From Chytridium lagenaria (Eukaryota > Chytridiomycota > Chytridiomycetes > Chytridiales > Chytridiaceae), in contig JAHLKC010000063.1 of assembly GCA_025449115.1 (NCBI GenBank), positions 124,001 through 188,000 on the forward strand: a stretch of DNA of 64,000 nt, written 5' to 3'. The notes below the pieces were generated by a model. That model had not been told where the DNA came from. It ran no database searches and was given only the letters and a program-made list of their open reading frames with translations. Positions within the stretch are counted from its first letter, which is position 1. Every line of letters begins with the position of its first letter. Positions 1 through 64,000 of the stretch are shown piece after piece. Made by a program: the position numbers and the translations under genes.

Positions 1-641
1 CTTAAGGGAGAAATTGGTATGTCAGCTAAGTTGGACGAGCTGGCAAATGCTTTATTCAACGGTGCGCTCCCGCCAATGTGGAGGTCTGCAGCGCCGCAAA
101 CTGAGAAAGGTTTGGGAAGCTGGATGGCCCATTTCGAGAAGAGATACAACCAATATCAGTCATGGATCAAGAATGGCGAGCCTATTGTTATTTGGCTGTC
201 TGGTTTCCATGTTCCTGAGGCGTACATCACCGCGCTTGTTCAAACAACGTGTAGAAGAAATGGGTGGCCACTTGACCGGTCGACACTCTATACTCAGGTC
301 ACGCAGTACACAGACCCCAAAGAGATCACAGAACGTGCACCTTCGGGATGTTACGTCCAAGGATTGTACCTGGAAGGTGCAGGTTGGGATATTCAGCAAG
401 GCTGTCTTGTCAGGCTAGAGTCTGGTGGACGACTACTGAGAGAACTTCCTATCCTTAGGATTATTCCAATCGAGGCACACAGACTAAAGCTGGTCAACAC
501 GTTCAGAACACCCGTGTACACAACTCAGCTTCGGCGCAATGCCAGCGGTATGGATGGGTCTTTGATGCTGATCTCTCAACCAATGATCATGTCAGTCATT
601 GGGTTCTACAGGGTGTCGCGCTCTTGCTAAATACGGATTAA
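1..641 (+). CDS. Dynein heavy chain, C-terminal end (axonemal type, partial)
   Basis: The window opens inside the C-terminal domain of a dynein heavy chain, the motor subunit that walks on microtubules; this family type drives flagellar axonemes. The reading frame is open from base 1 and shows the dynein C-terminal signatures LDELANALFNG, VIWLSGFHVPEAYITALVQ and GWPLDRSTLYTQVT. The frame breaks near 549: the continuation (GWVFDAD, then SHWVLQGVALLLNTD, the usual dynein ending) lies in the next frame and stops at TAA 639-641. One missing T after the GGT at 547-549 would restore a single frame, so I read this as a one-base deletion, probably an assembly error. Only about the last 213 residues of a roughly 4,000-residue protein are present. 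An outer-arm versus inner-arm assignment needs the missing part. Confidence 0.93.
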
Positions 642-1143
642 AAAGATGTAAGTATTTCTTGATGCATTTTCTTTAATCTTCGCAAAAACTAATACCGGTC
701 AATTATTAGATAAATCCCCTACTACCTCATCCATTTTGTCTATAATGTGAATAATATTAGAGAGTCCCTTTAATGAAGAAATAAAGAACATCTTCTGAAG
801 TCTGCAAATAATTAGCAACATCCACAAGTTGATATTTCGCCTATAGATCTAGCTACATTTCTACTAAAGATTTTCACTATCTATCACCTTTCAAAACTTG
901 CCAGAACAATGTAGATATACGCTTCGTTTTATTGTCACAATTATTAAGGGGTAGTATGAGTTTTCAATTACAATACCATAGCTTAAGGTGCAGAAGAAAG
1001 CAAGAAAAATACAAGACTGATGGCTTTGAGGGAGAGTGTGATAAAAGTTCGTGCAATATGACATATGATGAAAAAAACTAAAGCAAAACTAACATTTTAA
1101 TTGAGTAATATCCCGTCTTATATATGTGCTTTTTATAAAATTT
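642..1143. other. Intergenic, convergent 3' ends
   Basis: AT-rich stretch between the 3' ends of the dynein gene and the CAP-lectin gene. I see no ORF with protein-like composition, no tRNA and no repeat; it should hold the two 3' untranslated regions. Confidence 0.6.
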
Positions 1144-2948
1144 TTAGTTTACGAGGTTCCAGACTTGGTTGGACCAACCGTTGCAAGTACTGGAAAATAG
1201 TTAGGGAGTTATCAAAGTTAACTTAAAAACCAGGTACTTACAATTGCTTTGGTTGAACTCCGTTGGTCTGAGTGGCAACGTCAATACACCTGCTCGAGAA
1301 TAAGTTCTGGAGTCCGTTACTCGCGGTAGAAAGCCACACTTGGTTCAAGTTGTTTGTTGCTTGGCAAGTAAATAGCTTTAAACTTGTTAGAAATTAGTAT
1401 AGAATTTCAAGGCTTCACCCCAATGGTCGCGTTGTTGTTCATGTTCCATGAGAACAAATCAACGCAATTGTTTGTGTTGGTGTTTCGAATCATGAATGCT
1501 CCTCCAGTTTGAGTCAGTGTCCAGTTTTGCGATGCCCGGCCAGCAACACATGGGTTTGCCTGAAGTGAACGTCCAGATCCCAAAACGGCATCAAGGCACA
1601 GACCCAAGGCACTGCGAATCGTACCGACGAATCCGTAACGCTGAGTAACGCCTGCCACGGGTAAAGTCGGGGTGAACCTCTGGTTGGAGCCGGTATTGCA
1701 GGCCCTTGAAGGAATAGTTAGGATAAACATGAGGGGAAGCGCACTATCAAGAGGTCGAAAGAGAATGTTCAATACCATTGAGTAACGGGAGTTCCAGGCG
1801 GGTGAACAATACCAGCAACAGCGAGTTCGGCGCAAAGACCGCTATGGGCTGCTATCCAATTGTTTCTATTGTTGTAAATGAATTGCTGGTTTTGAGCACC
1901 AGGATTACAATCCCAAAGCTTATATTCGAGTGTTAGCAAACTGTAGCTATGCACGACCAAAATAGTACGGAAGAATCTCACCCCATACACAGACCCATTG
2001 TTCCGACTTTGGTTAAACACGTCAATGCAGAGGTTAGATCCTGTACGCTGTGCGTAGAAACCCGATCCAAGCTTTTTCAATGTCCAGGACTGAGTAAGGT
2101 TTCCTCTCACACAGTTTATTGGCGACAAGGATACCGCCGGACCCCTCACGGAATCGAGGCAAAGACCTTCAGGCGTCACAATCGTGCCGACAAAATCTCT
2201 GTCTTCAATAGCTGGTTGCGGCCAGGCAAAGCCGCTCTCGCGGGTGCAGTCAATAGGGAACAAGATATCAGTATCCCAAGAGTTTCCAAAATCCTGAGTC
2301 CAAAAGCCGTTGAAGTACCCGGAGCCAAAATATCTCGCCCGTGAATCTCTGAGGTTCCGGTCGTGGTCAGGCGACCGAATCCAGACCTGCAAAATATGGT
2401 TATGATCCACTTCTATGGCTACTTGAGTGGTAAAACTTACACCCATAATCTCGGTTTCGTTCTCAGAGTTTCTCGCAACGTCTAAATAAAACTTGCATCA
2501 GTCATTTAAACTTAATATTTTTTTGACTTACTCTCTGCAAGGTAGTTCCAGTTGGGAAAGTACTCGGCCACACGGTTTCCTGCAAGTGAAGATTAATATT
2601 GTTCCCTAAAATGAAGTCAACTGAAACACACCCCAGAAACGTCGTTTGGAGAATCATGCGTCATAAGATTTGCAGCAAACATGTCCTCCGTATGATACTG
2701 GGCGCCAGCTACTAAACGACGATCAAGCTTTGTCTGAATTAGCTGAAGTTTGCTTAACGAAAGCACATACGATAAGGGGTGGAACATTCAGTGACCTCCG
2801 GTATGCGTTGACCTAGAAGAGCTTAGCGAACTTCCCTGTAAGCTCGTAAAGTTCTCACCTGTTGCAGCATTGTGCAGGGAGTCGAAACAAAACCAGCAGC
2901 TCCATAAGCGAGCGCGGCCACCAACGCAAGCACTTTAATCGGAATCAT
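1144..2948 (-). CDS. Secreted CAP-domain protein with two ricin-type beta-trefoil lectin domains
   Basis: Ten-exon model, complement of 1144..1189, 1242..1375, 1419..1704, 1776..1918, 1982..2386, 2441..2481, 2532..2579, 2622..2733, 2771..2812 and 2859..2948, giving 448 residues with phases that close exactly. The start is the ATG at 2948 because it opens a signal peptide (MIPIKVLALVAALAYGAAG). A CAP (SCP/PR-1) domain follows: VNAYRRSLNVPPL, AGAQYHTEDMFAANLMTHDS, LAENVA, WIRSPDHDRNLRDSR and YFNGFWTQDFG. The C-terminal 300 residues contain six QxW-type repeats (TQSW, NQQF, NQRF, SQNW, NQVW, NQVW), that is two beta-trefoils, each starting with GFVGTI or a close match. It is probably extracellular and carbohydrate-binding. 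There is no ricin A-chain-like enzyme; this is a lectin fold, not a toxin. The donor of the 2580..2621 intron is the weakest junction. Confidence 0.88.
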
Positions 2949-3923
2949 CTTGCTTCAAAACTTGATAGATGTCAATATGGAAGTATGAGGGATGCTGACG
3001 ATGGGAAGAAAAAACGGACTGGAGATGCAAAGGGCAGAGGCAGGGTCCGTCAGTCTTCAAGAAAGGGACAATAAGCTTGATGCTATGGAGTTCTCAGCCG
3101 TACCTTTACTTATTTTGAATGGCTTCATCCTCCTCTTATCCCTGCCCAATGGCCCTCCTCTTGTCTTGGCCTTTTCCCTTAAGCTCAACGTTAATCCTTA
3201 TTGTAACGGTCCCAATCACCCATACTTCTGATCGCACGAGCTTCTTTGTCCTTCTTCAGCCACCAGCGCTCTTTATTCTTCCCATCTCGTTTGCACGGTG
3301 AGGCTTGAAGACTGTCCGCACGTCGCCAACGACTCGCGCCCATGTACATTCTAAGTTCAGCAGTTCAATATGTCATCATGTGTCCTTCTTTAAACCATGA
3401 TCCATAAAGCAGGTTTCCGGAACCTTCGGCATTTACTTACAGTACAAGTTGACCGCCGCGTCAATTACTGTTAACACTTTACTGTCTTAAGAGAGTGTCA
3501 TAAGAAGCTTGATAGTATTGATCCTCTAAAAAAAAGGAATGAAAAGTCATTGTCGTATGGAGAAGAGGACCATCCTAAGGCTACTAGATGCTCTATTATT
3601 CTCATTATTCCACGTCGCCTGTTACTATAAGCACTGATAAAGAGAAAGCAAGCAGTTTGGTATTTTTAAAAAAAATGACCTGGACCCTGCTTTGACGTCT
3701 TTCCGCAACTGAGCCTTAGATAATGGCATTTTCTTTATCGCTTTACTCGTAGTGTGAGGTATATCGTTTGAAGATCATCCTCTGGTCTCTATCTCATTCA
3801 GTTCGCTGTTCAGTAAAAAGGTCGCAAGGCAACTTCCCAAGTTGAAACTTGGCTTGTCCAATTTGATGTCATCCATCTCCCATTAAAATATTCTGTTCCT
3901 GTGCATAAATATATACATACGTC
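2949..3923. promoter_or_regulatory. Divergent intergenic region between CAP-lectin and ANKRD13 genes
   Basis: About 975 bp separates two divergently read genes, so it should contain both promoters and 5' untranslated regions. Short overlapping ORFs at 2992-3301 are low-complexity (Leu/Pro/Ser-rich) and carry no recognisable domain. A short A-run lies at 3668-3674. I see no clear TATA element I would defend. Confidence 0.45.
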
Positions 3924-5749
3924 ATGGCGGATGGAGAAGCTCATGCCTTACACAGACTTGTTTTCTCAAACGATGTTGATGCCCTCACCAAAGCTGTCCA
4001 AGAACTTTCCGTCAGTGATCTCAATCGACATTATCGCGGACATACCCCCTTAAGCTTAGCGATCTGTCTGAATCACAAGGCCTGTGTCAAGGTCCTGCTA
4101 GATCATGGCGCAAGTACCTTGCAGAAAACATCTGATGGATGGAGCCCCTTCCAAGAGGCAACCAGCATTGGAGATCGTGAAGTCATGGAGGAAGTTTTCC
4201 GGCACCGACGGAAGGAGTTGAGTGTATGGTTCCAGAATCAAGGCAAAGAAGTTTTGACTTCCCTCTCAACGTACGTCGGTATTATGATCCTACTCATCAC
4301 TCACATCCTTTAAAGGAGATTAAAGACTTTTACCTTGAAATGCATTGGCAGTTTCAAAGTTGGATACCATTTATTAGCCAGCTTTGTCCGTCGGATACGT
4401 ACAAGGTGTATAAAAAGGTTTACCTCACTCGCCAATGCCGAATGAACTGACAGCGTTATAGGCACATCTGTTCGGATTGATACTACACTTGTGGGATTTG
4501 AGAGATTAACTTGGATTAGAGGCGATATTTCTATTATATTCACTGAAACACCAGAAGGTATGATTATGCAGTACCAATTTGAACCCACTATTTTATAGGC
4601 CCACGTCTGGTCATCTGCGACAGACAACGACAAATAGTACAGCAAGTTTACCCCCGGGACTTTACATTAAGTGATAAAGACGTTGAGGAAGAGATCTCTG
4701 TTAGCCTTAATACGGACATTTGGGTGTTATGGAAAGCTGTTTTGGCTGACGCTTTTCTTTCCAAGATTGCACCCCCAGAAATTGACTTTCAATCCCTCAA
4801 CGTGAGCCGAGCACAAAACGGTTTTTGGAGCTTTAAAGTAGATAGAAATGAGAAAGTCGGGGCATGGGACACGCAAGTCTGGAATGTCGAGTGCCTTGAG
4901 TTCGTGAACCGTGTCCGCACAGAGCACCTTAACGTTGAACCTTTGCCTGCCAAAGTTCAACGCGAGAAACTCAACGCCGCAAAGAAGGAGGCACCAAAAC
5001 CCACATCGGGATTTGTTGTCGTCAATGCGGATGAGGAAGAATGGGCAAGTGAGGCCGCCGACACTGTCAAGGAACCAGAGGGAGATGATTGGACTCAAGC
5101 TAAGAGGCATTTCCGAGAACTGGCTGCATTCCGAGCAACTTTAGAGTCACCGCCTGTGTCTTCGCTTTCGGCAGAGGAATTTTTCAAGGACGGTGCACAG
5201 GACGAGTTTGTTCAAATTGGACGCCAGCGCGTGCAGAAATCGTCCACCAAGGCTTTTAAAGGTACTATCTGGATGTACAATGGCGGTCAAGCAACACCCG
5301 AGACTCCTTCCTCCGTTCTCCCATCATCGGTGATGGGCTGGATCTCGGGCGCTCCTTCCTCTGGCCAATCTCAAGGAGCTGGGCCTCCACCGATTCAATC
5401 CGAAGCTTTCCCGATACAGCTCTCTACCCTCGTCCCACTTTTAGATCTTCTTGGGATGAGCTCTAACCAGCATATTCGATCTCTGCGAGAGTTTTTTAAC
5501 GTTCAACTTCCTCCAGGCTTCCCCGTGAAAATGGAGATCCCGTTAAACATGATTCCTCTCAGTGCGGTCATTACGTTTCAGAATATTGACACGAATCGGG
5601 AAATCGATCCGTCACTTTTTATAATTCCCGGGAAGAAGGAGGGGTATCGGGAGGGAGAGGTAAGGATTTTATAGTTTTACCATCAATGTGGATAGTGGGA
5701 GCTAATATCCTGTTTTTTGTAGGTTGTTCGGGGCTCGACCGAGACTTGA
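3924..5749 (+). CDS. Ankyrin repeat protein of the ANKRD13 family
   Basis: N-terminal ankyrin repeats ([24 protein letters not shown], residues about 45-70, then [22 protein letters not shown]) precede the conserved ANKRD13/GPCR-chaperone region: [43 protein letters not shown] and [18 protein letters not shown]. Further on come [16 protein letters not shown] and the C-terminal lobe ending VVRGSTET (TGA 5747-5749). ANKRD13 proteins bind ubiquitinated membrane cargo and act in endocytic sorting; that role is family knowledge. Introns lie near 4275-4315, 4415-4459, 4559-4599 and 5660-5722. The frame does not close at the second intron unless one A is added to the A-run at about 4412-4416, a likely assembly deletion. 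About 560 residues, close to animal homologues. Confidence 0.88.
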
Positions 5750-6582
5750 GATTATCTTAACTTTGGTTAATATACTCCTGTATCATTCACCTGCATAAAG
5801 GGACTTTACAACAGTTTGGCATGTATTGTTGTCGTGACAATATCTTTGTAAAGCACAGAACTTCCTTTGAAATACTCAAATATTATCATCAGCCGTCCTT
5901 AGCCCCAATTTCCAACCACAAATCTAAACCAACCCCTTAAAAAAGAGAAGAATGATCATTCATGCACAAGATCAATTGTAGCATTATAGCTAAACGGGAA
6001 AGCAGCGACGCTGATCCTGTAATTTGCTAGATCATTTTCGTCGCCGTTAACTTCAGCAGATTAACCACAAACCAAAGCCCAGGGAGTCCGCAGAAGAATC
6101 CGCAAGCTTTTATCAAAGGTTGTAAAGGATTACCCTTAATTCGGCGAAAGGATTTCGTCTGTTAATCATTCTCGCTACGGCAGGTAGAAAGATTGACCAC
6201 TTGCAAGAACAGAAGTGACAAGAGAGACCTCATATCCCTACACACACTACCCCTCACCTCTCTGATATCGAGCAACTTAACTTTAACATCTCTTCTTGTC
6301 GTCTCGTTGTGGAGACTGGTGTTGGAGTGTTTTTCAGATCACACCATTTTGAAAGTGTCAAAATCATTACCTGCCTGACAAGGACAATCCACCATTCCAC
6401 CGCCCACCATCAGTAAGGGTCAGCCCGTCTCGCCGCTACCTGAAGGCAACGACGTCGACTCTTCCGAGCAGCTCCCTCTCCCACCTTCCGTATCAGCATC
6501 TTTACCCCCGCAAAATAACCCTCAACCACCATTTAAACAATCCACGACAGTTGTCACGGGATCACCATCACATCCAGCGACC
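5750..6582. other. Intergenic / 5' region of channel gene
   Basis: AT-rich to about 6190, then more GC-rich. From about 6418 the frame of the downstream channel is open without a stop (Pro/Ser/Gln-rich, starting QPVSPLPEGNDVDSSEQ), so coding may begin upstream of 6583 through an unrecognised exon. No other gene seen. Confidence 0.4.
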
Positions 6583-8945
6583 ATGTTTTCACAAGCACGG
6601 AGAGGCACTCAGGTGTCAATGGATGTACCGGCATCCAAAAAATCATCTGGTTTTGATATGACAGGAAGGATGTTTGGGAACGGCTCGTTGAACCAAGAAA
6701 GGAGGAAAAGTCATGTTTCTTCGTTTAACAACAAGAAGAAGGACATGTTGCCAAAATCGACGTTTCAGAAGATTGAGAGACCACCTCATACCACGTACGA
6801 GAAAATCGTGTTTGCTCTGGATATTCTCGTTCCGCCAGAGGAACCTGAGGATATGGAGGTCCCGCATGGACACTTTTTGCAAAAAGTCATCATTGGACCT
6901 AGGTGGAGGTGGAGGGTGGCAAAGGATGAGAATAATACGCTTCCAGACTATTTGACGAATCATTTGGATAAGAAGGATACATATAGAGTTTATATGGAGA
7001 GAAAAAGAGGAGTGCCGTTGATGGACCCGGCGTCAAAGTTCATTCGACGCTGGGATGCCTTAACTTTAGTACTCCTTCTATTCACCGCATCTGTCACTCC
7101 TTTTGAGACTGCGTGAGTATACACATTTTTTTTTATTTCTGCATTTAACGTTTCTTGTCCGTATTGATTTTCTGTATAATCTAACGTCTTCATCTAATTG
7201 CACAGATTTATTGAAAGCGACGGCAATATTGATTTTCTATTCTTGATCAACCGTATCGTCGATATCATCTTTATGATCGACCTCTTCATCCAAATCCGTC
7301 TTCCGTACCGTGACCCCAACACAGGAAAGTATGTGAGCGACCCGAAATCCATCGCCTACAACTACATCATGTCATGGTTCTTTTCGACCTCATCTCCGTC
7401 ATACCACTTGAGCTCGTGAATCTGGCACAAGGATCAACATCATCCAGTCTTGACGGTGTCTCATCCACCACCACATCCTTAACAGATGCAGCCATAGATA
7501 CATCCACCCTGATTAGCACCAATACAACCAACGGAACCGTTTTAGCGGCTGTCGCTACGGCGGCTCGTGCGGATTTGAGTCAGCTTCGGTTGCTCCGGTT
7601 TTTTCGATTGATGAGGTTGTTAAAGTTGTTGCGGGTGTTGAGGGCTAGTCGAAAACTTCGACAATGGCAGGCAACGGTTAACTTGAGATATGCGACAATG
7701 CAGGTTCTTCAGGTACTCGTCACTTTTTTGTTGAATTTTTTTCTTCTATATTAATGAGAAAAAACTCATACTTACTATACTAAAAAAACATGAACAGTAC
7801 TCTGTCTTTATCATCTTTTTGATCCACTGGCTGGCTTGCGGATTTCGTCTTGCTGCAACAAAAAATGATCCCGGCGACACACCTGGCTGGATCGAATCCT
7901 ACGCCCAATCCAAAAACTCCTCATTGAACGATATCCCGTCATGGAATACTACATGCTCGCCATGTACTGGAGCGCCTCCTCTGTCAGTCTCATTGGTCCA
8001 AGCATGGTCAGCATCCAACCCGCGTCAATCCGTGAATACGGGTATCAAATCTTTGCAGCGTTCGTCTCCTACATGAACGCCGTGTACTTTATCGCCATCA
8101 TCTCAGATGTTCTCTCCATCTCGTCACGAGCTTCTAGAGTCAATGAATTGGAAGTCGACAAGTACATGGAGATGTTTAGTAAATTGAAACTGGATCCGAG
8201 ATTGAAGATCAAGGTGCATAATTATCTGAGTGAAAAATTTGCCTTGGATGAGGCTTCTGGGTTCACTACTTTGCTTCGGAATCTTCCTCATCAGTTACAT
8301 GGGTTTATCTCTATGGAGATTTTCTTGGAATTCGTCGAGGAGATTCCATTTCTTGTTCCGTTCATTGAAAGGGAACCGGGCCTCATTCAGGAGTTATGTC
8401 GTACCGTCGAGATTCAATCCTTCCCACCAAACAGTCACGTCTTTTCGGAAGGATTTGAAGGCATCTATTACGTCGAAAGAGGGCTTTGCGCTATCGAAGG
8501 ACGAATTTACAGCGCGTAAGTCTTCCTCCCCCCCCCCCCCTTCCCCCTTCCTTTGTTCCTCAACACTTTATTTCTAACCCCCGACCGATTTTTTTCAAAA
8601 CATGGAATCTAGCGGGATGGTCTTTGGAAAATCCGTCCTCCGAGAAACAACAAACAAGCCGAATGTCGCGCCCTCACGACAGTCACGGTTCACATTATAT
8701 CCCGCAAAAACCTCCTAGAACAATTAGAGAAAAACCCTAAAATCCTCTACTTTGCTAAACGCTGGACTGCTTGGGCTGTACTCCGGTCTTACATTTTAAC
8801 TTACTCAAAGCTTTATTACACCGCTGCGAGACGTGGCGCCACGTTCAACCCGCCTTTGCTTACCAAAAGACCGTTTTTGCAGGAAAATGAGTTTGATGAT
8901 ATTGATTTGGCTGTGGTGGATCATATTAATGAAACGGGGTTTTGA
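6583..8945 (+). CDS. Cyclic-nucleotide-gated/HCN-like ion channel 1
   Basis: Plasma-membrane channel of the voltage-gated/CNG superfamily. Exons are about 6583..7112, 7206..7712, 7798..8515 and 8613..8945. In order: cytosolic N-terminus; S1 (WDALTLVLLLFTASVTPFE); S2-S3 (FLFLINRIVDIIFMIDLFIQI); the FDLISVIPLELV segment; an S4 voltage sensor with regularly spaced Arg/Lys (LRLLRFFRLMRLLKLLRVLR); S5 (FIIFLIHWLACGF); pore and S6 (YYMLAMYWSASSVSLIGPS, then AAFVSYMNAVYFIAIISDVL); C-linker; and a cyclic-nucleotide-binding domain (FSEGFEGIYYVERG to ECRALTTVTVHIISRKNLLEQL). The filter position reads SLIGPS instead of GYG or GET. Three one-base breaks, near 7381, 7935 and 8654, each fall at a short homopolymer and each look like a missing base. 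The ATG at 6583 is the first in frame, but coding may extend upstream. Confidence 0.87.
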
Positions 8946-9058
8946 GGAGTGCTCTTTCTTTATTTATTTATATTTTTTTGGAGGGGAGAGGTGAGGTTTG
9001 GGGAGTTTTGTATACTCTTTTTTTTCCCCCCCTCTTTTTCATGTTCTTGATTGAGAGC
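8946..9058. other. 3' flank of channel 1
   Basis: T-rich and G-rich sequence after the TGA at 8943-8945. Nothing recognisable beyond a presumed 3' untranslated region. Confidence 0.4.
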
Positions 9059-9524
9059 GAGGTGTTTTCCTTTTTTTTTATATCCGACAACCGTTATTAT
9101 AATAAACGGAGGGTAACCTTTACATTCTTTACACGAAAATATATCTGCACATGACATGAAACCCCCAAGCTTCTGCGTGGTTTAACGGTTCGTCATTCAT
9201 TCCCCTTGGTTTGCCTTGAAGTGGGGCGTCCGATGAGGTGGTGACGGAAAAGTATGATTTCCTGCAAAAAAATGGGCGAAAAATAATTGAGATTGAGGTG
9301 TTTTCCTTTTTTTTTTATATATCCGACAACCGTTATTATAATAAACGGAGGGTAACCTTTACATTCTTTACACGAAAATATATCTGCACATGACATGAAA
9401 CCCCCAAGCTTCTGCGTGGTTTAACGGTTCGTCATTCATTCCCCTTGGTTGGCCGTTAAATTGGGGAGTCCGATGAGGTGTTGACTGAAAAGTATGATTT
9501 CCTGCAAAAAATGGGCGTAAAATA
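9059..9524. repeat. 236-bp tandem duplication
   Basis: Two adjacent, nearly identical copies (9059-9294 and 9295-about 9524). Both contain the marker ATATCCGACAACCGTTATTA, the stretch CACATGACATGAAACCCCCA and GCTTCTGCGTGGTTTAACGG. Differences are a few substitutions and homopolymer lengths. The matching short ORFs on the minus strand are by-products of the duplication. The first copy begins about 115 bp after the channel stop, so the 3' untranslated region of channel 1 may include it. Confidence 0.9.
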
Positions 9525-10430
9525 AAACTGTCATGTTATGAAGGTCGTCAATGTCCATTTTTCTCCCTATGTCGCTCTTACGCGTTGATGATGCCCAAAC
9601 AAAAAAAACCCCTTAACGTTCGTCACGCCAGAAATCAATCCGAAAAACAACAAAACTTCATTATTGGACAATGTGACGGTCCATCCATCAATACAGCATA
9701 CAAAAAAATAAAATCACAACCCATCTCCCTCAACGGTTCTTCCAAAAAAAAGAAAAACAACACCCCAATAAAATTAGCACATCTGCGTATTATTGTTTAC
9801 ATAGAAAACAAGGTAAACGAAAACCCAGCAAAAAAACAACAATCCATCAAAACAACAAACAAAAACAAACATTGAAAAAATATGGTTTACGCCTCATCAT
9901 CATCTTCCGCTCATCATCTATACGGTCAACCCCCCCCCCCCCCCCCCCCCTCACATCCATATGGAACCCTAAAAAAAAACATAAAACCAGAAACAGAAAG
10001 CAACCCCCCTCAAAGTAAAAGGGTATCCAAACCTTCACAAACCCAAACCCCAAAAACATAATCTAGAATACGCACCCCATAGAAAAAAACAAACAAAAAA
10101 ATAATAAACAAATAAAAGAAATCACCACTTTTACTCATTCATCTCCTCCATCCCCCATAATCGGCATCCCCAAGCACAGGTAACATCTACCCCCCCGTTC
10201 TACTCATTCATCTCCCCTTCTCCTCCGCAATCTCCCCATCCCCAAACAGAAGCCACGACAACCTCCCCTTCTACTCCTTCATCTCCTCATCTCCCACCAT
10301 TACCTTTCCCCCAAGCACAAGCAACATCTACCCCCCTTCTCCTCCTTCATCCCCCCTTCTCCTCCTTCACCTCCCCGCCCTCCTCCTTCACCTCCCCGCC
10401 CTCCTCCTTCACCTCCCCCCGTCTACTCAT
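9525..10430. repeat. Low-complexity A/C-rich region with degenerate minisatellite
   Basis: A-rich and C-rich DNA with a poly-C run near 9930-9950. From about 10136 to 10445 there are many degenerate copies of a motif like CTCATTCATCTCCTC and CTCCTTCACCTCCCC, some followed by CCCCAAGCACAGG. The ORF at 9585-9875 is a low-complexity Lys/Asn/Gln run and I do not regard it as a gene. It likely includes the 3' untranslated region of the bHLH gene that ends at 10431. Confidence 0.65.
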
Positions 10431-12504
10431 TCATCTCCTCATCCTCCACCCCAAAATCTTCCTCCCCGCAATCTCCCCATCCCCAAGCACAGGCTGCGAC
10501 ATCTGCGGCAACTCAAACACAGTCCCAAGCGGCACAATCAACATCAAATCCTGCTCTCCCAACCCGTTCGAAGCAAAAGCCCTCGCACGCAATTCTCAAG
10601 CTCCTGCATCCGTTCTTGTTGTCGCGTCGCGAGCGCTTGCATCATCTTAATGTATTCAACGCTGCGGCGGAGAATCGAGCCCTGATGGGGTGGTGGTGGT
10701 GGTGGTGGTGGTGGTCGTGGTCGTGGTGGTCGTGGTCGTGGTGGGGTTGAGGAGAGAGAGAAAGAGGTGAGAAAAAAGGATGAAAGGAAAAAGAGAATAA
10801 AGAGAGGGTAAGAGAGGGGGTGTTGACGGGCATATTGTTTTTTTTTTTTTTAAAAAATATTCTCACCTTGTTCTGCGCGTCGGCAGCAAATTCGGGTAAC
10901 AGGGTAGCGAGTTCTTGAATCTTTTCATTAATGTTATCCCTCCGTCTCCGTTCAACAGCATTATGAGATTCTCTCCTCCGTCTCCGTTTCTCATCCAAAT
11001 CTTGGCTACAAAAAACGAAAAAAAGAAAGAAAAGAAGAAAGGGTCACCATCAGAATAAAAAAACAACAAAAAACAACAATGCAATTTACCTCTTCCCTTC
11101 CTCATCCACTTGCCCTGACATGGCCGTCGCAGAAGACGACGACATTTCTCTCACCCCATCCCCAGCGCTCCCCTTTTTCTTTGACACCGTCGCCACAACG
11201 CTCGGAGGCGGCACAGAGAATCCTCCCAAAACCCCAACAAACCCTGACACGCCACGACAGGCATGGACGTGGAGTAGACCCCGCTTTGAGCGGACGCCAT
11301 CGCAGCGGCTTGTTGTTGTTGTTGGTGGGCTTGTTTTGCTGCAAGGGAGGGATGGTGGTATGGATGCGGGGAGAGTTTGGCGGTCGAGTTGGAGGAGGAG
11401 AGGGAACCGCTGCGGTGACGGGAGGTCAGGGATGGGGAGGTGAGGGGATTGGAGGTTGGGAGGGCAGGCGGTGTGAGGTTTGGATCGATGAGATGGTGGG
11501 AAGGAAGGGAGAGGTTGTATGGATGTTGACGGAGGAAACGGGAAGCGTGGGTGGGAAACTCTGAAGGGGTGGTTGCGATACTTCCCATGCTGCTCGCGCT
11601 TAAAGGACCGGTGAAATCTTCCAGGTTATCAAAATCCGATGGATCGACAGGGGATGTGGAGAGAGGGGAGAGGGAGGCGTTGTTGGATTGTTGGAGAAGT
11701 TGGAGTTTTTGACGTCGAGCTGCGGCACCGTTTGAGAGTTGGGCTCTGGAAGCTGCTGCTGCTGCTGCAGAGCCTTTTGGGCCGTGACCTGCGACAGGAC
11801 CTCTTGGGACAGCGGCACCACGAGGTTGCTGCTGTTGTTGTTGTTGTTGCTGCATGTGAGCAAAGGCGTTGCTGGAAAGCGTATTGGGCATGGATTGGGA
11901 CATGGCGTGTTGAGCAAATTGCATTTGTTGCATGTTCTGGTAGTGTTGTTGTTGCTGCTGCTGCTGCTGCTGCTGTTGTTGTTGGTAGTTGCCAAATCCC
12001 ATAGTGGCTCCGGCTGCTACTGCGGCAGCGTCGCCACCCAAATCTTTGGGCGTTGAGGGATGAGGAGGTGGAAGAGGAGGAGGAAGACAGAGAGCTGTTA
12101 TTGTGGTTGTTGGAGAAGAAGGCGTGCTGAGGGTATTGAGAAGCGGATTGTGAGAGTTGATGGTCCAGATGATGTGTTTGATGTGGTTGTGAATGTGATT
12201 GTGAGAGCACCCAGGAGAGGTCAGCGAAACTTGTATTGTTGGAAGAAGAAGCGTTGGCATCAGTAAAGGCCAGAGAAGAGAATGGGTCTGTTGGGTCCAA
12301 GTCCACCATTTCTTGCTTGATGGCATCGGCAGCAGCAGCCGCAGCAGCAGCAGCAGAGGTAGTGGTTGTAGAAGTTTGGCCATTGTAGCAGTTGCTGTCA
12401 TAAAAGTAACCTCCACCTCCACCACCTCCACCACCTCCTCCTCCTCCTCCTCCATTACTGTTGACAGTATTAGACAAGGCAGCAGAAGCAGCAGTATCCA
12501 TCAT
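10431..12504 (-). CDS. bHLH transcription factor with polyGly/polyGln tracts
   Basis: Exons are complement of 10431..10682, 10867..11005 and 11090..12504. The N-terminal 480 residues are low-complexity: a Gly run (about 12410-12455), Ala runs, Ser runs and two Gln tracts (about 11820-11850 and 11945-11985), with islands such as DPTDPFSSLAFTDAN and DFDNLEDFTGPLSASSMGS. The basic helix-loop-helix follows: RRRRRESHNAVERRRRDNIN, then EKIQELATLLPEFAAD, an intron, and GSILRRSVEYIKMMQALATR. The His/Glu/Arg trio in ESHNAVERRRR is the class-B pattern expected to bind CACGTG E-boxes. Frame breaks occur near 12045 (extra A), 11230 (missing base) and 10590 (missing base). The start could instead be the upstream ATG at 12555, but that segment is encoded by an ACT microsatellite. 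Confidence 0.83.
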
Positions 12505-13809
12505 GACTCCTAGAGCAGTAGTAGTAGTAGTAGTGTGAGTGAGTAGTGTGAGCAAGAGTGAGTAGTAAGAGTGAGAGTGAGAGTAGGTTGAGTGATAGAC
12601 TAGATGCCTGCCTCAATAACAGATATGGGATGGATATGAATGAAATGGGATATGAATATAGACAGACAGACAGATAGATATGAATATGCCTGGGTCTGTT
12701 CTTCTTGGGTCTGCTCTTTGGTCTGTTATAACTAACTAACTATTAACTAACTAACTAAATGAAATCAATGAATAATCCAACAAACATATATTATCTAATG
12801 CCTATATATTAGTATGATAGTCAATTGTCCCGAAGTATGTATTATATGGATGATGGTCACGCGACTGCATGGACCTACTGACCTGTGTTACATTACATGG
12901 TTGTACAATCTTATTATTTATTATTTATTATTTATTTTTATTTATTATTATTATTATACATATATGTATGTAATAATATTGATTATATATTTATTATTTT
13001 TAATTAAACTTTCCATTCAATAACCCCTTCCCCTATAACATTTATATGGTCTACACATATATATATATATTTATAGGTATTTACATACATAAATACATCC
13101 ATCCACACATAATATGCGTATTAGGTATATATTTTTTTGTAAATATTTCAACTTTATAATATACCTACCTATCTAACTATCTATCTAAATACATACATGC
13201 AGCTTTTGTATCCATCCATCGATGGAGCTCATCCCCCTTTATGCTCTCTCTCTCATTATGTATTATAAATACCTTTCATTCAATCCATCATGTAAATAAC
13301 AGTCTGTCAAACTATCTCTATCTATATACAACCCTCACTCTCTTTTTTTTTCTTCTTTTCTTTTATAAGAGTTTTAATATCCATGTATTTATTTACCTAT
13401 ATATTAGGTATATAGGTATATATGTAGGTATGTAAAGATGAGAATATATATAATGGCGTCCCATCCGCCAGTCTGGCTGGCTGCTATATAATTATAATAC
13501 ATAATTTATTATTATTATACATAGAGTGAATTTGTCAAGACTCGAGAGGTTTGTCACTTTTGATTTATAATACAAAAAATGTTCATATCAATTTTTTCAA
13601 TAATAAACAAGGGCGCCCATATAGACGGATCTTTGAGGGAGCAATCTGGTTCCGAGTCCTTCATTTCATTCATAAATATTTATATAATTAATCTTCTTTG
13701 CTCCTCATACATAATCATTATAAAAAATATATATTACATATAAAACCTCATCCTTCCATTCCCATCCCCCCCATCTCCGAGCTTCACACACTCAGCTGCT
13801 GCAGTCATC
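12505..13809. promoter_or_regulatory. Large divergent intergenic region with microsatellites
   Basis: 1.3 kb between the divergent bHLH and ABCC genes. It holds an AGT/ACT run (12515-12560), GACA/GATA repeats (12650-12690), CTAA repeats (12730-12760), TTTA/TTA repeats (12905-12960) and TA-rich and CTAT tracts (13050-13400). No protein-like ORF or RNA gene seen. Both promoters should lie here. Confidence 0.6.
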
Positions 13810-20487
<6,678 letters not shown>

Positions 20488-20885
20488 CTGTTTCTTTGAT
20501 TTTTTTTTTGTTTTTTTTTATTTTGGGAAGGATTGGTTTCTCCCATTTGTTTTTTTTGCGGTTTGGTTTTCATAAAAGGGAATAATAAATCTCATAGGCA
20601 TTTTTCATTTTGTGGTGTTGGTGGTATTGGTGGTTTTGTGTCTTGTTGTGTGGGCTTTTTATTTGTATACTTGTTTTGTTGAATTTATTTTGAGGTAGAG
20701 GCAGAAAAAAGAAAAAAGTGTCAATTTATAAATCTGTAGATTTGGTTTTGGTGAAGATATAAGAGCTACACAGAAGCAAAAAATTCAATATGAATTGACA
20801 TGTAGTTAAACACACGCGTCAATGTTCAAAACCATATAATGCAGGGGAATCAATTTATTTAAACTTCACATGACGCTATATATAT
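20488..20885. other. Convergent 3' intergenic region
   Basis: About 400 bp of T-rich and G/T-rich DNA between the ends of the ABCC gene and the ATE1 gene. It should contain both 3' untranslated regions; nothing else seen. Confidence 0.55.
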
Positions 20886-22769
<1,884 letters not shown>

Positions 22770-22883
22770 GAGGAACGGCTTTCACCCGTAATGACGACAA
22801 AGCTGGGTTGCATACGAGTTTAAGCTAGCCAGCCAGCGGTTCGAAAAATCCAACTGATTTCCACCGCGACTGACAAACTTTCA

Positions 22884-25118
22884 ATGTCGGGGCGAGTTGG
22901 GATGACAACAACCGGAGGAGTTGGGTTGGGGAACTCCTCTGGGGGTCTATCTGGAACAACAACACTCGGCAGGCGATCATAGAGGCAGTTACTCTTCTGC
23001 ATCATCCGCCAATCCTACCTCTCATCACCCTCGCAACCTTCATACCGCAAGCGATGCCTCACGAGGCAACCTCTCCTCCTCTCCTCATCAGTGAACAGCG
23101 TCACGCCATCAACAGACGTGCTTGGTGTGCTTCAGAATGCTTCGGGATCGGCTTCGAATATGTCGCTGTCATTAGGGAGAAGTTCAGTGTTTGGATCATC
23201 AATGATGGGAAAGAGTGTTGGGTCTGGGACAGGGACAGGGAACGGTGCAGGCGCCGGGGCAGTTGCTACAGGACCTCAACCGGTTATATTGTTTAACATA
23301 TCAAAAAAGGAGAGCTTTACACCTAGCAATGGGTTTAGGACTCTGCAGAGACGTCTTCGGGGGGCTTTAAAATTGGATTGTGAGGCAGTTTTCTACATCG
23401 TTTTATTTGACTTTGGCGCGATACCAACTAGAGAGTTTTCTCTTTTTGTAGATCCAAGGATGATATAAGCGCTTCGAGGTTTACGGATACGTCACTCCTT
23501 GTTTTTGGAAACCCCAAAGAAAAGTTTTCAAATTCAGAGGTACACGTCGACTACTGATACTTAAAGTTGCCAGCTCATTATGCTGCTTACTAAGACCTTT
23601 TTTTTTTTTAGTTTGAGGCCTTAAAAACGTACCTTGCGAGAGGTGGCTCAATTCTTTATCTTGCGTCGGAAGGCGGGGAATCCACCAGCACTACCAACTT
23701 TAACTTTCTTCTCGAAGAATACGGCATGATGGTCAATTCAGGTAAGATAAATAATCTTTCTTGGCTTAACCATTAATCTATGTATTTTGCTTCTTTCAAA
23801 AGATTCTGTTGTAAGAACAGTGTTTTACAAGTACTCTCATCCCAAAGAGGCCTTCATCTCAAACGGAGTCGTCAATCGCGAAATTAATAAAGCTGCAGGG
23901 AAGACAGGGGCAGGAGCTCCAAGGAATGCCGGAGGAGGAGGTGTGAGTATCCATAGTATGCACAGGAACGCAAAGTACGTTAAGACATCCTCATAATTTC
24001 GTGATCGGGTTACAGTGCTAAGCCAACCTGTTTCTTCATACAGTTGCCTCAACATTTTGTATCCTTATGGAGCCACGCTTACCGTTCAGAAACCTGCCGT
24101 ACCTATCTTATCTTCTGGAACTGTTTCGTACCCTTTGAACAGACCCGTTGGTGCTGCCTACATTGATCCAGTAAGTTATTTTACCCTTTTCCTTCTAAAA
24201 CTCCCCCTAATGCTCTCTCACTGTAGGACGGAAAAGGAAAGATCGTTGTAATTGGATCCGCCGATATGTTCTCGGACCGGTACATTGAGAAGGAAGAGAA
24301 TTCTAAACTCCTCGACGTTGTTATCAAGCTTCTCACGACCGGTTCGGCTTAACTTTTGCTGATTTTGATCTTAATTATTTCAGACTCCATTCAGTTAAAT
24401 GCCATTGACGCGAATGATCCCGATATCTCCGATTACCATTATGTTCCTGACACTGTCAAGCTTTCTGAAACTGTTCGATCCACGCTACTTGAAAGTGAAG
24501 AAATTCCAAAAGATTTTAGCACCATGTTTGATCTCAAATTGTTTCAGTTTGATACATCGCTTGTACCAAAGGCGCTGGACTTTTATCATGTATAATAATG
24601 TTACTCTCACGATTTTTTTATAGTTGGTTTAAAGTGATAGTCTAATTTTTGTGCTTTACAGGAAACTCGAATCAAGCGAGAAACTCTTTCTCTCATTCAA
24701 CCTCAGGTAATAATTGTTTTACAGCGTCTTTCATCTTCAAATTTATTAACTTTATAACTCCAAGTTTGAAACCCCTCTTTTACCACTCGATCCCGCCGTA
24801 TTCCCTCCCACCATTCGTGAACTCGCCCCCCTGCCCTCGACCTCTTTGACCTAGACGAGCAATTTGCATCCGAACGCATCCAAATCGCTCGGTTGACAAA
24901 CAAATGTAAGATCCGCGTCAATCAACATGTTTTTATAGTTTTGAAAAGGTGACGACGATGATCTTGAATACTACATTCGTGAATGTGCAGGGATTCTGGG
25001 TATCACACCACAGCTTGATCCTGAGCATCGCTCAGCCAAGGATATTATGTTTTTCGTGATGCATTGTATTGTGGATTGGAAGAAGCTGAATTTGCCACAA
25101 CAGGAATTAATCGTATGA
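22884..25118 (+). CDS. IFT52: Intraflagellar transport protein IFT52
   Basis: IFT-B core subunit needed to build flagella. Clear family blocks in order: VILFNISKKESFTPSNGFRT, GNPKEKFSNSE, ASEGGES, FNFLLEEYGMMVNSD, VVRTVFYKYSHPKEAFISNG, VVNREINKAAGK, LYPYGATLTVQKPAVPILSSG, VSYPLNRPVGAAYIDP, GSADMFSDRYIEKEENSK, IDANDPDISDYHYVP, SEEIPKDFSTMFDLKLF and the C-terminal DLDEQFASERIQIARLTNKC. The last block is GILGITPQLDPEHRSA, with a stop at 25116-25118. At least six short introns. The N-terminus is unclear: a Ser/Gly-rich extension from ATG 22884 crosses two frame breaks; ATG 23091 is the first in the final frame. The homologous core starts near 23283. Confidence 0.92.
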
Positions 25119-25632
25119 GATGGTGAGTTCTTTGTATTCACTCTATGCACCAGTACTAATGTATTTTCTTTTCTACGCTGCTTAGATGTCGTCGTTCTCG
25201 AACTGTCTCGAACTGCTTTCTCTTGTTAAAGTACTTCTGTTTCTTTTCGCCTTCCATATATAACACCATCATCTCCTGTTTAAAGGGCTTTCTCTGTCCA
25301 CACTTAATAACATAATTGCATGAACGTCTGACTTTTGACTGACTGCGTTTAAGCCTTTTTCTGCATTCCTTTAATTGTCAGTACAAAGAGTGGCTAGACC
25401 AAGGCTAGGAGAAAATTTTGTACCTTGCAAAGAACCAACGCCGCAACATCCTCTCCCACATACTATCGTAGATCATACATCACCACCACCACCACATCAT
25501 CAACCCCTACCGTCCGGCCTCAATCAGTTGCAATCAATTACTTCTTTCTCATCTGACGGCATTCAACCCATCTCCATACAAAACCATCAGCATCAACCAA
25601 ACATTTTCCCTAACTAGGAAGGCTTTTACCTA
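25119..25632. other. Intergenic between IFT52 and SNARE gene
   Basis: Includes a CAC-repeat (about 25480-25500). The ORF at 25375-25617 is Pro/His/Gln-rich and ends just before the SNARE start; it may be 5' untranslated sequence. No domain recognised. Confidence 0.4.
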
Positions 25633-26438
25633 ATGTCCAACTCATTGAGACCTCAAGCGCCGACATATGGGCATCCACAGGGACAACAGCAGCTCTACAC
25701 GGAGCAGGATCTGCAAAACCTTGTCGACAAGACTCTGGACGTGCAGTCAGAGTCTGTGAGAGTGACACAGCAGGCTGCTAGTGCGGCGTTGGAAGCACAG
25801 CGGATCGCGCAGCAGGCTGCTTCCAAACTTGGAAGGCAAGGAGGTAAGGCCTTACATCCTCTACCACGCTATTTATAATTATACCTAACTCTTCCTTACC
25901 ATACAGAACAACTGAATGGCATCAACCAAAGACTCGACCAAGTTCAATCTGAATTTGAGAGAGCCGACAAAAAGGCTACCCACCTCGTCCAGCTGAATAA
26001 CCGCCCATTTTTCATTCCCGTCGGCTCAAAAGTTGCCAAAGCCTCTGAAGCAGCAAATCACCGACCTCCCCCTCAACAAGACGCTCAGTCATCTGCAACC
26101 TCCTCTTCCTCATGGTTCTCCTGGCTAGGTTTTAGTGGGGATGCCCCTCCTCCTCAAGACACCCTCAGCGCGCCAGAGATCAAACCTCGCACCTCTTCCA
26201 TGGTAGAATATGAAGCCAAAGTTGGGGAGTGGGCGACAAGAGAAGAGCAGGAACGGTCTAAGGGGTATGAACGAGAGATTGATGAAGGGCTGGATCAAGT
26301 TAGCTCTGCCTTGGATAGTATTAAGTTTGCAGGCTAGCGATTGGGCAGGAGACGCAGAGACAGAATGAGCAGTTGCGGGAGATGACGAGCAAAGTGGAAG
26401 CAAACCAGGATATGGTCATAAGGTCAATAAGAAGGTGA
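25633..26438 (+). CDS. SNAP-25/Sec9/SNAP29-type Qbc-SNARE
   Basis: Exons 25633..25843 and 25907..26438. Two SNARE helices in one chain: the Qb-type half spans ESVRVTQQAASAALEAQRIA to EQLNGINQRLDQVQSEFERA and ends in the family-like NNRPFFIP. After a Pro/Ser linker (with SSSSWFSWLGF) comes the Qc-type half, REEQERSKGYEREIDEGLDQ, LDSIKFA, then QETQRQNEQLREMTSKVEAN and the terminal IRSIRR. It has no membrane anchor, as expected for SNAP-25-like proteins that pair with syntaxin and synaptobrevin in membrane fusion. The frame breaks near 26333; one missing G at GGCTAG links the two halves and removes an in-frame TAG. Sec9 versus SNAP29 cannot be decided. Confidence 0.82.
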
Positions 26439-27301
26439 AAAAAGTGCTTAAATGAAATGTGACGGATAGAACGAGTGGCGTGCGTTCTTTTCTCTTTGAT
26501 TATCTGTTAACCAGTTTCGATTATTTGTTCAATATCTTTAAATTCACATCTTCTATTTTGAGCACCTTCCCAAGTCTTTTAAGTTGACAATAACTCGTTA
26601 GCGCGATAGCGTCTTTAATCGAGTATATCCAAAGAGCATATATGTCTTATCGCGTCAAAACATTTGCCGTGTAAACTATGTTTTCTCCCCGAAGTCTATA
26701 GAGACCGCTTTCCTTTAATTGCATTATACCTCCAAATGATAGACGACATAAGACAAAAGGTTTCGCTGCCGCAGAGCAGAGTTAGAAGATGAGCTTGTGG
26801 CGGATATGGCTTGATCATTAAACAACTATTCAACAATTATGTGACATGTATAATCGGTTTTAGCGGATAATGTAAACATCAGACGGCAATATTTCAAAAG
26901 ATACAACTGATCTGTTAATTATCTTTTTTTTTAAAAAAAAAAAAACATATAAGAATCGGTGCCTGGGGTTTAAGAGGGAGAGAGTGTCGACAGGGGGAGG
27001 GTTTTACGAACTCAATAGTTACCAAACTGCAATAAGCCCCAAACTTGCCGAGCAGCTTTGTGCAAATAAGAATGAGAAGAAAAAGAAGCAGGGGAGAAAA
27101 TTAGTAAATGATTTCATATTGTATCCTTAACGATGCCGACAGCGCAGCGTATAATGCATCGCCGTATTACGTGCAGATGGAAATTTATGCTCTGTTGAAA
27201 TATTAATTTAATTGAACATGGAAATAAAACTTTAATAAGGAGACAAAAGGATTCTTCACGTAGTGTCTCTGCCACCCAAAGAGTATATATCTAAGTACAA
27301 T
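26439..27301. other. Intergenic, AT-rich
   Basis: No protein-like ORF. A T-run followed by an A-run (about 26924-26945) forms a potential A/T hairpin. Otherwise nothing seen. Confidence 0.5.
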
Positions 27302-27840
27302 CTATTTATATTGCCGACGAATTAGCATGCAAGCAAAAAGCTCACTAGCAATAACGTTTTTATGTCCATTTAAGAGAGCGCTAAAGAATGTAATCCCGCT
27401 CCCATTAGCCATTATGAGAGGAAAGTCTTTGCTTGCCTTTACTTTGGGGTCACTCTCGACTATAATCGCGATGAACTTTCCGCCCATCGCACGCTTCAGC
27501 AAATTAGTCAAACCTTGTTGAAGGACAGCATATGGTCCAAGTAATGTGCTTCATAATGAAAAAATATACGAGTATACATTAGACTAAAAGGTCCAACAGA
27601 CAATAAAATATGCAAAAAACCACTAAAATTAGCATTATCTTTAACATGGTTTGTAGCCCATTTAAGAGGCCACGCGGATCCGTCGTCGACTTTGGGCTAA
27701 TATTTAAATCCTTTATCCTCCAAGCGCCAGCGCTACGAAATAAGGTTTCCCTGCAGCAACAACAGGTGATGCAATCGCTTCAGAAGTTTTGAACGGATCT
27801 TGATTATGCTCTTGATGGCAGTAGCCATTGCGGTTTTAAT
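27302..27840 (-). pseudogene. Possible gene remnant, unidentified
   Basis: On the minus strand several blocks have the texture of conserved protein: SEAIASPVVAAGKPYFVALA (about 27720-27790), PKVDDGSAWPLKWATNHV (about 27635-27690), GPYAVLQQGLTNLLKRAMGG with KFIAIIVES (about 27450-27538), and FPLIMANGSGITFFSALLNG (about 27365-27425). They are separated by stops or possible short introns. I do not recognise the family; an extracellular sensor (Cache-like) domain is one guess. No start, no end and no neighbouring exons were found, so a decayed fragment is most likely. Confidence 0.3.
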
Positions 27841-28325
27841 TTTTCCTAAAATAATTCAGAGAGCAAGAGGTCAAACATCAATATTCCGCCGCTTCAACGG
27901 CTGAAGTCAAACGTAATTATGATGACGATTATCAGAGGCATCCCGAAACACAGCGCCTCTGTTACGTGCCTCAGTTGGGTTTTCAAGTATCCCGCATTCT
28001 GTTCTCGTCTGATCCTCACAGCTTTTCAGTAATATTTTATCGCCCAGTTCCGACTGTAATTGCAGGTGGCTAAGTATAGTGAGTTGTTTAACCTAACCTT
28101 GGCCAACGCCCCTGTCGTTCCTTGGTTTCAAAAAAAGAAGTTCCGAATTGTCCAAGTCTCTTTCTTTCTATTGAGCCCCATCAACTGAAGAACGAGGATA
28201 AAAGTCCAGCATCTCTCTTCCCGCACCGTTCCAATCCTCATCAGACATTGACACTGGTCTCCAAGCAGCCAGCTCTCCGACTAAGTCAGACCCGTTTGAA
28301 AAAAGAAAGAGGAAGGACTCACAAG
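27841..28325. promoter_or_regulatory. Upstream region of GH26 gene
   Basis: About 485 bp ahead of the signal-peptide ATG at 28326. It contains an in-frame upstream ATG at 28122 with no protein-like content. No clear core promoter element. Confidence 0.35.
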
Positions 28326-30284
28326 ATGCGCTCATGGGCTACCTTTGCCGTGTTGGCATCGCTTCTGCTTCAACAACATCAAATATCTGCTTTCGTTCCA
28401 GAAGATGGGAAGATTTGGCTGTGAGTATCGTTTTGTATCTCTTTGGGGAAAGTATGAGGGCACAGAGTAATGTATGCTAACGTATTTCGTACAGTGGAGC
28501 ATGGTACCAACGACCCCAGGGAGACAAACCCACTCTCCTCAATAGCCGTCTATCAAGGAACCTGTCATTCTTCCAGACTGATTTTAACATCAACATGGAG
28601 ATTGGGCTGGATGACCCTACATCAGAAATCACTCCGCAAGCATTGGATCAGATTGATGAGACTGGAACTAATGCAATTGTTTATTGGACTATGTAGGCCC
28701 TTTCTTAATGCGCTCTTTTTTCCCTAATCCCGTTGATTTCGTCTACATACGGGCTCTTGAGCATCCGTTAACTCTTTTTCTTCCATCTTGTTGAAAAGCT
28801 ACCCCAAGGGAGGTCTTGATGAAGTCACAGACGCTCAGATCAACGACGTCGCCGACCGCATTAAGCAGGCTGTCGACCGGGGCCACCGTGTCCTGATCCG
28901 ATACGCCCCAGAGATGAACGGTACCGTTCTTTCCTTTCTGTTTCGATTTGGTGTCACACCCTGGTCTTGTGTCTAAAACCTTAAAATCTTGTTTCGCAAA
29001 AAAAAAAGGCAACTGGTTCGCGTACGGCCAGCGACCCGAGAGCTTGTAAGCCACTGGCGTCGTGTTTATCCAATGATAAAGGCGAGGGTCGGTACTGCCG
29101 GTGCGGAAATATCAACTTCATTTGGGCTCCCAACTCAGGCAACGGGTAAGAAAGAAGGCATAAGTATTCGGTTACTTATATGATGATATATTAGACCCAT
29201 TCCGTGGAGGGTAATACGAGAAACTTGACCTTGACGGCCATCTAGACCAATTCAGTGATCCTTACACCATTTACTACCGTAAGAAAATGATAATTTGATT
29301 TTCTATACCGCTTGCGTGATGCTAACCACTTCTCCGTTTTGATAGCTGTGACGATTATGTTTGACTGGGTTGGACTTTCTATCTATCGTTCGTATTAGTT
29401 TTCTGCTTTTTAACCACGAAGTATAAACCAGTTACTTAATTAATCATTCTCTAGACTACGGCGGTGGTGGCCTGGAGGCAGAACGTTCCCCCTGGACCTG
29501 GACAATTCTTTGCCCAGATGTCAGGAAACGCCCTTCCACCTCAGGAATGGCGGGATCAAGTACCAACTGGGGTTTCTATGATTTCTTATGGCATGTTCTC
29601 TGGAGATGGCATTGGAGCAGCTGGTCTCAGAAGAAACTGGACTATTCCCAATGTTTCTAAGGGTGGCAAGCCCTTTATCTGGCTGAGACTGGAGCCACTT
29701 TCCATTATGTAAATTTATTTTTGAAATCACTTTTGCTGACTTTATACAATTAAGGTTGGAACCCTACTGGGCTAAACTTCCCTGCCTCCGAGACACTCCT
29801 ATCCCCAGTTCACATTCCTGCTACTCGTCTTGAAGTGAAGCGCGGATGGTGGAATGAATTTTTGACTACGCTCTGGAGCACCCCTAACTTTAAAGCTGTC
29901 TGCTCGTTCGAATTCTCTAAGTCTGAAGAGGACACCCTTCGTGCATTTGGTATGATGGGTCAGCCACCTTCCGGCGGGACCCCGAGGATGATGCGTTGCC
30001 AGAGCTTTGGTTGAGGATCTCGCTACAGAGGCAACATTGAGTGGGCGAGTCCTTGATAAGAGCGCGATTACGTCCACGTCGGCCGCTACAACTGCAAGGC
30101 ACTACGCCCTCTACTCTGCACATCTACTCCTACGGCGGTTACGAGTACACAAAAAAATGCTTCGGAGCTTCCCAGGTCAATCTGCACTCGGAGTTTTGGA
30201 GATGGCATTGTTTTTACCTTGATGGCCGCTGTTTGGCTCTTTCCAGTGAACTGGCCCCTAAAATCTTTCCTCATTATTGTTTAG
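28326..30284 (+). CDS. Secreted GH26-like glycoside hydrolase (mannanase-type)
   Basis: The ATG at 28326 starts a signal peptide (MRSWATFAVLASLLLQQHQI). Family blocks: GAWYQRPQGDKP, RNLSFFQTDFNINMEIG, DETGTNAIVYWTI, GGLDEVTDAQINDVADRIKQ, LIRYAPEMNG (candidate acid/base Glu), NWFAYGQRPES, NINFIWAPNSGNG, FDWVGLSIY and, after a frame step, PFILAETGATFHY (candidate nucleophile Glu). Introns about 28422-28493, 28682-28796, 28921-29010, 29148-29193, 29279-29345, 29390-29456 and 29711-29756. Frames break near 29053, 29092, 29470, 29680 and 29975, and there is a TAA at 29212-29214, so it may be an erroneous or decaying copy. A hydrophobic C-terminus (GDGIVFTLMAAVWLF) could be a GPI signal or membrane anchor. 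GH26 enzymes cleave beta-mannans and related glucans; the substrate here is inferred. Confidence 0.72.
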
Positions 30285-30418
30285 ACTTTGTATCTGAGCT
30301 CGTTCTCTTTTTTCTTCTTCGTTTTTTGTCTCACTGCCCCTAAATTTTCCTCATATTGTTTAGACTTTGTCTCTGATCGCGTTCTTCTTTTCTCTTCTTC
30401 GTTTTTTTGTCTTTCTCT
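30255..30418. repeat. 82-bp imperfect tandem repeat
   Basis: Two copies (about 30255-30336 and 30337-30418) starting CCCCTAAA and sharing TTGTTTAGACTTTGT and TCTTCTTCGTTTTTT. It spans the end of the GH26 gene and its 3' flank. Confidence 0.8.
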
Positions 30419-30849
30419 ACTAATGTATTTTGCTTATATGATACAAATGGTATGCGCTGGTATAAGTTCTTTTTATTTGCATTTGTGACTTGACTATTTT
30501 CCTTACTTAACGTGCATGTCTTCTTTCTAATTTTCTACTTAATATCTCTACATTATTTTTCTCCGCGGATGCTTTTGTTGCTATCACAAAGACATGATTA
30601 TAAACGTTGACACACTTTGCTTTAACTAGAAGCTTGTCCGTATTCTGCAGGACTGCCATTCGCTGGCTGGCATTGGAAGGGCGAAGGGGTTGCTTCAAGC
30701 ACAAATTGTTTTATATGCTGGGTAGCCAGTATCTTTCAATTGTTGCTGGCTCTTTAGAAGAGTTACAGGGAGCCAGTGGCCTTTGCGACTTGCCACTAGT
30801 CTTCCGGTACCGTCATGTCGCTTTGATTAATCACAGATCAGTTAGGTGA
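30419..30849. other. Intergenic between GH26 and channel 2 (convergent)
   Basis: AT-rich DNA without a recognisable gene. The ORF at 30607-30849 has no domain I can identify and overlaps the expected 3' flank of the channel gene. Confidence 0.4.
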
Positions 30850-33800
30850 CTAGAGGCATAGATGGTAAGCTGCCAGTTTCCTTGGGAGAAGATGGACATG
30901 TAACCTTAAATGAAAACCTGTTATTATGAACCCTTTTTTTCCCCAACAACGCCACTCATTCAGTTTGGTTTTACTTTGAAGGACAATCGATTTAATTTCC
31001 CTACGGTTTTGCTCGATACGTTGAGCGAATTCGGGGTAGGATGTATTCATCCATTTAAACACATCTCTCGCTATATGCAAATTCCACACAAGTCTTCGTC
31101 CGCGCTGAAGCTGTGCGTCTACCACCTTTTTTTTTAATTCTCAACATATTTGCGTAAGTAAATTGATTCCAATACCTTGATACAGAGCCACTTCGCCAAA
31201 ACTCGAGCCATCCGAAAGTACAGTAATCAAGCCTCCTTCTGCATTCAGAATTTCCACGTCGCCTTTCCGTATGATATACATCTCAGCACCTATATCTCCT
31301 TTTCGAAATATGAAAAACCCTTCCGGCACCACAAGGTTCTGGTTCAAATTAGCAAATAAGACTCTTTCTATGAAGGATATACCTTAATTCTTAAAGTCAG
31401 TATGCTGTAGAACGAATCATCCAAGCCATTGAAAAGTGGTACTTTTTTCAAGAGATCAAGGTATAGAAAGTTTTTGGCTTGGCGAAGAAGATCCGTAGGG
31501 AGCCCATCGAATATATCCGCTTCATCCATGTTTTTCTTTTTCTGCCATTGAAACGTTCTTGCCATCAAAAACATCTGATTTTATGGTAGAGGGTAATAAG
31601 TATTTCGAGACGCTTTCATTCATACATGGAGAGGCATAAACGAAGGAAAATTGAACAATCCAACTTGCCTTTTGCAGATCCGGAGAGACTAGACGTGTTT
31701 TAAAGTATTCACGTATCCTTTCTGTTTGATATTGAAATTCTTTTTCTGAAATACGGGAAGGACGTATGTTAGCGTCGTGAAAAACTCAAAAAGATACTTT
31801 TCTAATACCAGCAGTGAAACACCAACAATAAAAAAAAAATAAAATCAATAAAATACCAATACTGATATAATGGAAGAAAAAACCAAAAGCGTAACCATCT
31901 CACTTACTCCTCTCCATCAATTCCGAATTCGAATCCAACCTCTCCACCAAACTTTCCACAACCCCCGCCACGGTCCCCGCCACCAAAATCCCTAACGCAA
32001 GTTCCCCAATACTCCACGCCGTCTCCATATTTAACTCCGCCGAAACCTCCCTCACCCTCATTTGAATTGTACACAGTGATTCCCTTAAACACTCCAGATA
32101 CTGCGTCACAAACGATACATAGTGCGTCCCCTTTTTGTCTTTGATTAGGTGATGAACGTCAACCCAACGTAGAGGGGAATCCACCGTCAGGTCTAACGCG
32201 AAAAAGAGACATGCATCAACGTGGGCTAGAGTGAGGTAGAAAAAGTTGGCCTTCAGAAGTCGGCTAACGGGCTGTTTTTGAAAAAAAGGTCAGGTTATTT
32301 TTGATTTTTTTCATCCTTTTGATTTTTGTGAGAAGGAATTACCAGAGGAAGTCCGGGCATCTTTGTAATAATGATTTTGTATAGCGGGAATCGAAGAAAT
32401 AGTTTGGCCATAGATATACCTGCCCAAAGCTTATACCTAGCAAACCTACCCTAAACGTTAACCCCAAATAATAATAATAAAAACAAAATAAAAATTCATC
32501 AAAACTCACTGTACAGACGGTGGGATCCCTATCCCAAAAACCTGGAAAAACTCCCCACTCACTGGCACCACAAACGCCATCATCTGTATAGGAATAGAAG
32601 CCATAACTTTGATCGCTCCCCCACTCTCCCAAAACCTCCTCGCCCAAGCCTCCATCTTTGTCTCCCCGTTTTCTCGATCATAAGCATCTTTGACGCGTCG
32701 TTTGGCATGCGCCCCACCGCCTTTCACGCTATCCAGATTCATCTCCTCCATTTTGGTCGTCGTCTCGCTGCGATCGCGGGTTCGACCATCATGAGGAAAT
32801 CGAGGAACACGTGGAACCACAGAATGGTATCAGTAGGAGGGAAGATGTGCGTCCATCCAAGATGAAGGGGGACTGTGATGAGGAGGTATACGTGACATAA
32901 AAACATAAACACTCTCCATACGATCCCCCATTTCCTTATTTTCAACCCCAACACAAATAGAAACGCGAGCATCGAAATCATTCTTCGTCCAGTCACGATT
33001 CTCTTCACTATCATCCATCCAGCACCCCACATCTCTTTCACTTTCCGCATCACCTCATTCCCCCATTGAAAATCCCCTTCATCGTCCTCACCGCCCCCTC
33101 ATCCTGCAACGACACCACCCCAGTCTTCACCGTCCCCTCCCCATTTACCGCAAACGACACCCGACTCTTGGACCTCGACGTTGAATCCAACTTCTCCTCA
33201 ATCCCACGTCCCCCGCTCGCAAGCCGACTCCTCCAAGGCAACGTCACCGCGGCCGCCTTGACAAGCGGTAGAATCTTCTCCTTAACCTCAACCGACTGTG
33301 CCTCAACCTCCCCTAACCGTCTCGGCTTTCCAGGGAGCACCGAATCCGCCACCGCCAAGGCTACAACATTCCCGGGAGCCACAACACTTCTACCTGCTCT
33401 CCCAAACTCTGCACTGCCAATGGGGAACCCGCCACTCCCATGCGCCCATGAGGCTCGACGCGGTCGATCGACATGTTGAGAGGCTTGGAGAGCGGCGAAG
33501 GCGGCGAGGGAGGAGACGCCGGAACCGCGGCGTTGACGGACGAGACTTTCGGAGGGAGATGTAGTTCCTACACGAAACTCTTCGGTGCTTGAATAAGATG
33601 TGCGGCGACTGTGGGGCCATTTGGAGGAGGTAGACGAGCGGGAAGAGCGAGGGGATGGTGTGCGGATGGTTGTGGGACGTTTAAGACGGGAGAGGAAACT
33701 CCATTGGGAGGGGTTGACGCTCATTGAACCAAAGTTGGAGGGGGGTGGGTGGATGGAGTGAGGGGAGGAGGGAGATTGCGGGGAGGTTTGGGTTGAGGGG

Positions 33801-34802
33801 AGGTTTGGCGTTGCGGGGAGACGGGCCGATCTGGTTGATGATGGAGGGGGAGTGGCTGTTGGACTTCAGGTTGGGGAAAGGATGAGGCGGCGTGGACGTC
33901 TGCGCAACTCAAGTCTGGAAGAGAGAAGCCGTGACGACCTTGACCTAATGAAGGCCGGTCTGACATAGAGGTGAGGTCAATGCTTGAAGTATCTGAGAAT
34001 GCTTTGGAAGCGCGAAAAGCGGATTTCGCTGTGGATGAACGTGATGGTGGAGGATGGCTGTCGTGGGAAGGTGAGTGGTGGGTGCGGTTGGATGCTGTTG
34101 CAGTTGAGACGCGAGTTGGAATGAGAGACTCATGGATGGTGGATTTAGGAGGCTTTATGTTGACGTTTGGTTGTGTGGTCTTTGAAGGTTGTGAAGTCAC
34201 ATCGTGGGATGTGGAGGTGACGCGATGTTGTGCCGCCAACGGTGACGCATCCGGTGAAGCCTTCGAGGTGGTTCGAGACGGACGTGACTTGACCGTCTCA
34301 TCATCCGCACGAATTCGCCTTTCCTGGCTTTCCAACCACGCCGACGCCATGGTCGGTTGTGTTGACGGGGTTGGGGTTATGGGAATGCAGGCGGGGAGTC
34401 TTTCCTGAATGCGTGTGGTACGTCTTAATGGGGAGACTGAGGAACAAGGGTCTGGTGGATCCGGGAAAGCGCCGGATGGGGACCATTCTAACGAAGGGGA
34501 GGCGGTGGGAGAATAAGTCAATGGCTGATCTTGAAGCTGGAAACGGGTTGGAGATGATGGGATGTCGTCAATGTGAAGATTGACCTCTAACGATGAGGTT
34601 GTTGACCTGTTATGGGTGAACGGTGGGAGATGAGCTGTCGTTGAGTTCCATGGTGGACTTGGAGGTCTAAACGAAGGCTGCTAAATAAAATAAAGTCTAT
34701 ATCAATTTCTTTATCCTAGACGTATAAAAGGTGGGGGGGGAGGTGGTGAGGGGTGGGTTTGTCATGACACTAATTATCGCTCACCGGAGCTTTCTTTTCC
34801 AT
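30850..34802 (-). CDS. Cyclic-nucleotide-gated-like channel 2 with long disordered N-terminus and degenerate pore
   Basis: The start at 34802 (MEKKAP, then an intron to about 34680) joins in frame to a Ser/Pro-rich N-terminus of roughly 580 residues. Then: S1 (IVWRVFMFLCHVYLLITVPL), S2 (ILWFHVFLDFLMMVEP), S3 (IKVMASIPIQMMAFVVP), a weakly charged S4 (WAGISMAKLFLRFPLYKIII), S5 (ANFFYLTLAHVDACLFFAL), pore/S6 (QYLECLRESLCTIQMRVREV; ALGILVAGTVAGVVESLVER), C-linker (REYFKTRLVSPDLQK; ADIFDGLPTDLLRQAKNFLY), and a cyclic-nucleotide-binding domain (VPEGFFIFRKGDIGAEMYII, then FGEVALYQGGRRTASA). There is no GYG, GET or similar filter. One intron (about 31577-31670) uses GC-AG. Frame breaks near 33730, 33060, 32785 and 31055. 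The C-terminal end at 30850 is approximate. Confidence 0.8.
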
Positions 34803-35114
34803 GATCCCTCGGTGTGAGGCTGCAACGGATGAAGGAATCTCGCAGAGATATGATAAACTTCAAGACCATCCGGGTCCTGTTGCACCCTTCGAAACTCTGC
34901 ATTCCTTAGGTCACGGATCCACGTCACTGAAGATCACCAGAGGAAATAGAGGCAAAGATCAAAAAATAAAGAAAAGGGAGATTTTCTCAAAACCCATAAC
35001 TCAAAGTGACAAAAAAAAGGGCATGCGGATATATTTATATTAAAAGCAATAAAGGGCAATTTGCAAATCAAAGGCCAAAGCAAAAATGAAACGAGTTATG
35101 TTGATAAATGTCGT
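34803..35114. promoter_or_regulatory. Spacer between TFIIB and channel 2 (same strand)
   Basis: About 310 bp between the stop of TFIIB (35115) and the start of channel 2. It should contain the TFIIB 3' untranslated region and the channel promoter. No gene seen. Confidence 0.4.
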
Positions 35115-36328
35115 TCATGATGGAAGAGAGTCAACCCCTTTGGGCATGTTCAAGTCCTTGGCAATCTCCTCCCTCACATTGTACATAATCTTATACGAAT
35201 TTTTCAACGTCGCCTCCGTACATCCAGCAACCTTCGCAACCTCGGCGGCAGGTTTCGAAGACTCGGACAAACAAGCTGCAAAATACAAGCTCGCCGCAAC
35301 CACCGAGATAGTTGACTTTCCCGCCAATATCCCCATCTCTGAGACCTTATCTGCCACTTGTAACCCAGCCTTCTGAACCTCCTTGTTCAGATCCAGCGCG
35401 TCTGAGAAGCGATAGATGTATGAGCTGAGCACACTTGAGCAGGTTTATCAAAGAGATGCTGGAGAGACTTGTAACATCTCCCGATCTCCTTCTTGCTCAC
35501 GTTGGTGACGTTACAGATTTCCTTAAACGTTCTCGTCACAGAGTGGTGACGACACGCCACGTAGATACAGGCAGCCATGATCGCATCATGTGTCTTCCCT
35601 CTCAGCAACTTCTCGTCCTCAACCCTTTTGAAAAGCTGTTTCGCCGAATCCACCACCACTTTCCCAAGACCCATACGTTCACACATTGTTTGAATGGTAC
35701 GGAAGTGAGAGAGAAGGGATTTCTCGCCCTTGACATTGGTGACTTTGCCGTGCACTCGGGACAACTCTTTCGCAGCTCCACTACCACCGTCTTTGTAGGA
35801 GATAGTGGTGGCTTCAAGGTAGTTCTGACCACCGAGGAGGGCGTCACCTGCTGCTCCAACACGAGAGGGGTCGTCGCCACCTTCGTCGTTGGAAAAAGTT
35901 CGCCATTCTGACCGGGTATCTATAATGCGGTCGCCGAGAACTAGACCTGATGCACCAATACCATAGATGTTAGTTTAGTTTTCTTTTAAGATTCTATTTA
36001 TTTGAATAGAGGTGGGTATGGGTTCATCTTCCACTGGAACAAGGTGGGCTTTTTTCCTCTATTCTACAGGGGAGGGCTTATTCTCACCACAAGTCCCGCA
36101 CACCAAATCCCCGTCCTTAAAGTTCTCAATAATGTTCGGGTGGGGATCCCTGCAATTCGAGCACATCACTCTGCAGCTCAAGTCTGCAGTAGGCCTCTGA
36201 GGGCCATGCTCCAACTTTGATGCAAAGGTCATCATTTTTGGAATTTGTTGAGAAAGAATTTCTGAAGAACTTTTGGAAGATTTGTGGTGGTTTATCTTCA
36301 TTTTGTCTTTGTGATTGGCGCAGTCCAT
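35115..36328 (-). CDS. Transcription initiation factor TFIIB
   Basis: General RNA polymerase II factor that bridges TBP and polymerase. Exons complement of 35115..35946 and 36088..36328. After a short basic N-terminus comes the zinc ribbon (CSNCRDPHPNIIENFKDGDL, then VCGTCG; four Cys), the B-reader/linker (VLGDRIIDTRSEWRTFSNDE), and two cyclin folds: CERMGLGKVVVDSAKQLFKR with IMAACIYVACRHHSVTRTFK and EICNVTNVSKKEIGRCYKSL; then YIYRFSDALDL, VSEMGILAGKSTISVVAASL and STISVVAASLYFAACLSESS. The frame breaks once near 35431 (one base missing at GTGTGCTC). Length about 350 residues, normal for the family. The intron falls inside the zinc ribbon immediately after its last Cys. Confidence 0.95.
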
Positions 36329-36523
36329 GCCTAATTTACCTAATAAATGTATTAAGCTTCAAAACTTTGGCACCTTTACGAATTCCTCCTGCGTAGGTTT
36401 TTTTCTTTTCTTTCTCATATAGACATACAAATACATAAAGTGACTGTGCCTAAAACCCTTCATCTTATCATCAACAATACCAAAGCAAGCCATTATATCT
36501 ACAAAAACATGGGATATCGCCAA

Positions 36524-39500
36524 TTAAGGAGGGACAGAGGTTAACAGCGTCCACATCATGAGGGTTTCAAAATGTTCAATAACGTTTCCCGCACGGAGTC
36601 CGTGGCGTTCACTTGGATACACCTAAGCGTAAAATGTCTGATTAGATTATGCTGGATGGAACAAGCGGCCGCACCTGAACTCTGTGAGGCTTCGATGACC
36701 TCACTAATTCAGCTACTAGTGACTCAGTATTTTTAAAGTGTACGTTCTCATCGATCGCGCCATGAACGATTAGAAGACGGCAATCACTTTAAGTCAACCA
36801 AAAAGTAAGTTTAAAAAGCAGAACAGATGAAGAAGGACAAATGCACAGAGATGATATGTTGCTTACGTTTCAGGAAACCTGTCTATATAATTTAAAACAC
36901 TTCCAAGGCGATATCCCTCTGGATTTTCCTCAGGGAGACCCATGTATTTCTCAGTGTACGCCGCATCATACAATTCCCAACTAGTAACAGGAGCTCCACT
37001 AATGGCGACCTTGAAAATATCTGGGTACTGCGCCAAGGCCATAAGAGAAAGGTATCCGCCTATTACTCAAACAAAAAACGACAATATGTAAATATAAAAA
37101 TATAGAGAATTTGAGATAAATACCGTAACTCCATCCCGTTATAGCAATCCTCATCGGATCCACAAAACCTGTTCCAAACCCATTCTTAGAAGCTTCCACT
37201 ATCCGTCCCAAGCTTCACGAATATCCCAATGGCGCATATCCTGAAAAAAGGGACTCTCGATAACGGAATCTGACGACATACTGTGCCGTGTTGCAAGAAA
37301 CAACAACCCCTCAATCTGATCTTTTAACTCACCGTTCCCATCCGGTTTTGAATGTGGCCTTCGAATGCAAGACCTCTATCAAAAGATCCGCGGGAGTCAA
37401 TTAAGACCACAACATATCTACCAAGAATATACATTAAATTTGCTTATGTATGGACGAACGATTTACCCGAATTGAAGCGCAAGAAACACTCGCATGAATT
37501 TAGGATACTTGTAATCGTTTGTAACAACTTGGACATTGGGACCACCGTACACTCTCACGATAACAGGATACTTGACCCCCTCTTTATAATTCTTCGGTTT
37601 ATAAATCATCCCAAAAAGCTCAACACCTAATAAATTTAAAATATACTTTCACAAATAGATTACCATCGCTATTAATGAACGAGAAAAACTCGGGGTTCCA
37701 ATATGGCGGCATGATTTCTTCTGAAGGCAAACGAGAAGGAAGAAGCGAAGAAACCTTTTGCGCAGTTATTGTAAGAATGTCAGCACCATCCGGTGCATCT
37801 TCAGGTGAAGAATTACGTCGTTTCTGGCTGCCCACAGATGTAGGTTCAGTAGCGGGGATATCAGAGGCATATGTGTGATCTGTAGAAGAATCCGGGGAGA
37901 TGGAGGCGTCAGGAGAAAGATGAAATTTTTTGTAAACGTGATGAGATGAAGGGGGTTTCCGTGATGTGTGCGTGCGGTGGATGGAGTGGAGTTCTTGAAA
38001 AGGGAAATGATAGACGGATGAGGTTGTGGAGATGTAGAGGGTACATGATTCGTTCATGATCATATCGTGTGATTGACCTAACGGAGTCAAACGCTTGTAA
38101 TTTTAGGCTCCATTGGCGATTCCTCCTGAGAAAAAGTACTCCACGAATTCAGGCCGATTTCCTGGGTATCTTTTAGTGCAAAGACGATACGTAGATTTGT
38201 AATTCTATAGGTGTGTCGGCTTTACCAACAAAATACACCAACTTGGAGGCCTCATCCACCGATATCCGACCATCTACCACCTGCCAAGGCCCTGAAGTGA
38301 TTTTTCTTATTCTAGCGGGTAATTTTTTAACAGCTGAGGAGGAATCGGTGTCAATGGAACATGATATGTGGTAGAGATGTCGATATCCGGTCCGTTCGGA
38401 TGCCCAGATAAATTCTCGAGTTAACGGGAGCGAGGTTTTATAAAATGGAGGATGTCCGTGACGTTTATCCAATACGGGGATTCGTCTTGGCAGAGAATGA
38501 GGATAGAGGCGGGGAGTCGGTTGAAAGTGTAGCTTGGTATTCGTGAGAGTCATGAAAACTTATGGGAATTTCTATCAAAGCTATCCTTTTCTGGGGACGA
38601 TCGAGGAGTTGCGCCCAAATACTGAAAGTATAGAACGATTAATTTCAATGTAAGGAACAAATAATGTAATAACGAAAAAATACAAAGATTTACCCTGACC
38701 GTCCGGAAGCCATCCGACTCGAGGTATGTACTCAAGCCAGGAAAATAACCTTTTCAGGTTAAATCGACCATGAGACCACGAACTGCCGGGGTCTGTGGTG
38801 TGTTTGACTTCAGCAAAGCAGGATCAAACGACACTATCTTGATTTCCACAGATGCGTTGCTCTTCCAACACGAGGATATTAAACTGGTCTACAGTACCAT
38901 CCAGACCAGGTCGTGCAATACTGATCAAATCCACTGGCCCTCATCGACTTCCAGGTAGAGTATGCTCTCCAGTTTATCCTCGCGCTCCTCTGGTCTCAGC
39001 GTGTCCTTAGAGTCCAAAGGTGCCCACCAGTAACCAGTAAATCTATGGAACTCTTCTTGCATGATATACTCTGCTACTCCGTTCATAATACTGGGATGTC
39101 TCCGATCCGTCAACTGAAGATCGATCCATCCAAGTTGAAACCCAGATGTCGCGATTGTGAATGTATGAAATGAGGTCGCCGAATCGACCTCCAACTTTAG
39201 GATCAAGACGTGGAACAGTTTTTTTAAAGGGTATAGTTTGGGAGAGAATGCTGCGATATCCTATTTAGCCAATTAAACTTTAAGAATTCTTAACAAAAAT
39301 AAAAATCCAGCATCACAAGAACGCTTTCTTTTATTTACCTTTGTCACTGTTCCATGAAAATCTCGTGCCCAAGAGTAAACATCAGAGTGTTAAAATGGTT
39401 CCCTTCCAAAGCTGAAAAAAGAAACTCCAAGTCGGACTAGAGACAGTCGCTTCCGTTCTTAACCATCATTTCTTCGGGGGTTGTTTTGTCGGACCTTGAG

Positions 39501-39850
39501 GAATTTTCCCTAAGCCAGGATTCTGATAGTAACGGCTTCAAGTTATGCTTCGATGTTTCCATGTATACAAGGTTCATAAATCGAGTCGACACATGATCTC
39601 CCCAGCTACATGACCTTTGGCGTTGGCGAGGAGTAGATTCGATCATGTAGGTCATCAAAAACAAAGTCCTTGCAGACGGGCATGGTAAGTGAGTGATGGG
39701 AAGTATGGAATTCCCGCACTCTCTTTCTAACTCCATCCCACGAAAGATGTCTATCTGAAGTCCGATCGGTTGCTGGGGAGACGTCACCGGGACCTGCGCC
39801 TGGCACCATCCGAGAGACTGATGGAGCCTCTGTTGATATGCAAAAATTTT
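36524..39850 (-). CDS. Dipeptidyl peptidase of the DPP8/9 type (S9B prolyl oligopeptidase family)
   Basis: Serine peptidase releasing X-Pro dipeptides. N-terminal motif SWDGVRKRVREFHTSHHSLT with DFVFDD; beta-propeller markers NGVAEYIMQEEFHRFTGYWW, REFIWASERTGYRHLYHISC and KLVYFVGKADTPIELQIYVS; hydrolase entry YVVVLIDSRGSFDRGLAFEG. The catalytic Ser is in GWSYGGY (split by an intron near 37066-37124). Then LSLMALAQYPDIFKVAISGA, Asp in VHGAIDENVHF (about 36755) and His in PSERHGLRAG (about 36590). It stops at 36524-36526. Many small introns (for example about 36870, 37280 and 37410) and several frame breaks make the exact exon list unreliable, and the first exon (39600-39850 or beyond) has no secure start. 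No signal peptide was seen, consistent with cytosolic DPP8/9 rather than DPP4. Confidence 0.86.
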
Positions 39851-40777
39851 ACCGGTAAGTTTGATAATTTTTATCTTGAATTTTCGGCCTAACAACCCTA
39901 GCCCCCGGACCCCTTCTTTTTACGATATGTGTAACAAGATGTGCAGAGCGGACTATGTGCAGCAGGTTTATTTGTATTCGTCATGTTTGTAGATACTTTG
40001 ATTTGAGTAGAGTATTCGCAGAGCGAGAGGAGATATCGTAAGTATGGATGGGAGGAGGTTATTTTACATTAATCTGTGGTGAATATAGGAAAGTTTAAGA
40101 ATGGAGGAGAGAGAATAAGAAAAAACCATGACAGCAGTTAACATTGATATTTAAAAATTCCAGGAACTAATTGCGATGAATTATTCACTGTCAGCCACTT
40201 TCTACATCGTCAACATTGATGCATCCAAGTGGCAAAGAACGCCAAACAGTGAAATGCTCGGCGGATTCAATTTGAATGCTTCTGGTAAACTAGTATGAGG
40301 GCGAGAGCATATGGCAGAGGCTTGAGGAACCAGGCAGAAGGCTATGAGTATTATCGACACGTAAATACTACTCGTGCAGTTGCAGGACGAGGAAACGAGA
40401 TGAGGCCGGTCCGGGCATTTTTGTGATTTCTTTATTGGCGTGCACATGACGTGGGCATTTATTGACGTTTCGCGCTAAATCTGTTGAGAAAAATGGTTGA
40501 AACCGTTTATATCTTGTAGCACCTTTATTCGCGTCATCTATTTAATCTATTGCATGTATCCCTTATTATTTATTTGAATGTTCTTTCCCTTGTTACATGT
40601 TTGTTTACACACGTGAGCTTGTTCCTTCCCCTTTCTTCCTCACCTTAAGTTTGTATATATGTGTGCGATTGAAGCACTTGCGGTAGTTAGAGATTTATTG
40701 GCAATTAATAGTTTGTTCACCCATTTCTCATTTACAACAAATTAAGAGTCCGAATCGCTCCTCCACGTAATTTGAAA
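39851..40777. other. Upstream region of the peptidase gene
   Basis: About 930 bp with no protein-like ORF on either strand. The ORF at 40202-40447 (minus) is Cys/Ser-rich and matches nothing I know. Confidence 0.4.
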
Positions 40778-41310
40778 ATGAAATCCGTCACTCTTAGTTA
40801 TATTACCCCACTTGCATATGATGGTGACTTACTCACCTGGCAAGATGTGCACATCTCCGAAGCTCTTGCACGGAACAAACTCCTTCAAACGATATCAGAA
40901 GATTGCACTGAAGAAACAGTTAATCCTGGACACATGAGAGAAGAGGCAGAAGTATTTGGGACACCCCAAGGCTTAAAGATTTTGTTGCTGTAGCGAATCG
41001 GTATTACTGTTACGCGGGATTCAGTACAGACACTACACCAGCCTTTCCAAGAACGATTGAGGATAAACTCAGTGCAATTTCAGTGATAAAGCAACACATG
41101 GAACCAAAACGTACGGCTCTTCTTGCTGACAGGAGACATCCAAAAATTCGCGGCGGTTGTCTTGCGGATCCTTCAACAGCAATTTGGCGTCACAAATCTT
41201 GAACAACGCCAGACTATTGTTGATGAATTTTGAAACATTAAGATGAAGGATAGGGAAACGTTGGAATTTACATCAAAGTGGTTCCTCTTCAGGCTGCAGT
41301 CAAAGGTAAG
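40778..41310 (+). pseudogene. Decayed Ty1/Copia-type gag remnant
   Basis: An ORF at 40778-40993 (LTWQDVHISEALARNKLLQT) and, further on in a broken frame, AAVVLRILQQQFGVTNLEQR, then QTIVDEF, stop, NIKMKDRETLEFTSKW. The order and wording (W..., L/ILQQQFG..., EF-NIKMKD...EF) resemble the gag (UBN2-type) domain of Copia retrotransposons. Stops and frame changes show it is dead. No LTR, integrase or reverse transcriptase of this family is seen nearby. Confidence 0.45.
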
Positions 41311-41339
41311 GCCGAAAATGAAGATTACCTGGAGGACTG

Positions 41340-41412
41340 TGACAACAGGGAGGAGCAGGAGGAGCAGGAGGAGTAGGAGGAGCTCAGGAGGAGCATGAAG
41401 AGGAGGAGACTG
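41340..41412 (+). repeat. GAG/GCA purine microsatellite
   Basis: Repeated GAGGAGCAG-type triplets on the plus strand, following the Copia-like remnant. Confidence 0.75.
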
Positions 41413-41743
41413 GGGGAGTTAGAGATTGACAGGAGAGACATAGCTGAGGTAGCAGTGAAGATGCGGATGAAGCCCCAATATGACGTCAAATGGGGGGTGC
41501 GTATTTTTAGCGAAATCTGATATGCCGCCTCTTTCTCCTATTTTGTATGCTAGATTTGTCATGTTGGGCGTGTTTATCTTATATTAGCATGGTTTGAATT
41601 ATGTTAATAGAAATATGTTTTTTAATCATTATCAATTTAATAATGTATCTGTGTCCGTCTGCACAATATGTGTCTGTCTGCACAAATGTGTTCCATACTG
41701 GTGAAAAAAACGACGGGAAATAATCCATTCTCATCACAGATGT

Positions 41744-42058
41744 GTGAAAAATAGGTCCCAAACCCCAAATATTTTTTTTTTGGTTATGGAACGGCTGAGC
41801 GCATTTCGCATACTGGCCAAAGGACGGCCAAAGTTTCTTTTGGTAGATGATGTCTTGAGGTTTTCAACAGAGCTCGCTGAGGAGGATGGTTGCAAGTGTA
41901 GGAGGCCAGAGGACAATTACAAGGCACACTGCAAGGTTGCTTGTGCAAGCCTGTCAGTACCTCATGTCAAGGTTGGTCTTGGTCCAGATGCAGTGTACCC
42001 AGAGAATGTAATGCTGGATGGGGGCTCACAAGTCATAACTGTCTGGCTGTCCATCTAG
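41744..42058 (+). CDS. Hypothetical ORF, probably a fragment
   Basis: A 104-residue ORF with protein-like composition (GRPKFLLVDDVLRFSTELAE; Cys-containing CKCRRPEDNYKAHCKVAC; GPDAVYPENVMLDGGSQVI). I do not recognise it. It lies among decayed elements and has no convincing flanking exons, so it may be a transposon-derived piece. Confidence 0.25.
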   Translation: MKNRSQTPNIFFLVMERLSAFRILAKGRPKFLLVDDVLRFSTELAEEDGCKCRRPEDNYKAHCKVACASLSVPHVKVGLGPDAVYPENVMLDGGSQVITVWLSI

Positions 42059-42424
42059 AAGCGTGTGGCAGCAAGGGCATTGAGGATGGGACCTCTATCA
42101 GCATGTTTTTTTATATTTACTTTTTCTTTGCAGATTTTCTTATGGCTCTTCAGGAGTTTTTGTTATTTTTGGTTGATTTTTGTGATTTATTTTTTGCCAA
42201 TTTAAATTTTTGGTAGAGGAACTGAAATTCAAATACAGTATCCTTGAGGGCCATATGGGGCATACCATGGGAGGGGTACACTAATGTCTGTGAACTTTTG
42301 CAATTATAAAGCTCCCTATTTAAAGGTGCATCGGATAGAGCATCCAAAATACTATTAGATAAACATTGGGGCTGCCCCTGGGTTACGGGTTTTGAGGAAG
42401 CTAACAATAGCGTTAAAGGACAGT

Positions 42425-42635
42425 GTTTAAATGAGATAGATTATGAACCCGAGAATCTGCAGGATATCCAACCCAAACATGAAAAATTTACAGAGATTGG
42501 GTTTAGACCACCCAAACTTTAGCATCTGCAGAGTATCAATCCCAAACCTGAAGATCCGCAGGGAATGGGATTACACCGCCCAAACCTGAGAATCCACAAG
42601 CTAAAAGATTAGACCACCCAAGTCTGAAATTGTAA
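42425..42635. repeat. Degenerate minisatellite, unit about 55 bp
   Basis: Three to four degenerate units sharing AACCTGAGAATCTGCAGG-like and TTAGACCACCCAAA-like phrases (42440-42630). Confidence 0.65.
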
Positions 42636-43920
42636 TGCATGAAAAGGTCCAAGATAGTCCATCCAAAAGCTCTCGTCCTCTTTTTTACCTGGATGCGTAA
42701 GGAGGTTTGAGCTTGGTAACAACAACAACTTGTCCGCTATCTCTGGGTTTAATAGAAATATTGGGTCTGGTCCTATCCTGCATTGATTGATCACTAACCA
42801 ATTTCAGCATTACAATAATTACGGATGCAATTGCATCTACTAGAATACGTTAAACTTTCCAGAAGCCATCCCACTAAGTGAGGGGCAACGTACTTGCTTG
42901 TGTATTATTGATAGTTTGCTCTCTGTCTTTCAGGCGTCTGCTGAAATGTGTGGACGCCTGTCATAAATTATTGTTTAGTAGATCACAAATTAAAATACAG
43001 CAAAATAACTTACAGAGCCTCAATACATCTGCAATGAGTGTTGTTAGTGTGATCCAAGTCTATAGTATCCTTAGAACTATTCTCTATAATGTCACGTCCC
43101 ACTGTTTGAATAGCCTTTAGTAATGCCTCATCCGGCACTTGAAACCTCCCAAAGCGTTTCCGAGCCTGTTATGGAGCTATATAGCTTCTGGTAATCTTCA
43201 TCCAAAATGTAATTGGCATAGGCCGGGGTTTCACTTTCTTCAATAATATGCCTTTATGTTTGGTTCTGAAAAACAAGGTAAAAGGAAATCAGGAATTGAA
43301 ACTTACTGGCAACAATAGCATCAAAGAGTGTTTCTTCCCAAACTTGGTCGTCAAATAACAACTCAACCATAACTTTTTGAATTACTTTTGAACAATTGAT
43401 ATCTACTACAAAAACCTAGTCCAAAAACTTATACAAGTATTATGGTTGAAGGGTTATGCCATTTGTTTATAGAGCAGCAATTTTAACATAAATTATATCA
43501 TCTTCATCCATTAAACTATCTTTCTCTATAAATGCTTTTATTGCGGTTGCTAACATCATGTCAACAGTTTATTTCATAGAGGTGTAATGCCGCAAAGGGG
43601 GTTATAAGGGCCTGTGGGTTAGAAGGTTAGGTATTTCATATGTAAACCGCAATAAAATGGACGAGCGTATAAAGAACAAAAGAAAATAAACATGAAAAGT
43701 TGAAACGCACGTAAGAACAGACAAACGACCCTAACAACTACACGACTGATTAAGAAACAATTAAGGCAAAAGATATGAAAGAGTCTGCAAATGTATTTAC
43801 AAAATAAATCGTCAAGGAAAGAATAGATATCTATCTTATATAAAAGTGAACGCATTTTTATTTTAACATTACTATACATACAATTAATATATAAACAAAA
43901 TGATGATTAAGTAAATAAAA
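42636..43920. other. Unannotated, decayed AT-rich region
   Basis: Short ORFs on both strands (for example 42878-43120 plus, 43619-43879 minus) lack recognisable domains. Around 43280-43560 the minus strand shows broken protein-like phrases, suggesting old element debris, but I cannot name a family. Confidence 0.35.
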
Positions 43921-43931
43921 AAATGTGAAGG

Positions 43932-44030
43932 CACGCGGACATCAAACTCACGCGCGCCTTCACGCGCGCACATCGCGCGCCTTAACGCCCGCGCATTGCG
44001 CTAAACGCGTGCCTTCACGCGCTTCAGTTA
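43932..44030. repeat. CpG-rich palindromic cluster
   Basis: A burst of CGCGCGCC, CACGCGCG and GCGCG motifs in otherwise AT-rich DNA, with repeated CCTTCACGCGC phrases (about 43957, 44010). Confidence 0.7.
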
Positions 44031-44195
44031 TTAAAATAAATAAATGTATAATAAATGAATAAATAAATATGTAAATTAATGATAATTAAATACATAAATA
44101 TTAAGTAAATAAATATAAAAAATAAATATATTAATAAGTAAATAAAAGAATTAATTAAAAAATATATAAATAAATAAATAAATAAAGAAAACGTA
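44031..44195. repeat. TAAA-type microsatellite
   Basis: AAATAAATAAATA and variants over about 165 bp. The minus ORF across it (Phe/Ile/Tyr-rich) is an artefact. Confidence 0.8.
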
Positions 44196-44204
44196 ACACA
44201 ATGA

Positions 44205-44275
44205 GTAACGTAATACAAAGGAGGGGCTCGAACCCCTCCAATATAGGTAGTTAATGACACGTCGCTCTAAAAAAC
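44205..44275 (-). ncRNA. tRNA-like remnant (T-arm present)
   Basis: On the minus strand a T-arm-like hairpin GGAGGGGTTCGAGCCCCTCC (44219-44238) sits about 35 nt downstream of TTAGAGCG, which resembles the 3' part of a D-arm. I could not pair a proper anticodon stem or acceptor stem, so this is at best a tRNA pseudogene or tRNA-derived SINE head. Confidence 0.3.
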
Positions 44276-44290
44276 AATTATAAAAACAGC

Positions 44291-44316
44291 GATTCTGAGA
44301 CCGTGGTCTCAGAATC
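44291..44316. repeat. 26-bp inverted repeat with 12-bp perfect arms
   Basis: GATTCTGAGACC, two bases, then GGTCTCAGAATC. The arms match perfectly. It lies just beyond the tRNA-like remnant. Confidence 0.9.
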
Positions 44317-44389
44317 AAGCAATTTACTGAGCTTAAGACTGCTATTACTGCATTGATTAAGGTTGGAGCTTGAAGTTTTGGTATTTTAT

Positions 44390-44760
44390 AAGTTCCTCTA
44401 TTGTAGATCCCGTTTCCTGTTGACCGCATTGAGCAGATTGTCAGTGAACAGCTTGAATGCGAACGGCTTGAACGTGAACAGTGTGAACAGCATGAACGGT
44501 GTGAACAGCATGCACAGTTTGAACAGCTGGAACAGTTGCGCCCCAAAAAGAGGAGTCATGAGAAAGAAGACGAACAAAGCCTAAAAAAACAGAAAATTGC
44601 TAGCTTTGTAGTAGAGGGTAGGGATGTTGCAGTCTATGCCTTTTTAATATGCTTATTTGTAAAAGATGAATCAGAAGGTGTTGACATCAATCCAGAAGTT
44701 CTTGATGCAGGAGGCGCTTTTTTTTTTTGGGGAGACGGAACTTCTTTCTTCAACACCTGA
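44390..44760 (+). CDS. Hypothetical protein with Glu/Gln/Arg short repeats and a basic NLS-like block
   Basis: The region 44420-44535 is built from short related units (GAACAG, CTTGAA, GTGAAC, CATGAAC), encoding in one frame a charged run of LE-R/EQ-C/EQ-H units, probably a short coiled coil. An NLS-like block (RPKKRSHEKED, LKKQK) and a unique stretch (FVVEGRDVAVYAFLICLFVK) follow, with a stop at 44758. The ATG is uncertain (44363 in another frame, 44536 in this one). Function unknown; fragments of effector-like or transposon proteins can look like this. Confidence 0.35.
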
Positions 44761-45060
44761 TTGGGTAAAGACGGCAGTCAAGTTAGGTAAAGCTGAGAAT
44801 AGGGAAAAGTAAGATTGAGATATTCTATTCTTTAATTATATCTAGGTCATCTCAAACAACAACGTGGAAAAAAATTATTGATGTTGACGACAATCGGTTT
44901 TCTGATAAAAGAGAAACAAGATACACATAGATTTTCAAAGATCATTTGTTGATCTTAAACCAAGCGAACCAAGCGAACCAAGCGAATATGCATTAGGTAT
45001 TTTGAATATTTTGAAAGATGTAATTTGAGTGTGAACAGAAAATGAGAATATTAATTCAAC

Positions 45061-46320
45061 TATAGATAAAGCCAGAAGTGATAGCATTATGTGCTAAATC
45101 GATAGAGAATGATGGGAACCGTGGTTTTTCTTCGGGAGCTGGAGAAAGCTACTAAAAAACCTGGAAACTTTAAGGGACTTAATCTTGCCAAAAGCAAATC
45201 TTGAATGGAGATGAGAGACGGTTGGAGACCCTACCTTTTGATTTCTCCAACATGGATGATATATTGGAAGATGTTGATGTCAAGGTTTTGATGACAATAC
45301 TGCGAAGGTTGTATATCATCATCATTGAATGGAAAGTTGTGGGCCAGCCAATGTCAGAACGTACTGGAGACACAACATTCTACACCACACTGATTGAGTG
45401 CTTGCGGCCTGATATTTGCACAAACTAGTTAGTGTTATATTTTATTGGTCCTATTTGCTCATATCCTATCTACTAATTCTACATCTATTGTAGTGGGGAA
45501 GTAGAATGCAAAGCGTCTCGAGAGGTACGGCAAAGTTATCTAGAAAGGCAAAAGGGAGTTGCATCCACTTGGAATAAAGTCCGTGGCCACTATTGCGATT
45601 ATCTATTAACGGTAGTTTTGCTTTTATTTGTATAAAGTTTTGACATAACATCAATACAGATTCCTGGATTAGCGACTGACACAGCGTATGGCCCAGAACT
45701 CAGTGTTGGAGCTAATGTAGGCATGAAGAGGGAAAGTGTAGCAAAATTCATCCATGATGAGGCTGGGCTTGTGACATGTATGAGAAACATACATGTTAAG
45801 CTGGCCAAACACTATGCACCTCTGGATGCCAACTCAGGCCCGAAAATGGAATTCCCTAAGTCAGTTGAACAACTTATATCATATTTATCAATCCATGGTG
45901 TTATCTTCATAATTGGGTGGTGTCTCATATTAAACTCAAATATTTACGTGAGGGGTTTCATGGCTTTAAGCATCAGCAAAAGGCTCAAATTCCCCTTGCA
46001 TTTGATATTGTTTTGGTGGGATGTTTTACAACTTAGTTTCACTTATTATATCCTTTAAGGTATGATTGGACTTAGTTTTGACCTTTATTACTAACTGGAT
46101 TATATTTAAAATCTACAACTACAGAAAGGCGTTCTCTTTGAACGGCAATTTTTGTGGATTCCCTGCAAATGCTGCAAGAAGGCAGATAAATAACGGAAAC
46201 TCGTCAGAGGTTCCATTAGGTGATCATCAAGCAAATCTTAAGTTTCAACTTCCAATGCATGCACCAACACCAAAGCGAAAAGTTAAAACTGAGGTCAAAA
46301 ATTTGGAACCAGTTGTGTAG
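45061..46320 (+). CDS. Hypothetical multi-piece gene or remnant
   Basis: Consecutive ORF pieces on one strand: 45201-45428 (TLPFDFSNMDDILEDVDVKV; RTGDTTFYTTLIECLRPDIC), a piece at 45495-45615 (ECKASREVRQSYLERQKGVA), 45657-45900 (TDTAYGPELSVGANVGMKRE; DEAGLVTCMRNIHVKLAKHY) and 46120-46320 (Lys-rich end). Possible introns at 45426-45495 and 45613-45660. The pieces could form one protein of about 300 residues. I do not recognise the family. AT-rich composition and broken frames are consistent with decay. Confidence 0.3.
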
Positions 46321-46478
46321 AGGTAAAATATTTGTTTTTTGGTGCGCTATCGACAATAATCATGTGAATAGCATTAGTTGTAAAGACAGAAACTCCTGAG
46401 TCATTGAGTTTAGTGTTTGCTTTTGAAAAGTATATGAGGCGATTGGATGGAAGTGGAAGCGCTGTTGTCAATTGTTAA

Positions 46479-46757
46479 GAAGTCACAGTTAGTGAGAGAC
46501 GAGTTAAAAGCAGTGTTGCTTACCGCACTGAGAAGATTGAGTCTTTTACCTCCCTCATCGCCGATCGCCGTGAACGACTTTATAGTCTGATGTGTGGCGC
46601 GAGAGACATGTTAGTTCAATCTACCAAAGAGATTGCTATGCTTACCGGTACTGAGGCTTTTGCCATCCGCCAGCTTGACGTTCAGTCCGCATACACCGAT
46701 GCTGCACTCACGCTATCCTTAAGGACCTTACTAGTTCTGCAATGGAGAGTCAGATAA
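46479..46757 (+). pseudogene. MADS-domain-like ORF (type I / SRF-like), no start codon
   Basis: An open frame without ATG that reads ERRVKSSVAYRTEKIESFTS, then ADRRERLYSLMCGARDMLVQ, STKEIAMLTGTEAFAIRQLD and VQSAYTDAALTLSLRTLL. The central KEIAMLTGTEAFAIRQ phrase and the spacing of basic residues resemble the SRF-type MADS domain. A TAA precedes it (46476-46478) and a TAA follows it (46755-46757). Probably a decayed or partial domain. Confidence 0.35.
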
Positions 46758-47102
46758 AGGCGAATAACCTACGTGAACAACGTACCTCACGTTCACCGCC
46801 GCGTCCGCTCCTCTGCCTCCAGCTCCCGCTCCCACATTCTTGCGGCCTCGCCTTTGACCCCTTCCCTTCGGTTCCACTGAAGAGAAAGACCTCAGTTACC
46901 TTCCTCCAAACCATTTCCTCAACTCTGGGGATAAATACCGGGGTGAAAACCGACGACTAGTAATAAAATTTCGTCGAATTTCAAATATATACGTCGTATA
47001 CGTACGTTGATCAATTTCAATACCGTTGCACAGAGAAAATTGACAATTCTTTTTCCGACAACGTTTAACTACCGTATACGTTGGTACGTTGTGCTTTTTC
47101 TA

Positions 47103-47691
47103 CCAACACGTGAATTTACCAAAAATGAGCGTCGCACCAAAAAATAAATCGGTCACCAAAGGTATGTCACCGCATACGTTGGTATGCGTTGCCGTGATGG
47201 CATGCCTTCTTGCCATTTCCGATACCAAGAGCAATGCCATTCACACCACATTTGTACATATGATACATAAACGTAATACCCTACAGCTCCTATTAATATC
47301 GCTGCAATATCGGGGCTTCCCCAAGTCCCTGCAGCACTTGATGGAATCACACCGTAGAGGCCAACACGTGAATTTACCAAAATGAGCGTCGCACCAAAAA
47401 TATATATCGGTCACCAAAGGTATGTCACCGCATACGTTGGTATGCGTTGCCATGATGTCATGCCTTCTTGCCATTTCCGATACCAAGAGCAATGCCATTC
47501 ACACCACATTTGTACATATGATACATAAACGTATACCCTACAAGCTCCTATTAATATCGCTGCAATATCGGGCTTCCCAAGTCCCTGCAGCACTTGATGG
47601 AATCACACCGTAGAGGCCAACACGTGAATTTACCAAAAATGAGCGTCGCACCAAAAAATAAATCGGTCACCAAAGGTATGTCACCGCATAC
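47103..47691. repeat. Tandem repeat, unit about 257 bp, 2.3 copies
   Basis: Copies start CCAACACGTGAATTTACC at 47103, 47361 and 47617. The third stops at CCGCATAC (47691), where the LTR begins. The units are almost identical; ORFs of 60-98 residues on both strands are by-products of the repeat. Confidence 0.92.
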
Positions 47692-48659
47692 TGTGAAACT
47701 ACGGCCTCCTACCACGTATCCGAAGGTATGGTAGGAGTTTCGATAGGACTAGTACCTTCTAATGGTACATAGAACGTCTACACACAAATAAATAAAGTTT
47801 AGTGTACTTGACAAAGATAAACAATGTCCAGAGCATGAAAGAATGGAGCTCAATGATGATCAGCGGGAATCAAAGAAGGTAAAGGGAATAAGGGTGGATA
47901 CAAGCACGGGACCAGAAATAAAGGATACTTAGCTGCGGTGTTTTCAAGTAAGTCTTCCTACAACCATTTTTTGCCCATTCCGTCGATCATCGCGGCGGTA
48001 AAGGCGTTTCCTTAGCGTTCCCGGTGCTAAGGGCAATCTCTAAACCCGAAACGACGACGACGAGGGGAAGCTGCATTGATACTCTATCTCACCGGCCGTG
48101 AGCCGAAGGGGGGTTTGCTGATCGGGGCTTTGCAGCAGCCGATCACCCACGCCACGGAACATACGCGGTGTGTCTGAGGACCTGACGGAGGCACCTTCTG
48201 GTAAGACTACTCGATACTAACCTTGGTGCCAGAGGTAGGCGCGTGTGTATGCGAGAAGACCTGGACCTGGGCCTGGACAGGACTGGGGACAGGTTTTGGG
48301 ATGGGACAACTTCTCTATCTTTATTTGTAAGACCCTCTCGCTCAACATAAACATAAACAAAGAATAAATAAACATATAAACAATGGGTATAAATGAGCGA
48401 GGGGATAAAGAAGAGATATATACAAAATAAAACAAAGTCCCAAGATACAAAAGGGCGGTAAACAGGGAAAACCCGACGGCGACATATATACAATGCCGTG
48501 GGAAAACCTGAATACCGTATAAGGTAAGTTAAGACTTACCATGACGAATCCTAAAGACTTCGTTAGTGTACAAGCAGGAGGGGGTAAAAGGAAAAGCCGT
48601 ACATATAGCATCTTGGGAAATATGCTTACGGTGAAATATCATTTATTGAATATTTCACA
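47692..48659 (-). repeat. 3' LTR (left copy)
   Basis: Plus-strand ends TGTGAAACTACGG and GAATATTTCACA. The inner terminus contains a hairpin (GTGAAATAT, loop, ATATTTCAC; about 48631-48658). It differs from the right copy by only scattered changes, indicating recent insertion. Confidence 0.95.
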
Positions 48660-48724
48660 TTCTCCCGGTTTTTAAGTTAAGCCCTAATGGGGCAGAGGGG
48701 ACTTAAACCAGAAAACAAGATGAG

Positions 48725-51480
48725 TTAATCAGAAGATAACTCACTATCACTATTAAAGCGGAAACCATTATTTTCTTCTGGGGTCGTGAACTCAGCGTTC
48801 TTAGTGCGAGCACGTGTGCGCATTGTGAAAGGTACGAGGGGAGCCTTGGGGGGACGACCTCGTTTTCGTTGAGGGAATTTGGCAGACGAACCAGAAGAAC
48901 CGACGGCAGTCGGCAAGTCAATAGTGGGTCCAACAACTACGGAGGGTTGCGGTACAGTAGGTGGTGGTGGATCGGCGGAGGATCCACAATCTTTCGAGGA
49001 CGGCCGCGTACTTTAGGGGGCCGTGAAGCTTTGGCCTTAAGGAAAGCCATGCGTTGCATATGCATAAAGGGAGACCGAACAAGGACGTCATTCCAGTAAT
49101 CCTCAACGAGTAACTTGGGAAGATCTGATTCAAGGTACCATCGATTCTGATGGGAACCTTGTCCTAAATACTTAACAGAATATCGATAAACGCGGTCGTC
49201 TTCATCGAAATCATGGTCGGCGAGACGCTCAATATAAAATTCGGGATCATCAGGATGTGCGTCGGCAACAGTAGGGTCGAACCGTCGAAATAACTCGCGA
49301 TTTACACCAGGATGTACTTCAATGTGAGCGGGTTTACGCTGGAGAACTTCTAATTCACGCCATGCTTTAACTTCTGCAGCAAAGTCATCGTCCTTGGCTT
49401 GGGAAGCGGCATCAGAGGCAAGATCTGAAGGAGGTAGATTACGGAAAGGCCGTAAACGAGCCGCATTAGCCCATCGAGGCATAATACAACCATTGGGTAA
49501 GTACTCAACGAGGTTAAAGTGATTCCGATCAGAAGAAACACTGATAATGCGCATAGGGCCAGCCCACCGAAAAGCAAACTTAGCTGACACTTCAGTGGGG
49601 TGAGGGACAGATAACCACACCTGGTCACCGATGGAGAACTTAAAAGGTTCAACAGCTTGGTTGGCTTTGGATAGAGCATTTTCACGATGGTACTTAGCTA
49701 ACACACCTTTAGCAAGGGCTAACCGAGCAGGTAAGCGGGAAGCATAGTCTTTAGCAGCAAGGCGGTGATCATTTAGGGCACGATCAAGGAATACCTCGAG
49801 GTTTTCGTCCAGAGTGAGGAAGATCGAGGCTTGGTCACGGTAAGTCTGTCGCGAGACAAAACGGCCATGATGGTCGATAACAACATTACCATCAGTGGAG
49901 GGAGTTGAACCACTCACTGGGTTAGATGAGGGACTTGCAGTGATGGGGAAGATATGCGGTGATGAAGCCGAGTTGGGCCATAAAGGGGTGAGGTGCTCGA
50001 CTGAATCCAAGAGAGAGGGACTTATGAGGATACTATCTTGGTAAGAGAGGATTCCTGTAGGCCGATCAAAAGTGAAAGGAGAGGTAGGATCAAAAGAATT
50101 GATAAGTCCAGAACGAGCATAGACTGCTACGAGATAATCGACATGTCGGTGTTTAAAGCGGACAGACCGGATATTATAATAAGGTATGGGGTGTCCATCA
50201 AAGTCGACACCAAAAACGCGACCAGAAGGATAACTTTGGGCGTTATTTTCATGAGTATTATACCGAAGGTAGAGGATATCTAACTTAAAATGGGATATTA
50301 TGGAAGCGAGTCGCTGAGCTACGGTCATGTCAAGGCGGTAACCATGAGTTTGCTTAGACCATAGATTCTTTATTTTATTCCAGCAGGTAACAGAATGTCC
50401 AGCAACGAGGTAAGGAGATGGAGTCTCGACAACAGAGGTTAGGATCTCCGTAGGATCAACGTCCTCAGGCCATCGTTCATCTTCGAACAGGTCCTTAGTA
50501 GAGAACCCAAAACGGAGATCGGCGGGCGTTAAGGCCTCGCGACCAAACATCAAAAGGAAGGGGGTTTCCTGAGTACCAGGGTGGACAGTCGTCCTATAAG
50601 CAAATAGGATGTAGGGTAAAAGCTCATCCCAATCGCCGTGGGTATTCTGATCAATGTAAGCGCGGATCATCTGACATAGGGTTTTATTAAAACGCTCGAC
50701 CAAACCATTAGCGCGGGGCCAATATGGGGCAGAAAAGGATTGATGGAAGCCCAAGATTATACTAACCTTCTTCATCAGTTCACTCATGAACTGTGAACCT
50801 TGATCAGAGTGCATAGTAATGGGGACTCCATACCTACAAAAGCATTCCTCGACGATAACGCGAGCGACGGTGGCTGCTTCAATATCGGGGACTGGAAAAG
50901 CATCAGCCCATCGGGTGAAGTAGTCGGTAAGGACGACAATGTAGCAATTACCTCGAGTACTGGAGATAAGAGGTCCTAGGATATCAACTGCAACTCTATC
51001 CCATGGTTTATGACCAAAGGGGACAGGTCGAATGGAACCTGCACGAAGGGGTATATCTTTTATTCGTTGGCATGAGATACAGGAGGAGACGTGATTACGA
51101 AGGTCACGAGAGATGGTAGGCCAATATCGATCAAGCGTGGTAGGTAAGATCTTCTGATCACCTAAGTGTCCAGAAAAGAGGTCGTCGTGGACCTGAATGC
51201 ACACAGCCTCGTGAAGAGGGCGAGGTACACAGAGTGAGACCCTACAGGCGAACGTTTTACAAGGTAGTCGTGAACATGAGTAACACGGTACAGTACCTGA
51301 TTACGAAGAATCATAGTTCGCGAGTCGCGGAGAACTCGTTTCTGATCATCATCATTCTCAGGTAAAGTTCCAGACTCTAAGAATTCGATTACCTCCTTAT
51401 AATCAGGATCTTGCCGTTGAAGTTCACGGAAATGTTCAGGAGTCTCACGGAAGAGATTGAACTCACTAGTAAGTTGTGGG
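48725..51480 (-). CDS. Integrase with post-core insertion, chromodomain and two AT-hooks (pol C-terminus)
   Basis: Inserts the cDNA copy. A linker (LQRQDPDYKEVIEFLESGTL) and the HHCC zinc-binding end (HDDLFSGHLG ... CISCQR) precede the DDE core. Counting from the Met at 51204, the catalytic residues are Asp74 (VAVDILGP), Asp134 (HSDQGSQF) and Glu170 (NGLVERFNK), a D,D(35)E spacing. Residues about 235-475 form an insertion of unknown type. A GDQVWL ... FRWAGPMRII segment (about 525-555) resembles the usual integrase C-terminal barrel. A chromodomain lies at about 655-705 (FYIERLADHDF; YSVKYLGQGSHQNRWYLESD). An AT-hook RGRPRK is at 48991-49008. After a one-base break near 48965 the frame continues to a second hook KRGRPPK (48845-48865) and a stop at 48725. 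Confidence 0.9.
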
Positions 51481-51569
51481 AGTTCTTGTCGACGTTGGTA
51501 TCCATCATTAGCCATTATTTCTATCAGAGAAGGTAGGGAAATGTCATCATACCTGGGGTCAGAGTTGGT

Positions 51570-52399
51570 CTTCATAGTAAAATGAAGGGCGGCATGGTCG
51601 GTGAGTCCATTAGGGTGACTGTGATCAACGCGCCATGATGAGGGTAAGTCAGCATCAATAAGGATGTAATCTATCCGCCAAACGGGCTTGAACCGTTGTT
51701 GGGGATTATACCAAGTGAAGCCAGGTGATGAGGGTGACGTCTCTCTAAAACCATCTTTGAAACCAAGGCTCAAGAGCTTTGTAAGCCATTGACGTTCTTC
51801 AGGTAAGAAGCCAGAGATGTGTTTATAGATATGAGGGGCACTAACATCTTTGTAAGTATGGGCGATGTTGAGATCGCCGGCGATAATGACGTAACCCATA
51901 TTACGTAACTTTTTATTGAAGTCATAAAAGCAGATAGGAATTGCATCTTATATTCCTGTCGATGAACAAGTCGGGTGCCGTTGGGGACATAAACGTTAAC
52001 AACACTCAGATAGGGAAGTTGAACAGTAAGGCATCTACCTTCTTCTCCATAGGAGCCGATCTCAGGAGTTTCATCAGGATTATAAGACTTACTAAGGTCT
52101 AAACCTTGGATTACCTTTAGGATGGGGATATCATCCCTGATCATGGTCATTACTCCATTTCGTCCAGGTTGGTTGGGTTCATTGAATAATACATGCCAAC
52201 CAGGTGTGTGCTTAAGTGCGTTGCGCATCTTATGGTCTCCAAGCATTGTTTCTTGGAGACACACAATAGAGAAGTTCTCGTTGTCAAGGTATTGTGTGAA
52301 GAACTCGATTTCATCAAGCTCCATGCTTTCCTTCTTATGATAATAATACTTCTTTAAGAATGCACGGAAGGAATTAACATTCCAACTTAGGATTCTGAA
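51570..52399 (-). CDS. ExoIII/APE-type endonuclease domain inside pol
   Basis: All family motifs are present in order: FRILSWNVNS (metal/phosphate Asn), FSIVCLQETMLGD (catalytic Glu), VVNVYVPNG (Tyr, Asn), then after a one-T frame step near 51945 VIIAGDLNIAH (Asp, Asn), GFLPEERQW, FKDGFRETSP, FTWYNPQQRFKPVWRIDYIL (Asp), and LTDHAAL (Asp-His pair). The GFLPEERQW and WRIDYIL phrases match cellular AP endonucleases such as ExoIII/APE1. The domain is on the same strand and in frame continuity with RNase H upstream and integrase downstream. Such enzymes nick DNA at abasic sites, and in LINEs a related domain opens the target. The role in this LTR element is unknown. Confidence 0.9.
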
Positions 52400-52429
52400 A
52401 TCCTGATCAATGTAGAGTGAGGTGGCTAC

Positions 52430-52864
52430 CTCAGGTAGAGGCCATAGTATCTCTAAGTTACGAGCCTCATTCAAACAAAGTTCAATGGGAAGTTCTGGTC
52501 TTGAATGAAAACCAGATGTGATGCCGTAAGTTTGGCGTAAAGTCTGTTCGTTGATAAACGACTTAATTCGCTGTATCTGGAGGATTGGGAAGGCATAACA
52601 CTTGCTAAATCTTTCAGATAGAGTCCCATAAACATCATATGGTTCTGGGAGTTGGCCTGGTGAAATTGAAGGTCCTACAGAGAGTACATGGCTAAGGTAG
52701 CCATCCTCGTGAGAAAAGATCCAGAGGCGTATTGCACCAGGGATATCATGTTTTTGGAACTCATAGCGACGTGATCCACTAAGGAGCTCATCAAGACGTT
52801 GTTTATTTAAACTCAATAGATAATCAGTGGGGATATCACTAGCTTCTTTTTGAATCACATTCAC
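52430..52864 (-). CDS. ASCH/EVE (PUA-like) domain candidate preceding the endonuclease
   Basis: About 145 residues between RNase H and the endonuclease. LLSGSRRYEFQKHDIPGAIR, then LWIFSHEDGYLSHVLSVG, the mid part ERFSKCYAFPILQIQRI and TLRQTYGITSGFHSRPE resemble fungal ASCH/EVE-like proteins (a K/E-rich Y-E-F-R-K start, an aromatic W-x-Y strand, and an L...YGF...P end). PUA-like folds bind RNA or modified bases. The assignment rests on my recollection of the family pattern and is uncertain. The frame upstream of the Met at 52864 runs on into RNase H (VTLENRENDPDGQTFVNVIQ), so this is not a separate protein. Confidence 0.5.
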
Positions 52865-52898
52865 AAAGGTCTGACCGTCAGGGTCATTCTCCCGGTTT

Positions 52899-54386
52899 TC
52901 AAGAGTGACGTCCGCAACGGACGAATGGGAGGAGTGGAAAAGAGACCACGATTGAGAGAATGGCGACGACCAATGTAGATGGTGTCGCTATGAAGGACAT
53001 AGTCGGGGGGGATCTCATCAATAGGGGCATTGGGAGGGAGGGTATCCTTAAAGGCGCGTGAGAGGGCATCAGCAACAGCTTGACTTTTGCCAGGAGTGTG
53101 AACAAGCTCAATATCATGATCATGTAAAGCATACGCAAAACGCGCAAAACGACCCTTAAGGTCGCCGCGTGCAAAGAGTGGGAGAAGAGCAGAGTGATCA
53201 GTCTCGATCCGATAAGAGGTATTCCACGTGTAGTGGGAAAAGGTGTCGGCAGCCCAGACAACAGCAAGGCCTTCACGGTCGGTGTTGGAATAGTTTTGCT
53301 CAGTATCAGATAAGGTGCGGGAAGCAAAAGCAACAGGGTGGTAAATACCATTATCGTTGATGAAAAGGGCGGCGCCCATGCCATATTTAGAGGCATCACA
53401 GGAAATAACAAGCTTATCACCAGCAACAGGAAGACGGCACGTGGTTGTTGTTTAAGAATCTTAATTATAGTATTAAAGGAAGATTGACAGGAGTCCGTCC
53501 ATACAAATGGTGTGTTGGTTTTCAAAAGAGAGGTGAGAGGATACGCGATGTCAGAAAAGTTGGGAACAAAGCGACGGAAGTATTGGGTGAAGCCAAGGAA
53601 GGTAGAGATATCCTTGGCGCACTTAGGAAGAGGATATTCATCTAAAGAACGAAGTTTCTCAGGGTCGGCACTTAAACCATCTTTGGAGACAACATGACCA
53701 AGAAAGGGAAGGACATGAAAGCAAAAGAAACACTTCTTTGGTTTAAGCTTGAGATTATATTCACGAATACGATCAAATACCATACGAAGGTTGGTAAAGT
53801 GAGTATCGGTGTCATGAGAGAAGATGATAATATCATCAATGTAAACCATGCAAATAGACCATTTGAGTCCAGCAAGAACGAGGTCCATGCACCGTTGGAA
53901 GGTTGGAGGGCTGTTAGTGAGGCCAAAAGGCATGACTTTGTATTGCCATTGACCACCAGACGTGACAAAAGCGGTTTTGTGTCGGTCACTTTCAGGGATC
54001 TTAATCTGCCAAAAGCCAGATAAGAGGTCAAGCGACGTAAATAAGTGCATACCAGCCAGACGATCAAATGTTTCGTCAATGCGAGGGAGAGGGTATTTGT
54101 CTTTGACAGTCACCTCATTGAGCCGACGAAAGTCGGTACAGAACCTGAGGGTGCCATCTTTCTTCTTGGCGAGGCAAACGGGAGCGGCATAAGAGGAGCG
54201 CGCAGGTTCAATGATATCGTCGTTAAGCATCTGTTCAATATGAGACTTGATAATCTTAGCACGTTCAATGCCCTCAGGATATGGGGCAGAATTGGGAGGA
54301 CGAGCATAAGGCTTTGTTTCAATAGTGTGTTCACCAGGAGATTTGGTGAGTAACAACATGGGGATCAAAGATGTCGCGATATTCAA
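52899..54386 (-). CDS. Reverse transcriptase and RNase H (Ty3/Gypsy type)
   Basis: RT motifs: DDIIEPARSSYAAPVCLAKK, RFCTDFRRLNEVTVKDKYPL, TSLDLLSGFWQIKI, MPFGLTNSPPTFQRCMDLVL, active site VYIDDII (53832-53843), KKCFFCFHVLPFLGHVVSKD and the connection domain STFLGFTQYFRRFVPNFSDI. A one-base break near 53425 moves into RNase H: CDASKYGMGAALF, FASRTLSDTEQNYSNTDREG, FSHYTWNTSYRIETDHSALL, HDHDIELVHTPGKSQAVADA and LSRAF. Typical Gypsy order. In the minus-strand polyprotein it is followed by the ASCH/EVE-like and endonuclease domains rather than directly by integrase. Confidence 0.95.
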   Translation of the reverse strand: MNIATSLIPMLLLTKSPGEHTIETKPYARPPNSAPYPEGIERAKIIKSHIEQMLNDDIIEPARSSYAAPVCLAKKKDGTLRFCTDFRRLNEVTVKDKYPLPRIDETFDRLAGMHLFTSLDLLSGFWQIKIPESDRHKTAFVTSGGQWQYKVMPFGLTNSPPTFQRCMDLVLAGLKWSICMVYIDDIIIFSHDTDTHFTNLRMVFDRIREYNLKLKPKKCFFCFHVLPFLGHVVSKDGLSADPEKLRSLDEYPLPKCAKDISTFLGFTQYFRRFVPNFSDIAYPLTSLLKTNTPFVWTDSCQSSFNTIIKILKQQPRAVFLLLVISLLFPVMPLNMAWAPPFSSTIMVFTTLLLLLPAPYLILSKTIPTPTVKALLLSGLPTPFPTTRGIPLIGSRLITLLFSHSLHAATLRVVLRVLRMLYMIMILSLFTLLAKVKLLLMPSHAPLRIPSLPMPLLMRSPPTMSFIATPSTLVVAILSIVVSFPLLPFVRCGRHS

Positions 54387-54399
54387 GAACGAGTTTATT

Positions 54400-55228
54400 A
54401 AGCTGATCAGTTAAAGTAGAATCAGTGATATGAGAAAAGTCAAATTGACGTAAAAACTCGTCATCAGAAGTGACGGGAGGGTCGCGAAGATAATCCATTT
54501 TGTCTTCGTGGGACGTTCCTTAGTTCGCATACGAACTTTGGGATCGGGGGAAGGTATAGCATCCACAGAGATAGGAATGTCTTCATGGAGATCGTCGACG
54601 GTGTCAGAGTCCAGAGTAAAGGAAAACATCTCATCCAGAAGGGGAGATGCGGGTGGACTAGGTAAGTGAGTATGAGGTTCACAATTACTGAGAGGGTGAG
54701 TAACCAATGGTGGAAGCGAGGCAACAGCAGTAAGGGTAGAAGCCAGAGGGGACTCAGTGACAGGAGTCGGGGAAGGAGAGATGTGAACATCCGATGGGAG
54801 GAATCGGTAAGGTTGCAATAATGGTTGTAAAATCGTGGACAGAGTTGAGCTCGGGATGAGAAGACAACTCTTGGATGAGGGATAACATCATTGGGATGTC
54901 ATCGGATAACGCTTGAGGTAAGCGGAGGAAGAGAGAAGGAGCTTCGCGAGGTCGTCGACGATGTAACCGAGACGGGTACCCTGAGCAATGAATAAGTCAG
55001 AGTCGGAGATACTGCGAACCATAAGAGGTAGGGTGTAAGAAGCTGATTCAGGGTCAGTGAGGTCTGGAGGGCAGAGCTCGGCATGAGGGACACGAGTGCG
55101 AGGCCACAAGAAGACCACGATCAATATGAGATGCAATAGGATTTATTATATAATGTGATAAAGGAGCGTCGGGAGGACGCGTCAAGCGACAAGGAATAGG
55201 CATCTCAGAGTGGGGAGAGATAGTAATA
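54400..55228 (-). CDS. Protease-RT linker of the polyprotein
   Basis: Broken frames at 54411-54818 and 54888-55293 contain phrases common in Gypsy pol linkers: ITISPHSEMPIPCRLTRPPD and DSDLFIAQGTRLGYIVDDLA. A Pro/Ser-rich spacer with an acidic patch (SDTVDDLHEDIPI) follows. No catalytic motif seen. Confidence 0.55.
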
Positions 55229-56083
55229 TCAGAAGAGGCAACAACGGCAATGTGAGGATTGGGGTGAACAAAGGTAGGAGTTGTTGCAACCAATTGAAGG
55301 GAGTGATGAAAGGAGTAACAACATCATTACGGCGGCATCAGGGCAAAGGGACCAGAACCGGAGGATCTCTTGACTACCTAGCAGATCCATCAAGAAATGG
55401 TTGATGGTAGGTGTACCAAGGATGATGTCTCGAGGACACTTGCGGACGACCTGGAATTCTAAAATGGCTTTAGCACGATAGTCAGAGCCAGGGATATAGA
55501 TAAATAACAACGACAATAAGAGGTTCACGCCACCAACACCTGTAGAGTAGAGTTGACGGGTGTGAGGACGGAAGTGAATAGGAAAGGTCCTATTGTGGAG
55601 TTGCTTAAGGTAAGATAAAGAGATAACATTAGCGTTAGAGCCAGAATCAAGTAAAGCATTTGTAACAAAACGTACCATGGATGCGGGCGCAGATTTTGAG
55701 CTACGTGTGTTTATCACGAGTCGGTAGGGATTTTGGGACCACGTCCACAATAACGGGATCGGTTTGCGTAGAGGTAGTTTGATTATCCTTAATCGTAGAC
55801 GAAAGTGGTGAGGGAGAGACCATTGCATCCGACAGGGGAGCGTTTGGTTCAGAGGCGGCGGTATCAGACTTGATGACGGAAGCCACGAGGATATGGAAGG
55901 AGAACGTGAGACGCGAGGTAGAGTTGAGAGAAGCGTTAACCACTCAGACCGTTGAGACATACGATCCTCATCACTAATAGGTGACGAGAGGAAGTCATCG
56001 GGAACGGGAGCGACATTACATGCGAGGACGTGAAGGGGAGCTGACGATTGGCGGTGACGGAGTACGTTGCCGAGCCTTGGCAA
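55229..56083 (-). CDS. Retropepsin-like aspartic protease
   Basis: The active-site phrase NALLDSGSNANVIS (DSG at 55640-55648) and the downstream flap/dimer phrase PRDIILGTPTINHF are the standard two landmarks of an LTR-element protease that processes the gag-pol polyprotein. The upstream part of this frame is low-complexity and probably not the true frame (a break near 55730-55760). Confidence 0.8.
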   Translation of the reverse strand: MPRLGNVLRHRQSSAPLHVLACNVAPVPDDFLSSPISDEDRMSQRSEWLTLLSTLPRVSRSPSISSWLPSSSLIPPPLNQTLPCRMQWSLPHHFRLRLRIIKLPLRKPIPLLWTWSQNPYRLVINTRSSKSAPASMVRFVTNALLDSGSNANVISLSYLKQLHNRTFPIHFRPHTRQLYSTGVGGVNLLLSLLFIYIPGSDYRAKAILEFQVVRKCPRDIILGTPTINHFLMDLLGSQEILRFWSLCPDAAVMMLLLLSSLPSIGCNNSYLCSPQSSHCRCCLF

Positions 56084-56664
56084 GTGCAGGGGAAGTTGCC
56101 GGAGAGGACTTCAAAGCTGCAGAGAGTAAGCGAGAAGGCTGTAACGGGTTATCAGTAAGAAGCGTGTATAAACAACGGCATACATGATGGAGACTCGGGA
56201 TGAGGAATCAAGGCTTGTACAGCGTCAGGGGTGTAGCCAGCGGGAGATAGTAGGATCGAGATGCCAGCAATAGGGATGGTGTAGAAGTAATGTTATTCCA
56301 ATCATCAGGATTTAGGAAGATGGGAAGGGGAGCTGAAGCGCTAAGGCGCTGTAAGATTGCCGAAAGGAAATCAGGTAAATCAGCTGGAAGAATAAGGATT
56401 CCAGACCGAGAAGTCTGGAGGAGGCAATGGAGAATGGTGAAGCCTCGGACAAAGAGGCCCAGTATAGCGTAAAAGGCGTCAACGACGCATCACTCAAAGG
56501 CGACAATAAAGAAAAAGGCAATAAAGCAATATTAGACGTCACAGAGAAGCTTTTATTAATTGACGGAGTCAATACAACAGGGCTGAGAGAGTGACGTTGA
56601 GGGAAGAAGTAAGCCATAATGGTAAAAAGAAAGAGGTCAGGAATGACATTAACTGAACGTTCAT

Positions 56665-57975
56665 CTAAGGAAGCGGTTTCGGCGAAGGGAGTTGTAGGTG
56701 ACCCTCTAAAATGGGATTAGAAGGATGCACAAATAATGGAGACTTACTATCAAAAAGTTTAGGAAAGTTCCAGCCTCGATAAGCGGGGACATTGCTCAAT
56801 AGGGTGAAAGCCACGACACAGGCGGCAAGGACGTCGGTCGTCAACGAGGGCAACAGGACGATCATCAGAGGTAGAAGTCCCAGCAGGTAAGGGTTCCTGG
56901 CGTTCAAAACGAGGAGGAGGACCAGGGCGAGAAAATCCAGACTGACCAGAGCGGCTAGGAAAGGGCGTTGGTCGAGAAGGGTTGGAGGAATCGAAGGGAG
57001 GACGACGATCATCGCGAAATGTAAGACCTTCAGGACGATAATTACCGCGTCGGTAATCATCAGTGTAGCGACGGAAGGTCTGCTGAACGACATGACCAGG
57101 AGGACGTTGTTGCTCGGGGCGTAGAGTTCGAAGGCATAAGACTCAAAGGAGGTGAAACAAACATCACGATCATCAGGATGCGGGATGGCGAGTTCCTGAT
57201 CGTTTTCAAGGCAAACATCGACCACATAGTCGAAGAGGTGAGTGTTGATATCAGGCTTGCGGCGAGACATTTGCTGAATGGCCTTTTGAACTTCGGCGGT
57301 GATATGACGCTGAACGTCGGCAGGGGAGAGTCCAAGGGAAGAAGAGGACGAAGCACCAGCAGCATGGTGTTTAAACTGCTCGGTGATGATGGTGTAGGCG
57401 GAAACATCATCATGATCCCAGGAGACCATAGAGGTGCCGCTAGAGGTTGTAGCCGTATAGAGTCCAGTTTTGGCGTTAGTGCGCCAACGAGTATCAGAGC
57501 AGCCAAGGAGGAAACGTTCCTTGAGATCCTTCGCAGAGAGCTGGAGGTGTGAAGGGAGGAGAGAGTTTTCCTGCTCGAGAGCCATGAAGACTTTATCGGC
57601 GTCTTCAGCGATGGTGGGAGTCCAGGGGACGTTCTTGATGTCTTCAAGCCAAGAGACTTCATCGTAATAGCGGCAGGTAAGTTTCATGGCCTGATTGAAG
57701 GCCGTCCAGGTTTGATGGTCCAAGAGGGCGGCACTCATTGAGACGGCGTTGCCGATAAACCAGGAAGGGCTCTTGACGCTGTTCCAGGCGTCATCCCAGT
57801 CGCTAAAAGGTCGTTGGGCATCAGGGTGACCTGAGGTGGAGGCAGCGATAAAAGGGATCATGTGACGACGGAGTGTGGCCAGGAATCGGTAGGTGGCTCG
57901 TGGTGAAGAGTTATCGTACCGTAGGGGGAGAGTGCGGCGTTGAAGCTCCTTGATGCGAGCGGCAGCAGACGTCAT
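56665..57975 (-). CDS. Gag-like protein with zinc knuckle
   Basis: A region of about 430 residues upstream of the protease. It has capsid-like helices (FSDWDDAWNSVKSPSWFIGN; ALLDHQTWTAFNQAMKLTCR; LSAKDLKERFLLGC; QRHITAEVQKAIQQMSRRKP) and, after a frame break, a basic Arg/Pro-rich stretch and a zinc knuckle CRLCRGFHPIEQC (CX2CX3HX4C, 56789-56827), one residue shorter than the usual CX2CX4HX4C. It packages element RNA by analogy with gag of the group. Confidence 0.75.
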   Translation of the reverse strand: MTSAAARIKELQRRTLPLRYDNSSPRATYRFLATLRRHMIPFIAASTSGHPDAQRPFSDWDDAWNSVKSPSWFIGNAVSMSAALLDHQTWTAFNQAMKLTCRYYDEVSWLEDIKNVPWTPTIAEDADKVFMALEQENSLLPSHLQLSAKDLKERFLLGCSDTRWRTNAKTGLYTATTSSGTSMVSWDHDDVSAYTIITEQFKHHAAGASSSSSLGLSPADVQRHITAEVQKAIQQMSRRKPDINTHLFDYVVDVCLENDQELAIPHPDDRDVCFTSFESYAFELYAPSNNVLLVMSFSRPSVATLMITDAVIIVLKVLHFAMIVVLPSIPPTLLDQRPFLAALVSLDFLALVLLLVLNARNPYLLGLLPLMIVLLPSLTTDVLAACVVAFTLLSNVPAYRGWNFPKLFDSKSPLFVHPSNPILEGHLQLPSPKPLP

Positions 57976-59167
57976 GACGGGAGAAGGTGTTGAAGGGGAA
58001 GACAGCTTTAGGGGAGGATCAAGTGAAGAAAAACTGGAAAGCTTGTCAGATTTGTCAGGGGATGTCTTAACCGAAGGTGGGGACTCTACCTTAATTACGG
58101 GTGATAGTGACCGTTCAGGAGGGACCCAGAAGGTGCATCGGCATCAAAAGAACCGTGGTAAGTAGAGGCGTACCGGCGTCCTGCAACAGGGGTGAGTTTA
58201 GCAAGGTATTCATAAGCCTTAACCATATCAAAGCTTCCAGACGTTACTCCAGATAAATGAAGGAGGGGACTCGAGGTAGGTGAAGCACTGGGGATGAAGA
58301 AGCAACACCGTGTCCAAGGAAAGCGGTCTCGAGGTCCCAGTCAGGAGGAGGGAAGGAACCAAACGGGATAACGGAACAATCATGTTCGAGGTAAGCTGAG
58401 ACTTTATTAAGAAAAGCCAATCCAGGGGAACAGGAGACGAGTGGGGAGTCCAGAAGAGATTGAAGTGGAAGGGGTAAAGAATCCAGATCAAAGAAGGTTG
58501 AGGAAACATCAAGGTCGTCGGTGACAGCATCTATCCAGTGTGCTCGAACGAGTCGGAGGGTAAAGGTAAGGGCTGTGGGAGGTGTTAGGTCAAGAGAGAC
58601 CGTAAACCAACGAGGACCTGAGCTTGAGAACGTAACTGGTAAGTATAGCAAAGCTGGGGGGAGGGAACGAGCGATGCGAATAAGGATATGGCGAAACCAC
58701 AGAAGGGAGTGATGGCTACGTGGGATCGAGGAGCATAGAAGTAAGGTGCCTGAGAAAGAAGAGGGACTCACTAGCTCACAATAGAAGGGACTATCGCCTC
58801 GAGAAGGACCTGGCAGAACGAGTGGCATGGACAAAGCATCGAAGTCCACGAGGTCTCCAAATCGTTCACGAATGAAGGGGGTCAAAGACTGAACGAAGTG
58901 AGTCCAAGAAGCAAGGGATGTTCGACGTACTGGAGGGTCTAAAGCATCATCAAGGGTGAGAGTAGCATCAACGCGAGGTAAGGAAAACATAAAGTCGGTA
59001 AACGAGTAACTAACCTGACTATGATGTAAACCATCACGAGAAGCCTCCTGCACGAAGAAGATGTTAGCGTGTCGGTCAAGGAGAGAGACAGCGATGCAAT
59101 GAGGGAACAAACCTGAGGGGGTTTGCAAGAGCAAACCAAGGTAAAACGTCGAGGGGATGTTTGACAT
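57976..59167 (-). CDS. Pre-gag region of the polyprotein, unknown domain
   Basis: From Met 59167 (MSNIPSTFYLGLLL) an ORF of about 300 residues is rich in Leu, Pro and Phe and has no motif I recognise (HWIDAVTDDLDVSSTFFDLD; FGDLVDFDALSMPLVLPGPS). A one-base break near 58250 leads to a short piece (MVKAYEYLAKLTPVAGRRYA; TYHGSFDADAPSG), and a further break leads into the gag frame (WVPPERSLSPVIKVESPPS). It probably forms the N-terminus of one long gag-pol. Confidence 0.55.
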
Positions 59168-59284
59168 TGGATCGATAAATTGAAAGGGGTAAATATAAGT
59201 TTCAAATAATTAATGGTAGATCCGTATTTATTACGAGTCAAATTAATTTTGTGTACAAAACAAAAGAAATGTTTTTGACAAAGT

Positions 59285-60362
59285 TCAAGCGGTCTCGTCC
59301 ATGCGAGTGGGCACCGAGGAGGGATCAGTGGTGTTGGGAACCTGAGTGTCAACAGGAGCAGGTTGATCTACAGGAACACTGGGAGTGGGAGCTGGAGGAG
59401 TAGAAGCAGCTGCAGAACGAGACTGAGCAAACGAAGCAAAAGCAGAGACCAATGGACCTGAAGGGGTTGGAACCGAGGTAGGTCGAGAAGAGAGTCGAAA
59501 AGCTGGAGATTCCTTCCACTTGCTAAAGAGGACTGGCTGGGAAGAGACGGGATCCCAGAAAGCGGCAAAGTTGGTAACTAACTGACCAAGCTCTTGACAG
59601 GAGAGGTCGTGGAATCGACGAGGAATATTGTGCTGGTCGAGGAAACCGCGGTCTCGGCGAGGGATCTTGTTGAAGATACGACGGAGGCGGTTGATAGCAG
59701 AAGCACGAACTTTACGACGATAGAGATAAAGGTCTTCGACAAAACGAGAAACGAAAGCGAGGTCCTGAAAGCGTTCAACTTCGTTAGCAGGGTAGGCACC
59801 GATGGTTTTTGGGACCGTCGAGTCGAGGCAGTGAACGTCGGCGAGAAGAGCAGAGGCACGGGCAATACCTTCGTCGAGGTCGAGAGGAGCAGGAGGCACC
59901 GGAGACTCTGCACGAGCAACAGGACAGGAGTCGGTTCAGGAGGATCAGGAGATGGATCCTCAACGAGAATAACTTCAGAGGGGACGCTAACGGGGACGAG
60001 AGCGGTGGAACGACTGGAGCAGGGTCAGCGGTAGCAAAAACAGGGCCTTGGCCAGGAAGGAGGGCTGGAGCAGCAGTGGCGGCAGCAGAGTCAGCCTGGA
60101 TGGTCTTCAAGAGCTCGTAGTACTTATCGACGTTGGCACCAGCAGCACCGGTGGAGATGGCGTGGAAGACACTGGAAAGGCCAAAAGTCGAGAGCTTGTC
60201 GGCAATGGAGGTGTTGGCGTTGACGACGGCAACGGCGTTAATACTACCAGCAACGTGACTGAAGGAGTGGTCGACGGAGGTCTGCGTACGAGCAGTGATG
60301 CCGTGGCCACCGATGTAGGGCGCGAGACGCTTCTTTCTACCACGAGTGCTGGATCGTTGCAC
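59285..60362 (-). CDS. ORF1 of the element, unknown
   Basis: A separate upstream ORF, about 350 residues after allowing one base change near 59920. The start MQRSSTRGRKKRLAPYIGGH is basic; the middle is Pro/Ala/Ser-rich with EVILVEDPSPDPPEPTP. The C-terminal half is structured: DVHCLDSTVPKTIGAYPANE, VEDLYLYRRKVRASAINRLR, FHDLSCQELGQLVTNFAAFW. It stops at 59285, 118 bp before the next Met. No family recognised; an RNA-binding or structural protein is a guess from the basic N-terminus. Confidence 0.6.
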
Positions 60363-61235
60363 TATTTGTAGGTAGTATAAAAAAAATAAAGATAATTAGC
60401 AATGCGTGATGTAAGAATCTGCACAAAGCTCTAATAAAAAGAGAAATGCTATGTGTGATATAATGATCTGCACAAAGCGTTGGCTCCACCAGGTGACCAA
60501 CCTCTTTATTGGGGTAATAAAAAAATACAATCTTTGAAGCACTTTGTAAAAAAAAGAACCTCAACGGCGGCACGCACAGCGAAGACCACCGTGCTCGACT
60601 TCTCAAGGTGAGTCTATAAGAGCAAGAAGGGAGTGCTGTCTAATAGGACGAGCAAGGAGAAAAGGACAAAAGGGGAGGGAGTCCAGAAATCCAAAGCTCC
60701 AGTAGAGATCCGGTGAGTCCAAAGACGGCGGGATCCAGAGGAATCCAAGAGGTTTGACGCAAGGGAGCGTAAAGCAAACAACAAGGAAGCAAGAAAGTAA
60801 AAACTAAGCCGACCAAAGGTGATCGGTAAAACACTTACTTGGGTTGTTAACTTCGATAGGGAGGTACAGTCGAGAGGGTTATGACGAAAAGAACGATGCA
60901 CGGTAAGTGAAGAAAAAAAAACGAAACTGACAAGTCCAACAGACTGACAAACCCCAAAAGGGGGTAAAAAAAGAGGGAAGGGGTGATCAAAGATCACCGA
61001 CGAGAAAGGAGGGGTTGGACAAAACCGACGATATCTGGGCAACCCGGCGGCTGATCACGACGGGGGGGACGGCATTCGAAAGCGCCGTAGCCACAGCATA
61101 TGCGTAGTAATTTGTGGTGTCCTAGGTGCAGAGATCCTCGAGAACGAGGTCTCGGAACAATCATTTAATAAAAGTGATAAAGAAATACCTTTCTTTTGTC
61201 CATCATCAAGGTCCCAGTTAAGGTTGGGCCCCCAA
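60363..61235 (-). other. Untranslated leader of the element
   Basis: About 870 bp between the 5' LTR and ORF1. The minus ORF 60614-61042 is Phe/Ser/Leu-rich with no domain. It includes the primer-binding-like site next to the LTR. Confidence 0.55.
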
Positions 61236-62205
61236 TGTGAAACTACGGCCTCCTACCACGTATCCGAAGGTATGGTAGGAGTTTCGATAGGACTAGTACC
61301 TTCTAATGGTACATAGAACGTCTACACATAAATAAATAAAGTTTAGTGTACTTGACAAAGATAAACAATGTCCAGAGCATGAAAGAATGGAGCTCAATGA
61401 TGATCAGCGGGAATAAACGAAAGGTAAAGGGAATAGGGTGGATACAAGCACGGGACCAGAAATAAAGGATACTTAGCTGCGGTGTTTTCAAGTAAGTCTT
61501 CCTACAACCATTTTTGCCCATTCCGTCGATCATCGCGGCGGTAAAGGCGTTTCCTTAGCGTTCCCGGTGCTAAGGGCAATCTCTAAACCCGAAACGACGA
61601 TGACGAGGGGAAGCTGCGTTGATACTCCATCTCACCGGCCGTGAGCCGAAGGGGGGTTTGCTGATCGGGGCTTTGCAGCAGCCGATCACCCAACGCCACG
61701 GAACATACGCGGTGTGTCCGAGGACCTGACGGAGGCACCTTCTGGTAAGACTACTTAATACTAACCTTGGTGCCAGAGGTAGGCGCGTGTGTATGCGAGA
61801 AGACCTGGACCTGGACCTGGACAGGACTGGGGACAGGTTTTGGGATGGGACAACTTCTCTATCTTTATTTGTAAGACCCTCTCGCTCAACATAAACATAA
61901 ACAAAGAATAAATAAACATATAAACAATGGGTATAAATGAGCGAGGGGATAAAGAAGAGATATATATACAAAATAAAACAAAGTCCCAAGATACAAAAGG
62001 GCGGTAAACAGGGAAAACCCGACGGCGACATATATACAATGCCGTGGGAAAACCTGAATACCGTATAAGGTAAGTTAAGACTTACCATGACGAATCCTAA
62101 AGACTTCATTAGTGTACAAGCAGGAGGGGGTAAAAGGAAAAGCCGTACATATAGCATCTTGGGAAATATGCTTACGGTGAAATATCATTTATTGAATATT
62201 TCACA
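61236..62205 (-). repeat. 5' LTR (right copy)
   Basis: Near-identical to 47692-48659; promoter and polyadenylation signals of the element should lie here. Differences noted include CACACAAATAAAT versus CACATAAATAAAT and small indels near 61413-61430. Confidence 0.95.
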
Positions 62206-63282
62206 AAATCCATTTGTCAAAAAAAAAAAAAGAAAAAAACAAAAGTTGTTTTTCGAGGCAACAAAAGGGCTTGGTTGAGCGAGCGCCTTTCTTTACAAAA
62301 GAACATAGCAAAGAAGGGAGGTTCGCGGGGACCTTGAACCATGGCTCTTTCTTTCAGTCTTTTTTAAAGGGGTCTGTTTAGTAAATTTGCTCTCTTGACA
62401 TGAGGATTTAGTCATGGAGGGATGGATAGATTGCCTTGACGGATAGGCTTTTAGCCCCCCTCTGAGGCTTTGAAAGAGGTAAGGGCAACATTTGTGAATT
62501 GTTTTTTTCTGGTTGTAGAGTCGACTGGCATTTTTATATGTACCTGTATATAAATACGTAATACGTGCGAGGATGGTGCGGTGATGAATGACATGTTCGT
62601 ATTCAGATGATGGATGGATGGATACCTGTAAGTGGCGATATGATTCTATCTATTACGTCAAGAGGTTTGCAAGTTGTTTATTTATTTAAATTAATATCGT
62701 TATTATTTATTATTTTCTTATCATCAGACCTTCATTTTATACATTAATGGTAATATTTAATAGTTCTTTGATATGTATCAGTTTATTCTTTTATTTATTT
62801 GTTTATTATTTAATCCACGTAAATAACAAAAAATGTCATCAATTAATTAATATTTTTATTTACTATTATTATTAAGTTATTACCCGAGTGTCTGTCTGAC
62901 ATGATACAGTATTAAACGTTTATTATTTGATAATAGATGCCAAGAACATGTAACATACATTTATATCAATAATGCCATGGCCATGCATGGCATGCACGTA
63001 ATTTACACACACACCCCTATTCATATTTATTTATTTATTAATATAATTAATATTACAAATATTATTATTTAATTTTTATTATGTAAATAAATACCATGTT
63101 CAGACCCCCATCTCTAGGCTTCGGGCCGTGCATGACATTACACTATTATTTTTTATTTCTAATTGATAAAGTTCCTTTTCTTTAATAGAGTTTTGACTCA
63201 AACCGTGTTTGACTGGTCTGTTTGATTGTTGTTCCAAGGCTTCCTTTTTGAACTATATATTACGCGCCGTTTCCCTATTAAG

Positions 63283-63321
<39 letters not shown>

Positions 63322-64000
63322 AGAGAAAAAAGCATGGCCTTTTCTTTATTTGTATTAATTAATTATTTATAATCTAATAGTAAATAAATATTGATTAATC
63401 ACAAAAAACACACCTTATCCGTTCTTCAGTAGTATTCTATTCTCCATTCTTCAAACTGGTCAATCATTTGATAATTGAAAAATGTAAAACAAATCCTCTC
63501 CAAAGACATCACCTGTTGTACTACATTGCACAAGAAGCTTTTTAAAACCAAAAAAAAAAAAGCCTTTTTTTAAAAAATAAAGTTTATTAATGAATGGAAT
63601 CCCCATCCCTTTGTCCATGCTTATTGGATTTATAAATGAACATGCAAAATGAAAACAAAGAAAATTGTATAAATAATGGAAAGGGAAGGGGTTGTGTGTA
63701 CGAGTAGTACAAATATATTAATTAGTGTAACACTCTTTGGTTCTCTTTTAAAAATAAAATAAAAATACTTGTTTCTTGGCTTTTTCTTTTTTTTCTTTTA
63801 TAATCAATCCATCCATACTCCATTAAATACAAATTATTATATTCACTCTCCCACTCAGCCCTAATAAACACTTCTGACGACCTTTTCTCTTAATACTTGT
63901 TCTTCTTTTTACTTCTCTTCATTTCTCTCTTCAACAAAATAATTAATTAATAAAATAGACTTTGTGTTTTTCTTCTTCTTTTTTTTCTTCTTCTGATAAA
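62206..64000. other. AT-rich flank without recognised genes
   Basis: TTTA/TAAT-type repeats (62680-63080), a GA microsatellite (about 63285-63318), T-rich tracts and ATG-poor sequence. No ORF with protein-like composition; may be intergenic or an untranslated region of a gene beyond the window. Confidence 0.55.

What the first reader, a model, noticed from the sequence alone, without database searches (positions are those of the whole stretch)
51570..52864. A complete ExoIII/APE-type endonuclease is built into the pol of a Ty3/Gypsy LTR retrotransposon
Seen: between RNase H (HTPGKSQAVADALSRA) and the pre-integrase linker (LQRQDPDYKEVIEFLESG) lies a full endonuclease with WNVNS, LQET, GDLNIAH, WRIDYIL and TDHA motifs, in strand and near-frame continuity with both neighbours. 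Known: APE-type endonucleases are the hallmark of non-LTR (LINE) elements, while Ty3/Gypsy elements use a DDE integrase. Here both enzymes are present with intact catalytic residues. I know of no described Gypsy lineage with this layout. The GFLPEERQW phrase suggests capture from a cellular AP endonuclease rather than from a LINE. Possible roles: target-site choice at abasic or nicked DNA, repair of cDNA or gaps, or integrase-independent entry.
Basis: partly seen in the sequence, partly recalled or inferred. Interest (0 to 1): 0.92.

Follow-up and report, generated by a model that had tools for sequence, protein, structure and literature searches.

The report
Repair nuclease inside fungal Gypsy retrotransposons
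In the genome of a chytrid fungus, a large group of LTR retrotransposons carries, inside its polymerase gene, a DNA-repair nuclease of a kind otherwise known from cells and from a different class of transposon, which suggests that these elements bring their own tool to repair or trim their DNA copies.

Summary
The window copy is a Ty3/Gypsy element (47692-62205, minus strand, LTRs 98.25% identical) with an ExoIII/APE-type endonuclease between RNase H and integrase; this copy is broken by frame changes. Others are not: one uninterrupted 1604-aa ORF holds RT, RNase H, endonuclease, H2C2 and rve. In this 42-Mb genome 58 RNase H hits (56 units) have an H2C2 downstream; 30 contain the endonuclease, with gaps (1222-2545 bp) that do not overlap the rest (199-505 bp). 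The domain passes the curated exonuclease III cut-off, keeps every ExoIII catalytic residue it covers, and is under purifying selection (dN/dS 0.04-0.14). Carriers fall in two distant RT lineages; a fragment occurs in Irineochytrium. The host is very probably Chytridium lagenaria. Four of six insertions examined have 4-bp target duplications, so the nuclease does not replace integrase; repair or 3'-end processing of cDNA is my best guess (0.45). One insertion with a 216-bp target duplication leaves room for a second entry route. Ten literature searches found no description of it.

The parts
47692..48659 (-). 3' LTR (TGTGAAA...TTTCACA)
   Evidence: direct repeat with 61236-62205, 98.25% identity
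61236..62205 (-). 5' LTR
   Evidence: the inner edge reads TTGGGGGCCCAACC on the element strand, primer-site-like by eye; no tRNA was matched to it
56665..59899 (-). gag-like region (ORFs 56665-57975, 58244-59167, 59285-59899)
   Evidence: position; the first ORF has relatives in C141, C95 and C50, the second in C95 and C50, the third showed none; no Pfam family below E 0.1
55409..55654 (-). aspartic protease motifs (LLDSGSN ... DIILGTP)
   Evidence: motifs located, recognised from recall; no Pfam hit
53691..54167 (-). reverse transcriptase RVT_1 (YIDD)
   Evidence: PF00078 3e-33
53050..53379 (-). RNase H
   Evidence: PF17917 1.6e-21
52400..52864 (-). conserved domain of unknown type before the endonuclease (RYEFQKHDIPGAIRLWIF)
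   Evidence: aligns in window, C95, C76, C198, C324 and P0012; no informative Pfam/NCBIfam match; ASCH model PF04266 finds nothing in the genome
51926..52399 (-). ExoIII/APE endonuclease, N-terminal piece
   Evidence: PF03372 1.4e-6, TIGR00633 77.0 bits; PDB ExoIII/APE1
51570..51881 (-). ExoIII/APE endonuclease, C-terminal piece, in another frame
   Evidence: PF03372 3.2e-7, TIGR00633 67.7 bits
51369..51422 (-). pre-integrase linker motif
   Evidence: the ORF that holds it has relatives in C95 and C50
51058..51195 (-). integrase H2C2 zinc domain
   Evidence: PF17921 7.5e-10
50689..51009 (-). DDE integrase core
   Evidence: PF00665 4.3e-13; VDILGP, HSDQG, LVERF located, taken as the D, D and E from recall
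49834..50403 (-). conserved extra stretch between integrase core and C-terminus, unidentified
   Evidence: covered by matches in C95, C50 and C141, no Pfam family
49090..49233 (-). chromodomain-like C-terminus
   Evidence: PF00385 3.4e-4, 20.9 bits, under the 25.1 cut-off

Best explanation
These are Ty3/Gypsy elements whose pol gained an exonuclease III / AP-endonuclease domain between RNase H and integrase, together with a second small domain of unknown type in the window-type lineage. Shown: anatomy, copy number, open frames, catalytic residues, purifying selection, two RT lineages, ordinary LTRs and mostly 4-bp target duplications. Inferred: the domain works in the particle beside RT, RNase H and integrase, on the element's own DNA. 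It cuts at abasic or damaged sites and trims blocked or mismatched 3' ends of the cDNA, so that clean ends and an undamaged copy reach the integrase. This is the logic of the dUTPase that non-primate lentiviruses carry between RNase H and integrase (recalled). Integrase, not this nuclease, still does the normal joining.
For: Single ORF of 1604 aa with RVT_1, RNase H, Exo_endo_phos 3.4e-19, H2C2 and rve, xth 148.4 bits over a 99.05 cut-off; C198 has RT, RH, xth, H2C2 and rve matches all in one 2573-aa open frame without stops. 30 of 58 RNase H hits with H2C2 downstream carry it between them (30 of 56 distinct units), disjoint gap classes. All 8 E. coli ExoIII active-site positions unchanged in the 8 element rows that cover them, no substitution in the 5 truncated rows. 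dN/dS 0.043, 0.069, 0.101, 0.144 in the 4 of 9 pairs with measurable dS. 4-bp duplications ATAT, CATC, GATG, GGAT in 4 of 6 insertions. Best solved-structure match by sequence 8.4e-29, an exodeoxyribonuclease; Foldseek lists Mth0212, APE1 and Apn2 first.
Confidence: 0.45

Rival explanations
1. The endonuclease nicks target DNA, LINE-fashion, and gives the element a second way in: cDNA joined at staggered nicks without or besides integrase.
For: The window-type element in C95 lies between two copies of a 216-bp stretch (97.7% identical), and its 5' LTR lacks 8 terminal bases. The part of that stretch that aligns to the related C11 element (about 140 bp) is found there once. The window copy has no short target duplication.
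Against: 4 of 6 insertions, in both lineages, have 4-bp duplications and TG..CA ends; the DDE integrase is kept. The window copy's missing duplication fits later rearrangement: its left side is a 258-bp tandem repeat that does not continue on the right. Long duplications have other causes, assembly error included.
Confidence: 0.15
2. The nuclease acts on RNA or RNA-DNA hybrids (primer removal, template degradation, or host mRNA), a role within reach of this superfamily.
For: It lies next to RNase H; the loop before the catalytic Asp is three residues shorter than in the cellular enzymes compared. The broad fold comparison also lists Nocturnin and other superfamily members.
Against: Sequence is ExoIII/AP-endonuclease to an equivalog cut-off and an RNase H is already beside it.
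Confidence: 0.15
3. Site choice: the domain tethers or steers integrase to damaged, nicked or special DNA without cutting being essential.
For: Encoded directly before integrase.
Against: Catalytic residues are kept, which a pure tether would not need.
Confidence: 0.15
4. The domain order is a nested insertion, chimera or assembly artefact, or junk.
For: The window copy is frame-broken; nested elements do occur (C95).
Against: Uninterrupted ORFs, 30 units of one layout, two lineages, purifying selection, a second genus.
Confidence: 0.02

Closest known systems
Ty3/Gypsy (Metaviridae) LTR retrotransposons, chromovirus-like
   Same: LTRs, PR-RT-RH-IN order, DDE integrase, 4-bp target duplications in most, a sub-threshold chromodomain
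   Different: an ExoIII/APE domain, and in the window type a further unknown domain, between RNase H and integrase
Exonuclease III / APE1 / Apn2 AP endonucleases
   Same: full domain in intact copies, catalytic residues, the GF..EE motif; passes TIGR00633
   Different: part of a retrotransposon polyprotein; loop before the catalytic Asp three residues shorter
LINE (non-LTR) APE-type endonucleases, and Dualen with two endonucleases (recalled; paper not held; title seen in a reference list)
   Same: EEP-fold nuclease in a retroelement
   Different: LINEs have it before RT, no integrase or LTR (recalled); sequences fall apart in the tree
Bdelloid LTR elements with captured DEDDy exonuclease or esterase ORF3 (PMC5408684, passages seen)
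   Same: LTR elements that gained a nuclease
   Different: separate ORF3 of another nuclease fold; the authors report no significant departure from neutrality
Non-primate lentiviral dUTPase (recalled)
   Same: a DNA-repair-type enzyme in the same pol position
   Different: other enzyme and fold

Membership tests
Ty3/Gypsy LTR retrotransposon | RT and RNase H of Gypsy type | tested here: met
   PF00078, PF17917, PF17919
Ty3/Gypsy LTR retrotransposon | integrase after RNase H with H2C2 and DDE core | tested here: met
Ty3/Gypsy LTR retrotransposon | paired LTRs with TG..CA ends | tested here: met
   window, C50, C76, C11, C95 outer; C95 inner 5' LTR is short by 8 bp; no usable pair in the stretches held for C141 and C198 (contig end or too little DNA)
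Ty3/Gypsy LTR retrotransposon | short target-site duplication | tested here: met
   4 of 6 insertions; the window copy and the C95 inner copy do not show one
Chromovirus | C-terminal chromodomain in integrase | tested here: inconclusive
   PF00385 20.9 bits, cut-off 25.1
Exonuclease III / APE1 family | curated family score | tested here: met
   P0004 148.4 bits vs 99.05; the two window pieces, being split, 77.0 and 67.7
Exonuclease III / APE1 family | catalytic residues | tested here: met
   (residue numbers recalled for E. coli ExoIII)
Exonuclease III / APE1 family | AP-endonuclease or 3'-repair activity | not testable with these tools
   needs an enzyme assay
LINE APE-type endonuclease | groups with LINE endonucleases | tested here: inconclusive
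   tree separates three of them 96/97, AU test does not reject joining (p 0.24)
LINE retrotransposon | endonuclease before RT, no LTR or integrase | tested here: not met
ASCH/PUA-like domain (52400-52864) | match to PF04266 | tested here: not met
   resemblance by eye only
TDP2-like nuclease | fold closest to TDP2 | tested here: inconclusive

The most novel reading that the evidence does not exclude
LTR retrotransposons with two DNA-cutting systems: integrase for ordinary insertion and a captured AP endonuclease that also opens target DNA, giving some insertions with long target duplications and 5'-trimmed LTRs, a bridge between the LTR and LINE ways of entering a genome.
Probability: 0.12. 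Interest if true: 0.95.

Novelty: new variant of a known kind. Interest (0 to 1): 0.83.

Why it matters
APE-type nucleases have been treated as a mark of LINEs: in the passages I saw, a fungal co-option survey takes Exo_endo_phos from the LINE order while noting that the domain is not exclusively TE-derived (PMC10799480), and a chytrid repeat survey asks for an apurinic endonuclease in LINEs and lists GAG, protease, RT and DDE integrase for Gypsy (PMC9926174). Gypsy elements with the domain break that rule of thumb, and annotation by domain could mislabel them. They show a repair enzyme recruited to the pol position that lentiviruses use for dUTPase (recalled), so damage or end repair of cDNA may be a limiting step for LTR elements. 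The question is testable with one purified domain and with insertion sites from long reads.

Tried and rejected
Chimera or nested insertion: rejected by single ORFs and the 30-unit tally. Lone host gene: rejected by position in pol. One capture versus several: the RT tree rejects one clade for all carriers (AU p 0.0003; C109, whose nearest endonuclease hit is about 6 kb off, was counted as a carrier; C131 dropped as a long branch; the window-type carriers as one clade have only 49/87 support), while the APE tree neither shows nor rejects one APE clade (61/79; with P0010 added p 0.08) and all 13 element rows share the short loop. One APE origin with exchange or losses is possible; unresolved. 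ASCH identity of the upstream domain: only by eye; no model match apart from an irrelevant 0.013 one far below its cut-off. Structure: single-sequence fold useless (pLDDT 34); the alignment-based model is good only over the APE part (mean pLDDT 61.7), and the upstream domain is not matched in the fold lists, which tests it poorly. Scans of genome contigs and viral contigs gave no relative. The source lineage of the APE (bacterial or eukaryotic) is not resolved. P0010 has the APE after integrase instead; its organism is unknown and a gene-model fusion cannot be excluded. The 58 RNase H hits are 56 units on a recount by eye, since C30 and C160 each have one RNase H split in two. 25 of 77 endonuclease loci have no RT, RNase H or H2C2 hit nearby (remnants, contig ends or host genes; not sorted). 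Target duplications were looked for where I held both LTRs: six insertions, chosen by what had been fetched, not at random; C141 (one LTR only) and C198 (no LTR pair recognised in the stretch held) gave none to judge, and C54, a 100-bp match, showed no element.

Full report
What is there. The window lies at G000:C63:124001-188000 of a 42-Mb, 356-contig assembly. A protein search hit, 'hypothetical protein BC829DRAFT_438990 [Chytridium lagenaria]', sits on a contig of 611,370 bases, the length of C3 of this assembly, so the host is very probably Chytridium lagenaria, a chytrid. The element runs 47692-62205 on the minus strand between LTRs of 968 and 970 bp, TGTGAAA..TTTCACA, 98.25% identical. 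It encodes a gag-like region, protease motifs, RT, RNase H, then the endonuclease, then H2C2 and rve integrase and a sub-threshold chromodomain. The window copy has several frame changes in pol, one of them inside the endonuclease; it is described here piece by piece.

Intact layout elsewhere. A relative in contig C95 has one uninterrupted ORF of 1604 aa (L009:2986-7797) with RVT_1 390-548, RNase H 640-738, Exo_endo_phos 981-1247 (3.4e-19), H2C2 1375-1431 and rve 1448-1544. Its endonuclease scores 148.4 bits against the exonuclease III equivalog TIGR00633, cut-off 99.05. In contig C198 the RT, RNase H, xth, H2C2 and rve matches are each reported inside a 2573-aa open frame without a stop. C141 holds a second copy that is about 99% identical over the endonuclease's N-terminal ORF, itself frame-broken; diverged relatives in C95 and C50 (about 58% identity over that ORF) keep the order.

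Genome tally. All 117 xth hits, 84 H2C2 hits and 82 RNase H hits were combined. The 117 hits merge into 77 loci; 30 have RNase H upstream and H2C2 downstream on the same strand, 48 have H2C2 downstream, none has H2C2 upstream or RNase H downstream within the distances used; 25 have none of RT, RNase H or H2C2 near. 28 loci pass the xth cut-off; 23 of these have H2C2 downstream and 15 have RT or RNase H upstream too. Seen from the other side, 58 RNase H hits (56 units on recount) have an H2C2 downstream within 4.5 kb: 30 with the endonuclease between (gaps 1222-1467, 1894-2052 and 2426-2545 bp) and 28 without (199-505 bp). The two sets do not overlap.

The nuclease. Against the PDB the C95 domain finds ExoIII and APE1 chains, the best at 8.4e-29. 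N7, E34, Y109, D151, N153, D229, D258, H259 of E. coli ExoIII (numbers recalled) are unchanged in the 8 element rows that cover them all, and in the covered positions of 5 truncated rows. All 13 element rows (12 of this genome, each with H2C2 downstream, and P0001) have 15 residues from W212 to D229; the 7 others (six ExoIII-type proteins and P0010) have 18. dN/dS is 0.043-0.144 in the 4 of 9 pairs with measurable dS. In the tree, 12 element domains including the Irineochytrium fragment form a clade (99/98) and three LINE-type endonucleases of this genome fall apart (96/97); the C11 domain is not placed firmly. AU tests do not reject joining elements and LINEs (p 0.24). Foldseek puts Mth0212, APE1 and Apn2 first; VIA-align has TDP2 and Apn2 tied. 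The model covers the first two thirds of the domain only.

Spread. P0001 of Irineochytrium annulatum, same family Chytridiaceae, is 349 aa with the endonuclease and an ending that resembles the element's linker by eye. RT rows of carriers fall in two far lineages; one clade for all carriers is rejected (p 0.0003). P0010, organism unknown, has RT-RH-H2C2-rve and the nuclease after integrase: a second arrangement. Three protein searches, each limited in the protein lengths it considers, returned no other protein with the RH-APE-IN order.

Integration. Target duplications of 4 bp: C50 ATAT (LTRs 99.9%), C11 CATC (98.4%), C95 outer GATG (99.6%), C76 GGAT (99.0%). The window copy has none; its left flank is a 258-bp tandem repeat that does not go on at the right. 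The window-type element in C95, nested in a carrier of the other lineage, has a 216-bp duplication on its two sides and a 5' LTR short of 8 bases; the part of that stretch that aligns to C11 is found there once. So integrase seems to work as usual in most; one case is odd.

Function. Shown is a conserved, selected, catalytically complete nuclease in pol. Inferred is a role on the element's own cDNA: abasic-site cutting and 3'-end cleaning before integration, as the lentiviral dUTPase in the same place protects cDNA (recalled). Rivals are target nicking, RNA work and site choice; the confidences say how open this is.

Literature. Ten searches (two failed on syntax) over open-licence PMC listed no paper that I recognised as describing a Gypsy element with this domain. 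Passages seen: PMC3248453, PMC11105155, PMC5348765, PMC10799480, PMC5408684, PMC6431247, PMC9926174, PMC2864245; the first of four parts of PMC6338049; all other listed papers by title and start of abstract only. PMC3248453 mentions complex fungal elements with many inserted domains, ascribed to multiple insertions, in its Figure S1, which I could not see. Subscription papers and Repbase were not searched, so novelty is probable, not proved.

Noticed in passing
G000:C95 87011-87226 and 101607-101823: 216-bp duplication flanking a window-type element whose 5' LTR lacks 8 terminal bases; the aligning part is single in C11.
   Followed up: partly
window 49834-50403: A further conserved stretch between integrase core and C-terminus, without a Pfam match.
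   Followed up: partly
window 52400-52864: Conserved domain before the endonuclease that resembles ASCH/PUA by eye but matches no model; C198- and C324-type elements (gap class 2.4-2.5 kb) have still more sequence here.
   Followed up: partly
window 47103-47691: 258-bp tandem repeat, 2.3 copies, cut exactly at the LTR.
   Followed up: partly
P0010 (protein database): 1351-aa Gypsy polyprotein of unknown source with an APE domain after integrase.
   Followed up: partly
P0013 (protein database): 952-aa protein, 52 members, with an ExoIII-type domain fused to RVT_N and RVT_1.
   Followed up: no
G000:C95 84701-108734: One endonuclease-carrying element nested inside a distant one of the other lineage.
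   Followed up: yes
window 1769-2446: ORF with ricin-type beta-trefoil lectin domain (PF00652 8.7e-10).
   Followed up: no
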